A stretch of DNA of 64,000 nt. Source: Symbiotaphrina buchneri (taxonomy: Eukaryota; Ascomycota; Symbiotaphrinales; Symbiotaphrinaceae). The position numbers and the translations under genes were made by a program. The notes beneath the pieces were generated by a model. It worked only from the letters and a program-made list of their open reading frames with translations. It was not told the origin of the DNA and made no database searches. Positions 1-64,000 of this stretch are shown here, piece after piece (the stretch's first letter is position 1; every line of letters begins with the position of its first letter). Where the stretch lies: contig BCIG01000015.1 of the NCBI GenBank assembly GCA_001599915.1, positions 62,001 through 126,000 of the forward strand, written 5' to 3'.

Positions 1-1131
1 TTTTACGCTTGGTGCTGGGTTTGCTCAGAATTTTCATACACTGGTTATATGTCGGTTCTTTGCGGGTTTGTTCGGGAGTCCTCCTTTGGCTGTGGGTGCG
101 GGTACAATTGCAGACTTGTTCAGAGCGGATGAGCGGACTGCAGCGAGCGTGGCCTATATTTTGACACCGTTCCTCGGCCCTGCCTTAGGGTGAGTCCTGA
201 CTCTTGCCGTTGTCGAGTCTTTTTCAATACTGACTGTTGCAGCCCTATTATTGGCGGCTTCTGCGTCGAACATAAATCCTGGCGCTGGACACAATGGAGC
301 ATCCTGTTCTTCGCCGTGGTCGTCTATACGATCTCATTGGGAATGAAGGAAACATACAGCAAGACCCTTTTGACCGCACGCGCCAACCGTCTCGGTCTTC
401 CACTCCCACCAAAACCCGCTCCCCTCGAAGGACTCAAACTGCTAGTCACCATAACCCTCTTGCGGCCAATTACCATGCTTGCAACGGAGCCCATCGTCGC
501 GTTCCTCTCTCTCTACGTCGCGATCGCCTTTGCAACGCTTTACTCCTTCTTCGCCGCATTCCCGCTCGTATTTGCTCGCACATACAACTTCACCATCGCC
601 CAAACCGGGCTCACATTCCTCTCGATAGCCTTGGGATGCGTCCTCGCAACCTCCACCGTCCTTCTCCTCGACCGCTGCATATCCAAACCTCTAGCTCGGC
701 GCCAACCTCACCTCGCCCTCGCGCCCGAACATCGTCTGAACGCTGCGCTCCTTGCGTCTATCGGCTTGCCGACCGGCCTCTTCCTCTTCGCATGGACAGC
801 TCGACCAGATATCCATTGGATTGTACCGGTGATTGCGGCGGTGCCGTTTGCGTGGGGCTGTCTCTGCTTGTTCACGGCCGCGGCCGTGTACATGGTTGAT
901 GTGTACGAGGCGTTGAATGGCGCAAGCGCGTTGGCGGCAAATGGATTGCTGAGATACTTCTTTGGAGCAGCGTTTCCGCTGTTTACGGTCCAGATGTTCG
1001 AGAAGCTGGGAACAGGCTGGGCGGGGAGCCTGCTGGGGTTTTTGAGTGTCGCGCTTGTGCCCGTGCCTTGGGTTCTGTGGAAGTGGGGTCCGAGTGTCAG
1101 GGCCAGGAGTGCGTATGGAAAAGGCGAGTGA
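1..1131 (+). CDS. MFS multidrug/polyamine-type transporter, 3' part (5' end outside window)
   Basis: C-terminal part of a major facilitator superfamily transporter of the fungal DHA1 (TPO/fluconazole-resistance) kind, expected to export small molecules across the plasma membrane by proton antiport. Bases 2-189 are open, then comes a 53-nt intron (GTGAGT at 190, CAG ending at 242), then exon 243-1131 ending in TGA. About 358 residues are visible. The early piece GSPPLAVGAGTIADLF, followed by GPALGPIIGG across the splice junction, matches the antiporter motif of DHA1 proteins. Hydrophobic segments continue to the C terminus, with a hydrophilic central loop (residues rich in K/R and P) between the two halves. 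The substrate cannot be read from sequence. The family call is firm; the precise subfamily is inference. Confidence 0.88.
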
Positions 1132-1533
1132 CCGTGCACTTTGGTTCCTGGGCACGAGTACATGATTTCGATGTTTGCTTTATCCTGTTTACTAAATGAC
1201 CGACTATGACTTTATCTCTGTAACGACTCTGTGGTGGTAGCAAAAATCTCTATGTAGCTCTTGCAATATAAATACCATAACACCCAAGAGTGAACCACAT
1301 CTTCTATCGCAGTCCCAGTCCGACATATAAAAGTATGTATCTGCCATTATCAATTGAATCATAGCGAGTACCTCAACATCTTCCGAGCGCCTCGAGCATC
1401 CTGTCGCTGCACCCACCATACTTTCGGTCGCCGGCTGATGTCATCGGCCGGGAGTTATTAGCCGAAGAGGAGAGACCGGACAGCGCCCAATCTTTCCACC
1501 TCATGCATCGTCACCTCCTCTAAGCATCGAACA
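1132..1533. other. intergenic, no gene seen
   Basis: Short intergenic stretch between the transporter stop and CPD1. Open frames on the minus strand here are short and show no family features. It presumably holds the transporter 3' UTR and the CPD1 promoter. Confidence 0.5.
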
Positions 1534-2121
1534 ATGACATCGGAACTCGGGCCCCGTAAATACTCGCTCTGGCTATCCCCACAAGCCACCTTACCCATCA
1601 CTGGGCCACTGCGCGAAATCATCAAGACTCTCTCCGGCGACACTGCCCGGCTGGTCTCGCCATCAGCGCCCTTCGAGCCTCACATCACCATCACGTCCGG
1701 CATCCAGTCTCAAGACGCGCTCGACATTGCCAACATCGTCGCACCACTCGAAGCAGCGCTCTCGACGTCTCCGACGGCTTTTGCAACTAATCTTCATCTC
1801 AAGCTGCCAGCGCTGAAATTCGGCTCGGCGTTTTTTAAGAGGATCTACTTGCAGGTCGAGAAGACGGATGAGGTCGTTGCGTTGGTGAAGACGTGCTGTG
1901 AAGCTTTGGGTGTGGAGTTTAAGGTGGGAGAATATGATCCGCATCTCAGTCTGGCGTATAACGAGGGCGTGAGAGAGGGCACCGAGGAAAGTATTAAGCA
2001 ATTCGTTCAGGCTAAGGATGTTGTTGGAAAGGAGTTCACGGGCGGAGTGGTGAAGTTGGTGGATACGACGGATAGAGTGGAGACCTGGGCCAGTGTATGG
2101 GAGTTTGAATTGACGGGATAG
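1534..2121 (+). CDS. CPD1: 2',3'-cyclic-nucleotide 3'-phosphodiesterase (2H phosphoesterase)
   Basis: Intronless 195-residue protein of the 2H phosphoesterase superfamily, matching yeast Cpd1 in size and layout. It hydrolyses ADP-ribose 1'',2''-cyclic phosphate, a by-product of tRNA splicing, to the 1''-phosphate. Both catalytic HxT/Sx tetrads are present: HITI at residues 50-53 and HLSL at 137-140. The spacing of about 85 residues is right for this family. The first ATG of the frame is at 1534, directly after an in-frame non-coding stretch, and the protein starts with the usual short lead before YSLWLSP. No introns and no oddities. Family assignment is strong; the cellular role is taken from the yeast orthologue. 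Confidence 0.92.
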   Translation: MTSELGPRKYSLWLSPQATLPITGPLREIIKTLSGDTARLVSPSAPFEPHITITSGIQSQDALDIANIVAPLEAALSTSPTAFATNLHLKLPALKFGSAFFKRIYLQVEKTDEVVALVKTCCEALGVEFKVGEYDPHLSLAYNEGVREGTEESIKQFVQAKDVVGKEFTGGVVKLVDTTDRVETWASVWEFELTG

Positions 2122-2622
2122 GGACCTACTGATGCGAGAAGTCAGCGGCGGGGATATCCCGTCATTGGTAATATGATGGCTACAGGAACATGCAATATCT
2201 ATCGTGATATGTCTTGGCCTCTTATCAAAGTTGTGCTTCGAAACATATATATTTTCAGCGTCTGCTTGGTGTTGGTCTTGGTTGTTTCAAGTTTAGATCG
2301 CGAATCCCACCAAACCGTCAGCGTTTCAGACGGGCCACCAGTGTTCAAGCCCGATCCCGTACCCCTGCCCCTTACCCCTGGGTTTCAGCAAAATCGGCGC
2401 GAACCGTGAGTCTTGCGGCGCATGGCCGAGGCTTCCAAGGGTCCACTCTGCCAGATCCTTGCTTCGTTTCGCAGAGTTCAGAATATCTTCTCTTCTCATC
2501 GCAACAGCTCCTACCTTTCCTTTCCCACTCAAGTACAGGTCTCTGTCTTTCGTTCGCTCCTATCGAGATATCTGGATATCCGTTCTTTTCTACAATCGTT
2601 TGGTTTATTCTTCTTCCTGAAG
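2122..2622. other. polygalacturonase upstream region
   Basis: About 500 bases without a convincing gene. Overlapping plus and minus frames here lack codon structure or homology that I recognise. It probably contains the CPD1 3' end and the polygalacturonase promoter; I did not identify a specific regulator site. Confidence 0.45.
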
Positions 2623-4063
2623 ATGTATCAATCGCTGGCTCCCATTCTCTTCGCCACGCTGGCCGTCGCTTCATCTTCAACAAAAGCCAGCAATGCAGCA
2701 AAGGCCGCCGCAAGTGGTACCAGCTGCACTGTGACAGCCTACTCTGCCGTCTCATCTGCTGTGGCTTCCTGCACCGCAATTACTCTGGACGGCATCACTG
2801 TGCCGGCCGAAACGACTCTGGACTTGTCAGACCTGCAGGACGGGTCTACGGTTACTTTGCCGGTACCACTGTATGTATAAACCCTTCACGGGGATTCAGT
2901 AATTTGGCTGACATATGCTAGACATTTGAATTCGCTGCGTGGACCGGCGACCTTATCGAGATCAGCGGGGCGGATATCACTGTGACTGCTGCCCCCGGCG
3001 CTATCATTGATGGAAATGGTTCCGCGTGGTGGGACGGAGGCAGCAATGGGGGAGGAGACAAGTAAGTCAGACCATCATATTCCGCGAACAATGCTAAAAG
3101 AAAAATCGAATCCCAATAGACCGGACCACTTTATCGTACTCTCGAAACTCACCGGCAACTCCGTCGTCAAAGACTTGGTCATCCAGAATTGGCCTACGCA
3201 TTGCTTTGAAGTGACTGGCTGTGAAGGACTAGTCATGCAGAACATTACACTGGATAATAGTGCTGGTGATGCTCCGAATAGCAAGTCTGATGGAGATCCA
3301 GCTGCACACAAGTACGCAGTATCCATGAGCAAAAGTACTCGTGCTAACGTGGTTGCAGCACGGATGGCTTCGACATTTCGTCTTCCACAAACGTCTATTT
3401 CCACTCTCCCGTCATGTCACACCATATCTGACATCTCTACAGGTCACTCTTACGGACTCGACAATCCACAACCAAGACGACTGCGTCGCAATTACGTCTG
3501 GCGACAGTATTACTGTTTCGAATCTGTACTGTAACGGCGGCCATGGACTTAGCATCGGTAGTGTTGGTGGAAACTCCAACAACAATGTCACGAACATCAC
3601 TTTCCAGAACAGTCAAGTAGTCAACAGCCAGAACGGATGCAGGATCAAGACAAACTCCGGAACCAAGGGTTACATTGCCGGGTAAGTACCGCCACAACTT
3701 GAACAAATGGTTTGCTGACTGAAAGCAAGCATTACATACCAGAATATAAGCGTAAGATTCCAAGCCTCTTTCTCACTCGCGTGGCAGCTACTGACAGTCT
3801 CTTTCCAGCTCTCGAATATAAGCACGTACGGCATCGATGTCCAACAGGACTACTTGAACGGCGGTCCAACGGGCACGCCAACCAATGGCGTTGTCATTAC
3901 GGATCTGGTCGTCACAGATGTTACTGGCACTGTAGCATCCAGTGCTCAGGACTATTATATCCTCTGCGGAACGCAATGTTCCAACTTCTCCTTCTCGGGA
4001 GTCAGCGTGACTGGTGGGAAGAACAGTACTTGCAATATCGACGTAACGGGGCTTGACTGCTGA
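2623..4063 (+). CDS. secreted endo-polygalacturonase (GH28), seven exons, with a frame anomaly at the exon 1/2 junction
   Basis: Secreted pectin-degrading enzyme that cleaves alpha-1,4-galacturonan. Proposed exons: 2623-2874, 2922-3061, 3120-3311, 3359-3392, 3443-3681, 3730-3751 (a 22-nt microexon) and 3809-4063, giving 377 residues. The N terminus ([18 protein letters not shown]) is a signal peptide. GH28 catalytic blocks are complete: NTDGFD across the exon 3/4 joint, [13 protein letters not shown] and RIK. The C terminus has the expected YxLCG cysteine region. At the end of exon 1 the optimal donor GTATGT at 2871 would encode the family sequence F-A-G-T-T-T-F only if one more T were present in the TTT at 2856-2858. 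As written, the frame is kept only by the second donor GTATAA at 2875, which gives L-P-V-P-L-Y instead. The exon 4 donor (GTCTAT) is weak but gives the family sequence SSSTNVTLTDST. Confidence 0.88.
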
Positions 4064-4144
4064 GGTCGTCTCTATTGTACGAGTTACCTTGATAGCAGCA
4101 ACTTGTAGCGTTTACTACTACTAGCGAAGAATTCATGCTCAATT

Positions 4145-4621
4145 TCACTTCGCCGGGTCCTTAATCTCTCCAAACCCGCCCATCTTCTCCAACTCTCCAT
4201 CACTGCCCTCAATGCCCCCAAAAACCTCAAAATGCCTCACAATCCTCTTTGCATCCTCTGTGCCATCCGGTCCAAACTCCAACCACTTAATCTGCCTACT
4301 CTTATCCACCTTTCCATCCTTCCTCCTAAACGTGACCACCTCCACGCTTGCCACAATGCCGCGGTTCTCAATCATCCTCTCATACTCAATACTGATGCTA
4401 TCGCACAGCGCCATCAGCTCTAGCGTATGCTGTTTGAAGAGCTCGTGGGACTGGATCTCGCGGCTGAAATTGGCGATTAGGGAGGGAGAGTAGCAGGATG
4501 ACCAGTACCCCGTAGCGGAGGACACGGACGGGTTGGTGAAGATTAGTCGGTTGATTTCGAGGTATCGCGCGATGTAGTCGCAGCTGGTGTACGTCCCTGA
4601 GAGTTCCCCGGGGACTGCCAT
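4145..4621 (-). CDS. small hypothetical protein, possibly NTF2/SnoaL-like fold
   Basis: Single-exon 158-residue protein with a normal ATG at 4621. I do not recognise a named family. The alternation of short helices followed by strands such as VASVEVVTFRRKDG, IKWLEFGPDG and RIVRHFEVFGG, and the total length, resemble small NTF2-like (SnoaL-type) proteins common in fungal accessory regions; that is inference only. No signal peptide and no membrane segment. It lies tail-to-tail with the polygalacturonase gene, about 80 bases away, so the two share a short 3' region. Confidence 0.6.
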   Translation of the reverse strand: MAVPGELSGTYTSCDYIARYLEINRLIFTNPSVSSATGYWSSCYSPSLIANFSREIQSHELFKQHTLELMALCDSISIEYERMIENRGIVASVEVVTFRRKDGKVDKSRQIKWLEFGPDGTEDAKRIVRHFEVFGGIEGSDGELEKMGGFGEIKDPAK

Positions 4622-4892
4622 TGTGAACTAGTTTGAATATTTGTCTAGAATTTGTTCTTTTGTGTCGTGCATGCAGGGATCTACGTGCATTGCAGTATGA
4701 CGAGGGCGCAGTGAGGAAGGAGGTCAAGGAAGGTGGGAAGACCCCCAAAGTGGGGGAGATAAAGTGGATACCTGGCGAGCTGGGATAGCTTCCTTTGGGA
4801 TCAACATCTATTGAACTGGCAGTACGACCAGCCCCAAGGCTGACCTTCCGTTATTTTATATAATTTCCTCACTTGATAACAAATGAAATCGC

Positions 4893-5486
4893 TCAAAACA
4901 CCTCATAATGCGCATCCGTCAACTTGCCGCCATTAATATCCAACAAATCCTGCGGGCACGCACTACACGCCACCACCAGATCCATCTCGGCCCTCATCTC
5001 AATAAACTCACCCGGCTTCGTCACCGGCAGCTCAAAACTGACCTTCCCATCTTTCTGCACGGGGATATTCATAAACAGATTAAACGGACTCGGCGTAAAC
5101 GGGACCTTAATCCCCTGGCTTTCCAACGCCTTCTCCAAATTCTCCGCACAGCTGGCATGCCATCCCTGCACACCTAATTCCTTGTAGCGCCACGGGTCGC
5201 AGGCGGCGATCAGCGTGTCGTGGATCCCGGGCGTCGTGTCGGATGTGATGGTCAGCATTGGTGAGCGATGGGAGGAGGTGAGGGTGTGCCCGACTTTGGG
5301 CAGGATGGTTCCGATGGAGGCGCGCGTGTGCTGCATCGACAGGTATTCGAGCGGCGAGGAGGCGCTGAAGGCGAAGAAGTCCACCACTTGGCTGCCGTGG
5401 GTGTTGATGATGCGAACGGTTTGCCCCGCGGAGACGGGGAAGGCGACGCCGGAGCGTGCAGGGATGGTGCCTTTTGCGGGGGACAT
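4893..5486 (-). CDS. DUF1989 / urea-carboxylase-associated family protein
   Basis: 197-residue single-exon protein. The frame stays open upstream to 5585, but the start used here is the ATG at 5486 (MSPAKGT), which begins the conserved domain. The core matches the DUF1989 (urea carboxylase-associated) family: a cupin-like strand region with RIINTHGSQVVDFFAF near the N terminus, TSDTTPGIHDTLIAACDP in the middle, and the C-terminal cysteine-containing segment CSACPQDLLDING. Bacterial relatives sit beside urea carboxylase; in fungi the reaction is unknown. No urea-metabolism neighbour is visible here. Intact, with no codon-level oddity seen. Confidence 0.82.
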   Translation of the reverse strand: MSPAKGTIPARSGVAFPVSAGQTVRIINTHGSQVVDFFAFSASSPLEYLSMQHTRASIGTILPKVGHTLTSSHRSPMLTITSDTTPGIHDTLIAACDPWRYKELGVQGWHASCAENLEKALESQGIKVPFTPSPFNLFMNIPVQKDGKVSFELPVTKPGEFIEMRAEMDLVVACSACPQDLLDINGGKLTDAHYEVF

Positions 5487-5975
5487 TGTACTGCAACCCT
5501 TTCTTTGCGGTGATAGCCCTTGAACCAGCGCGTCGAACCAACTCTTTTGAAGGTTTCGTGGGGACAAGATCACCAGCAAGCACACGCGGGACTCTCAGTG
5601 AGGCCGGCGCTGTTCGGTGGGGCTGAGGTTCGGCGGTCCTCGTCGGCTCGATAAGGAAACGCCGACGAGAACTGTCAACACTATGACACAGAGAATGCTA
5701 TGCTTACAACTTACATCCGAGCCCCGCAAGGTTTACTTGGTATTTGCGGTCAAAGGGGTCTGATTTACAAGGTAAGATGACTGAGTGACGGATCTTTGAG
5801 CCCCCTGCGATTGATTGAAAAGGATGTTTTGGCTGGCCGAAAGCTGCCCGGATCCAATCCACCTATCAGTATCCCAGTCATTCGGGCGTCCCATCCATAA
5901 ACATCAGAACTGACATTGCAAAACCCGAGCCTCCAATGGCCATCCGGCATCCAGGCTGCCAATCTCGAGTTTCTC
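5487..5975. other. intergenic, no supported gene
   Basis: Between the DUF1989 start and the downstream copy of the duplicated segment. A minus-strand frame covers 5765-6199, but its upstream half is the duplicated segment in a shadow frame and its tail has no recognisable features. Confidence 0.4.
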
Positions 5976-6018
5976 TCATTGATTGCAACCGCCCCCATCA
6001 CCATCACGGCCAGCAGGT

Positions 6019-6619
6019 ACGTTCGGAGGAGCGGTCGGGGCGGAACCAAGGCTGGTGCCGCTGTTGGAGGCGGGGGCACTCGAATTCTGTAGTCCCTGCT
6101 CCGGCCACGGCACAAATCGGTGCCCATCCCACGCATATCTTGTTGCCACCGCAGCTCCTCTGATCTTCGGCCCCGTAGGTGCATTTGGAGGTGGTGCATT
6201 AGAACTGTCCGTCACAGTCCTCGGCCGACTGAAAACCCCGTATTCTTGTGGCGTTGCAGACCTCTGACTTCCTGATGGACTAGCATCAGTATAATGCGGA
6301 TCACCACTTTCACTATTCCCACTCTCCTCATGCTACTCAACGTTACCCGGGTGTTCGAAGGAGCGGCCGGGCTGGAACCAAGGCTTGGAGAGGCGACAGC
6401 AGTCGGAACCTGCAGTCCCTGCCACAGCGAAAATTGATTCCCATGCAACTGTCTCGTTCCGACCACAGCTCCTCTGATCTTCGGTCCTGTAGGTGCATTG
6501 GGAGATGCATTAGAACCGTCCGTCTCAGTCCTCGCTCGACTGAAAACCCCATATCGTTGTGGCGTTGCGGACCCCTGACTCCCTGATGGACTGGTATCAG
6601 TATAATGCGGATCACCACT
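6019..6619 (-). repeat. tandem duplication of about 270-290 bp (copies about 6349-6619 and 6019-6308)
   Basis: Two neighbouring copies read on the minus strand begin with the same sequence (AGTGGTGATCCGCATTATAC) and run in parallel to the proline/alanine-rich end. By eye they are roughly 80 percent identical, with small indels. Copy 1 encodes SGDPHYTDTSPSGSQ and NAPTGPKIRGAVV; copy 2 encodes SGDPHYTDASPSGSQ and NAPTGPKIRGAAV, ending at a stop at 5976-5978. The joint between them shifts the frame; the only GT..AG pair that would restore it spans 23 nt, too short for an intron. The copies are shorter than the size usually needed to trigger RIP in ascomycetes, consistent with their survival. Confidence 0.8.
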
Positions 6620-7153
6620 CTCACTGCCCTTCTGCGGAGTCCTCTCCCGGGTAATGATGGTGCGCTCCCTCGTGTCCAGTTCTCTCTCGTCGCCCTGCTG
6701 AGAGCTCTTCTCCTGCGTCTGGATCAAGCGCTCCCTCCTATCCAGTTCCCTCTCCCGCTTGTAAATCTCCAACTCCCGTCTGACTAGGACGACTTCCTTT
6801 TCCCTGTTTTCAAGCTCCCTCTCTCTCAGGGCCAACTCCAGCTCCCGCCTGGTCATCTCAGTGTCCCGTCCGATATCCGCGCGCATGCTCTGTGGTTGGA
6901 CAACAAGCCGGGTCTCGTGCTGGAGTCCCTGCTCCCTTCCCTGCTCCCTTCCCCGCTCCCTTCCCCGCTCTCTCTTCCTCTGCTCCTCCGCTCTCCACTT
7001 CTGGCGACGCCGCTGAGCTGCCCGTTTCAGTGTGTTCCTGTGGGCACGGCTGTCGTTGTCAACGCCAGCCATCTTCAATAACGTGGAAATCTTTTGAGCG
7101 GATGGAAGAACTCCAGCGACGTTCCGATTAGAGAGAAAGTTTTGTTGTGGCAT
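6212..7153 (-). CDS. charged coiled-coil protein with bZIP-like basic N terminus; C-terminal segment tandemly duplicated
   Basis: Frame with first ATG at 7153 (an alternative is the ATG at 7072, MAGVDND). The N-terminal third contains a basic stretch (RAAQRRRQKWRAEEQRKRER) that resembles a fungal bZIP basic region, though no clear leucine zipper follows. Then come Arg/Glu repeats (RERGREQG, RERELE, RRELEI) predicted to form a long charged helix. The C-terminal part (SGDPHYTD, GVFSRAR, NAPTGPKIRGA) is repeated downstream at 6019-6308, but in a different frame. As read here the protein runs off the end of the first copy and stops at 6212 in shadow sequence. Short GC-rich direct repeats around 6930-6990 encode the REQG units. 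Function unknown; the protein may be a decaying transcription-factor-like gene. Confidence 0.5.
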   Translation of the reverse strand: MPQQNFLSNRNVAGVLPSAQKISTLLKMAGVDNDSRAHRNTLKRAAQRRRQKWRAEEQRKRERGRERGREQGREQGLQHETRLVVQPQSMRADIGRDTEMTRRELELALRERELENREKEVVLVRRELEIYKRERELDRRERLIQTQEKSSQQGDERELDTRERTIITRERTPQKGSESGDPHYTDTSPSGSQGSATPQRYGVFSRARTETDGSNASPNAPTGPKIRGAVVGTRQLHGNQFSLWQGLQVPTAVASPSLGSSPAAPSNTRVTLSSMRRVGIVKVVIRIILMLVHQEVRGLQRHKNTGFSVGRGL

Positions 7154-7444
7154 TCTCAGTGACGGATGCTTGGAGGAGAAGAGGGAAAGAAGCAGAAAGT
7201 GAGGGGGGGCAAACTTTGTTCTGCCTGTAGGAGGTGAGGCAGTGAATGGAGACAAAGAAAGGTATTTGGCGAGGGAACGTTCTGTTATGTTCCTTCAGTT
7301 TCAGGTACAAGAAGAGTAAAGAAGATAACAGATTTACAATCTTCATCCAGGCAAATTACGGGACGATTCCAACTGATATGACTAGCCAGTCGCTCTCTAT
7401 TTCAATTATAAAATAGATCTCCTACTGAACGCTCACCCCAGCAT

Positions 7445-7745
7445 TCACCAAGATCGATCCTTCCTCCACGTCCAAATATTCATCCCAATCTTCTCACCCT
7501 CCGTAACAGGCAACCCCGCATGGAGATTATCCTCCCGCCCCCTTCCATCCATAAAGACATTCTGCCAAAAAATCGCATTCCCCTCAATCGGTTTGAACGT
7601 AATCCCATGTTCCTCAGGCTGCTCGCAATCCACGAATTCACACCAGCGGTCATCCCATCCGGGCATCAGCCGCGCATAAAAACCGAGAGATGTCGTAAGA
7701 AAGGGGACAGCCGCTCCAAGCAGCCAATTGTGCGAAAACCAAGAT
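7445..7745 (-). pseudogene. prolyl 4-hydroxylase (2OG-Fe(II) dioxygenase) 3' relic
   Basis: The minus frame reads LTTSLGFYARLMPGWDDRW, then EEHGITFKPIEGNAIFWQN, then LHAGLPVTEGEKIGMNIWTW and a stop at 7445. This is the C-terminal end of a fungal P4Hc-type prolyl 4-hydroxylase: the second iron-binding His lies in LHAGLPV, and the 2-oxoglutarate-binding basic residue in GEKIG. Nothing upstream up to 8166 supplies the rest of the catalytic domain (the HxD pair and N-terminal half are absent), and the flanking minus frames are broken. It reads as a 5'-truncated remnant. It could instead be a final exon whose upstream exons I failed to find, but the sequence upstream soon enters the 3' side of the fusion gene. 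Confidence 0.7.
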
Positions 7746-8073
7746 CGTAAGTAATAGAGATATCAGGAAACGAGGGTCGGTTCGATCCACGCTGCCGCTG
7801 CCCACAACCCCTTTGCTCCACCCCTTTTCAGGGCCGAAGTCACGTACTATCCTCAGCAAATAACCTTTATTTACACCAATAAGCTCTCCTGTCACAACCA
7901 GTAGGAGTGATGGTGCAGTGGTCTAACTGACGTGAGAAGCTATTACCCCAAACGGGGCCGAAGTAATCACTATCCGCAGTTCCCACAGATCCATTCAAAT
8001 TCTCCGAAAGCGTGATTGGGAGTTTCATCTCCTGATGTAAAACCCCCTACCCGGGGATTTTCATAGGGTGTCC

Positions 8074-8096
8074 TGACCTCGTGACTCACGAGGTCA
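8074..8096. repeat. perfect 10-bp inverted repeat with 3-nt spacer
   Basis: TGACCTCGTG at 8074-8083, spacer ACT, then its exact reverse complement CACGAGGTCA at 8087-8096. It lies about 70 bases beyond the end of the fusion gene frame (minus strand). In RNA it would form a hairpin near the 3' end; in DNA it could be a dimeric factor site. Role unknown. Confidence 0.6.
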
Positions 8097-8166
8097 CGGC
8101 CCGAACTTTTTGCCTCTTTGAAGGCCTACATCAATGTTCATAACCATTCTTGTCATTCGATCTAAA

Positions 8167-11100
8167 CTAAATAAACTCCTTCACCGCCCTCGCAACACCG
8201 TCCACATCCTCAAAGACATGCCAATGGCCAACATCCTTCAAAATCGCGACTTTTGCATCCCTTCATCCCGCCCTTCATCATCTTGCCCACCAGCTGCGGC
8301 GGACATACTTTATCCTCGTCTCCTGTGATAATAAGAGTCGGACGCTGCACGTCTCCAACCTTCAACTCCATCTCGCTGCTTCCTGCGAGAGCGGTGCATC
8401 CTTTGGCGTAACCCTCCGGATCCTGACTCAAGAGGCTGGAATGTACGGCGCTCAGAGCAATAGGCCGCTCAGCCTTCGTTTTGCTAGACGTGCCGGCTGT
8501 ACTGACTGCGTCGGCGACGCCGGATGCACGCATGCCGCCTTTCCGAACAGCTGCTGCGCGAGCACGTTGGGCGTCTGCGGCTGCCGCGGGAAGCGGTGAA
8601 GGTGGAGGGCCAATGAGGACCAACTTCTTCACTAGTGAAGGATGCCCTAGGACGAAATTCAAAGCGATGAGACACCCCATAGAGTGTGCGACAAGCGTGG
8701 CGTTCTTGATGTTGAAAGGGGAGTGAGCAAACAAGCCAGCGAGATCTTGAGTGTAGCTCTCGATGGTGATGACAGAGGAAGCTTTGGTGGGAGTCAATCC
8801 ATGGCCTTCGAGGTCGTAGAGGTAGGCTTTATGGGAGTCGGTGAGACCAGTGGCGGATAGAAGTGGACGGTAGTATTCGGTCGATCCACCAAGACCATGA
8901 ACAAAGACGATAGGTTCACCAGATCCAATCTCCTCAACATTGATCAGTTTATTTCCAATCCGAGTCAAACCCACACCACCACAAGTGATGTCAAGGTTGT
9001 AAAAGGGAATATTGGAGATCTCTTTAACGCGATCCACCGTATAATTCTTGCTGGATGGCTCAGCGATCCGGTTACGAAGCTTTCCAAGACTGGTAACAGA
9101 TATCTCCACTGTGACATATTAGAGATCAGTCCTTCAATGCATAAGATGTACATACCAATATCTCCTGGCTTCAAAAATATAGGTGGATCTTGACCGAAGC
9201 CTACACCAGCTGGTGTTCCCGTCGCTGGCAGATGTGAGCAGAGGATCGTATATCGCGGTGGTGGAACATACCTAGGACGTCACCAGGTTGTAGAGTTGTC
9301 CCTTCAGAAAGCGTCTTGATCAGGTTGACCACAGAGAATATCAGGTCATCGGTAGTTCCGTCTTGTCTCTTTTCACCATTGACATGTGTCTGGACGCGCA
9401 GCTTCTTCGGGAGTTGACTGGCCGGAACAGCAATTGGGCCCTGAAAAGCATGAGCACAGTCGACTAGAGAGGATAAGCACATACCATGGGACAAAATGTG
9501 TCACCAGATTTCCCGATATAAAACTGCTTGTGATCACGTTGGCGTTCTCGAGCAGTGACATCTGTCATTGTCAGACAGTCTCTGCATGCGCGATTCCAAC
9601 GTACCATTGATGATAGTATACCCCCAGACATAATCCATAGCATTCTTCTCATCGATATCGAAGCCAGCTTTTCCTATAATAACCCCAATTTCACCTTCAT
9701 AATCAAGGCTCTGTGTGAACTGGGGATGAGGATAAATCTCCTCTTCGGCAGCAATGATGCTAGTGCTCCGTTTCGTGAATATCACAGGGTGAGAAGCTTG
9801 GAATATGAGTGACTGAAACAAAAACTGTAGGATCCACTCACGAAGAGCAACTTTGTCACTGGAATCATAGCCACTCTTGTGGAATTCCGCCGCATGATCG
9901 AGATAGTTCTTGCCGACACAGAGTACGTCTCTCCCACTAATTGGAGGTAACAGTCTCACTGAGTCCAGCGGGAAAGAGTCACCAGATGGCATGACATCAT
10001 TGTTCAGCTCTATCACTTCGTATAGATTGCTGAGCGGCGCTCCTGATGCCATAGCCAATTGGGTCACCATCGACTTATCCACATCTAAATGGCCAATTCG
10101 CGGCCGACCCAGAGCATCCTGGTACGCTACGAAGTTGGTGAAGCTCTCCTTTTGTCCTTGAGCCATATCCGCTTCGACTTTGACAAATTCTTTGTATGAT
10201 GCTTTGTGAATTCGGCCGTTGATTATAATAACGTTGAGCTTGTCGTGGTCTTGAAGTACGGTGATGTCGTCTAGTGGGTTGCCGTCGACAAGGATACAGT
10301 CAGCGAGAAAACCAGGCTGGATCTTGCCTAGTTCATCTTCTCGCATGAATAGCTTCGCCACGCCTGCTGTGGAAGCAACCACGGACTCCATTGGGGTGAA
10401 GTCTAACAATTTGACAAAATGTTGAAGATCCTGATCTATTATCAGCTAACAATCAACTGTCAGCGAATCATCGGATTACCCTTGCGTAAGTCCCGTGTGG
10501 AGTCCAGGCAAATCCGTAGTCTCCGCCTCTGAGAAATCTCAGTTCTCATATCGAGGTTATATGGGAAAGTGGGGCACCTACGGAAGGATGGTAATTCCCC
10601 TCTCGTGCATCTCCTTAAGCCCCTTAATGGCGATATCCAGCTCCTCTTTATATCCTACCTTTTCCGCTTGTTCAAACGAATATCCAAAGGCAGCAGCTTC
10701 GTGCAGTGTCGCATATAGCCAATGTATTCCTGGAGCAACAATATGTTTGTGCTTGTTCTTTTCAAGCATATCCATGCCCTCTTCATCAATGTAGCTGGCG
10801 TGGTAGATGACGTCAACACCATGACGGATACATTGCTTGATTGATTCGGCAGATCTGGCGTGAGAACAAAGTCTGACACCATGTCTGTGTGCTGCAGAGT
10901 GTCAACAGAAATATATTGCTGTTATGCTATAATCAACAGACCTTCATCAACGCAAGCTGCTGTCTCCTCGTCCTCATACTAGCAATCCCTCGCAGCTCTT
11001 GTCTCGGTGATCTGCTGAAGGTGAGTATATCACTGAAACAACAGCGCAAAGTGTATTACTTCTTCACCCGACATGCTCAACTTAATCTGATCCGCACCCA

Positions 11101-12051
11101 GCTTGATATGGTGTCTAATGACTTCGCGAAATTCAAGTGGACCTACGCCAGTCAGTAAGCACACAGCCGTTTTGAAGATGACATTGACCATCTGCGAAAG
11201 CACTGATTTCAGGAACGAGATCGCCTCCTCGGCGAGCAATTTCTTTGCAGTTTGCGAGATATCTGGGGCCAGGAATATCGCCCCTATTGATAGCATCTCT
11301 GACCACGATATCCAGGCGATCTTTGGCTGACGCAGCACCGAAACACCTTCTGTAAGTTAGTATCTGCTCGTACAAGTGCTGCGGTAGACTCACATGGTAT
11401 AACCGGAGTCAAGGTAGCACTGTGCCGCACGTGCAGTATGAAGTGTGTGCTCCTCAACACCGATCGCGCCAAGTTGCGCTGTCAAAGTTAGACAATGTTG
11501 TTGACCGCAACAATAAACTGACCCAAATCCGTTCCGTTCCATGTAAAATGTGTATGAGCGTCGCCCAGGCCTGACATCAACGTACGTCCACGACCTTGAA
11601 TGACACGGGCAGTGGGATCTCTCCGAAGTCGATCAATATTTGGAACGGTCCCGACATATCTGATCCGCTCGCCTGATGCTGTTTAGACTAAATCTTTCTT
11701 TCATTTCCGAATGGACTAACCTTCAATGAACACATCTCCACGATACGGGTCTGGCCCCGTGGAGTCGAGTCTGGATGCGGGTCAGATGTGCAACTGCCAG
11801 ACAATGAAATCATACATGTTGACGTCGAGGAAGAGTACTTTCGAATCGGGCTGAGTCCCTGAAAGAGCAGGAGTGAGTTCAGGTATCACATCTTCGCGAT
11901 TATATGCAGTACCCTTTATATGGTAAGGTTTCGGCTTCAGCTTTGGATCCATATGAACATCATCGTGGGCATTAGTCTTGCGTTTCGAATGCCCATTGAT
12001 TCCATTAGTATATGTTCCATTCTCACCATTGGACAAGATTCCGGGAGCCAT
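8167..12051 (-). CDS. three-domain fusion: amidohydrolase + FAH-type hydrolase + alpha/beta hydrolase (frame interrupted twice)
   Basis: Fifteen exons (5' to 3'): 12051-11816, 11770-11721, 11672-11523, 11478-11394, 11349-11189, 11142-11060, 11011-10942, 10891-10582, 10528-10480, 10430-9842, 9796-9605, 9561-9485, 9440-9272, 9224-9156, 9108-8167; about 1076 residues. Domain 1 (about 60-460) is a metal-dependent amidohydrolase with DAHTHF, lysine in DQIKLSMSG, HARS, IYHAS and GGDYGFAW. Domain 2 (about 490-775) is fumarylacetoacetate-hydrolase-like with GKNYLDHAAE, DYEGEIGVIIGKAG, NDVTARERQ and GTPAGVG. Domain 3 is an alpha/beta hydrolase with HGLGGS, AHSMG (nucleophile) and GDEDKV (acid). Domains 2 and 3 join inside the last exon without a break. 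Exon 7 has an in-frame TAG at 10981-10979 where family logic predicts Tyr. A one-base excess at 8259-8261 puts the catalytic His segment (GHWHVFEDVDG) in another frame ending at 8167. Likely a catabolic hydrolase of amide/lactone/diketone rings, perhaps decaying. Confidence 0.85.
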
Positions 12052-12547
12052 TTTGTTGATTTTGAGAACAGATTGCTGACAGCAAAGTACCATCTATGGT
12101 AAAGAAAATTGAACGCGAGTATGGAAAACAAACCCCGCCTGCTCGGCCCTCATTCCTGCCGAATACATATGACCCATTGACGCAATATACAAAAAGCGGA
12201 CTTGTGCCGCCCTTCATTCAACAGACCGGCATGTCTCCGGAGAAGCAGGATGCGATTGGCGCTGAAAAGGGTTTGGTTGATAGTAAGAGCCAATGACAGG
12301 AAGAAGGAGAAGATGGAGTGGGCGGGGATTGCGGGGTAAAGCTTGCGTGGCACGTTGAACGTCCAATCATGAAGAATTCTTTCTGCAAATCAGCATGAGA
12401 ATACGAGGTCCTCGGTGTCACTTGGTATAAGTGCGAGCTATGCTCAAGCACGGTCTGTTCAGATTCAATGACGTAACGGGAGCAGAAGAGTACTCTTTCG
12501 TTTGTTTTGGCATCCAGAAAGGAAGTTGCTTGAAAGGAAAAGGCAAA

Positions 12548-13135
12548 ATGGGCTGGATAAGAGCGAGAAATTGCAAACAGCCATCGGAAAAAATTATTGG
12601 CAATTCGGATCTCAAGGACTCAAAGGCTTCGGTGCAGCATATTGAAGATGTTGCAGTCCCGGATACCGAGAGCTTGAGATATCCTTTCCAACCCAAAGAC
12701 AGGCCAAAGGAGGCTCTGCCTTTCATACCTGCCGAGGATGTTCAGAGTAGCAAGGACGACTCTTCTAACAGGATATGTAAGTTTGGTCCTCCATCATCGA
12801 TTCTACTGCTCGATGGGTCGGCTGAAAGTTCGAAGGGATCGTGATAGATGACATTGTGTACGACTGCACAGCTTGGATAGACGAACATCCTGGCGGAGAG
12901 GCTGTTATCAAGACTTTTGCTGGTCAGGATTGTTCTTGTATGTCTGCTAATCTTCTGACACTCCTGAGCTGACTAGAAGTCTACCTCAGGGCAATTCTGG
13001 CGGTTCCATGGTAAGCTGGATATGGAAGCATACGGTCTTCCACTGCGGATTGGACGAACAAAGGGAGTAACGAACAAATACCCCGAACAGAAACGATTCG
13101 TTGGTCTGAGAACAGTCGAGGCTGAAGATTGGTAG
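12548..13135 (+). CDS. cytochrome b5-like heme-binding protein
   Basis: Three exons: 12548-12776, 12836-12937 and 12990-13135, giving 158 residues. The start ATG at 12548 (AAAATGGGCTGG) begins MGW, has a good context and leads straight into the usual variable N-terminal arm. The domain reads PFIPAEDV, then WIVIDDIVYDCTAWIDEHPGG (first heme-ligand His in HPGG) across the first splice joint, then AVIKTFAGQDCSWQFWRFHG (second heme ligand His in FWRFH), ending LRIGRTKGV..KRFVGLRTVEAEDW. No membrane anchor, so a soluble electron-transfer protein. It diverges from the fusion hydrolase gene, with about 500 bases between the starts. An upstream ATG at 12437 lies in the same frame and would lengthen the N terminus; I prefer 12548. 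Confidence 0.85.
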
Positions 13136-14193
13136 GACCAGAAGGAGACTGAAAGTCGGGAAAAAAAGACATCAACATTGTGATGGAGTTTCCTCCATTG
13201 TCGTTGCCCGCCTACATTGCCCTTTCCATATGCCACGAAGTAGACATAGATAACAAAACAAGAGACTTTTCTGCTGCCCACCAATGGCCTGGCCGTGGTG
13301 GTGCGTCCTGTCGTTTTCATTCTCTCACTTTCCTTACCTGTAAAAGCTCTGGGAGCTTTTCGTAGGTGCCTGGCGACGGCCAGGCACTGAGCTTTTGCAC
13401 CTGCTTATCAACGGAACTAAGTCGTCGGTTCAACTCCTTGCGCTGCCGCTAAGTTTCGATTAGTCATTTCATTTTCTGGAGGCAGTCATAGATGTATGTG
13501 ATTGCAGATATGACCATGGTGTCCTGCGCTGGAGATTGTGTAGCTTTGTGCAAGCCGATGATTCGCTTATCTTATCCACTCGTAGCGTTTCTCCCTAAAA
13601 TCACTTGCTTTGCTGTCTCGCTTGGAAATCGCGTGGTTGGCGTTCCCGCTAATCAATCAACCATCCGATCCCGCAAGCTTTAGCGCTGCCAACCTAAACC
13701 TTGGAACAAACACCGAGCGTCATCCCCAGCCTCCGCATTTCTGTCCCTTCGATTTCCGGGAAATTCTCTGCGCATCTCTGTCCTTTATCCTCTTAAGTCA
13801 GAAATACATTCTTGCGATAGCTTCCATTCCTGTGAAAGAAGAATCAACTCTGAGCTTTTGCGAAGATCGGTGAGTGCGACTATTCCTGAAAGTACCTTAA
13901 GCTGGGTGCTGACAGCAAACGATAAGCAGGTTATCGCCGAGCTCTTTTTGGGCCAGAACCATAGCCATCACACACAACGTCCCCGGGACTTCCTGCGCCG
14001 CCGACCAACTTTCAGATGCAAAGCATACTACGAATATTGGAATAACAGTACAACAAGTCAATCCACGACATACCGGCATATCCCCTCGTTATCTGGTAGC
14101 TTCGGCGCAGCTCAATATCCCGATACCTATCTCTCCGCAGCTCAGCACTCACCCACCAGCGGACACGCAAATACCAACCACCGAACCGCCAAA
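13136..14193. other. 1-kb intergenic stretch with nested hairpins
   Basis: No protein-coding frame here looks real; the one that joins the MARVEL gene has no ATG or family sequence upstream of 14194. The stretch holds the structured element at 13342-13396 and pyrimidine-rich sequence leading to the MARVEL gene, probably a long 5' UTR or promoter. Confidence 0.45.
13342..13396. repeat. nested, partly exclusive inverted repeats
   Basis: AAAAGCTC (13342-13349) can pair with GAGCTTTT at 13353-13360 (3-nt loop) or with a second identical GAGCTTTT at 13389-13396. Between the two copies sits another hairpin, GTGCCTGGC (13366-13374), loop GACG, GCCAGGCAC (13379-13387). So one arm has two alternative partners, and in one arrangement encloses a stable stem. 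Purpose unknown: cytochrome b5 3' processing, a structured 5' UTR of the MARVEL gene, or a small RNA. Confidence 0.55.
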
Positions 14194-14820
14194 ATGCCCG
14201 TATTCAACACCATCGCCTTCCTCTTCATGCGCTTCACCGAGCTGGTCACGCTCATTCCGCCGCTGGGGATGCTAGCCTACTTCGTCAACGGGTACCTATC
14301 CAGCAACACGCTGACACCAACTCCAATCCTCCTTCTCTTCATAACCATCGTGCTCGCCAGTGTATGGTGTCTGTTCACCATCTTCAGCTACACCGGGGCG
14401 CACGCAAACACGCTCTTCATCTCGCTCGTCGACCTTGCCTTCATGGCTACGCTCATCGCCGGGGTGGTGGAACTGCGCGGTGCGGGCAGCGCAAATTGCT
14501 CGAGCTGGGATACTACGAGTAACAGCTTTTATGTCTCGCTGGGTGTCTTTGGGGCCTGGGGAGCGAGCTGGAATAGCCCGTATGCTCTCAGTGTTAACAA
14601 GACGTGTGCGATGCTGAAGGCGTGCTTTGCGTTTGCGATTATGAATATCATCTTCTTTTTCATTACGTTCATCTTGGCTATGCATAGATACCGGGGCCAT
14701 GAGCGTGACAGGGACTATGTGAGGGAGGAGAGGACTGTTACCAGGAGACATAGGAGCAGCCGCAGTGGTGGAGGAGGAAGCAGATATGACGACAGACGGG
14801 ATTATAGGTCGAATGTGTAA
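14194..14820 (+). CDS. MARVEL-domain membrane protein
   Basis: 208 residues from the ATG at 14194 (AAAATGCCC), no intron. Four hydrophobic segments span about residues 10-30, 40-65, 75-95 and 140-165, the M-shaped MARVEL arrangement of fungal Nce102/Fhn1-related proteins and other small tetraspan proteins. The second loop carries NCSSW and NKTC cysteines. The C-terminal tail is cytosolic, Arg/Ser/Gly-rich (HRSSRSGGGGSRYDDRRDY) and hydrophilic. Proteins of this type organise plasma-membrane domains such as eisosomes or endomembrane compartments; the exact role is not readable here. The long open frame upstream has no start and is treated as 5' UTR. Confidence 0.82.
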   Translation: MPVFNTIAFLFMRFTELVTLIPPLGMLAYFVNGYLSSNTLTPTPILLLFITIVLASVWCLFTIFSYTGAHANTLFISLVDLAFMATLIAGVVELRGAGSANCSSWDTTSNSFYVSLGVFGAWGASWNSPYALSVNKTCAMLKACFAFAIMNIIFFFITFILAMHRYRGHERDRDYVREERTVTRRHRSSRSGGGGSRYDDRRDYRSNV

Positions 14821-15347
14821 GACGAATGAGCTTTCTGGCATGGGTTTGGGTAGATGAACGTCTTTGACTTTGTTGAGGCGGCGTCTGGAATCATGACAAA
14901 TGGTGATCTGTTTTGGCAACGTACGTTCCAATATGCCTAGTTATGGTTGCAGATCCCAGGTGCTATTTGCGGAGAACGAGCTCCGCAGCGTGCCAGGGAG
15001 ATTCCCGTGACGCATGATGTAGACTGACAAGAGTAATCCGACCAGTAGTGTGGTAGCGATACCGAAGCATACTCAGAAGGGAGCTCCGAGAGTCACTCCC
15101 CTGTCAAGCCAGTTGCTCGAGGCAACTGATGTCCGGGCAAGTTCTGGAGAAGGGTGCTTCCACCATGTATTCCGTTCCGACATATTCCGGTGGATCATAT
15201 GAGCCCTTGACTTTGACTGCGGACCGAGTATAATATATCCCGCTCTATACCTGTAGAATCCCACGGGTCTCTCCAAAGCTCTTAACCTGGCTGCAAATAC
15301 GGAACTGTGAATGATTAGAGTGATAAAATGATACATACACACTGCCA
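14821..15347. other. intergenic between MARVEL and PIG-S genes (convergent)
   Basis: About 530 bases between two convergent 3' ends. No credible gene or repeat was seen; short minus frames have no family features. Confidence 0.45.
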
Positions 15348-17249
15348 TCATGATGCAACCCCCTTATTCTTCCTCTCTTTCAACAACCGTTTGACCTCTC
15401 GTATGAGACTAACCACCAACGGAACTCCAACCGGACCCAATAGCGGCAGATACACCGCAATCTTATGCTCATCAGGAAAATAGACTTGTCCAACCATAGA
15501 CTTCTCAAAGAAGCCTCTCTCCGCTTCTGCTTCAGCTATCCTAGCATGCATCAAAGCCGTTTCGAACCTTCCTTCCCTAAGGTCGGAGCATGCTAGAGCA
15601 AGGTTCGTGAGTGTGAGTGACACAGCTTGTGCTACTGAGGGCGGAATCGATATCGAAGGCAATGCAAGACTTAGCCGTGCTAGTGATCCGAGCGTTGATG
15701 ATGCTGAAAGGATCAGTGATAGTGACCGAATCCGTGTGAGGGACAGGAGACGGAGCGGAAGGGACTCTGTCGGGGTGGAAGGTAGCCCAAGGAGGGATAG
15801 GAGTTGGTGCGAGAAGGTTGCGAATGCAGGGCGGAGATTTTCCTTGCTTAAATTAGGAGGAAACGTAGAGTTTCCCGGAGGGTTGAGAATGACGACACCA
15901 CCCCATTGTGGGATTAACCAGGACGTGCTGTGAGATCCTTCTACCACTAGGGGAGTCATTGCCGGGTCGGGAACATAGAGAATAAAGTTCACGGAAGGCC
16001 CCGCACCAATGCTGGGGCTCAATGGCCATTCTGCCGCATTAACAAAACCGGAAAGGTCCGAACTCCGAAGAGTCCAAACATCCTGATCACTGGAATGTTG
16101 AGGAGCTTGAACGGACGGCGAAAACGAGGCGTAGAGTTGTACCTGGGTGTCGACAGTGAAGTTACTGAGTGGTGATATTGAAGAGAGCAAAGGTGACAGG
16201 TATTCAGACAGTGCTGCCTCAATATCCCATGAGGATGGAGATGCTCCGGGTGTGAAGAGCGAGAACGTGAGATGATAAGTTGATGAGTACTTGAGAGCTC
16301 TTGTAGTACGTTTTGCCAGGCTTTCCGTAAACTCGGGAGAAAGTTTAGGAGCCACTGATCGATGCTCCCGGCCAGTTGAAGGTTGTGATGTAGATGATTG
16401 AGATATTTGAGTGGAGGATATTGACGATGATGGATTACTTATGCCGAAATTGCTAGAAGCAAGGATGTGGGCGATGATGGCTTGTTCCTCTGCAAAAATC
16501 TCTTGAAGCTTGTTGGCGATAAAGCTTGCCAGGGGTGAAGACGTTGAGGAAGTCGAGGGCACTTGGTTCGGAGAATAATATATCTCGAGTATTGGAGCGT
16601 AAGGTTGAAGATGGGCATACGGAGTATTGCCGGTATTTGCTGGTAAGAGTCGAAGAGAGAGCACGACATCTCCTTGCCCTTCGGTTATAGGAAATGTCGA
16701 TTCGCCAGGTACAAGCGCACCATCTTCATATGTTACCGTGGCATTCCGTGGAGAAGCAGCGTGGGCTTGCTTCAACCGAAGGTGGTGAGCGGAGAATTCG
16801 TTGAGGTCGTCTAGGGCATGTTGTGTAGTCCGGATTATGTGTTCGACCTCGTGCGTTTGTAGAGAAGGAGCTTCGAATGAGATTTGAAGAGGAAATACAG
16901 GACGACAAGCCTGTAGGAATTGACTTGTCAGCAACCATAGCTATTTCGACGAAGAACTGCTGCTCACCTTCCCGTCCGCCCAGTCATTCATCTCCTGCAA
17001 AGGCAGGTTCGCTCGATATATTGTTGTCGTCTTCCACCATATCGGCAACCCCAGGAAAATGACAATTGCCCAGTATGACAGAATAATCCATTGGCGTATG
17101 CGAATGTCTCGAGGTTTAGGGGGTGGAGGGGTCTTCGGGGCTTCCGCTATGGCGGCGGATTGCTTGATGATCTCCGACGCCCCTCCCTCAGCTAAGGTGG
17201 GTAGTTGGGCAACATCAACTTGCCCCACATCTTCAGGCATCATCGACAT
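15348..17249 (-). CDS. GPI17: GPI transamidase component PIG-S homologue
   Basis: Two exons, 17249-16968 and 16910-15348, spliced DWADGK|ACRPVFP through a GTGAGC..CCTACAG intron; 614 residues. PIG-S/Gpi17 is a non-catalytic subunit of the ER GPI transamidase, which attaches GPI anchors to proteins. The layout fits: a cytosolic Pro-rich N terminus (KTPPPPKPRD), a first membrane helix (IILSYWAIVIFLGLPIWW, about 53-72), a large luminal domain with family pieces such as WKTTTIYRANLPL just after the helix and QWGGVVILNPP, and a second membrane helix near the C terminus (VYLPLLGPVGVPLVVSL) followed by a Lys/Arg tail. Start ATG MSMMPED is the only sensible one. Divergent from the acyl-CoA synthetase gene. 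Confidence 0.92.
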
Positions 17250-17622
17250 GGTACTGACATCGCTGAGCCGTAGATGCTAGATGCTACCACGTCGCATCGT
17301 GAAGTTGGTCGCGGTTGCAAAGATGGTCTGTTACGGTCAACCATACATAATTGCGCTTTGGGTCTTTACCAGCTGGCCGTACATGATCGACGTGTCGGAT
17401 GCCGAGGCACGTTATGCGCCGTCCGTTATCGTTCGGTCCCGCTCATTCGTCACCAGCTCTTAGCTTTCTTTGTCCATAGTGTTCTTATAGATGGCAGAAA
17501 TACTGCTTGTACATACTCATCGATGAGGAGAACCGTTTGAGTCTATCTGGACCACATCAGCCCCTGCACATTACGTTGAATCCGTGCTGGCTAAGCTGAA
17601 GGGTCTCAGCGCAAAGCCCAAC
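17250..17622. other. shared divergent promoter region
   Basis: 370 bases between the PIG-S and acyl-CoA synthetase starts; it must carry both promoters. No specific element identified. Confidence 0.5.
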
Positions 17623-19716
17623 ATGAACAGTAGCTATGCCGTCATCCCGGATCTTCTCTCCTCCACGCTAATTACGATGATAGTATCACCTGCATTGCTC
17701 GTGCCTGCAGCTGCAGCATCCCTAGCATACCTCAATGCTAAAACCGCCTTCTTCTACGACTGGAACCAATTGACCGCCCTCCTCTCAGCTATTGTCCAGC
17801 GAAACATTCGACTGAGGCACGATAAACTCAATGTCTTTTACGGGCTTGAGGAACATGCGCTCTCAACGAAAACCTCCAACAATATCTTTCTCGTCTTTCA
17901 AGGGCGCGAGTGGACATACAAGGAAGCATACGAGACTGTGTTAAAATACGGACAATGGTTAAAGACATTCTACGGTGTCAAGAAAGGGGATATTGTTGCT
18001 ATGGATTTTATGAACTTGGATAAGTTCATATTTATATTCATGGGACTATGGAGTATTGGTGCAAATCCAGCTTTCATAAACTATAATCTGACGGGGAAGC
18101 CCTTGCTTCATTGTCTCAAGCTGTCCAGGGCGAATCTGCTTCTGGTGGATGAGGAGATAAAGTCTGTGATATCTGAAGATGTCATGGTGGAACTCACGTC
18201 GGATCGTGTTCGGCAAGGATCAGGTCGACCAATGCAAATCGTATATGTCGATTCGAAGGAGGAACAGAAGATCATGAACCTCTCACCGATTCGTGAGCCT
18301 AACGAATGTCGAAATGGGGCTAAATTACCAGACATGGCCGCATTGATATATACCAGTGGTACCACGGGCTTACCGAAAGCAGCTGTCATCAGTTGGGACA
18401 AATGTTTCAAGGCCGGAGGTTTCGTAGCAAACTGGCTCGGTATCAAGACCACTGACCGTTACTACACAGTATGTAATTATATCCCCCACTTTGACCTCAG
18501 ACTTATCTGTTCTAGGCCATGCCACTTTACCATGCAACTGCTTTCCTCCTTGCTTTCAACACCACCGTCTACAGAGGCAATACGCTGGTCATTGGACATA
18601 AATTCTCTAATCGAACCTTCTGGCAAGAGGTTCGGGCCACGGATTCCACCATTATTCAGTATGTCGGTGAGACATGCCGCTACCTTCTTACGGCACCACC
18701 TCAGATCGATCCTACAACCGGTGAAAACCTTGACCGGAAAAACAAGGTGCGCATGGCCATGGGTAATGGTCTTCGACCCGATATCTGGAATCGATTCAAG
18801 GAACGTTTCGGTATAGATGCCATTGTGGAGTTCTATGGCTCCACAGAAGGCCATTCGATGATGGGAAATATATCCCGGAATGAATTCACACGCGGTGCTA
18901 TCGGGCGTAATGGACTACTGGCGAGACTAGTATATGGCAGGAATCTCACGCTGGTGGCAGTGGACTGGGAAACGGAGATGCCATGGCGAGATCCAAAGAC
19001 CGGCTTCTGCAAAGCTGTCAGACATGGCGATCCCGGTGAATTGTTATACACACTCGAGCCGAAAGACATCAAGGCGAAATTCCAGGGGTACTTTGGCAAC
19101 CAGTCGGCAACAGAAAGCAAGATCCTAAGGGACGTTTTCAAGAAGGGAGACGCGTATATGCGAACAGGAGATGTTGTGCGTTGGGATCGTGAAGGAAGAT
19201 GGTACTTTAGCGACCGTATTGGAGACACCTACCGATGGAAATCAGAAAATGTCTCGACAAGTGTGAGTTGTGTCCATCAACCTCTCAATGTTGTATCATG
19301 CACTTACCGCTCTACAGGAAGTAGCCGAAGCTCTCGGCACACACCCCGCCATCGCCGAAGCCAACGTCTACGGCGTCTCCCTACCGCATCACGAAGGTCG
19401 CGCCGGCTGCGCCTGCATTGTCCTCAACCCTTCTGCCGGCAGTCTATCTTCGGACTTGCTACAATCTCTCGCTTCCCATGCCCAATCCCATCTTTCCAAA
19501 TACGCAGTCCCGCTCTTCATCCGGGTAACCACAAACATGACGACGACGGGCACGAACAAGCAGCAGAAACATACCCTACGGGCGGAAGGAGTGGATCCGA
19601 AGGTCGTGGGGAAGTCCGGAGATAAGGTCTACTGGTTGAGGCCGGGAAGTGGAGCATATGAGCCTTTTGGAGAGAAAGAGTGGGAGGTTATTAGTCAGGG
19701 AAAGGCGAAGTTATAG
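17623..19716 (+). CDS. FAT1: FAT1-like very-long-chain acyl-CoA synthetase / fatty acid transporter
   Basis: Exons 17623-18468, 18516-19262 and 19318-19716; 663 residues from ATG MNSSYAV. Activates long and very long fatty acids to CoA thioesters and, in the FATP family, couples this to uptake. Evidence: an N-terminal membrane segment (residues about 14-38), the AMP-binding P-loop YTSGTTGLPKAAVISW, the LYHATA segment after intron 1, FYGSTEG, and the FATP/VLACS signature YMRTGDVVRWDREGRWYFSD followed by RIGDTYRWKSENVS. The C-terminal domain ends with VPLFIRV and a TGTNKQQK loop typical of Fat1. Introns are 47 and 55 nt, all in phase 0. The frame extends upstream only through GTG codons, not ATG. 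Paralogues in peroxisome or ER exist in fungi, so location is uncertain. Confidence 0.92.
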
Positions 19717-20682
19717 GTTTCTGAAATTATGGATCTGGGAGATAGGGCGCTTGAGGGAGGAGACTGGGTACACTGGGATAAGGATTGTGAGACATTCGGT
19801 GTTTACATGGCTTTTTCGAGGTCCATAGTAGGTAGAACACGGGACCGATATAGCTAGCTTCTTAGAAAGCACGGCATTACAATATTCTCGCCGACTTCGC
19901 ATGCTCATGTGAGCTCTTCTAAGCCCTGCCCGGCGTCAGAAGGCCTAAAGAGGCTATCAGAAGACTCAGAAGACGACGACAAGCTACCTTACCTTACTAG
20001 AATACTAAGTGCCTCAAACACAGTATCTGAGTAGTATGTACACGGCAACTGCCAGAATATCATCATACCGTTCTCTCTTTTGGACCGCCTTTTGACAGTA
20101 CTTGACGAGATACGGCTTTGCGGTTTTGCTGTTGTACGGTATAAAAGATCTTACGCCATACAATATTTTACGGTCACATATTCTTACGGTAAAAAAAGCT
20201 CTTACGGTAAAAATATTCTTACGGTAAAATATCTTACGGTTTTCTGCCTTACGGCACTTGGTAGTTCCCGCCCACCCTACCTTCGTCACGTACGGAATGC
20301 AGTTTATAGAGGACATCGGGTTAGAAGAGAGCAAGTGCAAGCTGGATTTCCGATATCAGGAAAGTCATTCTTATGATACGTTCTGACAGGTCTACTGTAC
20401 TCAGCCCGTAGGTTTAGGATAAGGCAACTGCCAGTGTAATATCAGGCAGTAGTAGCTCGCCAGGGGATCTCGAGATACGCGCGGTAATTACTTCATACAG
20501 TCACAGCGCACCAAAAGCACGAGCCACCATTGTCTTTGATAGACCATATGTTTGACTCAGACCACAGGCTTCATTAAGCATACATCATTCAGGAACCATG
20601 CCAATAATCACAGGATATCCACAATCTCCCTCGTATCCACCCCCTTAACCAAGCTGTACTCTGCCCATATGTATCTTCCCAC
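19717..20682. other. gene-poor stretch with repeat patch
   Basis: Nearly 1 kb without a coding frame that I can support, between the acyl-CoA synthetase and the sugar transporter (convergent). It contains the TTACGGT-rich patch listed separately. Confidence 0.5.
20044..20434. repeat. TTACGGT-rich patch flanked by a 12-bp direct repeat
   Basis: At least six TACGGT cores, most as (C)TTACGGT(A)n, lie between about 20134 and 20250, spaced roughly 15-19 bases apart, with degenerate relatives (TACGCC, TACGGC) beside them. The segment is bounded by two exact copies of GGCAACTGCCAG at 20044-20055 and 20423-20434. It has no open frame and no obvious terminal inverted repeats. It could be a short non-autonomous element with subterminal motifs and a target duplication, or a minisatellite-like patch. 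Confidence 0.6.
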
Positions 20683-22551
20683 TTAAGCAGTAGCATGCTC
20701 CTTCTCATTCAAATGATGCGTCTTGGACTCATACTTTTGGTCCGCAACACCATGCTCATCACCCTGGACCAGACGGCGGAGACCAATATCATGCGTGACC
20801 TGTTCGAAGCGGATGCGGTCTGCCTCAGCGGTTCCGGGGGAGCCGAAGACGATATCCATCTCCTCGAGGGTGAGACGCTTGGTCTCAGGGACGAAGAAGT
20901 AGATGAACGCCGCGCCGATGAAGGTCAAAATACCGAAGAAGATGAAGGTGCCGTAGGTCATGCCCGTCAACATGTCCGGCGTGACTTGGCCGACGATGAA
21001 GTTGTTCATCCAGTTGCTTGATGCGCCCAGAGCGATACCGTATGGACGTTGAGACAAGGGCCAGATCTCGGCGACGATGATCCACGCGCAGGGGCCCCAG
21101 GAGTAGCCGAAGTGCGCGACGAACACCCAGACCATGGCCACGGCGGCCCAGCCGGCGGCTTTGTGAGTGGGCCATTGGTTCTGGTTCTTGGCGAAGATGA
21201 CCGCGATGATGATGTGGCAGGTGGCCATGCCGATGGCACCGGCGATCAGGACGGGCTTACGACCGAGTTTGTCGACGTACATGACAGCCGGGATGGTGAA
21301 GATGAACATGACTAGGTAGTGTTAGTTGAATCTACCGGCAAGGGCGCTGATGTACTTACCGATACCGACGACACCAGTTGCCAAAAGGGAGGTGGTGTTG
21401 CTCGACAGACCGAGGGATGAAAAGATTGATGGAGCATAGTACAAGACTGCGTTGATACCGGTCCACTGTTGGAAGAACATGGTGACTGTAGCGACCATGA
21501 CACGGCGGAACATGGGCATTGTCTTGAACAGAGATCCGATGGCAACAAATTGAAGTTTGACGGTGTTGGCAAAGGTCAATTCCTGAAGATGGGGGAAGTT
21601 CTCGGCAACGGTACGCTTCTCCCAGACGGACTGCGCCTTGATTTCGAGGAACTCGATCTCAAGGAGTTCATGGTCGGGTGACAAGCCACGGAGGTTTGCA
21701 AGGACACGGCGTGCTTCATCCTCACGGTTATGGTGGATTAACCAACGTGGAGAGAAAGGCATGAACGCCATACCGGCTCCCAAGATCAAAGCGGGAGCGA
21801 GTTGAAGGCAGAGGGGAACGAGCCATGCAGCTTCGGACTGGCTGTCACCAGTACCGCCGATGTAGTTGGTGCCATAATCAATCCAGAAGGAGACAAGGAT
21901 ACCGAGGGTAATGGCCAATTGCTGAAGAGCCACCAAGGATCCACGGACCTCAGGAGGAGCGACTTCGGCGTTGTACATGGGCACAACCATGGACAGCGAA
22001 CCGACACCCATACCTTTAGATCGTCAGATGGCGGTAGTATGAGGAGTCAACAAGGACTTACCGGTGATAAACCGGCCACCAAGAATGCAACTATGACCAC
22101 CAGCCGTTGCAGTACACTGAATGATGACACCGATGATGAAGACAGCAACATTGATGAGGATGGTGTACTTCCGGGAGAGATATTCGGCGAGGAAACCAGA
22201 GTACAAGGTACCGACCCAAGCACCCAACTCAAGGATGGAGGTGAGCCAACCCTTAAGACTTCCGTGGGCGCCACTGGGATCATCCCATTCTCCCATATCT
22301 GGTCGAGGTCAATACAAGGACCACAGAAGGCTCAAGCAAAACTTACGGTGCTGGAAGCTGCGCATGGTCAAAACACCAGAGAAGACACCCTGGTTGTAAC
22401 CATATAGCAGACCACCCAAACAAGCGAAACAAGCAATGAAGAACACTTTGGCATTCTTCACAAGAGCAGCCGGACCAGAGCTGCCCATGAGAGCTTGACG
22501 CTTGGCCAAGGCGGCAGACTCGAAAGCCGCAGAATCACCGACGGGAGCCAT
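20683..22551 (-). CDS. MFS sugar transporter (hexose transporter family)
   Basis: Four exons, 22551-22347, 22298-22062, 22013-21360 and 21311-20683; 574 residues from ATG MAPVGDS. Family markers in order: LLYGYNQGVFSGVL (first helix of fungal sugar porters), GRFITGMGVGSLSMVVPMYNAEVAPPEVRG (shown across an intron; the PMYNAEVAPPEVRG part is the PESPR-like sugar signature), SPRWLIHHNREDEARRVLA, QQWTGINAVLYYAP, DKLGRKPVL and the C-terminal VPETKRLTLEEMD. Twelve membrane helices are expected. It imports monosaccharides by proton symport or facilitated diffusion; specificity cannot be fixed, though the GYNQGVFSG helix is typical of high-affinity hexose carriers. Introns are 46-49 nt. No defects seen. 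Confidence 0.93.
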
Positions 22552-25112
22552 GATGATATTATGGAGGCGGTGAGCTTTGCCTGAAAAAAGACAGGATAAT
22601 AATTGATCAACACCCCTGACTGATACAGTAATCAGGGACCAGAGGCCAAGTAGGCAGTGCTTGAACAAACAAGCAAAATAGAAAAATTATTGGTCCCTGC
22701 TGTGAAAGGGAATGGAATGGAGGAGAGAGAAAACTGGACGGGGGGAGATCGACGCGATTTATATCTCGACATGGATGACGGGGTAGAACCTGGCCCCACA
22801 CAATCTCCATGTCACACGGGGGTCAACCCAGTAGCGGCAAAATATGCAGGTGCTTGACCGGCCAGGAAGGGCATAGTCAAAGCAGTAGTGAGCAGAAAAT
22901 GGTGAGCGATTCGATGCGGTAGTGGGTCCGGGGTTGAGCTTGGTTGTTGCTTGTCCGTTGGCTGGTAAGCGCTTGGACGGGATGCAATCAGGCTAAATGG
23001 CCACCGCTGCTCCACGCCGTCGAAATCTGGAGAAGTGTCCCACGGACTGAAAACAGAGCCCGCCCATATGGAAACTAAACGGACGGTTCGTCAATAGCCT
23101 GTACTGTACTTTTAACTGTACTTTTAACTCTGTTTCTAAGTCCTTTGCTTGTTTGATTAATCCCCGCGTGAGATGCGTAGACTCTACATCAGAGAACAGG
23201 CGATGGTACGAAACCAGACATAGGCCGGTTGACTATCGACCCATGTCTTCGATGCACACGGAGTGAACCCTGCAAGGTCCGTCCTTCCTCGGAATTGTTC
23301 CACAGACTGTGCCACATGGAAGGCGGGGATTATGGAAAGATGTCGCGCAATGACAGCCCCCATCAACCCTTGCGGAGCGATCCATGGGCCGAAAAAGAAG
23401 GCACTTCTTTCTTGCAATGACCTTACGACCCCAGAAGTGATGAATCCCCGGCTGAATGAGAAGATGATGTGTGGAAGGCAATAGCGGAGGCTATCCAGTT
23501 ATGGTACTGGCCAGTGGGGGTTACATCCACCAGAAAGTTGTTGGTGCGCTCCGCCAGTCGAACATCGTCAAAGCCTCGCTTACCGGTTAAAGTGAAGAGA
23601 CGGAAACCATCTTTGACGGGGTTGCAAATGAAGTGGTCTAGACGTATCCGGTGTGGTTCTGCGGAAAGTCCAAACTTTCGTCCACCATCTACCGCCCGGC
23701 GAATGGAAGGGTCTCCCACCTTCAGGCGCCCCCCGGCAATTCGCTGCTGGGTCAAGGGCGAGGGGCGCAACGCTTTGGCCTGTGGTTGGACCTTGGCGAA
23801 ATTCTGGTGATCTGGTGGCGGATGGAGGCTTTCAACTTGGGACCATCCCGCGTGCGGGCCCGAATCAACTGTTCAGGCTGAATGCATCCCTGGCTAATAA
23901 TACGGAAAGGATGCATGACTTGCTCGGCAGTAAGGTAGTGACACTCCTCGAGATGGTGTAGCCAGTCGCGACTCGAGACGCGATTTCTGGAATGTGGGAG
24001 GCTGTGGAGGAGTGGAGACTGGAGAGGGGAGAGCGGAGAGTGGGTCATCGTTTTCGGTCTCGTGACACGGCAAAGCCTTCCACCCGAGGTCTGGTTGCCT
24101 GAAAGCGGCCTGTTCGAATCATTCATTCCATTCTTGTTCACAGGCTCCAAATAATGTGGTGTTCCGTACTGTGTGCGATTATTGCAAAAGAGCAAGACAG
24201 GCTATGTCATGATACGAACAGTCATAGGCCTAGAATCTGAAGTCAAAACAGGCTTGAAAGCATTAAGGTTGAGCCCACGCACCGGTGTTGGACCGGTGTC
24301 GGCCCAGCTGCGAACCGTTGTTGCTTGGCCCGCTCAGTCTGGCACATCTCCGAAGACGGCTCGGTATTTCTCGTTGGCTGTTCAGTGTTCACGCTCTGCA
24401 AACTTGACCGCTCTGTAAGGACGAGCATAGATCGTAGTTATTGACAATAATGAGCAAAGATGATGACACTGAACTCTGAACCATAGAAACACAAGAAATG
24501 AATATCTTAACCAGGAAGTTGCATGATCATCTGGAGAATAGTGGCTGCATGGACACACTGCAGGTATTTCTATGCCGGCACTGAAATGCTGTCATGGTCG
24601 CCGATATAAGCCCATCAATGACCATGGAAGACTCATCTTCACCTCCTGTGTATTCGCTGCACATAAAACCGTATCAGTATTCAGTTGTTCATATTGTCTT
24701 GAGAGTAAGACTATATTAAAGGTCCAGAAAGTAGAATATTCACTGATTATTCTACAATGAGATGGTATCTCGATAGCTGATGTGGTTTGTTCTGGCCTTG
24801 CCGCGACGAGCTTCATCAGGACCACTCCGATATGAGAAACAGACAAGGTAGATGTATTATTGGATCGACGTCGATCCCCAAGTCGCTGTTCGTAAAGCTT
24901 CCAGAATGCGTCTGAAGATATCTCGTCGGGAAATACCCTACTTCTCAGTGCGCACCGCTCAGCGCACGGATCACCACGTGCAAAAGGAATATCCCGAGCG
25001 AAACACCGCGGTGACAGCATCCTTGCCGAAGTCATCCTCCACTCCGTCGATGTCTTGCAGATAGCGCGCCTTGGTGGGCAACTGGCCTCAGAAGTGAGGC
25101 TACCAAGGCTCA
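22552..25112. other. 2.5-kb stretch without a supported gene
   Basis: Longest gene-poor part of the window. A series of minus-strand frames at 23184-24195 (for example RKFGLSAEPHRIRLDHFICN and NNFLVDVTPTGQYHNWIA) reads like real protein locally, but the pieces lie in different frames and I could not join them by plausible splice sites. I recognise no family. The rest is probably the sugar transporter promoter (22552-23100) and the promoter of the alpha/beta hydrolase (24800-25112). Confidence 0.4.
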
Positions 25113-26429
25113 ATGGCCGTCTCCACACTATCATCTTACATTCCCGACCTTTCATCTCCGCAATTCCGAGTTCCCCTGCTGGCCTCCGCCGGACTCATCT
25201 CCGTGACGGCTGCTGTCCTCTACCGGCTCTCCACACACGAGCCGTATACACCTCCCAAACCTATACCATCGCCTTTGAAGACCGTTATCCCAAAGCTCAG
25301 CGCTTCCGAGCTAGCGGAAGTTCCATATGCGCCCGATGCATTGCCCGGGGCGAGGGACGTGCCGAGCCCGTACGGCTCGATAAGGGTGTACGAGTGGGGC
25401 CCGGAGGATGGGAGGAAGGTATTGCTCATACACGGCATCTCGACGCCGTGTATAGCTCTCGGCAACCTCGCACAAGCTCTCGCGGCAAAAGAGTGTCGAG
25501 TGATGCTGTTCGGTATGGTCCATCAAATCCAACCACGTTCCATTCTCTAACATCATTCGCTCGTAGACCTCTTCGGCCGGGGCTACTCCGACACACCGCC
25601 CGACCTCGCACACGACATCCGCTTATACGCCTCCCAAATCCTCATCGTCCTGTCCTCCTCGCCCCTCGCATGGACATCCTTCTCGCTCATCGGCTACTCG
25701 CTCGGCGGGGGCATCTCGACGGCCTTCACAGCGTACTTTCCGCACCTAATCACGTCTCTGATCCTGCTTGCTCCCTCAGGGCTCATCCGCCCATACCGCA
25801 TCAACGCCTCGTCCAAACTCATCTACGGCAACGTCTTGCCCGAGACGCTGATTGAATACCTGGTCAAGAAACGCCTGCAGGCCGGCCCGCTGAATTCGAA
25901 TCCGGAAGCTATAAAAACCGCGGACGACGCCGCTACAGCGAAGGCTAGCGCGGTGAAGGCCGTTGAGCAGGAGGTCCCCCCGCCGTCAGATAAGCTGTAT
26001 GCTTCCTCCACGGCGGCGCTGAGCAAGCGGAACCCGGCGATGAGTGTCGCGCGCGCGGTCCACTGGCAGGTCGGCGTGCATCAGGGGTTCGTGGCGGCAT
26101 TCATCAGCGCGATCAGATACGCGCCGATCTCAGGCCAACACCAGGACTGGCGCACTGTTGGGCAACGGTTGCAGAAGCAGCTCGTGGAGAGGAATGAGGG
26201 TGGGATCCAGGGTGTCAGGAGTCAGGGGATGGAGAGGGCGAAGGTGTTGATGATCCTGGGTGAGGATGATGCTATTATCATCAGGGATGAGGTCATCGCG
26301 GATGCTACGGAGGCGTTGGGAGGTGAAGATCATTTGGATGTACGGCTGATTGATGCGGGCCATGAATTTCCGGTGACGAAGACGGATGAGGTCGCTGAGT
26401 ACATTGCGGCTTTCTGGGGATTCGAGTGA
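25113..26429 (+). CDS. alpha/beta hydrolase with N-terminal membrane segment
   Basis: Exons 25113-25512 and 25567-26429 joined VMLF|DLFGRGYSD; 420 residues. Serine hydrolase of the alpha/beta fold: oxyanion strand VLLIHGIS, nucleophile elbow GYSLGG (Ser178), acid in ILGEDD (about 367) and His399 in DAGHEFP. A hydrophobic helix at about residues 18-41 (FRVPLLASAGLISVTAAVLY) may anchor it to a membrane, with the catalytic domain on the other side. A lid insertion (residues about 215-290) is Lys/Ala-rich. Resembles fungal ABHD-type lipase/esterases; substrate unknown. The 54-nt intron is canonical (GTATGG..CGTAG). All catalytic residues are present and the frame is intact. Confidence 0.85.
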
Positions 26430-26589
26430 TAATCTGTAGGCTTAGAACTGGCCCTGATGAGATCGTGATATATAGATATGTATAGTTATGAGAAACTACT
26501 AGAAGATGGATAATCACACATCAGATATCCACAGCCCTATGGACAGCCGTCGAACTCGTCATGAACACTAGTGTATCGTGTGAGCCCAT

Positions 26590-29029
26590 CTATACCCGCG
26601 CAGTACCCTTCTCTGCCTCAGGTACCCTCTCCACCGTAGCCTCGACATGCTCCGTCATCAGCTCCTTAACCCCCCTCAAGCACGCCACCGCCACGAACGC
26701 CAGAACCACAAAGGGAATAATCGACGCCCACGCAAGGCGATACGCCTTCGCATAAGCCCAATGACTCGCATTCGCCGCCGCCGCCAAAATCCCCGCATTT
26801 ACACCCGGGACCGCCTCCATCGCCGTCTCCGAGCCACTCTGCATGGCGGTGATGAGTGCCGAGACAGAAGACGCAGGCAGGCCGGCGGCGATCGCGGCCG
26901 CGGAGACGTTGGGCACGTACGTGGACGCGATCTTGGAGTTGATGATGGCGTCCAGCACGGCGGACCCGAAGGCGCCCCCGATGGCGCGCGCGGAGAATGC
27001 GAGCCCGGTTGCGGTCGAGAGGAAGGCGTGTGGAGCGGTAAATTGGACGCAGGCGGCGAGGAGGGTTAGGGGTCCGGATTGCCCGAGACCGGATAGGACG
27101 TTGAAGACGATTTGGGCGTGGTTCATGGAGGGGGTGATGCAGACGTAGCAGATGGTGCTGTAGGGGGTTAGTCAAATTGACTGGGCGTTCAGGATGGGGA
27201 CATACACTACGAAGAATAATGCGAAGGTTAAGATGAGCGGGGACTTCAAGTCCTTGTAGTAGGTTGAGTAAAGCCTGCCGATACACATGTCAGAATTCGT
27301 TCAGACTTTCTTTAGGAAGAGGTGACTTACGTGATGAAGATCGATGCTCCAAGAGAAACCATGGAATAGCTTTGTTGGCGGACAGCGATACGCCAGGCAT
27401 TCGTTTCGAAGCCCAGATTGAGTACAATCTGGGGAGTGATGGAGTTGACTGCACTGTAGAAGAGCCAGCTATATTCATAGACATTTAGCATTTAATCAGA
27501 GACTCCAGGATCAAGCTCACCCTTCAACAGCAAATGCAAATACAGACAAGGCGAAGTTCGGGCTATTCTTGAAGAACACGTGAGCGACAAGACCGTCGTC
27601 TCTGCCTTTCCATTCTGGAAGTACCATGTCAGCAGTGATCGATGCCTGCAATATGTAGGATGTGCTTACCATACAGCCCAAAGGCTATCAACAAGGCCCC
27701 ACCAACAGCAAGACAAGCAGCCACATGAGGATTCGACCAGGCATAGGTACCGCCGGCCCAGTCGAGAGCCAAGAGCATCAACGTAGCACTTGCGATGAAG
27801 AGTACGGACCCGATAGGGTCACAAGCCCAGAAATAGGATTTGACAGACATTCGCGGAAAATCCGAATGATGCTTTGGCCAGTAAAAGGCCATGAACCCGA
27901 CCGCGGTAGCAATATGGAATGCAAACTGCATCCAGAAGATACTACGCCAACCTCCGGTATTGACATTGGTCACAGCACCTGCTCCAAGCTATCTTTGTCT
28001 ATGATAATATTCATGTTCATTTTTTCAGTGTTTAGCACCTAATACCATTAACATTAAAAAATCAGCAAATATAAAATTACCGAATATAATGAGTATAAGC
28101 GATAAACTCTATATTTATTTTATTAAATGTAGTTCTATAGTTTTATTTCATTATAGTTTTTACTAATGAAAACATAAGTTTGCACCTAACAGACTACTTA
28201 TACCAGATAAATGTAAACCAAATATAGCTAAGTCTACACTGGGTTATATATTTAAAGACTTAATTACTGTATTTATTTTTATGGGGGTAAACGTCAGTCT
28301 CTTAGCCTGCATGCTAAGAAGATGGGAAACTTACATGCCACCAACTGCACCTCCAAGATATGCAAAACCATTCGCAAGGGCACGATACTTGAGAGGCAAA
28401 ACCTCCGAGGGAATGGCTTGAGCAATGGCAATGGTGGACAGCGTTGTGCCGATCATAATGCCCCCGCCGATCAGCATATTCATGGATGTTGCCTTTGCTG
28501 AAATGACTGCTCCAATGGCTGCAATGATAGGCGGGATGCCAACGAGATATTTTCGGTCAAGGACATCGGACAGGCGACCAACGATAGGAGAGAGCACACT
28601 CTGCATAAGTAGTGGGCCCTGTATGACGGTAAACAATTACCCAGAACAGCTCATTGAGTCTAAATATACCTGAATAATCCATCCAGCAAGGGAGGGTTCA
28701 CCCAAATCACGGATAATAAAAGCAATGACTGATCCTGCAGCTACGACCACAAAGACTTGAGCCATGATGCTACCGTAAGTTAGCTAGTCGCTCTTGATAT
28801 CATCTACATTCGATGAGCTGGGAACATACGCAAAGCATGCAACAAAAACCACAAGCCATGATCTCCAACTCAGGTCAATATGACGATCGTCACGATAGGA
28901 GTCTGTCCGGATGACAGGAGCGGCAGTTCCAGATCTCGGGCCAGAACCAGGGATCTGCTCCAACTCGACAATGTTGTCGGTCTTAGGATCATCACCCTGG
29001 TGTTGTTCGGAGATCTCTGTAATAGCCAT
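26590..29029 (-). CDS. TRI12-like MFS efflux transporter with mitochondrial DNA in one intron
   Basis: Exons, 5' to 3': 29029-28830, 28769-28670, 28618-28335, about 27988-27670, 27614-27521, 27468-27331, 27274-27206, 27157-26590; about 580 residues. Fourteen-helix MFS exporter of the fungal trichothecene-pump (TRI12)/siderophore type. Family pieces: LSWRSWLVVFVACF at helix 1, SPIVGRLSDVLDRKYLVG (motif A), SEVLPLKYRALANG, NTGGWRSIFWMQFAFH, and RAIGGAFGSAVLDAIIN (late GG motif) near the C terminus. Tail is Glu-rich. Seven junctions fit phase; the third intron does not. Exon 3 ends at GTAAGT in phase 2, while the next coding block (LGAGAVTNVN) is open in phase 0, and the roughly 345-nt intron contains mitochondrial sequence. 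The insertion may have removed the original acceptor and exon edge, so the gene may be non-functional. Confidence 0.82.
27990..28290 (-). other. NUMT: mitochondrial cox1 and probable cob fragments inside an intron
   Basis: About 300 bases, much richer in A+T than the flanks. On the minus strand 28239-28180 reads SVDLAIFGLHLSGISSLLGA, which is the mitochondrial cytochrome oxidase subunit 1 sequence around helix VI. Further along (about 28100-28030) it reads FGNFIFADFLMLMVLGAKH, which looks like the C-terminal part of cytochrome b; a following TGA would be Trp in the mitochondrial code. The two pieces are not adjacent in mtDNA, so this is a composite nuclear insertion of mitochondrial DNA. The cox1 call is firm, the cob call moderate. 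Confidence 0.82.
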
Positions 29030-30170
29030 TGCTGAAGAAACCGTGAGTATTTCTGGACACTTTGAGATGCTTCACCAAAGTAAGATGGATGGGTGGTTGA
29101 CTGGGTCAGACAAGGGTATCATCTACTTTTAAGAGCAGAAGCATGGAGTCTAGGCCGCCCATGCCACTTCCCCAACTTTCCGGTACATCGTACCGGCGAA
29201 CAAGTGGAGGACAACGGGGCGCCAATACATGGCGGGGTTGGTACACCACAACAATCTTGTCGCAGGCATTGTATGGGTATCGGTACCCCGGATTGTTGAA
29301 CTGACCCGGAGTCAAGCGTGGAGCGGTCACGAATCAAGAAACATCGGCAAATGTCCTCGGGGTAAAATCCTCCGCACAAGCCGGTAAACGTATCCATTTG
29401 GGGACACCCATCCGACCTTGCTTCAAGATTTGACTCGTCTCACCCAATGGAATGCATTTCCAGCTGATCGACATGGCACCATTCAAATAAGGAGTAGGTG
29501 GTCAGGGTGGGTATTTCCCGACAACAAGCTTGGATAGATATGCATGATGGTGGGGATATCGCAGTGGTATTGCTTCAGAACGCAGAATGGAGATGATATT
29601 ATACATCAATGAGGGAACATTAAAAGCTAGAATTTCGTGATACTCTATAATGAAAGACTCGCAGATCGTTTAATGATTATTGAGAGGAAGCATGGTCGAT
29701 GGCTGCAAGGTCAGCAAATTGTTTGGAGATAGAAACGAAGAAAACTGCCGATGCGGGGATTCGGCCAAGCACAGTTAAGCACTGTACGCCTGAACTTTAT
29801 CCGCACCTTCATGAAATCTGGATCACCGGGGTCGGGGGCCCTGAATAGCTTCGGGCAGGCTGAAGATCCTTTTGCTTTGCCCAAAAATCGTAGAGCAGCC
29901 GTTGTACTGTACGGACAGACATCTCGAATATTCAATTCGTAACCTGGAATCTATATGGCCAATGACGTGCTGTATCTGCGTGCATATGGAAACAATGGAG
30001 ACTGATGATGGTTTGACCAATGGTGAGCCAGCAAGTGGAGGTGAAATTACTGTGGAGCTGTGGTGATTGCAGCTGGCCAATCATCAATCGCTCCGAGCTC
30101 CAGCTGAAATGGTAATAGTTTAATGCTATTTTTGTTAAAAGCATAAACACTATTAAATCATTCCTTATTT
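29030..30170. other. intergenic, no supported gene
   Basis: 1.1 kb upstream of the MFS transporter start. Only short frames with no family sequence were seen. It includes the transporter promoter. Confidence 0.4.
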
Positions 30171-30174
30171 GCAG

Positions 30175-30292
30175 GAGGATAATGTCTTGTCCGCTTAATT
30201 CTATTCTTATTAATACTGAGAAAGCTGTACCTATTAAACCTGAAAATACAGCAAATATTAGATAAAGTGTACCAATATCTTTTGCATTTGAA
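30175..30292 (-). other. NUMT: mitochondrial cox1 N-terminal fragment
   Basis: AT-rich segment. On the minus strand it reads [18 protein letters not shown] followed by [15 protein letters not shown], the near-invariant start of mitochondrial cytochrome oxidase subunit 1. Agreement ends at ELSG; the next AT-rich bases down to about 30110 may be further mitochondrial filler. It lies 2 kb from the NUMT in the MFS intron, which carries a different part of cox1, and ends about 60 bases before the TATA box of the U1 gene. Confidence 0.85.
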
Positions 30293-30349
30293 GAAAGAAA
30301 TCATCTGTCAACTAAACTCCCGGCGACTTACCCGGCGCGCTCCACGACT

Positions 30350-30357
30350 ATATAAAC
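30350..30357 (+). promoter_or_regulatory. TATA box of the U1 snRNA gene
   Basis: TATATAAA, 32-39 bases upstream of the predicted U1 5' end. The spacing suits RNA polymerase II initiation. Confidence 0.7.
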
Positions 30358-30388
30358 AGCTCCTCCCCCGGCCCCTCTTAGAAAAATC

Positions 30389-30535
30389 ATACTTACCTTG
30401 TGCCGGCGACCCAGCTCAAGAAGTGGGTTTGCCAAGGTTCGAGTCCTGCATTGCACAGCGCGGCGACGAGAGCCTTTGAGTATCCTTCGGGGTCCTCAGG
30501 CGCGTAATTTTTGATGGCCTTCACCTTTCTTTTCA
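30389..30535 (+). ncRNA. U1 spliceosomal snRNA
   Basis: The transcript is predicted to begin ATACTTACCTTG, identical over its first ten bases to the conserved U1 5' end that pairs with 5' splice sites. Stem-loop I follows: CCCAGCTCAAGAAGTGGG, whose loop GCTCAAGAAG resembles the U1-70K binding loop (consensus GAUCANGAAG). Stem-loop II carries TGCATTGCACAGC, containing the U1A-type loop AUUGCAC. A single-stranded AATTTTTG at 30506-30513 fits the Sm site. A TATA box lies at the right distance upstream. Together these are specific to U1. The 3' end is estimated, since the terminal stem-loop is not clear. Donors in this window (GTAAGT, GTATGT, GTGAGT) fit this guide. Confidence 0.9.
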
Positions 30536-30902
30536 TTGATCGACTCGCCTTGTTCGTGAGTGCTCAAAGAAGAGATCCAGTATCAAGTAAGCTGTAGCAT
30601 GTACGTATGTGTTCGTGTCAGTGCCAGTGTTTGCTCAACACCTTGCCTGCGAGGTTTGTCTATTGCCCTGTGCCTACGCAAATACTTCATGTACTGTAGA
30701 CGATGCCTTCTAGTGTAGCTGTTGTTTGGTGATATCGTGAAGTACAACTGTCGCCGAGCCCTCTGCCAGCCCTTTCGAGCTCAGCGAAACGGCACTTAAA
30801 TTTTCGCTCTCAGACAAAGAGATGAGCGCAGACTTGTAGCTCTCAACTCTTCCTACATATCATCGCTCAAAGTTTGCTTGCTGCTAGATCACTCCTGATG
30901 TC
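30536..30902. other. intergenic between U1 and JIP5
   Basis: About 360 bases with no frame or repeat of note; expected to hold the U1 3' processing signal and the JIP5 promoter. Confidence 0.4.
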
Positions 30903-32278
30903 ATGTTTGACACGATCTGCACCCTTCCGCTCACCTCTGATCTCTTCGCACAAGCGATCCATCCGACTGAACCCATCGTAGCTGCAGGACTAGCAGCGGG
31001 TCACGTCGAAACCTTCCGCCTGCCACCACTTGGCAGCGGCGATAGTGAAGATGGGAAATCACCGTCTCTCAACGGCTTCGGGCAGATAGAAACCCAATGG
31101 CGAACCCGAAGGCACAAGGCTAGTTGTCGGTGCTTGGGCTTCAGCATTGATGGCGAAGGTTCGTGACGCGCGGAACGGGCACTCGACCATTTAGGGCTCT
31201 CCGAAGCTTGAGATAGCATGCTGATGATCTTTATCGCAGTTCTGTACTCAGCTGGGACAGACGGCATCGTCAAAGTAGCTTCCACTTCCACCGGCCGGGT
31301 CTCGTCAAAGATCGCGATACCTCGAGATCCGTGAGTACACCAGTAGGCTTCCGGATTGTGCTAGGCCTAACCCTCCCGTCAAGTACAACAGGAGATATCG
31401 ATAATCCCTCTCTCATCCATGCCTTGAGTCCTCAGACCCTACTTCTAGCTACCGACTCCTCCGAACTCTACCTCTATGACGTTCGATCAAATAATCCTGC
31501 CTCCAAACCGCAACAGACGCATCACCCGCATGATGACTACTTCTCCTCACTTACACCATTACCCCCGTCCGAGACAAGCACCAGTGGATTCAGCAAACAA
31601 TGGGTAACAACGGGCGGTACTACACTTGCAGTCACAGACCTACGACGTGGGGTTCTTGTACGAAGCGAAGACCAGGAAGAAGAATTATTGAGCTCGGTGT
31701 ACGTTGGAGGACTCCCTGCAAAGCCTGGGCGAAGCAAGGGTGAGAAGATACTAGTCGGCGGTGCTGGCGGCGTCTTGACCCTTTGGGAGAAAGGAGTTTG
31801 GGATGATCAAGATGAAAGGATTGTGGTACACCGAGGTGACGGAGGGGGTGGAGAAAGCCTGGACGTCATTGCTGTCATGCCGGGCCCTGGGAAAGTCGTC
31901 GCGGTCGGCTTAGGAGAAGGGAGCATCAAGTTTGTCCGACTTGGACCAAACAAAGTCGTCAGCGAAGTTAGTCACGATGAAGTCGAAAGTGTTGTCGGAC
32001 TTGGTTTCGAAGTCGGAGGGCGCATGATCAGCGGCGGAGGTCAAGTGATCAAAGTGTGGCACGAGAAGACTGATGGAGAAGGCGACGGGGTAGAGTCAAA
32101 GCAAAAGCACAGAGCTGACAGCGACAGCGAGGTGGATGATGACAGTGACGAGGAGGAAGAGGAAGATAGCAGTGACGAAGAAGACAAAGGAAGAAAACGA
32201 AGGAAGAAGAGGAAGCGCAATAAGGGCAAGGATCGGAGCGGAGGACAGCATGTCATGGCGTTCAAAGGCATGGATTGA
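30903..32278 (+). CDS. JIP5: WD-repeat ribosome-biogenesis protein Jip5 (WDR55 family)
   Basis: Exons 30903-31158, 31240-31330 and 31384-32278; 413 residues. Beta-propeller protein needed for rRNA processing in the nucleolus in yeast and for rRNA production in WDR55 relatives. It starts [20 protein letters not shown], the usual first blade, followed by [13 protein letters not shown] and [18 protein letters not shown] across intron 1, then [16 protein letters not shown] and [20 protein letters not shown] further on. The C terminus is the expected acidic tract ([16 protein letters not shown]) followed by a Lys/Arg-rich nucleolar-type stretch. Intron 1 is 81 nt, longer than the local norm; intron 2 is 53 nt with a CAAG acceptor chosen because it gives [17 protein letters not shown] in frame. 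Confidence 0.9.
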
Positions 32279-32559
32279 TAACTGACGGGTCACTGACGAT
32301 GCTTTCTACGCTCCATGTCGATAACCAAAAGCCACTGATTGTAGAATGGTCTAAAAGTTTAGATCGTAGCATACAACAATAATGAGAGTATCATGATCGG
32401 ATATACAGCTTTCTTGGAGTATGTTATTTCCGGGATCCGGCGGTTATGCCTTCTGCCGAGTTGAGCTTCCGCCTTGTTCCCCACATCGGCTTAGACCCAT
32501 GGGCCCCACGTTGAGACCCGTACATATTACCCGTCGGAGCTCCCATTTCAAGATGGATC
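32279..32559. other. short intergenic
   Basis: 280 bases: JIP5 3' end and maleylacetate reductase promoter. Nothing else seen. Confidence 0.4.
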
Positions 32560-33767
32560 ATGAACCGCCCTCTTTCACGCCTTGTTCCGCATCTTCGACG
32601 CTTCAGTACCTTGAAAAAGATGGATCCATTCGAGTACAATGCGAACCCTGCCCGGGTCGTCTTTGGCAGCGGTACCCTCAAGAAACTCCCTGATGAGATC
32701 GCCCGCTTGAACCTGTCGGCCCCACTGTTGCTATCGACTCCACAGCAAGTTGAACAGGCCAATTCCCTCAAGGATGTCTTGCAGGGCAAAATTGCCGGGC
32801 TTTTCACCGAAGCAACAATGCATACACCTACGACTATAACGGATAAAGCGCTAGCATATGCAAAGGAGGTCAAGGCCGACTCGGTGGTGTCAATTGGTGG
32901 AGGAAGTACCATCGGACTGGGCAAAGCAATCAGTGTTCGGACAGGGCTACCTCATATTTGCATTCCGACTACATATGCAGGTAGTGAGATGACTCCAATT
33001 CTTGGAGAGACGGCAGAAGGCCGGAAAACGACAAGGTCAGATCCGAAGATCTTGCCGGGGACCGTGATTTACGACGTGGACCTTACAATGACGCTCCCTC
33101 AATCATTGAGCGCAACCAGCGGTGTCAATGCAATTGCACACTCTGGTAAGTCGATTACTCATATTCCACGGCAATCACTCGTCAGGCTAATCACGGTTAT
33201 TTTACAGTGGAGGCTCTGTATGCAAAGAATACGAACCCTATCATATCCCTCCTCGCTCTTGAGGGTATTTCCGCCCTTACTGCTTCTCTCCCAGTCATAG
33301 TCGAGGACGGAAGCTCCGTTTCTGCTCGGCAGAAGGCTCTTTACGGTGCATGGCTCTGCGGTATCTGTCTCGGAAACGTCGGAATGGCGCTTCATCACAA
33401 GCTATGCCATACCCTGGGAGGAAGCTTCAATCTGCCGCACGCCGAGACTCACACCATTGTCCTCCCTCATGCCATAGCTTACAACGCACCTGCTATACCG
33501 GAGGTGATGAAGAAGTTGGGCGAGGCCTTCAAAGTGCCTGGTTTGGAGGATGAGAATGACGTTATCAAAGGCGTGAATGCTCTCTTGACAAAACTGAAGG
33601 TCAAAAGGGGGTTGAAGGACTTTGGCATGAAGGAAGAGGATATTGACAAGGCGGCGGAAATTGCGGTCAGCAATCCTTACTACAACCCTAGACCGGTGGA
33701 AAAGGGTCCAATTAGGGAGCTGATAAGACGTGCTTGGGCTGGTGAGGAAGCAAGGGCTGATCTATAG
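32560..33767 (+). CDS. maleylacetate reductase (iron-type alcohol dehydrogenase family)
   Basis: Exons 32560-33145 and 33208-33767; 381 residues. Reduces maleylacetate to 3-oxoadipate in the hydroquinone/hydroxyhydroquinone branch of aromatic catabolism. Evidence: ARVVFGSGTLKKLPDEI at the N-terminal Rossmann domain, SVVSIGGGSTIGLGKA (NAD(P)-binding), ICIPTTYAGSEMTPILG, SGVNAIAHS|VEALYAK across the intron, and the C-terminal ALHHKLCHTLGG and LPHAETHTIVLPHA typical of this subgroup. The first 20 residues (MNRPLSRLVPHLRRFSTLKK) are Arg-rich and look like a mitochondrial presequence; starting at the second Met (32620) would remove it. No other catabolic gene is adjacent. Confidence 0.9.
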
Positions 33768-34154
33768 ATATATTGGTATAAATCTGAAGCGATTCACGAA
33801 GGCCACCGTTTATGCGACGTGTGCTATTATAATGGAATCCTCAAAACTCTTCATCTCACTTATCGTCAGGGCATGGCGGCTTTGCCCTCTCTTCTCGCAG
33901 GTTCTGGTTCTGGAAGGCGCAACCCACGTAGCTGCAGATAGCTACTTGGCGTCATTGTTTACTATTTTCGATGCACAAGGACATTTGTTGCATCGCTTTC
34001 TCACCATCACGATTCTTGATTCTTCATTCTTGACTACCACACTCTCTTTTAGCTCCTTGCTTTGCTTGTCACTCACTGAAGTATCCACAGCAATATCGGA
34101 TTGTTGTCTGTGCAGTATCCATCCGGCTTCGAATCCCACATCTTTTTGCGTCCG
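33768..34154. other. intergenic, promoter of F-box gene
   Basis: 390 bases with no supported gene. The frame of the next gene is open without ATG from 34101. Confidence 0.4.
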
Positions 34155-36955
34155 ATGCTTCCTTACACGTCTATCGGATATGGATCCATGTTTGTGGACC
34201 CGCCCATTGGCAAAGGACAGATCGAGTTCGAAAAACTCTTTGAGCATTATCCGGTATTGGAGGCAATACTGGGTCACTTACCAACCTCGGCCATTCTCGC
34301 GCTCTATGACACATCCTCGCGCCTAAGAGTCTTCCTTGGGAGCACGCCGTCGGTATGGAAACACATGTCTTTTCGACTTCCAGTGATAAGGAACTTCCTT
34401 GGTACAGTCATCACTTCTCAATACACGGTTGGACAAAGGCCACAGTATCTCCGGAGCAGGAAACTTAATCGTCTAATCGCCCTGGTTGCGGGAATCGGAA
34501 CGAACCTCACTAGCCTTGAATTGGACAATTCGGATGCTTCTGGGCTTGTATTGTGCACCATCGTATTACCCGGCCGCAGGAGTACGTTGAAACACCTTTC
34601 GGTCCGCAATTGTCGAAATGTCTCACTCGGCTTCCATATTTTCCACCAGTTCCTCAGACCAGGCCAACCCCAGCCAAAGCTCGCATTGAAAAGTATATAT
34701 GTGTATCGATGCAACGGTCATTATCAGAGCCCGCACCCGTCTACCAGACGGAGGCCCGAAGCAACCATCACAACCCTTTTCATTGTCTTCTGCCATAGGA
34801 AGGGGATCTACACAGATACAGCTTGGTGTCCAACACCTGGACTACGTTGTCATCGGAGGGCCCTGTATATTTCAGTACGTGGTACGCCAGCAATAGAAGG
34901 AGAGCATATTGTGGTTCCTTTCGATAGGCTCTGGAGGTCAAGGAACATCATTGGTGATGATAACAACCCCGGGGTATATCGGGCAATTGATCAGCAAAGA
35001 CTATGGGAAGTGGATGATTGTGGCTGTGAAGGTGAAGCAATTGGAATTGGGCCAGGCGATGGGAAAGGAAAGCCAATGCATTTGAGAAGGAGCCATACCA
35101 GGTTCATCAAAAATATCTTCTGCGATGGATGTCGGCAGCCAATTGCTGAACGATGTGAAAGTTGCAGCATTCGAATGCACTGTCGAGCTTGTAGGAGGAC
35201 ATTGTGTGCTCGTTGTTCATACCACAGAGACCTGCCCCCAAGGAGGCAACTGGATCTGGCATGCACCATCACCCCAATTTCTAAACTGGACACGCCACAA
35301 AGAAAGATGCTGCTGCGACTTGAAGGAGAAGTACGGAGGGTAGTCGACCAACTGAACAGGGTTCCTGGGGCAATCAGAATTGATACCCCGACCTGGCGGT
35401 CCATAATCAACAATGGTCTGATCACGATCAAGCTCGGCAAGGCGTTCTGGTGGGCTCCTGGAGCAGTGGTCTCGCCCAACGAAGTCCGCGAATCATTACA
35501 GGACTATACCAACGGGGAGCCCGAATGCATTCGTGAGCTTTGGGAGGAGGATCGATTACCGGATGGGACATTGCGGCCGGCTATTTCTTCGGAGAGGTGG
35601 TGCTGCGAAAAGCCAATTGGATCAACTGATGGTCAGCTCATTTTCATAACACTCCTCTTCCCAGAGACATATATGGATTGCATAAGAGCAGCTCCTCTTC
35701 CATGTGAGAGCTTATTAATGGATAAGGATTTTCGCTACATCGATGCACCACCGTATTGCGACCTCGCCACGATCTCTCTGCCCGAAGATGACCAACTTGC
35801 TAATGACGATCCTCGTAACAACAAAGAAGTGATCAGCTCAATGCTAAATCTGGCGGGACCCAACCTCTTACAAACGACGAAGGCGCCAAGGATGCTATGT
35901 CGATTCTGTTACGAAGTCGGCGGAGACTGGTCTTACAGCTGTGCCGCATGTGAACAACAATTATGCAAGGAGCACGAGATGGCAGCACTGAGGTTCTCCG
36001 TATGCGGCTTACCAGAGCTACAAATAGTTAGGAACTACTGGGTAAGAAGAGGAATATATGCCCCGCCTGAGGCGATTGGTTGGAAACCACCTGTGGTCGA
36101 TATGCCTCAATTAGATAGTTTCCACGGCAGTCGTTATGATCCGCGCACACATGGTCTTCGTCTCCTGAGAGTCTTTTGCAGAGATTGGTCTCAGGCTCAT
36201 TTTGATGACCTGCGAGGCCTCAGGATCGCGAATCTGGTCCCTCTACCTGAAGGGGATGATATGGACATTCGTCAACATCTGATCACGGACGATGAGGTGA
36301 TGGAAGACGAATTGTTGCCAAGCTACTTTGAGGAGTACTACACCTACCGTAGCGTATATCCGTCCGATGACGAGGACAACGCGCAGACGCCCTACAATAG
36401 CTGGGAACCTTGCCTCCAGGCTTTCTGCAAGCCTGGCACTGTTAACGCTCAGAGATGTCAAGTGATGCTTTGCTGTAGCAAGTGCGGGATCACGGTGTGT
36501 ATAGTGAGTATAACACTATCCTGCAATATCGAAGCCTAGCTCACATGCAATAGTTTTGCCGATTATGTACGAAAGGACTTCCACCACCATGCCCCTGTAT
36601 CAACTGTGCACAGCATTATGAGACGCATTATCAGGAGCGTAAAGACGCCTTTGATGCGCTCCTGGAACTTATTGGAAGCATCTTCAGAGGCAGGAGAATG
36701 GAACTTGACCGATACCAATGCTACGGAGTCCTATGCGTCCTCGCCCACTGCGAGAACCCTCTTCACCCTGGGTATGACACGGACATCGATCTCGATGATG
36801 AAGGAAGCCCTGAGGATCCCGCTATATACGTATGCCCTGCATGTGTGCTCAGGTTGCGGGAGAATAATTGTACTTTTGTCAGTGACGTCCGTCATATGGC
36901 CGCTAAGGCTGCGGGCGAATACCGGAGGAGACCTAGGAAGCAGATCAAACTTTGA
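34155..36955 (+). CDS. large F-box protein with cysteine-rich zinc-binding modules
   Basis: Exons 34155-36503 and 36554-36955; 916 residues from ATG MLPYTSIGYG. An F-box is visible at about 30-75 (LFEHYPVLEAILGHLPTSAI, then SSRLRVFLGSTPSVWKHMSF), so it probably links to Skp1 in an SCF ubiquitin ligase. A few leucine-rich segments follow (LTSLELDNS, LKHLSVRNCRNVS). Three cysteine clusters come next: CDGCRQPIAERCESCSIRMH with CRACRRTLCARC (about 340-375), CRFCYEVGGDWSYSCAACEQ (about 600-620), and a C-terminal CCSKCGITVCI|FCRLCTKGLPPPCPC formed across the intron, with more Cys to the end (CYGVLCVLAHC, CPACVLRL). Tail is basic. Fungal F-box proteins with such tails are common but poorly studied; substrate unknown. 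Start chosen as first ATG. Confidence 0.75.
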
Positions 36956-37532
36956 CCAAGGCGTGGATTTCTGACGGGGCTTGGTGAGCTTTGTGAATGC
37001 TTGGAGGTTGATGTCAGTGATTGAAATTGTTCGCCGGGTTAGGCTTTCGTTTACCCCTGATAGCCCCTTTTTTACATTCGTTTTGGGATGGCTTGGTTAT
37101 TGTATCGCATGAAGCAGAACACACTGCATTGCATGCTCAATGAACTGATGTTCGATGATTACCATTCTCCAGAATGCATCTTCAAGTGAGAAGACTCTGG
37201 CTTATATCTCGTTGAATCCGCCTGGGGCCCTTGCCCCCTTTTACGTATGAACTACGGTGGGCCGCCTGCCGTACATTTTAATACTCGCTATCACCAAGGT
37301 TTTGAGCGCAGCAAAAGTATGGTAGAGTGGAACGACTAAGTGCCGTAGGAACAGTCCTGGGACCTTCTTTTGATACTGTGAAATTGTTGCGACTAACTTT
37401 TCGTTCTGGGCCCTTCTCTCAACTTCCTTCTGTTTCCGCTCTGCAGGGGTGAGCCTCTCCCAGATTCCCGCTTCGCCTTTCATGTTCTCCTCTCACCCTG
37501 CCCATGCCTCTGAAAACGCCTCCTCTGACGTC
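36956..37532. other. intergenic with possible 80-residue minus ORF
   Basis: A minus frame from ATG 37483 to 37241 (MKGEAGIWERLTPAERKQKE) has plausible composition, with a basic coiled stretch then a hydrophobic one. It might be a small gene or a further exon of the minus gene just upstream, but the join is unclear. Confidence 0.35.
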
Positions 37533-39144
37533 TCAAACTTTCTTTCCCTTGGACCCTCTGGCGGCCCCTGTTGCTAATCCTTTCGTCGTCTTTGATGGTG
37601 ACCCAGCTTTTGCTGTAGGCTCCTGGTTTTCATCCTGCTTCCTCGCCGTTTCTGTTTTTGACTGCTTTTGGTTCACCTTCCTCTGTCGTTTAAGCCTGTC
37701 TACCTGCTGTGAAATCCATCCCTGCTCGAAATCCTGTTCTTCGCCCGCCTTCCTCTTCCTTTCCCGTTTTGCAGCTGCAATTCCCGAATCCTACTTCTTG
37801 TCAGCAAGCCGCTATGAAGAAGATATGTCGACTTACCGAGGAAGGCAACTTCTCCGCTTTCTTCTGTTTCCTCGCACTGATATCTTCTACAAGCACTATG
37901 CGGGAATCATCACTGGGACTCCACATGGCCTTCTGCAACGTGTCGAGAGCGGGTATGTTGTTGATAAGATTGTCTCCTTCATCCACGTCCACCAGGAGCT
38001 TCTGTCCTAGTAAGGTGATCCGGAATTGGCGCGAGTCAGGGGAAGGATACAGGCAACGGATACATCTCGTTATGTGCAGAGGAAGGTCATGCTCGTCCTG
38101 GAAGAGAGAGCCAAAAGACCAATGAATCTCCCCAATATCCTCGTGTGTGAAATATAGCTGCTGTCTTGATCTCCAGGGAATTGACGCATGCTCTCGAGCG
38201 CCATCCCCGACAGATAGATATACATCCTTCAGGGATTTGAGCGTCGGCAGAATATGAGATCTCCAGATGGTAGATCCGGTACGATCTGTAAAATGGTAGT
38301 GGGCTATGTTTGGAGACCCTGGAGATTCGAGCGTATCCTCTTTCTTAACATACACATCATACTCAAATGTGCCGGAAGAGTCATTGTCGACTCCTTGAGC
38401 TTCAGATAAGCGGAGAACGACATTTAGGAAGGCCCTGTAGGACATGTCGTAGAGCCAGAGATATCCATGAGCACCAAGAACTCGGATTCTCTGGTTGTAA
38501 GCCTCTGAACCACGAGGTGGAGCATCAATCGCGTGTGATACTTCACCCTCCGCCGTACCCGTAGAGGTGTGTTGTTTGGTCCGCTGCTTGAAGGGATCGG
38601 TCTCATTATCTTTCTCTTCAATATGAGCATTCTTCTGGGTGAATACAGTGCTCCGAAAACGAAACACAGGAAGCTCCCGGTCGTTCAGGGAGATAAAATA
38701 ATGATCCCCATGCAGGACTGGCAGGATTGTGACTTCATCAGGAGGTCTTCCCTCAACGCAGAGAGGCTCAGCCTCAAGATGCTGTCGGTGAAATTCCGGG
38801 TGTTCCAAACTGATGATGTGGTCATATCTGCCCAGTAGGTTGAAATGATGCGCAGGGCGTATGGTGCAATATCTCAGAAATCCCGTTAATTGGCCCGCAT
38901 TTATGAGTTGATGAATCATGCACCTGGTGGGCTTGGTGAGCACGGCTTGCCTTGGCCATAACAAACCACTTCGACTGTCGAAAGCTTTCTGCTCGTCCGT
39001 ACCGTAATGAATCTGCTTTCCAGAGATCTTGATTGACCATAACTGTCTGTTGGTTTCCATGGTGGCGCGTTTCGAAGGATCAGACGAAGCCCTCCCTTCC
39101 ATGTTGAGGAGATAACCTGGTCCACGCTGAACAATATGGGCCAT
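37533..39144 (-). CDS. unrecognised protein with Lys-rich C terminus
   Basis: Exons 39144-37837 and 37790-37533, joined through a canonical 46-nt intron (GTAAGT, branch GCTGAC, AAGTAG); 521 residues from ATG MAHIVQRG. I do not recognise the family. Residues 1-430 look globular, with mixed beta/alpha character (QLWSIKISGKQIHYG, VTILPVLHGDHYFISLNDRE, LHITRCIRCLYPSPDSRQFR). Exon 2 encodes a strongly charged, helical, Lys/Arg/Gln-rich tail (KRERKRKAGEEQ, RLKRQRKVNQKQ) that could bind nucleic acid or act as a nuclear localisation signal. No signal peptide or membrane helix. Overlapping alternative frames near 37530 mean the last residues are less sure; an extra exon running to 37241 is possible. 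Confidence 0.62.
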
Positions 39145-39512
39145 GCTTGACAGGGGAATAAAAAGCAATGGGGCATTGGTTCGAGATTAATGGTAGACAA
39201 AGGTTGGAAAGATAAAAACGCAATGTTGAGGAATGCTGCTGAAAAAGCAAGGGATAATGGTCGTGTGTAACAAGAACAGATTGTGTCGCGAACATCTTGA
39301 TAAGGCACGAAAGATGCTGGAATGTCAGCTGGCCCGCTTGTTGTATCTCAAGGGAAATGTATGGAATTGCACCGGCACGGTGTCTCAGAGCTTAAGCTAA
39401 TATACAAATGGCATGCAAGTCTAGCCGGCTAGGGTGTTGCTCTGGTCAATGCCCTGCCCTGTTTGCAAAAGCTCCGATATAACTCGAGTGTAAAATTACA
39501 ATGACGCTTCGC
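39145..39512. other. intergenic
   Basis: Promoter of the unrecognised minus gene and RPN2 3' end. No gene seen. Confidence 0.4.
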
Positions 39513-42500
39513 TCAGTCCGCATTTTCGTCGTCCGAATGATAGTCGAATTCGTGAGGCAGCTCGGCTTCCTCCCCACCTTCTACATCCTCGTCCACAGCT
39601 GTCAGTACCCCAACACCTGCAGTCCCAGCACGTCCAGATTCGTTTGCTATTCCCATCTCTTGACTTCTATCACCAGAACCACCAGCGCCCTCTGAGGCAC
39701 CATTGGTAGAACCCGCGGGCTTGGTACCTGTCTTCTTCGCTTTCAGCTCAATGAGAGACTTCGGCTCTGTTGGTTTTGTGTCCTCCATGACCAGAATACC
39801 ACCCGTTGGCTAAACCGTATTAGTTGATGTAATAAAGGGAATAAGTAACATAACTCACCTTCTTCACCGGCTTGTATCTCTCATCCGGGAAGCTGATGAA
39901 CTTCAACTGGGCTGGTAGGACTCTTGACATGTTGTCGAGATCATAGCCAACTTTCTCCTTCTCCAACTTCTTCTTCGAGCTTTCAGCATCTTTGTCGTTG
40001 TCCTTCTTTTCCCCTTCACCCTCTTCTTTCCTCTCCTCATCAGTCTCCATTCTATCTCCACCTGTCTTTGGAGTTGTGGGGGTCTGATCTATATCCATGC
40101 TTTCACGGCGTTGCAGTCGCTCCTTCTTCTGTGCTCGACGTTTGGCTTGGGCTGTGGTAGAAAGCACGGCGGTCTTGACCTTCTCCGGGGCCTCTTCGGT
40201 CTTGATTTCTTGCTCTGGAGGGTAGTCAAAGAGACTTGGCCGCGTTGCACTGTGGAACTTGAAGTTGACTGCATTCAATTCATGATCCAGACCGATGATT
40301 GACGTAGGCGTGAAGCTCAAAGAGAGGAAGAGAGTAGTGGGAAACCAGTACCAGTATTGGGTGAAGACAGCCATTCCCACAATGCCTGGCATGTTCAGGT
40401 TACCGGTCTGTGTCTGCAGTCCAATGGTACAGTTTCTTCCACCAGCGTCGATGATACCAAGAGCCAAGGCACAGCCGAATTTGGCCATGGCGTCTTCATG
40501 CCTGTCGGCGACCACCTTTGCAAGGGCTTTGCGAATGGTGCCGACTTTGGGATTCATGACCTCATTTTGCTGGATCAAAATCATAGCCAAGGCGATCAAT
40601 GCTCCTTGCCGAACAAAGTCTGTAGGATCCTTGATCATAGGCTCCAGAAGATCGACAGCTTCATCCAATCCAGTTCCAGCACAAGAAATTCCCAATGCCA
40701 TGGCAGCTCCATATCGGACGTGAGGGTTGTAGGATTCCGAGAGAAGCTCCACCATTCGAGGGACACTCTTGGGCTTTCTGAAAAGAATGAATCCCAAGCT
40801 CATGACAGCGATCCGGCGGACATCATCGCTCACATCACTAACAGCGACGTGTAGCAACTTCCGAACGGCTTTATTGCTCCCTGTGCCGCAATAAGCCATT
40901 GCGACTGTCATGATACCTCCATAGCGTAGGGTTGGATCCGGGTCATCGAGGAGCCCGTTGATAAGCTCATCAGCAGCTTCCTGTCGACCATACATGATCA
41001 GGGCCATGCCGATCGCCAAACCACGGACTATCTTCTCATGCTGGGTGTCATGGGCGTATTGGATCATATCTTCCAGCGCCTTTATGTTACCAGTTCCGAG
41101 CATGATAAGACCCATAGCCAGGCCTACGGCCTCCCCATTCAAGGCTGAATCGGTGTATAAAACGGCCTTCAGGTCCTCATAGATTTCTTCAGATCCAGTC
41201 GCCATACCAGCGACGCCTAACCCGAGAGCTCCACCATGCTGTATGACCTCGTCATTGGCCTTCTTGAACTGATTGCGCATGTAATCAAGAATAGTACCCG
41301 CATGATTGGCATAGATCAGACCCAAAGCGTACAGTGCTCCACCTTGACTGTATACTGATCCACTCACAGCGGTATCCCTTGGGAGGTATGGCTCCAACAA
41401 CTTCATACCCTGGCCAATGTTACCTCTGTGAATGACGCCTAATGCTGCCGTAGCCGAAAACTTGGACCAGTTGACAGCTTTGCCCAACCATTCCAGATTG
41501 TCTCGAATGAACTTGTCATTGGTTGTTCCAGAATTCATGAAAGCGTTGGAGAATGTCACAGCAGAATGGAAGATGGAGTTCCTCGCTTCAAGGCTATCGC
41601 GCATCTTGTTCAGAATATTGATATCCGTATGGTTGTTCCGATATAAGAATTCCAGATTGAAGCCGATAGTCACGGTCCCTTTTAGAACATACCGAATCGT
41701 GTTGTAAACGATCATCTGTTCCTGTGGGACTTGTTTGCCCTTGTCCTTGGGAGAGCCCGTTCGGTCGTTCAGTTCTGAAAGCAACTGATCGCTGTCCTTG
41801 GCAGTCTCTAATGAGTCTTCCTCCATATTTTCCGTGATTTGCTCTGCTCCATTGGTTCCTGCCTCTTTCGAAGAGTCCTCCGGTACAGGCAAATCCTCTG
41901 CAACCTTTATGAGGAACTCCTGTGTACCGTTGTCGTAAAGATCGAAGGATATTTGGTATGCTAATGCAAGCGATCTCGGGTCACCCTTTTCCACCAGCTG
42001 ACGAAGTATTTGCGATGCCAAAGAATGCTGATCAAGGTATACGACACATTTGGCGATTGAGAAGTAGTCGGGGGAAGGTATCTCGTTCAACAGATCCAGT
42101 ATGAGCTTCAAGATCTGTAGTCACGTAGGCTGTCAGCGGCATGCATTTCCACACAAGGCAAATGAAGGAACCCACCTTGTTCCGGAGACCTCTTTCCTGC
42201 ACAACGTCCATAGAGATATTAAGCACATATTCCATGAGCTCTTCCCCAGCGCCAGGTGTACCATCCGCACGACCTTTGCCGTGTTTCTTGTCATCTTCAG
42301 TCGCCCGCAGTATAGTCCTCCGAAGAACGTCTAGATTTCTTGCTTCGACAGCGATGCCAACGACCTGTCTGTACCGGCCTTCTCGGAAGCATCTCTCAAA
42401 CAGTTGTTCGATTACCGCCTGAAGACTCTTCTGGATACCACGTTGTAGAGCTAATGGATGAGGATGTGCGCCAACTATCCCGGCGTTGCCACCACCTGGT

Positions 42501-43247
42501 TGTGAAGGATCGAAGGTAGATGCATCTTCCCTCGATAAGAGTGACTTTGACGGAAGACTCGAGTGAGAGAAGGGTGTAGTCGGTGAGGCCAGTCCAGCTG
42601 CTGTGCTAGCAGTACCATTCGCAGTTTGCGGGAAAGCCGTGGTTAATTGCGGCGGTGGTTGATTGACGGTGCTTGCGGGAACAGGGGGGTTATGCATAGC
42701 AGAGAGAGCAATGTACGTATCGACGCATTTCGCTACAACAAAGCGTTAGCAGGTGCCCAAGCGTACCGAGTCCTCTGAGTAGGTTACACTCGATAAACAT
42801 GTGTAGAAACGTACATATTATTGTCTCCTCGTATTCGCCATCATGGTCCAGGTTGAACAACTTGCCTGCACCAAGTGCAAATACCATGCTTTCATTATAT
42901 TCCTGAAGGTGGTAGTAGACCTTGGAAGCTACAAGAGCTGCGAGCTCGCGCTGAGGAAACGATTCATCCTCATACAAAGCTTCACTAAAGGTGTAGCCAG
43001 TTAGCATGAGATCCAGGGAGCGCGCCAGAGCACGAAAGAAGCTCGATCTTCCAGTGTGGTGGCATTTCCAGCCTGGAAACCAGTTGTAGGGAGTCTCATC
43101 AACTCACATCTGACCGACGGATCCAGCAATCTCCGTCCACAAGACGTCAATCTCATCGTTGAGCTGTTGTAGAGCAAAGACCTTGAGCTCATGATCCGGC
43201 TCCGACAAAAAGCCGACCAAGCCAGCCGCAGAGGTCAACCCGACCAT
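39513..43247 (-). CDS. RPN2: 26S proteasome regulatory subunit Rpn2 (PSMD1)
   Basis: Five exons, 43247-43108, 42984-42815, 42732-42176, 42114-39859 and 39809-39513; 1139 residues. Largest non-ATPase subunit of the proteasome base, scaffold for Rpn13 and other ubiquitin receptors. It starts MVGLTSAAGLVGFLSEPDHE and has the family stretch CVDTYIALS at the exon 2/3 join. The central proteasome/cyclosome (PC) repeats are clear: GGALYALGLIYANHAG, HGGALGLGVAGMATG, LRYGGIMTVAMAYCGTG, VRRIAVMSLGFILFR, VRYGAAMALGISCAGTG, VRQGALIALAMILIQQ and KFGCALALGIIDAGG. The acidic/Lys region near 900-1000 and the C-terminal FPHE-like end (ELPHEFDYHSDDENAD), which in yeast binds Rpn13, are present. Introns are 48-123 nt. 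Intact. Confidence 0.96.
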
Positions 43248-44248
43248 GTCCGATCACTGGAAGCTTTTAGGAGCTTCGAAGATGCCAGAAGGGATAGCAG
43301 AATGAAGAAGAGGTGATGGGAATCGCGGAAGGGTCGATCCGTCGACCGTTCGAAGGTCACGATGTCGTCAAGCGGCGCGGTAAGAGACAGATAAGAAGGG
43401 AGATGGCAGGCTTGTCTGCTGAAGAGGACGTCAGGCACCGCCAAGCAGAAGCAGTACAGGCGGGCGCAACAAAAATGGTTGAAGGAGAGATTCCGAAGGG
43501 AGTCGGAGCGAATAGAGAGGTAGGTAGAGTGTCCTTTGGTGGATGGCGAGGCAGCTTCTAGCTGACGCTGCTCGGCTCTCCGCGATGACACCAACAAACT
43601 CGCTTGTTAAGGCTTAGTCCGAGAGCCTCACTGCTACGTCTACAAGCAAGTTCACCTTACAACGATGTGTCCTACAATCAAATGCTCATGTTTTGAATAG
43701 TAATGGAGCAAAGGGGCATTTACTGATAGAAGATAGCACTAATGCTTAATTCCATCATTCATGCGACTTCGCACTATATATATGCCCGCCGGTAAACACG
43801 TACTGCCGGGCCAGTTGCCGTTCGCATTGTCCAACAAGGATTTCTTGTAGCGAGGTGCTGCCTGAAAATGATCGCATCCAGAACTCCAGAATAGCAAAGA
43901 GAATACAAATGCGGCGACCAGATCCCTCAACCCCAGCAGCCACCATCGATCACAATTATCAGTGATCCTTCAGCTTCTCCAATCGGCAGACGCACGTAAC
44001 CGCGCCTATATCCTTCTCCAGCCAGCAACTTGTTCGCCGGGGCTCCCGCGACCCGAAACATTGCAGACCGCCTATCACGGAGTCGCCGTTCATTCCAAGA
44101 CATCATTATAGCCACGGTGTCTGAAAGATAACCTTTTAGAGCAGCGGTTCGATACTAGAGATGGATTCTTTTCCTTGAGCTTCCTATTCGTACTCCGTTG
44201 GTATCATTGCCCGCGTCCCGCTTGACGCGCGGCGGAAGAGTCACAACC
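43248..44248. other. 1-kb divergent promoter region between RPN2 and CET1
   Basis: No credible gene. I looked for a proteasome-associated control element (GGTGGCAAA) without a match I would defend. It carries the 5' UTRs of both genes. Confidence 0.45.
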
Positions 44249-47056
44249 ATGGATCTCCGCTCCATCATCCATTCCGATGGGCCAAGCACAACGACATCCA
44301 CATCTACTGCCAAATCGCCGTCGACATTGAACACCTACCCTCAGTTCGGAGCACAAGCCGATCCCTCCGCTCAAAGCTCATATACCGCTTCTTCACCGGG
44401 CCCAGGGGGTTACGCCGGAAGGCCACAGCCACCACCTCTTCAACCTCCAACTCCAGGTACTGCAGGTGGACTGCCTTCATCGGCGACGCTTCAGTCTCCT
44501 TATCAACATACTCCTTCTACGGCAATAGGGGGTGGATCATATCCGTTTCCTAGAGCGGGGCAGCAGAGTCCACCTCCGCGGGGTCCGGGTTATACAGATT
44601 CGGCGGGTTCGGGATATGGAACTCACCAACCCTATAGCCATGGTGCCTCTTCACCGTTTAATCCGCCAGCTACTACGCCTGGCGGAAGCTACTCATATGG
44701 CTACAATCAGCCTCCACAATCGCCGCACTCTACGGTGACTCCGCTTTCTGCTCAGAGCCAAACTCCGTTCCCGCATCGAGAAAGCCCGGTCTCTTCTACA
44801 GGACCTCCTCAGTACTCACGCCAGGAATCATATTTCAATCAGCAATCACAAGCTCCAACCCCGCTTGGGCCACCGCTGTTTCACAGGGCAAGTGATGGGA
44901 ACCAAAACAAAGCCCAAAGTCCATTCACCCATGAAAGAACTACATCTGGAAGTTCATTCACTGGACAAAGAATCAGCGCTTTGTCACCGAGCCCTATGAG
45001 TCCTGGAGTATCTACAAATACGGTTAATTCTGTAGGCGCTTATCAGCCAGCACAATCTCCTTTGACAGAGAGGGAGAGGGACAGAGAATACGGGGCTCAG
45101 AGGGAACGGGAGCGTAGTATTAGCGTCAGTCCTAAGACCGTGAAAGCTCCGAGTCTCAGTCATCACGGTTCTACCGACTCGAGATACAATGGACATGACT
45201 CTTGGGATGGTGGACAGGTGACACCCGCCAAAAGGAAACAGACAGACGAATCTGTATATCACCCGAGCAACAACCACTCAACAGACATTTCCCGACACTA
45301 CGCCGACCCATCGAAATCAGTGTCTTCAATCTCTTCAGTTCGGTCTCTTATGAACGGTTCTACTTCCTCTCAGTCTGCCGAGACTTCACAGGCCCCTGAC
45401 GTGCTTGTGAAGGGTGAAGGAAATGACACCCTTCTGAGTCGGGAGACGAACTTGCGAACAGCGTTTCCTCCTCAAAGCACAGTAGATACTGAGCGTCCGT
45501 CGTCAAGGGACAGGCCACTGTCTGCTACGCCTTCCATGACGCCTACTCACTACCCGTCCGCATCTCCGCAACCCCAGTCAAGTGACCGAGCGTCGAGCAC
45601 ACAGTCTCCAGCACAAGCCGCCATGCTTAATCAGCCTCCTTCAAGGCAACCCCCGAATCACAGTACAGCAATAAAAAGAGAAGGCGACAATAACCAACCA
45701 GCGGCGACTTCGCCCCATCAACCTGCCAAAAAGAAACCAAGATATGACGAGCCTCCGCTCTGGGCCCGTAAGGCTAGTCGGGGATCGAGTTCCAGCGCTC
45801 TGTTGCCAAACAAAAGGCCAAATAGTAATCATTCGAGCAGTCATCCGGCAAAGCAGGAACAGAAACCTGCAGCAGCTCAAAGCTCGAGCTTGCCTCCAGT
45901 AAAGGAAGAAAGCAATGGTCTCACTGGTGGCGGCGCTCCCAACGTGGCCTTACCGCGACCTCAAGCAGTTCTTGGGGACAAGGGCCCGTTGGGACCATGT
46001 GAGCCCAGTATCACCAATGTCACGCCATATGAAGAGGTCACGCGAGTTATTTCAGACTTTCTCTTCACGGAAGTAGTTGAACGGTCAGATGTTGGGATGG
46101 GAGCACCGGGCGTCCCTCCTTCGCAACATGCCCAGATCGAGATCGAGGCTAAACTGGGCCATATCGTTGATAAGAACACAAATGACCGACTCCGATTACC
46201 TGTGTTGACCGAGACGGTACTCAGCAAAGCAGCGGATTTGCGAATCGCGTTTGAGAGTTCAATGACCGAGGTAAGCTTCCAAAAGACCACTGGTAGAGTC
46301 CAGCCATTAATGTTTGTCTCTCTGCAGTCCCAACATCGGACTCTGAATGAGTTCCTCAACAAATCCTTGATCAACTCACAACCAGCGAAACCTACTCCAC
46401 AAAGCCCTGCGGGTGATGGCCCAGCTCGGCCTCGTATACCGATGTCTTATGTTCACACACGTGAGCGTGATTCATTCTTTGAGCTCTCCCCCAACATCAT
46501 ACATACACTTCCACCATCGATCCGCCAACAGATCAACCCAAGGCACAAGCTCAAAGTACGCGTCACCACGGACCAGAAGACCGGCAATGTACTCGCCAAG
46601 ATCATCAAGGTTCGCATAGCCGACTTGGATGTGTACAGTCCGCGTACCGCATTCGACTGGCGTGTGAGCATCAACCTTGAAATGAATTATGAAGGCGAGA
46701 TCGATGGCTTGATCGAGTCACATGAAGGTGGACGAAGGAATGACCGCAATAAGGATCGTATGAGTTATCGCCATTTGGCGTATCAGATCGATCTTACTCA
46801 GGTTACTCCTGCAGATGTAAGCCTCTCAATGTTCCGTTCTCGGCTTTTGTGTGATCCGATTGCTGACCCAAAATAGGCCACGGCGAAAACGGTGAAAGAA
46901 CATGAACTCGAGGTCGAAGTCGACGCTGCAGAGGTGCGGCGTCAAGGAATACTGGCAAAGACGGGCCAGATAACGCAGTACGAGGACTTGGTTCGTGGAT
47001 TCGTGGACAATGTTCGTGTGCTGGCCAGAGTGGTGAATCCCATTGAGCACCGATAG
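44249..47056 (+). CDS. CET1: mRNA-capping enzyme beta subunit (RNA 5'-triphosphatase)
   Basis: Exons 44249-46270, 46328-46816 and 46877-47056; 896 residues from ATG MDLRSIIHS. Removes the gamma-phosphate from nascent mRNA 5' ends as the first capping step, in partnership with the guanylyltransferase. The C-terminal third is the metal-dependent tunnel fold: IEIEAKLGHI (motif A glutamates), RERDSFFEL, HKLKVRVTTDQKTG, KVRIADLDVYSP, DWRVSINLEMNYE, and the closing HELEVEVDA (motif C glutamates) at the start of exon 3. The first ~600 residues are disordered, Pro/Ser/Gln-rich and much longer than in yeast, with the basic KKKPRYDEPPLWARKAS motif (the WAxK guanylyltransferase-binding type) before the catalytic domain. 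Intron 1 is 57 nt and stop-free, so it can be retained without breaking the frame. Confidence 0.93.
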
Positions 47057-47237
47057 GAAGCATAGTCCGATCCGTCTCGCTTTCTGGCGTTGCACGCATG
47101 CTAAGCGTATACGTATACCATTTTCTGTCCTGCGTCGCCATAGTCGATGCTTTCGGTAGTCGTAACGTTGGACGACTCCCAAGAGCATATTAATCATATC
47201 TTGATCGATCATTTCGAACGCGTCGCAATACGAGTGT

Positions 47238-48986
47238 CTACCTCACTTCTGCATCGTCTGTTCTCACTGTATAGCCCCTGGCGATGCCGCTTCTCCCTTG
47301 TTCCATGACTGCCCCCTTTTCTCCTTCTTCTTCATACGCAATAACGAAGTCACTGCCTAAGCCTCTCCATGTCCGTTTTGAGCGCAAGAATTCTGCCCCT
47401 GGAGAGACTTCGCCGCCCACAGATGCAAGTGCAGTCGGTCCACGCCGAGTAAGCGCGCTTGATGACGTTGGAACAGAGCCGTCGGCCGCAGAGATTGGAG
47501 CCCGAGTATGATTGGAGGCAGCGGCACGCAGTGGGCGAGAATGTGATACGTATCGCCCGGTACGAAGGTCGAACTCGGGAGGTGCAGATTCTTCGTCAGA
47601 CTCATACATAGCATCGTTGCCATCTTCTTTCGTTCCTGCAGTCTCTTCTACGGTAGCACCGTTCACGGCACCAGCGTCTTCCGAGTCTTTGGGTTTTCTA
47701 TCCAACAACCCTTGGAAATCCGCCCTCCACTCACCCGACCAGACCCTTTCTTCATCGCCCATAAGCGCCAACTCCAGCTCAAAGGGTGTAAGGACTGGCT
47801 TCCAGAACTCTTTGTTTTCTAGTAAGCTACTTTCCCAGCAGCCTACAACGACCCATCCATCAACCTCGGCAAAATTGGCTATTTTTGCTGCATTGACCTT
47901 GCCGACAACAAACGTATAGGACTTCTTCCCAGCCTGACGGATGATGTTCTGAAGGTGGGTGGCAATGTGTTGATAGTTGGCGACGGACAGCGTGTTGATG
48001 AGGATGCCGAAAACAGAGGCGCTGGAAAGGGAGGTCAGGAGGGCGTAACGTCGCCGTAGGGAGAGAGAGGTCCGTGCGAGGATAGAGGTAGGTTGACCTC
48101 CTGTGTTGGTGGAAGAGACCGGATAGACATGAATACTCGAGAGGCGCGATGAAAGTGTGAGTAATAGAGCAGTTGGAGGGTCTGCAATGTGAAAGAGGGC
48201 ATAGGATGACAGTGAATCAGGGTCCTGAGCGACAGACTCTGGTACTGTGCGATTAGGCAAGAGAGAAGATGGGTTGTGAATCAGCTCTGTAGGATAGATA
48301 TTGGTGTATCCTTCGCCCTCGAGGATTTTGTGGACAGTAGGTATATGTGCAGCATAGGGCACGTCGGCCATAAGTATGATATTCTGTGAACGGTCCCGAT
48401 ATGTCTCTTTGAAGACTTGGACCAAAGGATCCAGAGGTAGTGGAGGGTTGGTGAATACGTAAATGACCGGAAGACGAGCTGTTGGAGATAGGCATGAGCG
48501 TCCATAGTGTACGACCACTTCTGCATCAACATGCTCCGCGGCGATCTCGTCCACACAACATGCACCATATGAGGTATCTCCCAGTATAGAAAGCTTTGTG
48601 GTCTCTTCCGTGGCTCCAGGCTCGTCTATGCCCATCTTCGCAGCCTTTTCGATCACTTTATCAACCGACGCATTGGCTCCATCTGTGTTGCCCGAGCTGA
48701 CCTCCTCTTGCGCTGTACCATTTGTCTTGGGCTTGTCCTTTAGCCTTCGAGTCAACGCTTCGAACACTCTAGGCGCATCCACAAGCATATGATCGGGAAA
48801 TTGCAAGGCTATTCTTCGCCATTTTGACCGTCTGATCTCTCTGATCGTCCGTTCAATCTCGTAGGTCGCATATAACTCCTCATCCGAAAGCTTCCTGGCA
48901 GGTTGCTCGACTGGAGGCGTGGGGTCCTCGAAGATATGAGTGTCGGGGGTTGAGAGAGCGGGAGCACCTTGCAGTGCTCCAGCCAT
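47238..48986 (-). CDS. DPH2: diphthamide biosynthesis protein Dph2
   Basis: 582 residues from ATG 48986 (MAGALQGAPALSTPDTHI), no intron within. Dph2 partners Dph1 in the radical-SAM-like transfer of a 3-amino-3-carboxypropyl group to the His of elongation factor 2, the first diphthamide step. Family sequence: YEIERTIREIRRSKWRRIAL then QFPDHMLVDAPRVFEAL; GDTSYGACCVDEIAAEHVDA followed by HYGRSCLSPTARLPVIYVF; and near the C terminus GWVVVGCWESSLLENKEFWK, PVLTPFELELAL, and DLRTGRYVSHSRPLR. The frame is open upstream to 49379, but the conserved protein starts at this ATG; that upstream stretch is likely the shared promoter with MED8. Intact. Confidence 0.93.
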   Translation of the reverse strand: MAGALQGAPALSTPDTHIFEDPTPPVEQPARKLSDEELYATYEIERTIREIRRSKWRRIALQFPDHMLVDAPRVFEALTRRLKDKPKTNGTAQEEVSSGNTDGANASVDKVIEKAAKMGIDEPGATEETTKLSILGDTSYGACCVDEIAAEHVDAEVVVHYGRSCLSPTARLPVIYVFTNPPLPLDPLVQVFKETYRDRSQNIILMADVPYAAHIPTVHKILEGEGYTNIYPTELIHNPSSLLPNRTVPESVAQDPDSLSSYALFHIADPPTALLLTLSSRLSSIHVYPVSSTNTGGQPTSILARTSLSLRRRYALLTSLSSASVFGILINTLSVANYQHIATHLQNIIRQAGKKSYTFVVGKVNAAKIANFAEVDGWVVVGCWESSLLENKEFWKPVLTPFELELALMGDEERVWSGEWRADFQGLLDRKPKDSEDAGAVNGATVEETAGTKEDGNDAMYESDEESAPPEFDLRTGRYVSHSRPLRAAASNHTRAPISAADGSVPTSSSALTRRGPTALASVGGEVSPGAEFLRSKRTWRGLGSDFVIAYEEEGEKGAVMEQGRSGIARGYTVRTDDAEVR

Positions 48987-49271
48987 AGTCGTGACTTGAA
49001 GCTCAACAGCTTCTGACCCGTAAATTGAGAAATTCTTTCGGACCGAGGCCTGAGGAAGGAGCTGACAGGGTGAAGGCTGAGAAAATAATGAATGCTCGGA
49101 TTTGCTGTAAGCGGAAAGCACTGCATGTGATTGGCCTACCGGAGAAACATTGAACCGTTTTGCATCCTCCGCTCCAGGCATTGTCCCATTCGCCGAAACA
49201 TGCGATGCGGAGGAGGATTCCTCGAGTAACAACCTTCTTATATACGACCTTAAGAAGCTTCGGAGCACAAG

Positions 49272-50043
49272 ATGGCTACATCCGAAAGTCCAATTTCGCC
49301 GGAAGAACTGAAAAGCCTGGAACAGACACGGCATCGCCTTTACCAACTCACCAATTCCCTCCAATCGCTCCAGACCCAACTCCTCACTACCGAGCTTCTA
49401 CCACCTCCGTGAGTCCTTGATTCGCGCGGTATCCCGCAGTCCAGCACTGACTATCGAACATAGGTCAAGTCTTCAATCCCGCTTATCAGTTCTGAGCACC
49501 ATTCTCAGCGGCCTGGCCACGCAGCTTGACAATGCTCAACCCACTCTGTCCTCTCTCGTCGCCCATCCGTCGCCCGCAGTCTTCCTCGGGCGTGACGCGG
49601 AGAAAGAAGGCATCCTTGGGCAGTTGTTGCGCAAGAAGCTCGAGCCTCGGGTAGAAGACTGGATGGACAAAGCACGAGCAATTGCCAAAGCAGAGCCAGG
49701 CGCTGGTGACAAGGAAAGCGCTGGGCTGGATACGGATCAGCTGAAGGAGCTGTGGGAATGGGCCGGCCCTAGGGCTAATGCAGAAGCTAGGGAGAGGGAG
49801 TGGGAGGATGAATTTACGAAAGAGGAGCGAGATGCAGGGGTGGAGAATGTGGCCACTGGGTTGAAGCGGAACTTGAATGACGAGGATGAAGACGAAAGCG
49901 AAGATGAGGAAGGCGATCAGGAGATGCAAGATGCCTCAGAAGGAGGTCCCTCAAGGGAGAAAGAGCCAGTGATACCACTCAATGAGATGTTGCGATTCTT
50001 GAGCACAGGTTCCTTCAGACCGAGGACTAGCTGGACAGGGTGA
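49272..50043 (+). CDS. MED8: Mediator subunit 8
   Basis: Exons 49272-49408 and 49464-50043; 238 residues. Head-module subunit of the Mediator co-activator of RNA polymerase II. Typical N terminus: EELKSLEQTRHRLYQLTNSL with a coiled region (LQSLQTQLL), continuing over the intron into PSSLQSRLSVLSTILSGLAT, LVAHPSPAVFLGRDAEK and LRKKLEPRVEDWM. The acidic tract DEDEDESEDEEGDQEM and the C-terminal helix PLNEMLRFLSTG (the segment that contacts Med18 in yeast) are both present. It lies head-to-head with DPH2, the starts 285 bases apart. Intron 55 nt, canonical. Intact. Confidence 0.93.
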
Positions 50044-50224
50044 GACTGATTTTGAGTTTCGGCGTTGGCATGACAGGTCTGCATATGATACCCAAATGTA
50101 TTTGCAGGATATCTTAGCTCCTGGTGGAATGACAACTCTTGGAGTTTTAGGGGTCGTTGACATACGAGCATTTGCAATTCAGAAGCTTGCTAACTAGCGT
50201 CCCAAAAAAAAGACGCCTGTACTT

Positions 50225-51160
50225 CTATCCTCGTCTCCTAGTTGTTGGAGTCTTGCTCTTCGAGGGAGACGTCCCTGTAGTAGATCCCATGGCAATCTCT
50301 TTGGCCTGCTTTGCCTTACCCTTGGCCTTCTTCTCGATCGGAGCCGATTTGCTCGCTGGGCTGTTCCAGTAATAGACCATCTGTCCCGCGAGGATAACAT
50401 TCAAGCTTGCAGCAGCAATGACACTGTAGAGTAAGGTCTTGTCGTCAACTTCTTGGAAGGTGGTGAAGACGCGAGCAAGAGAACCAAAGAGATAGTTGAA
50501 CACCTAGAGAGGGATTAGCGCCCTAGAATCGGCATGTCAGGCTTTGTTGCGAGGAAAACATACCGCGAACGCGCTCAGCTGCCCTGTGCCACCTTGCTGG
50601 AAGATGGCGACAATCTGCGGGAGTTTACTTGCAACCGCCAATCCACCCGCTCCCGCTTGCAGGTAGTTCAAGGCAGTATCGTCCACTATGCCCTCATTGA
50701 AGAGTGCATAGACCACAGTTGCCAGTCCGGCAATGAAAGCCCCGGCCGCTGCACTCTTTCCAGTATAATGCAGTATGAGACTGGCGATGACGGCGTTCTG
50801 AACAGAAATCAAGGCGATCTCTCCAAATGTCCCGAAAGGATAACCTCGGCGGACATTGTATGCGAGCGTTATGAGATGTCCTGAAATCTCAAGCAGATAT
50901 GAAAGGAAGCTAAGACCCTCTGCGGAGTGAGAGGAGACGAGCTTGATGATCTGTGGGACCTTGATGATGCCAGAAACGGTGATGATGCCGATGCCAAGAG
51001 CGCGAGAGACAGCAGTCTTCAAGCATTCGACATTACTGATATCAATGTTGAGAAGGAGAGATCGATGGCATTCTTCGCCCAACAGCGAGACGGCCAGGTC
51101 GTGGATCTGTTTGGGGAGAGCGTGTGTAAGCTGTTGGAGATGGGGGCGCACGGCATCCAT
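50225..51160 (-). CDS. MPDU1: mannose-P-dolichol utilization defect 1 (MPDU1/Lec35) homologue
   Basis: Exons 51160-50564 and 50503-50225, joined LSAFA|VFNYLF; 291 residues. PQ-loop (MtN3/SWEET-like) membrane protein required for use of dolichol-phosphate mannose and glucose in the ER for N-glycans and GPI anchors. Two PQ motifs are visible: GIIKVPQIIKLVSSHSAEG (helix 1 region) and ASKLPQIVAIFQQGGTGQLS, each followed by a hydrophobic pair of helices. Seven helices are expected. The C-terminal tail is Lys-rich (EKKAKGKAKQAKE). A useful companion to the nearby GPI transamidase gene in pathway terms, though not adjacent. Head-to-head with COX10, about 340 bases apart. Confidence 0.92.
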
Positions 51161-51501
51161 TGCGTGGAAGGTTGGATATACAGATCAATTAGACAGATCC
51201 TGAACGAGAAGCAGTAATTCAAGGGAAAGATTATTATTATAAAAGATAGAGTGGAGGGGTGTTGAAGGCAAAACCAAAGATTCGAATTAATGACAGCTAT
51301 GCGATCTGGGGATGGACTCGAGTCGCGTTCTCGTGTGTCTAGCAAGGCGAGAAGGGATTAGGCCGATGGCCGATGATCGCTAGCGCCAATCACCTTCGGG
51401 CAATTCCTGAACCTCTTGGAGCTGCTTCGATCCGGTCATACCACACACCACCTTGACAGCTCCAGGCAAAGCCACTCGGTGTCCACGACGGCGGACCTGC
51501 A
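51161..51501. other. shared divergent promoter of MPDU1 and COX10
   Basis: 340 bases between two starts. No specific element identified. Confidence 0.45.
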
Positions 51502-53094
51502 ATGGTCACAATGCTCGGAACGAGCTCTTTTCGGGCGATTGCCAATGGGTCATCATCCGCAGAGGCTGTCTGTCTGCGATGTCTGCTCCGGCTGTCACGC
51601 CAGACTCTACGGCCCGCAAGACAAACGCCTTTCTCGACCTCGTCTCGGCTTCGAGGGGCAATTGCCAGCTCTGCGCCGCCAAATAGTCTTTTCAGAAAGG
51701 AATACTTCTCAGGGAATGAGCTTTTAAGCGCTTCGAGAAAGGTCGCTAGCAGAGGTGCATACAGAAACACTTCGTCCAGGTCGAGCTCAGCCGCGGAAGC
51801 ATCCATTGGAGGACAAGGGCGAAAGGATAATGAGACCGTTGCTGCCCAGGCAGAGACAAGTGTCCAAGGGGAGTTACCACATCGTCGAAGGAAGCGATTA
51901 CGAGAAGAAGCCCTTGCGGCTGCAAGGGCAGAGAACTCAGCGACCTCCGCCGACAACCCCGCAATCCCCCTCGACGCATCCAGTCAGCTCTCCAGCCTCT
52001 CCTCCTCTCTGCCCGCAAACTCCCTTCGACGACGTCTCACAACCTATCTATCCCTCTCCAAGCCACGACTCACCTTTCTCATCGTCCTCACAACCACCAC
52101 CGCCTACAGTTTATATCCCGTCCCGGACGTTCTGCTCCCATCAGCAACATCTTCTCCATCCCTCAGTCCGCTTACCCTCCTCTTCCTCACCACCGGCACC
52201 ACCCTTTCTTCCGCATGCGCCAATGCTCTCAACATGCTCTTCGAGCCGTCCTACGACGCCAAGATGTCACGGACCCGGAACCGGCCTCTAGTCCGCAAAC
52301 TCATTTCCCCGCGCGGTGCTCTGCTCTTCGCCGTCTTCATCGGCGCCGCAGGCCTAGGCGCACTCTACTACGGTGTCAACCCTACAGTCTGCTTCCTCGG
52401 CGCACTGAATATCTTCCTCTACGCAGGCTGCTACACGCCCTTGAAGCGCATCACCGTCGCCAACACCTGGGTCGGCGCCATCGTCGGCGGCATCCCTCCG
52501 CTCATGGGTTGGGCCGCCGCAGCAGGACAGAGCGCTTCGGGTGCCGGCGACTGGAAAGAGCTACTCTTCGGCCCGAACAGTGCCGGCGGCTGGCTCGTCG
52601 CCGCTCTACTCTTCGCGTGGCAGTTTCCGCACTTCAACGCGCTGTCATGGGCCATCCGGAACGAGTACAAAGACGCCGGATACAGGATGCTGTGCTGGGT
52701 CAATCCCGCGCGGAACGGGCGCGTAGCACTACGCTACGCGCTGGCCATGTTCCCTATCTGCATAGGGCTGAGCGTCGTGGGCGTGACGGACTGGGGATTT
52801 ATCTTCACCAGCAGCCTCGTCAATGGCTGGATGGTGCGTGAGGCGTGGCGCTTCTGGAAGAACGAGGGCAAGGCCGGCACGGCGAGAGGCCTGTTCTGGG
52901 CGAGTGTTTGGCATCTGCCCGTCGTGATGGTGCTGGCCATGGTGCAGAAGAAGGGCTTGTGGCAGAGGATCTGGCGCAGCATATTTGGTGAGCCTGAGGA
53001 GCTGTATGAAGATGAGATGGAAGACGAGGTCGATGAGCAGGAAATGGTCCTCAAGGGCGAGGGGCAGAGAAATGGTGTCAAATTGCCTGTATGA
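51502..53094 (+). CDS. COX10: protoheme IX farnesyltransferase, mitochondrial
   Basis: 530 residues, no intron. Converts heme b to heme o for cytochrome oxidase, in the mitochondrial inner membrane. The N-terminal ~160 residues are Arg/Ser/Ala-rich with no acidic cluster (FRAIANGSSSAEAV, LRPARQTPFSTSSRLR), a long presequence. UbiA-type prenyltransferase motifs: LTTYLSLSKPRLTFLIVLTT, then NALNMLFEPSYDAKMSRT with RNRPL (NxxxDxxxD-type Mg2+/substrate site), YTPLKRITVANTWVGAIVGG and PPLMGWAAA, and FAWQFPHFNALSW and DAGYRMLCWVNP in later helices. Eight to nine hydrophobic helices. The C terminus is acidic (ELYEDEMEDEVDEQE). Start ATG at 51502; the next ATG (51511) is also possible. Intact. Confidence 0.95.
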   Translation: MVTMLGTSSFRAIANGSSSAEAVCLRCLLRLSRQTLRPARQTPFSTSSRLRGAIASSAPPNSLFRKEYFSGNELLSASRKVASRGAYRNTSSRSSSAAEASIGGQGRKDNETVAAQAETSVQGELPHRRRKRLREEALAAARAENSATSADNPAIPLDASSQLSSLSSSLPANSLRRRLTTYLSLSKPRLTFLIVLTTTTAYSLYPVPDVLLPSATSSPSLSPLTLLFLTTGTTLSSACANALNMLFEPSYDAKMSRTRNRPLVRKLISPRGALLFAVFIGAAGLGALYYGVNPTVCFLGALNIFLYAGCYTPLKRITVANTWVGAIVGGIPPLMGWAAAAGQSASGAGDWKELLFGPNSAGGWLVAALLFAWQFPHFNALSWAIRNEYKDAGYRMLCWVNPARNGRVALRYALAMFPICIGLSVVGVTDWGFIFTSSLVNGWMVREAWRFWKNEGKAGTARGLFWASVWHLPVVMVLAMVQKKGLWQRIWRSIFGEPEELYEDEMEDEVDEQEMVLKGEGQRNGVKLPV

Positions 53095-53650
53095 TTACGA
53101 GTCAGGAAAGGGGTATGTATAGTGGGATAGGGATAGAACATCCGGCTCGGACATCTCCCATTATGTCATTGTAGTAAAAACACTATTGTCAGACGCTGCT
53201 GCTGCGCTTTTGGCGTTGTATCTTGTGATCATAGACAAAATGGAAAGAGGAAGGAAACCTAGTACATCGCAGTCTAGTATGTGCCTCTTCTTTCCGCTTC
53301 CGTGCGGGGTATTCCCTTCCGTACCATATCCCATCAACGCCTGTGTATAACCCTGAATGCAGCTGTGTCTGGATCCATCGCAGCGAGCTCGTCCATCCTG
53401 TGATGCCTCTATCAATATTGACAGGACAAAGATGTATACTAGAATCGTAGAAGGAGTATTAAAGGAAAGATCAAAGGACTGGAGCGCGCCCCGCGCATGA
53501 TTTCAGTGGAAACGAATGTCCTATGCCCAACGCCGAAACCCAATCTCCAGCCGGCCAAAAAAAAATCCTGTCCGGCAAACCATCATCTCATCAATCAAGT
53601 AAAATTCGTCTCGAGCGTCCACAATTTTGGTATTTCAAGATAACCGTCTC
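53095..53650. other. intergenic between convergent COX10 and lipase genes
   Basis: 550 bases of 3' flanks. A run of A at about 53558-53566 and short direct repeats were seen, but no gene. Confidence 0.4.
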
Positions 53651-56535
53651 TTAATACATATCATGTTCCGCAATGCTCTTTCCAAAAGCCAATTGGCCCA
53701 ACTTGATTCCCTTCTGACCCAGGCTCCCTTGTTTTGCTTTCTTCGAAGGTTCGTTGCCCTTAGACGGAGATGTAGCTGAGCCAGGCGACGACTTCCCAAA
53801 AGACATGGTCGCCCTCTTCCGGCGTAGCATACCCCTTGTCCCGGAAAGGTCTTGCGGATCGACGCGATGTTTCCGGCCGGGGCTAGTAGCCACTGCAGCC
53901 GGGACGCTTCGGATCTGTTTCGTATTCTTATCTGTGTTGTTCGTTGCCATGGAAGGCGGAGTGATTTTATTCCAGCCTTTGTGGAACAGGCGCTTATATT
54001 TTGCTTCCGGGCCTTCAGAGCCATCTGTTGCATGCGCTTGGTCTGCATGCGGCATGTGATGCTCTACAGATGTACTTTTGAGAGAACTCGGGAGGGAGGG
54101 ATGTGGCGGAAGTTCTCGAGGGCCTGGGCTCCCTGCACCGGGCGAGAGAGCTCGTGCACTTCTCAGTCCGGAGGGAGCAAGGCCCTGGCCACGGCCGCGG
54201 CTGGTCGGCCGGTGTGCATCGTCAAAGGGGTTGGTGGTGAGGTTAAAGAGTGGAGGGGAGGGCGTTGCGGGTTGTGAGGCTGAAGGGAAGAGATTGCGGG
54301 GAAGGGGAGCGGAGGTAAATAGCCCGGCGCCGGGAGGAGAGGGTAATTCGGTGGCAGACGATTCGCCGCCAGAAGATTCAGCATCCTCGTCCGAGGAGAG
54401 CGCCGTATTCGAGGTATCCCCGCCTGAGGAGAGTATGTCATTGAGCGCGAAACGAGGGGAGGATGGTGATGCCGGTGGCGTGTTCTCTCCAAGCCTAATT
54501 CGGGGTACCACAGGGAGGACACCTCTGGTAGGCGTAGTGGGTCCGGTCTTGTACGGGGAGGTGAAGCTGCGAGAGCTGGTAGGGCGGACACGATCCGGAG
54601 TAGAGGACACGCTCAAGTGGGAACTCCGACGTTGATGACGGCGCCCAGCGCTCCCACGACTACCGTCGAGACTGACCAAACTGAGGCGCTTTGCTGCTGC
54701 TTCCAGACCACCAGGCCTAAGACTGAGACCGGGTGCCTTGGTAAAAACCACACGGGCACGTAATTGCTGTACGACGTCATCTAGAGCAAGCTCCACAGCG
54801 CAATGATTCCGAATCCTTGTCATCTTCGGCCACGTTGCTCTTTCACCTGCAAGACAAGACTGAAGCATGAACTCGGTTGTAGGATTTTTCAGAATCCGGG
54901 GCAAGTGCGTAAACGAAATCTCAGGAAGGATTGTGATGTCCCCGGAATACTTTTGACTGAGTACCGATCTTGCTTTTGTCATCGTGTGCGGGAAAATACC
55001 CAGTTCTGATAGGAAATGCATCCGATGCAATAGTTCCCCGGTAGCAAGTCTTGTTAATGTTTCACCCCATCCTGGCCCTGTTTGACCATTAGATTCACCG
55101 AAATGGGAACCAGTCGCCATATCCTGCTCTTCCTTGGAGAGAAATGGCACGACATGAGGATTGACTTGTGAAACAATGAAATGGTTCACATTGAACAATT
55201 CAGCCAGACGAGCCATTGGCAAATCATTATCGACTGATCCATCCATGTATCGCTGACCGGATGGATTCCAAGGAACAGCATTTCCGGTCTTTGGATCTTT
55301 CGCTAGGAGATCAGCGCTGGAGAACAGTAGAGGGACGGAACAAGAAGCGGCCCTAAAAAAGTCAGTCACTGGTCTGGTAGATATCGGCAGAGACCTCACA
55401 CTGCAGACCAAATGATCACATTTGGTGCTGTGACATAGTTCAATAGTCTGGGTTGCTCATAGAGACTGGCGCTGGAAACGCAGATATTCAAAATCCGTCT
55501 CGTTCGATTGTAAGCTTCTTGAAAGGTCATGTCACCCATGAGTTGTCTCATGACTCTTGTAAGATGGGATATATCAATCCAAGCTCCCTCTTTCAAAAAT
55601 CTAGCAAGCCGAGTCAATATGCTTTCTTCCTCTCCATTCTTCTCAAATACAGCAAGATCTCCATAGCAGAAGGTGTCTAGAAGTGCGGGCATCTCTTCAT
55701 CAGTTCGGGTGCACATGACTGCGCATACGATGCTTCCAGCAGAAGCCCCCGAGACGATTCGTGGCAGTAGCTTCGCCTCGAACAATGTCTTCAAAACGCC
55801 GATATGGCTCATGCCATATGTCGCATCTCCAGAAAGAAGTAACGCGCTCCTTCCGAACGCCTGCCGTGCTTGTAACATCTGTTCCAGCAGATGTCTCGGT
55901 TCCGGGCCCTGACTCCCTTGCCTATCCGAAATCTCCAGCAAAGCCTTCAAAGTATCCAACGCCGATGTAATGTACCGTTCAATCAAAGTCTTCGTACCGG
56001 TATGTGAATGTTGATACAGCTTGACGTTCCCCATGTCTCCTAATCCTCGGCTCAACGACGTCCGGATGAGGAACAGCATCTTATTTACGTCGCAACTGAT
56101 GCGTGCATCATCCAGCTCCTGCAAGCGCGCCTTTACAAGCGCAGCGTCGTACTCTGGCGAGTCGTCGATGGTCTTCCACGCATTGTTTGCTTCCAGCAAA
56201 TCCAGTTCCGTCGCAGCTGAGAGCCAATCACTGTACGTCTCCGCCTTCTTCAGTTTCAAGTACAACACTTGCTTTTTACTCTCGATCATCTGCCTTTCGG
56301 TTCTATCCTGTAAAGCAAAGCCATCACTTGTCCAGGATCCAAGGACTGACTCGACGGCATCTGCTGGCAGGCGTATCAGGCGAGCCAAAGACGATTGTTT
56401 TCTGAGGGCGCCAGATCCTGTGGGCCATTCGGAGCCTGGCGCATGTCGGCCTGAAAGGTGTTCCTTGCTAGTATTGCGGCTGGCCTTTGGCAGCGTGCCA
56501 CCATACAGCAGCGTCGCGTCTTGTAAGAAGGACAT
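53651..56535 (-). CDS. patatin-like triacylglycerol lipase (Tgl3/4/5, SDP1 family)
   Basis: Exons 56535-55400 and 55352-53651; 945 residues from ATG MSFLQDATLL. Lipid-droplet type lipase that hydrolyses triacylglycerol to diacylglycerol plus fatty acid, with acyltransferase activity in yeast Tgl3-5. The DUF3336 domain precedes the patatin domain: GSWTSDGFALQDRTERQMIE and ATELDLLEANNAWK at about 67-122. Patatin features: SGDATYGMSHIGVLKTLFEA (oxyanion Gly), GASAG with Ser265, and the partner Asp416 in RYMDGSVDNDLPM. After about 540 the protein becomes long, Ser/Pro-rich and probably disordered, with possible phosphorylation sites (RRSSHLSVSSTPD, SPYKTGPTTPTR). Intron 47 nt. Intact. It is longer at the C terminus than the yeast enzymes. 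Confidence 0.9.
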
Positions 56536-58063
56536 TATCACCGGAGACCAGACGCCATATGCAGTCCGAGTCTAGCCTTGACGTAGTATGCTCTCATCAG
56601 GTCGCGCCTGGGTTATAAAGACGACGCCTTGCTGACTTCCCAGTCGCTAGAGTACATAGCTCCGTAGAGACGCAAGAAGACGGTTGAGTGAAGGCGGTGA
56701 TATGTTCTTGGTGGTATGACGGGAATATCCAGTTTAAATGCTATGCCGAGTGGATGGATCGACGTAGGTGTGAGAGTTGCTGGTGATTGTACAGGTACTT
56801 GGCGATCGTAGCCGTAATTGTACTCCAGTACTTGTCTCAGCCAGCCTGGAGTTCCTGATTTCCCGGAGCGGCGGTGACGATCGCGCTCGATCATTGATTG
56901 GGACTTGGCGGTGGGAGCAAGCCCAAAAGGGATGGGCCGGCCAACCAGAAGCGGCCGCTACCGATGCGTCTGGACTTTGTTGAGCCTGTCACTAGCAGCC
57001 ACGCAGCAGTTGGGTCCAGCTAATCATGAGGTCTCTTGGTCCAGTGGACTCTTCCAAGAAGTCGAGTCGTGACTGCCCAAATGCCCGTTAAAATGATAGA
57101 TGGCAATGTCGGCAATACTGCACACAACTTTTACTCTCTGTATATTCGTGATTGGAAGAGTTATTCATAAGGTAGACATGAGTGAAATGGACAGAGTAGA
57201 CTGCTTTGTACCGAGTACAAATACATCGGTAAGTCACTCGGCTTTCCCCACATGCGATCCACACCGGTCCATTCTTAAAGTCGGCAATCTGAGCACCAAA
57301 ACTCAAATGGACAGTCGAAAAGTTCAGGTACAGTACGAAGAACTGCTCGATGAAGCAGGAGGTAAGATTACATCTGCATCTCCATCTACCTTCGCAGGAA
57401 CAATAGTACTCAGTCTATGCCCTCTTTCCGGGTATGAGTACAGAGACTGCGAATTGTTCGCGAAGCGCGTCTACGAAACAAACCCGTCGCGAAATTTTCA
57501 AGCATCACGCGGACGGACCCCATTCCCGCCATCTTAGTTCGGCAATTTGAGGTTGTCAACAAAACGCCCTCGAATCCGGGGATAGTGTGGGGTCGCAACG
57601 GTTGGATTATTTGGCTCATCTTACTTACCTTATTGGATAGTCACACGGCCCCTTCTTCCCTGTCTGATTGAAGCTGCGGATAACAATGACCGCCCGGTAG
57701 GGAGCACTATCCGCACCAAGCGGTCAGCATCGGGTCATGCTCCCCCATGCTCAGCTCCATTCCGCCTTTACAAAACTGGCTGACCCCATCTTCTGACCTC
57801 TCTTACTACGCGTGACAGCGGGAATAGAGTTAGTAGCCTCGTTATCCCTTGTTTCGCATGTCTCCAGTTCTAGTGACTGTGTGTCTGGCCCCCGCGCTGA
57901 TGTTGACTGACACGGATCTCCTTGTGCTCCGCGGCGCGGAACAGAAGGATAATCGGTCACTAGGCGGAAGCTTAGGTGCCTTGGTACGCAAGGTGAGTCA
58001 GAGAGCGGTCAGTCAGACTACAACGCCCTTCACCTTGAAGATGATGTATCGTCAAACCTGCCC
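56536..58063. other. 1.5-kb stretch without a supported gene
   Basis: Lipase promoter and flank of the next minus gene. A plus frame at 57100-57537 (MAMSAILHTTFTLCIFVIGR) has a start and a hydrophobic N terminus, but later residues have no family character and codon use is not convincing. Nothing else seen. Confidence 0.4.
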
Positions 58064-59338
58064 TCAAGAGGTGTTATCCACAGAATCGACGCGGCCAGCA
58101 ACGCGCTGTAGCCACTCGGCGATGCCCTGCCGTAACTGTTCTGCTACGCCCGGCTCATTCCAGAAATGACCTGCGCCCTGTACTTCCACAGCAGCAAAGC
58201 TCCCCCCTGATCTTTGTCTAAATTCTTCGGCCCATTTTCTTAACTTTTTGACAGAAGTGAAGGTGTCACGGTCGCCGAAAATGGCCAGGGTATCATGCTC
58301 AACAAGCTTCTGCTCTTCTTCATTCGATCGCTGCGTCACGGACAGTCCAGAGAAGAGGGTCGTGAAGTGAGAGATTGGCGGCAAAAGCGGACTGACAAGC
58401 AGGTACGCCGGCATCAGTTCCGAAAGGTCAAACGTGCCATCGCCTCCCAATCCATGGGAATGTTTGTCCTCATCGCCGCCCTCCCATCTACTTTTTCCTC
58501 CTCTACTGGCAGCGAACCTCATCCTTATAGAGTCGAAGCTCTTTCTTTTCCGGCTATAGCTGCTTGACCTTCTCATCCCGGACTCGGATTCTTCACCGCC
58601 CACCACCATCGACGTGGATGTAATGCGCACATGCTGTGGAGAGGTCCCACTATGCAGACGCTTCACTTCTTCCTTGTGCCATTGGCTCGCGAGCTTGCAA
58701 GCTCTGAGAAGGATCTCCAGCGTGGCAGAGCCTGCGTTATGGCTGTTGAACCGGGATATGATGGTTGACAAGGACGGAAGGCGACTAGTTATTAATGAAC
58801 CGTAAGAGTAACCGGCAAAAAGAAGCATGGACCTCCAATGCGGTTTGGCGGCCCTCACCGGGCTTAGAAGCCCATCGGACGACGTATAAGGGCTTTCGAC
58901 CGGAGGTTCGTCGCCAAACAGCTCATCCAGCTCGTACATATAACGGATGAGAAAGCCCGTCACGGACATGTAATCGCCCAATTCGCCTTTTCCGGTCCAA
59001 CTGGTCCGGCCCTTGGATGACCCAGCACCTCTGCAGTCGGTCAGTACCTTCACGCGACTGTCATGGCGCTCGGACGTTTGGTACCTGAAATTGAATGTGA
59101 CGACTATGAAGCCTTGACGGAGTATCTCCGCCGCAACGAGCTGGACCACAGCGTCATTGTAGGAACCGCCTAACGGCGCATAAGGATGCGCGACAATGGC
59201 ACCTTTCCTGCTCCGCGAAGATGTGGAGGGCGCAATTGGTCCGTCCGGTGCTGGGTGGTAAACACGGCAATCTAGTGGAAGGTCATCGTGCAAGGACGGG
59301 ATGGTGAAACTGTAGGTCGGCTCAGGAAGACTCAGCAT
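58064..59338 (-). CDS. alpha/beta hydrolase with an in-frame-length intron
   Basis: Exons 59338-59085 and 59030-58064, joined TFNFR|GAGSSKGRTSW; 406 residues from ATG MLSLPEPTYS. Alpha/beta-fold serine hydrolase of a fungal-conserved group: APLGGSYND (oxyanion side), TFNFRGAGSSKG, nucleophile elbow GYSYGS, acid Asp in LAIFGDRDTF and His373 in GAGHFWNEP. A Lys/Ser/Arg-rich insertion at about 225-290 (SSSYSRKRKSFDSIRMR) separates the cap and looks disordered. The intron (59084-59031) is 54 nt, so the frame remains open if it is kept; I removed it because FRGAGSS is the family sequence and GTACC..CTGCAG are usable sites. Substrate unknown. Confidence 0.85.
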   Translation of the reverse strand: MLSLPEPTYSFTIPSLHDDLPLDCRVYHPAPDGPIAPSTSSRSRKGAIVAHPYAPLGGSYNDAVVQLVAAEILRQGFIVVTFNFRYQTSERHDSRVKVLTDCRGAGSSKGRTSWTGKGELGDYMSVTGFLIRYMYELDELFGDEPPVESPYTSSDGLLSPVRAAKPHWRSMLLFAGYSYGSLITSRLPSLSTIISRFNSHNAGSATLEILLRACKLASQWHKEEVKRLHSGTSPQHVRITSTSMVVGGEESESGMRRSSSYSRKRKSFDSIRMRFAASRGGKSRWEGGDEDKHSHGLGGDGTFDLSELMPAYLLVSPLLPPISHFTTLFSGLSVTQRSNEEEQKLVEHDTLAIFGDRDTFTSVKKLRKWAEEFRQRSGGSFAAVEVQGAGHFWNEPGVAEQLRQGIAEWLQRVAGRVDSVDNTS

Positions 59339-59766
59339 GGCGGGCTAATATTACTCGCGCCCAGTTCAGCATCCTGTATGCAGAACCGCATAGTAGGGCT
59401 GCAACTGATCATGGCATTTTGTGACTGACACGAGCTGAGGCAGGCGCGCGCCTTGGTGGTGTAGCTTCGTACGCTCCCGCCGAAGGAGAGGGAGCATCTT
59501 GGCTTGGCGATCCTTACGATGATATCCCACATCAAACTGATAGAGATAGATAAGATCTACAGCATCCTGCCGAGGTAAACAAATTGGCTGTTTACCAGCA
59601 CAGAAATTGGACCAAACATGACGATGAACCAGCCTCTCAGGATTGAAATACTGAGTACTCATAATTCTTAGACACTACATGAGCCTTGTACCAGTACTGT
59701 TCCCGCCAGGTACGTAAAATAAGTATATTGATTATCGATCCGCTCAGGACCATGATAGAAGTATAT
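59339..59766. other. intergenic
   Basis: About 430 bases between two minus-strand genes; promoter of the hydrolase. No gene or repeat noted. Confidence 0.4.
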
Positions 59767-61224
59767 CTAGTATGACTCTTGGTGGGAGATCAAAAGCTCA
59801 GGATCAGGCTCGTCGTCCTCGTCTTCCGATCGGTCCATGAGGTTCTGCGACTCATCCTCCTCCTGGCTCTTTACAGGCCCATTCTCAGGCCGTTGCGAGT
59901 TTGAAGAGAATTGGCCACCAGCCGTGGCAATAGGTGTAGCCGGATCCTCTGGAGAAGCCTGCTTATTGAGATCACTCCCCTCTTCGGAGGCATCTAATGC
60001 TCCCTGTAGAATCTCTCGCCCCTCCCTAAAAGCTTCCAATTCAGCACCGACACAACAGACGAGTAGCTTCCACCCTCTAGTCTCAGCCAATTTCAGCTTG
60101 CTTTCCAACTGTGTGATAACACCATCCATTCGCTGAATGATATCTCTCAAGCCATCTGCAGGAGTAGGCCCGGGATCTTTTCCCTTTCCTGATACTGAGC
60201 CGTTTATACGGCGCATTTCAGATCTCAGAGTCTTCTCAAAATCTGTAACCTGTCGGACAACGTCCTCCCACATGACTGCCCCGTCTTCCAAGGCATCTCT
60301 CTCCATTTCAGCCCGGCTCCTTTGTGTTGTAAGTGCTTTTTGTACATCATTCCAATGTTCTTTGGCCATATCGAGAGTTCTCCTGCTCGGATGCAGAGAT
60401 AGGAACGCCGATTCCACCTCAGACCCGCTGCTTGCTACCAAGGGCGGTCGAGCAAGGAAATCCTTCACCTGTCCCTCCACGATTGAGAGAGATTCTTTGT
60501 ACGAGCTTAGCCTACTCTGTACTGAATTCTCGACCCGTTCCGCCTCACCCAATAAGCCTCGATGCCTCGCTTTCATCTCCATAAGTCTATTCTCCAACTG
60601 CATGATTTCCATCTGCAGGTCATCTGCTGCCCTTCGTACATCTGCAGCTCTTGTCCCTTCTTCACCTTTTTCAATCCCCTGTATCTTCTTCCTCAAAGCC
60701 TCGGTCTTTGTGTCCCATTGGTCCACTTGCCGTAGTATCCTATCTTGTTGCTGCATTTGGCCTTCCAATACCACCATCTCCTCAGCTTTAACCTCAGCAA
60801 GTTGTTGGATAGCTCTAACGATACCCTTCCTCGCTCCACGCAAAGTGACCCTCTTTTTCAGCGGCTGCCGTATAGGTATTGTTCGCTCCCGCCTTGGTGC
60901 ACTGGAGACTGAGGAGGCCGTTGGGGTGAGACTGCCTTCCGAGACCGTATCATCGAGAGGGCCGCCTGTTAGGCCAGCTACTAGACCTTCACTTTGTGCA
61001 TCAAGAAGAGTTTGCAGGTCAGCTTGCAGCTGCATCTCTCTTCTGTGCACAACAATGAGTGGATCCTGCTGTAGAGAGCGACTGTTTGGTGCTGAAGACG
61101 AGATGTAGCTGCTGGTGACTGCTGGGGGAATGCCGGCAGTGACGTCGCCGGATTGTAGGTTGTCTTCATGCTGCGCAAAAAATGACTGCCCGAATGAGGG
61201 TTGGAATATTGATTTGAACGCCAT
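59767..61224 (-). CDS. ATG28: coiled-coil autophagy protein, Atg28-like
   Basis: 485 residues, single exon, ATG MAFKSIFQPS. Resembles Atg28 of filamentous ascomycetes and methylotrophic yeasts, a coiled-coil factor for selective (peroxisome) autophagy. Pieces used: PLIVVHRREMQLQADLQTLL then DAQSEGLVAGL near the N terminus, and RRERTIPIRQPLKKRVTLRG then ARKGIVRAIQQLAEVKAEE, in front of long heptad-rich stretches at about 150-260 (LRQVDQWDTKTEALRKKIQG, MEIMQLENRLMEMKARHRGL) and 275-390. The C terminus is acidic and disordered (DRSEDEDDEPDPELLISHQE). No membrane segment. The family call rests on overall layout and the N-terminal motif; it is less certain than the enzymes above. Confidence 0.72.
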   Translation of the reverse strand: MAFKSIFQPSFGQSFFAQHEDNLQSGDVTAGIPPAVTSSYISSSAPNSRSLQQDPLIVVHRREMQLQADLQTLLDAQSEGLVAGLTGGPLDDTVSEGSLTPTASSVSSAPRRERTIPIRQPLKKRVTLRGARKGIVRAIQQLAEVKAEEMVVLEGQMQQQDRILRQVDQWDTKTEALRKKIQGIEKGEEGTRAADVRRAADDLQMEIMQLENRLMEMKARHRGLLGEAERVENSVQSRLSSYKESLSIVEGQVKDFLARPPLVASSGSEVESAFLSLHPSRRTLDMAKEHWNDVQKALTTQRSRAEMERDALEDGAVMWEDVVRQVTDFEKTLRSEMRRINGSVSGKGKDPGPTPADGLRDIIQRMDGVITQLESKLKLAETRGWKLLVCCVGAELEAFREGREILQGALDASEEGSDLNKQASPEDPATPIATAGGQFSSNSQRPENGPVKSQEEDESQNLMDRSEDEDDEPDPELLISHQESY

Positions 61225-61662
61225 GCTGGCGTTTGTATATTCTTGTCAAGCTGTGGGACTGATTGTATCGGGTCCAGCCAACAGCGCGAAGCTCGAGGTG
61301 CTTGGAGGAAGCTGAGCTCCACATGCCCACCTTCCTACGGAAGATGCCGATATTGGAGGTCTCACACAAAGGGATGACTTGTATACAATGCGACGAAAGG
61401 TAACACCAAGATTATTCTACGTTGTATCTTGTACAATCTATACGAGGCTCGGCCGCTCGGCCGCGATACATTCGATTCAATGAGCGACTGCCCTATGCGA
61501 CATCCCCTGCGCTCATGACAGCCCTCTCATACGTTAGATGCAAATCATCCTTAAAACCCCAACGCCCGGCTTGCCGTTCATGCTCTTTCCTGAACTCCTA
61601 ACTAGGCATTCATGATTAGCTCAGCCATCTATAAAATACACATCCTAAGAAGTGTGTCAGTC
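61225..61662. other. intergenic
   Basis: 440 bases: ATG28 promoter and 3' end of the WD40 gene. Contains CTCGGCCGCTCGGCCG at about 61446-61461, two tandem CTCGGCCG units. No gene. Confidence 0.4.
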
Positions 61663-64000
61663 CTAGTTCATGTTGACTCCCCAGATACCCCTTCCTCCTG
61701 CCACCCCTACCCAATCCCCCAAGTGACCACCGCTTGCACGACTCTGTGGCGCCCAGCTGAGATTATTGACTTCCCATTCACACCGCCAACTCGCTGTCGG
61801 AGCTCTTGTGTTGTCAGTGGTGCTCCCCGAATGGCCAGGCGGGGCTCCATTTGACCCGCTTGGAGGTGCAGAAGTGCTTTGGTTGAGAAGGTCCCATATG
61901 AGGACAAGCGAGTCGTCTGCACCAGATGCTAGGGTCCCACGTCGCGATGGCGACCACTCTATACAATTGACAGACGCAGCGTGACCCCTAAGCTCGAGCA
62001 ACGCCTGCCCAGGTTGCCGTACATCTAGGATTCGGATGATATTCGAGTCCTGTGAAAAGGTTGCTAGCAAGTGAGCATCGTGTGGTGATGCTGTTCACAT
62101 GTCAGAAGCTGCCCACCGTGTTCTTATCAGAATAAACTCACCAGCTAGGCGAAGCAGAGGAGGGGCTGGAGCAATCGTTTGCTGGGTAGCTGAAGGGCTT
62201 GAGGCGCCTGGACTTGCCACTAGTTGAAAGAAGATCAGAATTCCGGGCGTATGTAGAGTTTGGAATGTCCCTCACGCTTTTCTATCTTCTCTGAAGGCTC
62301 GTATATGATGGTACTGTGCTCAAGGCTTCGTAAGTCGAACATACGAACACTTCCATCAGCCCCACAACTGACAAACACATCCACGCTATTGGCACAGAAT
62401 CGGACATCAAAGACTTCTTTGTCATGGGCGATAAGTTGTGTCTTTGCCGTTAATGTTGGAATATCCCAGATCGTACATGTGGTATCAATACTTGACGTAA
62501 TAATCAGACTTGGCGACAGCGTATTCCAGTCAAGCGATGTCAGAGGCGCTGTATGTTCAGGAGACTTGGAGTTTGATAAAAGCGCAAGGGGTGTCAGTTT
62601 TTGGGTGGGTTGATCATGGGCTCCAGCTTGCCGTGTAATAGAGTTGCTGGCATTTGTCTGATTTGGTTGGGATGGCAAAGACCACAGCCGCAAGTGGTCA
62701 CCGGATGTTGCTAGTAGGTCAGTGGATTGTTTTTGCGAAGACGGCGGCTCCCATAACAGTCGGGTTACGGGATATGTCAGTGAAGCTTCAGCAAGTTTGC
62801 TGATTTCCAGTCCATTCGGAGGGCCTGTAGATGCTTCCGATGGTGCAATATCTGTGTCCAAGATTTGAATCTGCCTAGTATTAACATCGAAATCGCGGGA
62901 TTGCGTAAAAGCTTCAGAAGAGTAGAGGAACGAAGATGTTTTCATCACTTACGAAATTATGACCATCTTCAAGATAGCTGCCCATTGCGATCTTTCCAGC
63001 ACCTCGCCCACCGCTATGTTGATGTACCGGCCACTTGCACCAATCGAGAGCATAGATAGCCCAAGGAGCTAGATAGTTGCTGTTGGTCGGATATACGTGC
63101 CCTCCCATGAATGGACTAGTACTTGAAGGACCATCCAGCCCGCTGGACTCCATTCGTGGTCGGATATCTTCAAGCCCGAGCGGAGAGTGTGAGGTGACGT
63201 GTGGGCTTTGCGACGGAATATATCTTTGACTGTATGAACCATATCTCGAATCAGGAGTCTCTGGGTATTTCTGTTGATCTAGTCCCGCAGGGCTGGACCT
63301 CGAGTATCCGTGAGAGTGATTGAGGGTTGAGGTTCGCGACGGTGTAGAGGGATATTGTTGGGTCTGGGTGTTGATGGTCGGCACTATCGGAGCAGTGTTG
63401 GCTGAATGAGGGCCTGGTCTTCCAGGGTTCCCTGGTTGTAACGCGCCTGGAATGCTACCAGGAGTGGACGCCTCAGAGTAGCTTGAGCCATGAGGCGTTG
63501 CTTGTTGGAGGCTTATACTGGGTGCTCGGCTGCTCGAATAGTCTTGTGAAGAAGGGTACGATTGCTGCTGTCCCGAGTGTTGATGGGACGCATGTTGGCC
63601 CATAGAGGACATATGCAGCTCATCCGGCTGCCGATTGAACGTCTGCGTCCGTCGAGGAGTTTCGTATTGTCGCGTGGAACGGTCTGAGGATGCATTTGCT
63701 GGTTGAGAGGGGTTTGTCGCTCCGGGCCCTGGTAAGCCAGAACTAGCTGGTGGTGCAGTATTTCCTGCGCCTGTGACACCTGGCACATTGCCGCTCGCTG
63801 GATAGAGTTGATCTGTTCCTGCCGTTGTAGTTCCGGAAGTCGCTACTCGCAGATCTCCAGTAGGAGCTCCTATCGAACCTAGGGCTTGCGCCGCTTGGTA
63901 GATGCCCGCGGCGGTCCCTGGAGGGACGTTCTGCGAGGCATTCTGTGGTGCCGCTGCCGACGATGAATGGTGTTGGCCATGGAATGGCATATTAACCACT
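61663..64000 (-). CDS. WD40 protein of the DCAF7/Wdr68 (TTG1-like) type, reaching the window edge
   Basis: Exons, 5' to 3': 63990 (or beyond the edge) to 62953, 62870-62276, 62219-62142, 62090-61663. The first ATG in the window is at 63990 (MPFHGQHHSSS), but the frame is open to the edge, so the 5' end is uncertain. About 714 residues visible. A long Gln/Ser/Pro-rich disordered N terminus (~310) precedes a beta propeller: APWAIYALDWCKWP, YPVTRLLWEPPSSQ, DLLATSGDHLRLWSLP, TSLDWNTLSPSLIITSSIDT with TCTIWD, VFDVRFCANSVDVFVSCGAD with GSVRMFDLR, HLLATFSQDSNIIRILDVRQ, SVNCIEWSPSRRGTLASGAD with DSLVLIWDL, and NNLSWAP. The YAPWxIYALDW and LITSSIDTTCTIWD pieces are diagnostic of the Wdr68/DCAF7/TTG1 group, adaptors for DYRK-type kinases and Cul4 ligases. 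Conserved in fungi as a developmental scaffold. Confidence 0.85.

Follow-up and report, generated by a model that had tools for sequence, protein, structure and literature searches.

A gene in a 64,000-nucleotide stretch of Symbiotaphrina buchneri DNA (the window) is probably the eukaryotic, single-chain counterpart of a catabolic operon that comprises three genes in bacteria, the products of which (a fumarylacetoacetate-hydrolase-family or FAH enzyme, an alpha/beta hydrolase and a GGDYGF-type amidohydrolase) would function stepwise. This reading, which comes from sequence comparison, was adopted because the closest bacterial relatives found for the fungal domains are the genes of that operon and because the 18 strongest alpha/beta-hydrolase matches listed all lie near a close amidohydrolase relative. 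The frame of the fungal gene is not open, however: it carries two lesions that were absent from the initial annotation.

A splice model for the gene runs along the minus strand from an ATG at 12051 to 8167 (Table 1). The model contains 15 exons and 14 introns, all of them GT-AG and 43-53 nt long, and its conceptual product comprises 1,077 codon positions, with the domains arranged in the order amidohydrolase, FAH and alpha/beta hydrolase. The initial annotation had described one gene with three enzyme domains, and this description was borne out, as were the catalytic motifs quoted for each domain and the placement of the FAH-to-hydrolase linker within one exon (exon 15, 9108-8167). Since the amidohydrolase-FAH linker likewise lies inside a single exon, exon 10, the fusion is genuine as far as the sequence goes: one gene, three domains. 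It is extremely improbable that the splice model joins three adjacent separate genes. The nearest bacterial relatives are indeed separate neighbouring genes, but each linker is internal to one uninterrupted exon and no stop intervenes between the domains, and run-together genes were ruled out on this ground. The earlier statement that all phases agree holds at every splice joint of the 15-exon model but not for the open frame, which is broken by a TAG in exon 7 and a frame change in exon 15.

Table 1. Features of the three-domain gene (positions within the window)
Feature	Position	Strand	Basis
Whole three-domain gene, 15 exons, 14 introns	8167..12051	-	splice model
Amidohydrolase domain, residues 71-486, exons 1-10; HxH, K, H, H, D ligands; GGDYGF variant	10167..11841	-	splice model, Pfam, alignment
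In-frame TAG, codon 266, exon 7	10979..10981	-	splice model, frame reading
Exon 10, amidohydrolase-FAH linker without interruption	9842..10430	-	splice model
FAH domain, residues 487-782, exons 10-15; His, EGE, Asp, Lys, GTP motifs	9053..10166	-	splice model, Pfam, alignment
Exon 15, FAH to alpha/beta-hydrolase linker without interruption	8167..9108	-	splice model
Alpha/beta hydrolase domain, from residue 783, exon 15; nucleophile AHSMG, acid GDED; GHW in the other frame only	8167..9052	-	splice model, Pfam
C-terminal stretch with GHW, in a frame that differs from the rest of exon 15	about 8250 to 8167	-	frame reading

All three domains scored well above the respective Pfam cut-offs: 63.3 bits against 25 for Amidohydro_1 (PF01979) and 231.3 against 23.9 for FAA_hydrolase (PF01557), both with conceptual pieces, and 74.7 against 25.8 for Abhydrolase_1 (PF00561) with the open reading frame of the last exon. 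Six metal ligands (HxH, Lys, His, His and Asp), which were placed by alignment and which we take to be the amidohydrolase metal-ligand set, are kept in the window protein and in 20 aligned relatives (21/21). The GTDxG motif of the three solved relatives compared is replaced by GGDYG, a variant found in 11 of 11 operon amidohydrolases and also in four of the nine other aligned ones (L027, L028, L032 and L034). The FAH domain retains the His, Glu-x-Glu, Asp and Lys residues of FAA_hydrolase. For the alpha/beta hydrolase, no single open frame holds a complete Ser-acid-His triad; the serine and the acid are present, and GHW lies in another frame.

The window FAH domain resembles the FAH-family structure 8sky (235 bits) and the 5-oxopent-3-ene-1,2,5-tricarboxylate decarboxylase 6iym (213 bits), but these are stand-alone proteins, unlike the fungal domain, and their substrates are not transferable to it. 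Its bacterial relatives in the operon loci L010 and L012 scored 153.1 and 180.5 bits against the HpaG C-terminal subunit model (TIGR02303, cut-off 276.4), and 183.6 and 169.1 bits against 2,4-didehydro-3-deoxy-L-rhamnonate hydrolase (NF053535, cut-off 500), short of the equivalog cut-off in every case. The genome also holds other FAH genes. For the alpha/beta hydrolase, the best solved relative is the 3-oxoadipate enol-lactonase PcaD (2xua, 48 bits); the relatives in L010 and L012 reached 148.9 and 138.2 bits with the enol-lactonase equivalog TIGR02427, below its cut-off of 255.85. PcaD systems also differ in context, as the stretches viewed at the 11 operon loci are without pcaD-type neighbours, bar carboxymuconolactone-decarboxylase-family genes in L014 and L023.

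The closest bacterial relatives that we found belong to a compact plasmid operon with the order FAH, alpha/beta hydrolase, amidohydrolase. When the amidohydrolase piece was compared by tblastn with 72,556 plasmid records, 305 of them matched, and the best 20 of these spanned identities from 59.8% to 39.7%. The search was repeated with the amidohydrolase relative from Caballeronia, from which the best 60 of 337 records were considered. Nineteen neighbourhoods around the amidohydrolase were then hand-picked across the ranking, 5 from the search with the window piece and 14 from the search with the Caballeronia relative. Both an FAH and an alpha/beta-hydrolase gene were located within 5 kb in all nine loci where amidohydrolase identity was at least 45% (L010-L014, L023-L025 and L031), in two of six loci at 36-42% (L029 and L030; not L026, L027, L033 or L028), and in two of four loci below 34% (L034 and L035). 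In L028, both genes were found about 7-8 kb downstream; L032 has an FAH-type gene only, and L036 has neither. Because plasmid annotation is incomplete, absences in these neighbourhoods weigh less than presences.

The gene order was the same in all 11 operon loci (the nine at 45% or more, plus L029 and L030), with the FAH gene on the opposite strand in L030, and a GntR/FadR/FCD-type regulator was annotated nearby in all of them except L013 (10/11). The FAH and alpha/beta-hydrolase genes overlap or are separated by at most 50 nt in nine of the ten operons measured, the exception being L029; L030 was omitted from this measure on account of its divergent FAH gene. Identity to the window amidohydrolase domain is 58% in Corynebacterium occultum, 47-52% in eight further operons and 39-40% in L029 and L030. 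The window FAH and alpha/beta-hydrolase domains are, respectively, 39-51% and 32-39% identical to their counterparts in the 11 operons. The operon has been seen in Actinomycetota, Bacillota and Pseudomonadota. As exemplified by pCOCCU of C. occultum and pMOL30 of Cupriavidus metallidurans, it encodes the same three domains with the same catalytic motifs, as well as GGDYG and GHW, and shows the highest similarity to the window gene found in the plasmid collection. The two arrangements differ in that the bacterial enzymes are encoded by separate genes, usually with a regulator close by, and in that the amidohydrolase comes last in the operon but first in the fungal fusion. GGDYG and GHW both occur in the window, GHW out of frame.

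The other two domains were also searched on their own. The alpha/beta-hydrolase piece matched 227 records, of which the best 50 by coverage times identity were examined. Eighteen of these scored at least 89 bits, each with a close amidohydrolase match no more than 1 kb away; the next match among those listed reached 77 bits (Sinorhizobium americanum), and a stronger short match may be present among the other 177 records. Many of the remaining matches in the best 50 are annotated as pcaD. These 18 records are among the 20 best amidohydrolase records (of 305); in 18 of those 20, the record's best alpha/beta-hydrolase match is at most 1 kb away. Only the records from Rhodococcus opacus and Massilia putida depart from this pattern, and the M. 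putida amidohydrolase has an IS5-type transposase gene next to it. An FAH gene stands beside the pair in 11 of 11 loci inspected. The FAH piece searched alone gave 1,091 records; the operon loci made up 15 of the best 50, and the first match among those 50 was the Corynebacterium operon gene. Around FAH genes elsewhere, no amidohydrolase was annotated within 6 kb in any of the four neighbourhoods inspected. Judging from these matches, FAH similarity is less specific for the operon than alpha/beta-hydrolase similarity, so that co-location of best relatives holds for the alpha/beta hydrolase (18/18 of the strongest listed) and more weakly for FAH. The proposal in the initial annotation that the three domains serve one pathway is thus well supported, both by the 18 of 20 co-located records and by the FAH gene at all 11 loci.

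On the amidohydrolase tree, the fungal and Corynebacterium proteins are sisters (support 99/97). The operon arrangement does not form one clade on this tree, where three changes are needed to account for it. The FAH and alpha/beta-hydrolase trees place the fungal domain without support; sequences that barely aligned were dropped before these trees were built (L028 from both sets and L034 from the alpha/beta-hydrolase set). Within the fungal genome, no close second copy was present among the scored candidates: the runner-up amidohydrolase stretch shows 31% identity across almost the full query length. Two short partial amidohydrolase stretches elsewhere in the genome are 38% and 47% identical. 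A scan of the genome contigs collection yielded one locus with a short match, and the amidohydrolases of that genome are distant, at best 32% identical.

The TAG in exon 7 falls in a stretch that is conserved with bacterial relatives, where the window reads ITETRAARDC*Y and Corynebacterium reads VTGTRSAEDTYI. Skipping it by means of a downstream acceptor would require an intron of ~81 nt, as opposed to 43-53 nt for the other 13, and the conserved stretch would be lost. The alpha/beta-hydrolase reading frame of exon 15 ends at a stop at 8210-8212, and the frame change occurs near 8250, ahead of the catalytic GHW histidine. The out-of-frame tail is assigned to the alpha/beta-hydrolase domain because it contains GHW, a motif shared by all 11 operon alpha/beta hydrolases and by none of five others compared. 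The two lesions suggest a pseudogene. The assembled copy, being twice interrupted, probably yields no full-length protein, and we infer that it has lost its function.

Errors of sequencing or assembly might instead account for both breaks and leave the gene intact, a possibility that we regard as real but doubtful. In favour of this, some 3.2 kb of coding sequence contains only these two lesions, and the gene retains every one of its 28 splice sites as well as the other catalytic residues examined. Against this stands the condition of nearby conserved open reading frames, which are unbroken within their Pfam matches (PIG-S, a UbiA-type protein, diphthamide synthesis, DUF1989 and the RPN2 C-terminal domain). 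Two other nearby genes with split reading frames, an AMP-binding enzyme (17527-19625) and a sugar transporter (20683-22023), were checked for assembly noise, and their interruptions look like ordinary introns. Nevertheless, this comparison of nearby genes is too small to decide between assembly error and a pseudogene.

The initial annotation knew of no described pathway that uses this trio of families. This part did not stand, since the kpi cluster for 4-hydroxypyridine degradation in Arthrobacter sp. IN13 is described as using the same three families in sequence, FAH by proposal (PMC7356986). In cell-free extract, the action of KpiC (Amidohydrolase_1, 475 aa) on 3,4-dihydroxypyridine gave a product with 32 Da of extra mass, a step that adds two oxygen atoms. 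Once the alpha/beta hydrolase KpiB was added, the compound formed was consistent with 3-formylpyruvate; the FAH-family protein KpiD, expression of which failed, was proposed to carry out the final step (PMC7356986). The likeness to our operon is one of families, by description: KpiC, KpiB, KpiD and the FadR-family regulator KpiR1 have their equivalents, but the kpi cluster includes a flavin monooxygenase and its amidohydrolase-family protein adds two oxygens (PMC7356986). Other described systems were considered and set aside. Riboflavin catabolism involves an unassigned FAH protein (LumV) and several hydrolases, with no matching trio in the available text (PMC12746152); the Fusarium lactam response has amidohydrolase and FAH-family genes as separate entries in the corresponding excerpts (PMC10512309); and the excerpts on Aspergillus salicylate metabolism contain an amidohydrolase gene, with FAH in a reference title only (PMC7842363). 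Searches of openly licensed PMC literature listed no title or abstract opening that names the fusion or the plasmid operon, and the papers found assign no function to the operon; this is weak evidence of absence.

Could the fungal amidohydrolase domain be a KpiC-like, O2-using ring opener, with the whole chain degrading a hydroxylated pyridine or pyrone as in kpi? The shared families and the FadR-type regulator speak for it (PMC7356986), as does a Rhodococcus rhodochrous plasmid with the order amidohydrolase (477 aa), HpaB-type monooxygenase, alpha/beta hydrolase, RidA and FAH. However, identity to the R. rhodochrous amidohydrolase is only 29%, with GTDSG in place of GGDYG in that protein, and the stretches viewed at the 11 three-gene loci contain no annotated aromatic-ring hydroxylase or ring-cleaving oxygenase. 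The nearest to an oxygenase at these loci are a multicopper oxidase (L012) and a pirin-family gene (L029); some pirin-family relatives are dioxygenases. In Novosphingobium, a GGDYG amidohydrolase shares its cluster with a VOC-family gene, so that the VOC protein may be what cleaves the ring in that case. On balance, we consider a KpiC-like ring opener unlikely. Still a little less likely is the fuller version, in which one fungal polypeptide would carry an entire route from ring opening to pyruvate: the amidohydrolase-fold domain would open a hydroxylated pyridone or pyrone (perhaps using O2, as has been reported for KpiC), followed by a deformylase or lactonase and FAH. Less probable again, and in our view very unlikely, is a dipeptidase, carboxypeptidase or ochratoxinase-like amidohydrolase accompanied by two unrelated passenger domains. 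The best solved relatives of the amidohydrolase domain are an arginine carboxypeptidase (3be7) and an Xaa-Pro dipeptidase (2qs8), and ochratoxinase (4c5y) matches as well; but the bacterial relatives in L010 and L012 scored 207.7 and 226.1 bits with the Xaa-Pro dipeptidase equivalog NF051886, below its cut-off of 500, and the operon link ties the three domains together.

A Pfam scan of 30 open reading frames in the window (28 of the 60 that are at least 150 aa long, plus 2 shorter ones) detected no ring hydroxylase nearby, although intron-split genes may be missed by such a scan. No local catabolic cluster was evident among these frames.

The preferred reading thus remains a single-chain form of the bacterial module. 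That the three enzymes are neighbouring genes in soil bacteria suggests one shared breakdown pathway, and the lack of an annotated ring hydroxylase or ring-cleaving oxygenase in the stretches viewed at the 11 loci makes a substrate open to direct attack by the module more likely. Most likely there would be three successive steps, with FAH last, leading from a cyclic substrate to a pyruvate-type product; this order is taken from the enzyme families and from kpi. The amidohydrolase domain would most likely open or trim a small cyclic or amide/lactone substrate at its metal site. The PcaD-like Ser-His-Asp hydrolase would then cut the resulting ester, enol-lactone or N-acyl product. In the last step, the FAH domain would cleave an acylpyruvate or beta-keto acid, with pyruvate or oxaloacetate-type products as the outcome. 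The benefit of fusion may be that all three activities are supplied in equal amounts and side by side. Channelling through three hydrolytic cleavages, as suggested in the initial annotation, is an inference, and the amidohydrolase-family step of kpi instead adds two oxygens (PMC7356986).

A natural fusion reveals which enzymes act together, and this one ties a bacterial plasmid operon to one pathway. An intact relative would offer a single protein in which three successive activities could be assayed. In addition, the gene would exemplify a eukaryote that carries the enzymes of a bacterial operon on one chain.

Upstream of the fusion gene, and divergent from it, lies a gene whose product presumably carries a cytochrome b5 domain, judging by eye from its HPGG motif. 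The DUF1989 gene, which we take to be of the urea-carboxylase-associated type, lies ~2.6 kb past the fusion gene's 3' end. The short ORF had no match in a Pfam scan at E 0.001; by eye, its product looks like the C-terminal region of an oxygenase of the prolyl-4-hydroxylase type.

Features flanking the fusion gene and in bacterial loci of its amidohydrolase relatives
Feature	Location	Strand	Content or basis
DUF1989 gene	window 4893-5594	-	Pfam scan of ORFs
Short ORF	window 7445-7762	-	inspected by eye
Putative cytochrome b5-like gene	window 12740-13140	+	HPGG motif, by eye
Rhodococcus rhodochrous BX2 plasmid row	L035 6983-12243		amidohydrolase, HpaB-type monooxygenase, alpha/beta hydrolase, RidA, FAH
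Sphingomonad plasmid cluster	L034 5998-11855		GGDYG amidohydrolase, mhpA-type hydroxylase, FAH-type gene, VOC protein, alpha/beta hydrolase
Sphingomonad plasmid cluster	L032 5992-10854		GGDYG amidohydrolase, mhpA-type hydroxylase, FAH-type gene
Azospirillum argentinense operon, DUF1636 gene	L011 9343-9738		flanked by alpha/beta hydrolase and amidohydrolase genes

The Rhodococcus five-gene row, preceded by a GntR gene and encoding a 477-aa amidohydrolase, resembles the 4-hydroxypyridine (kpi) set of Arthrobacter sp. IN13 but has a different hydroxylase. The sphingomonad plasmids share a trio of genes, to which L034 adds the last two listed. Both sphingomonad sets apparently represent an aromatic meta-cleavage cluster of which the amidohydrolase is a member.
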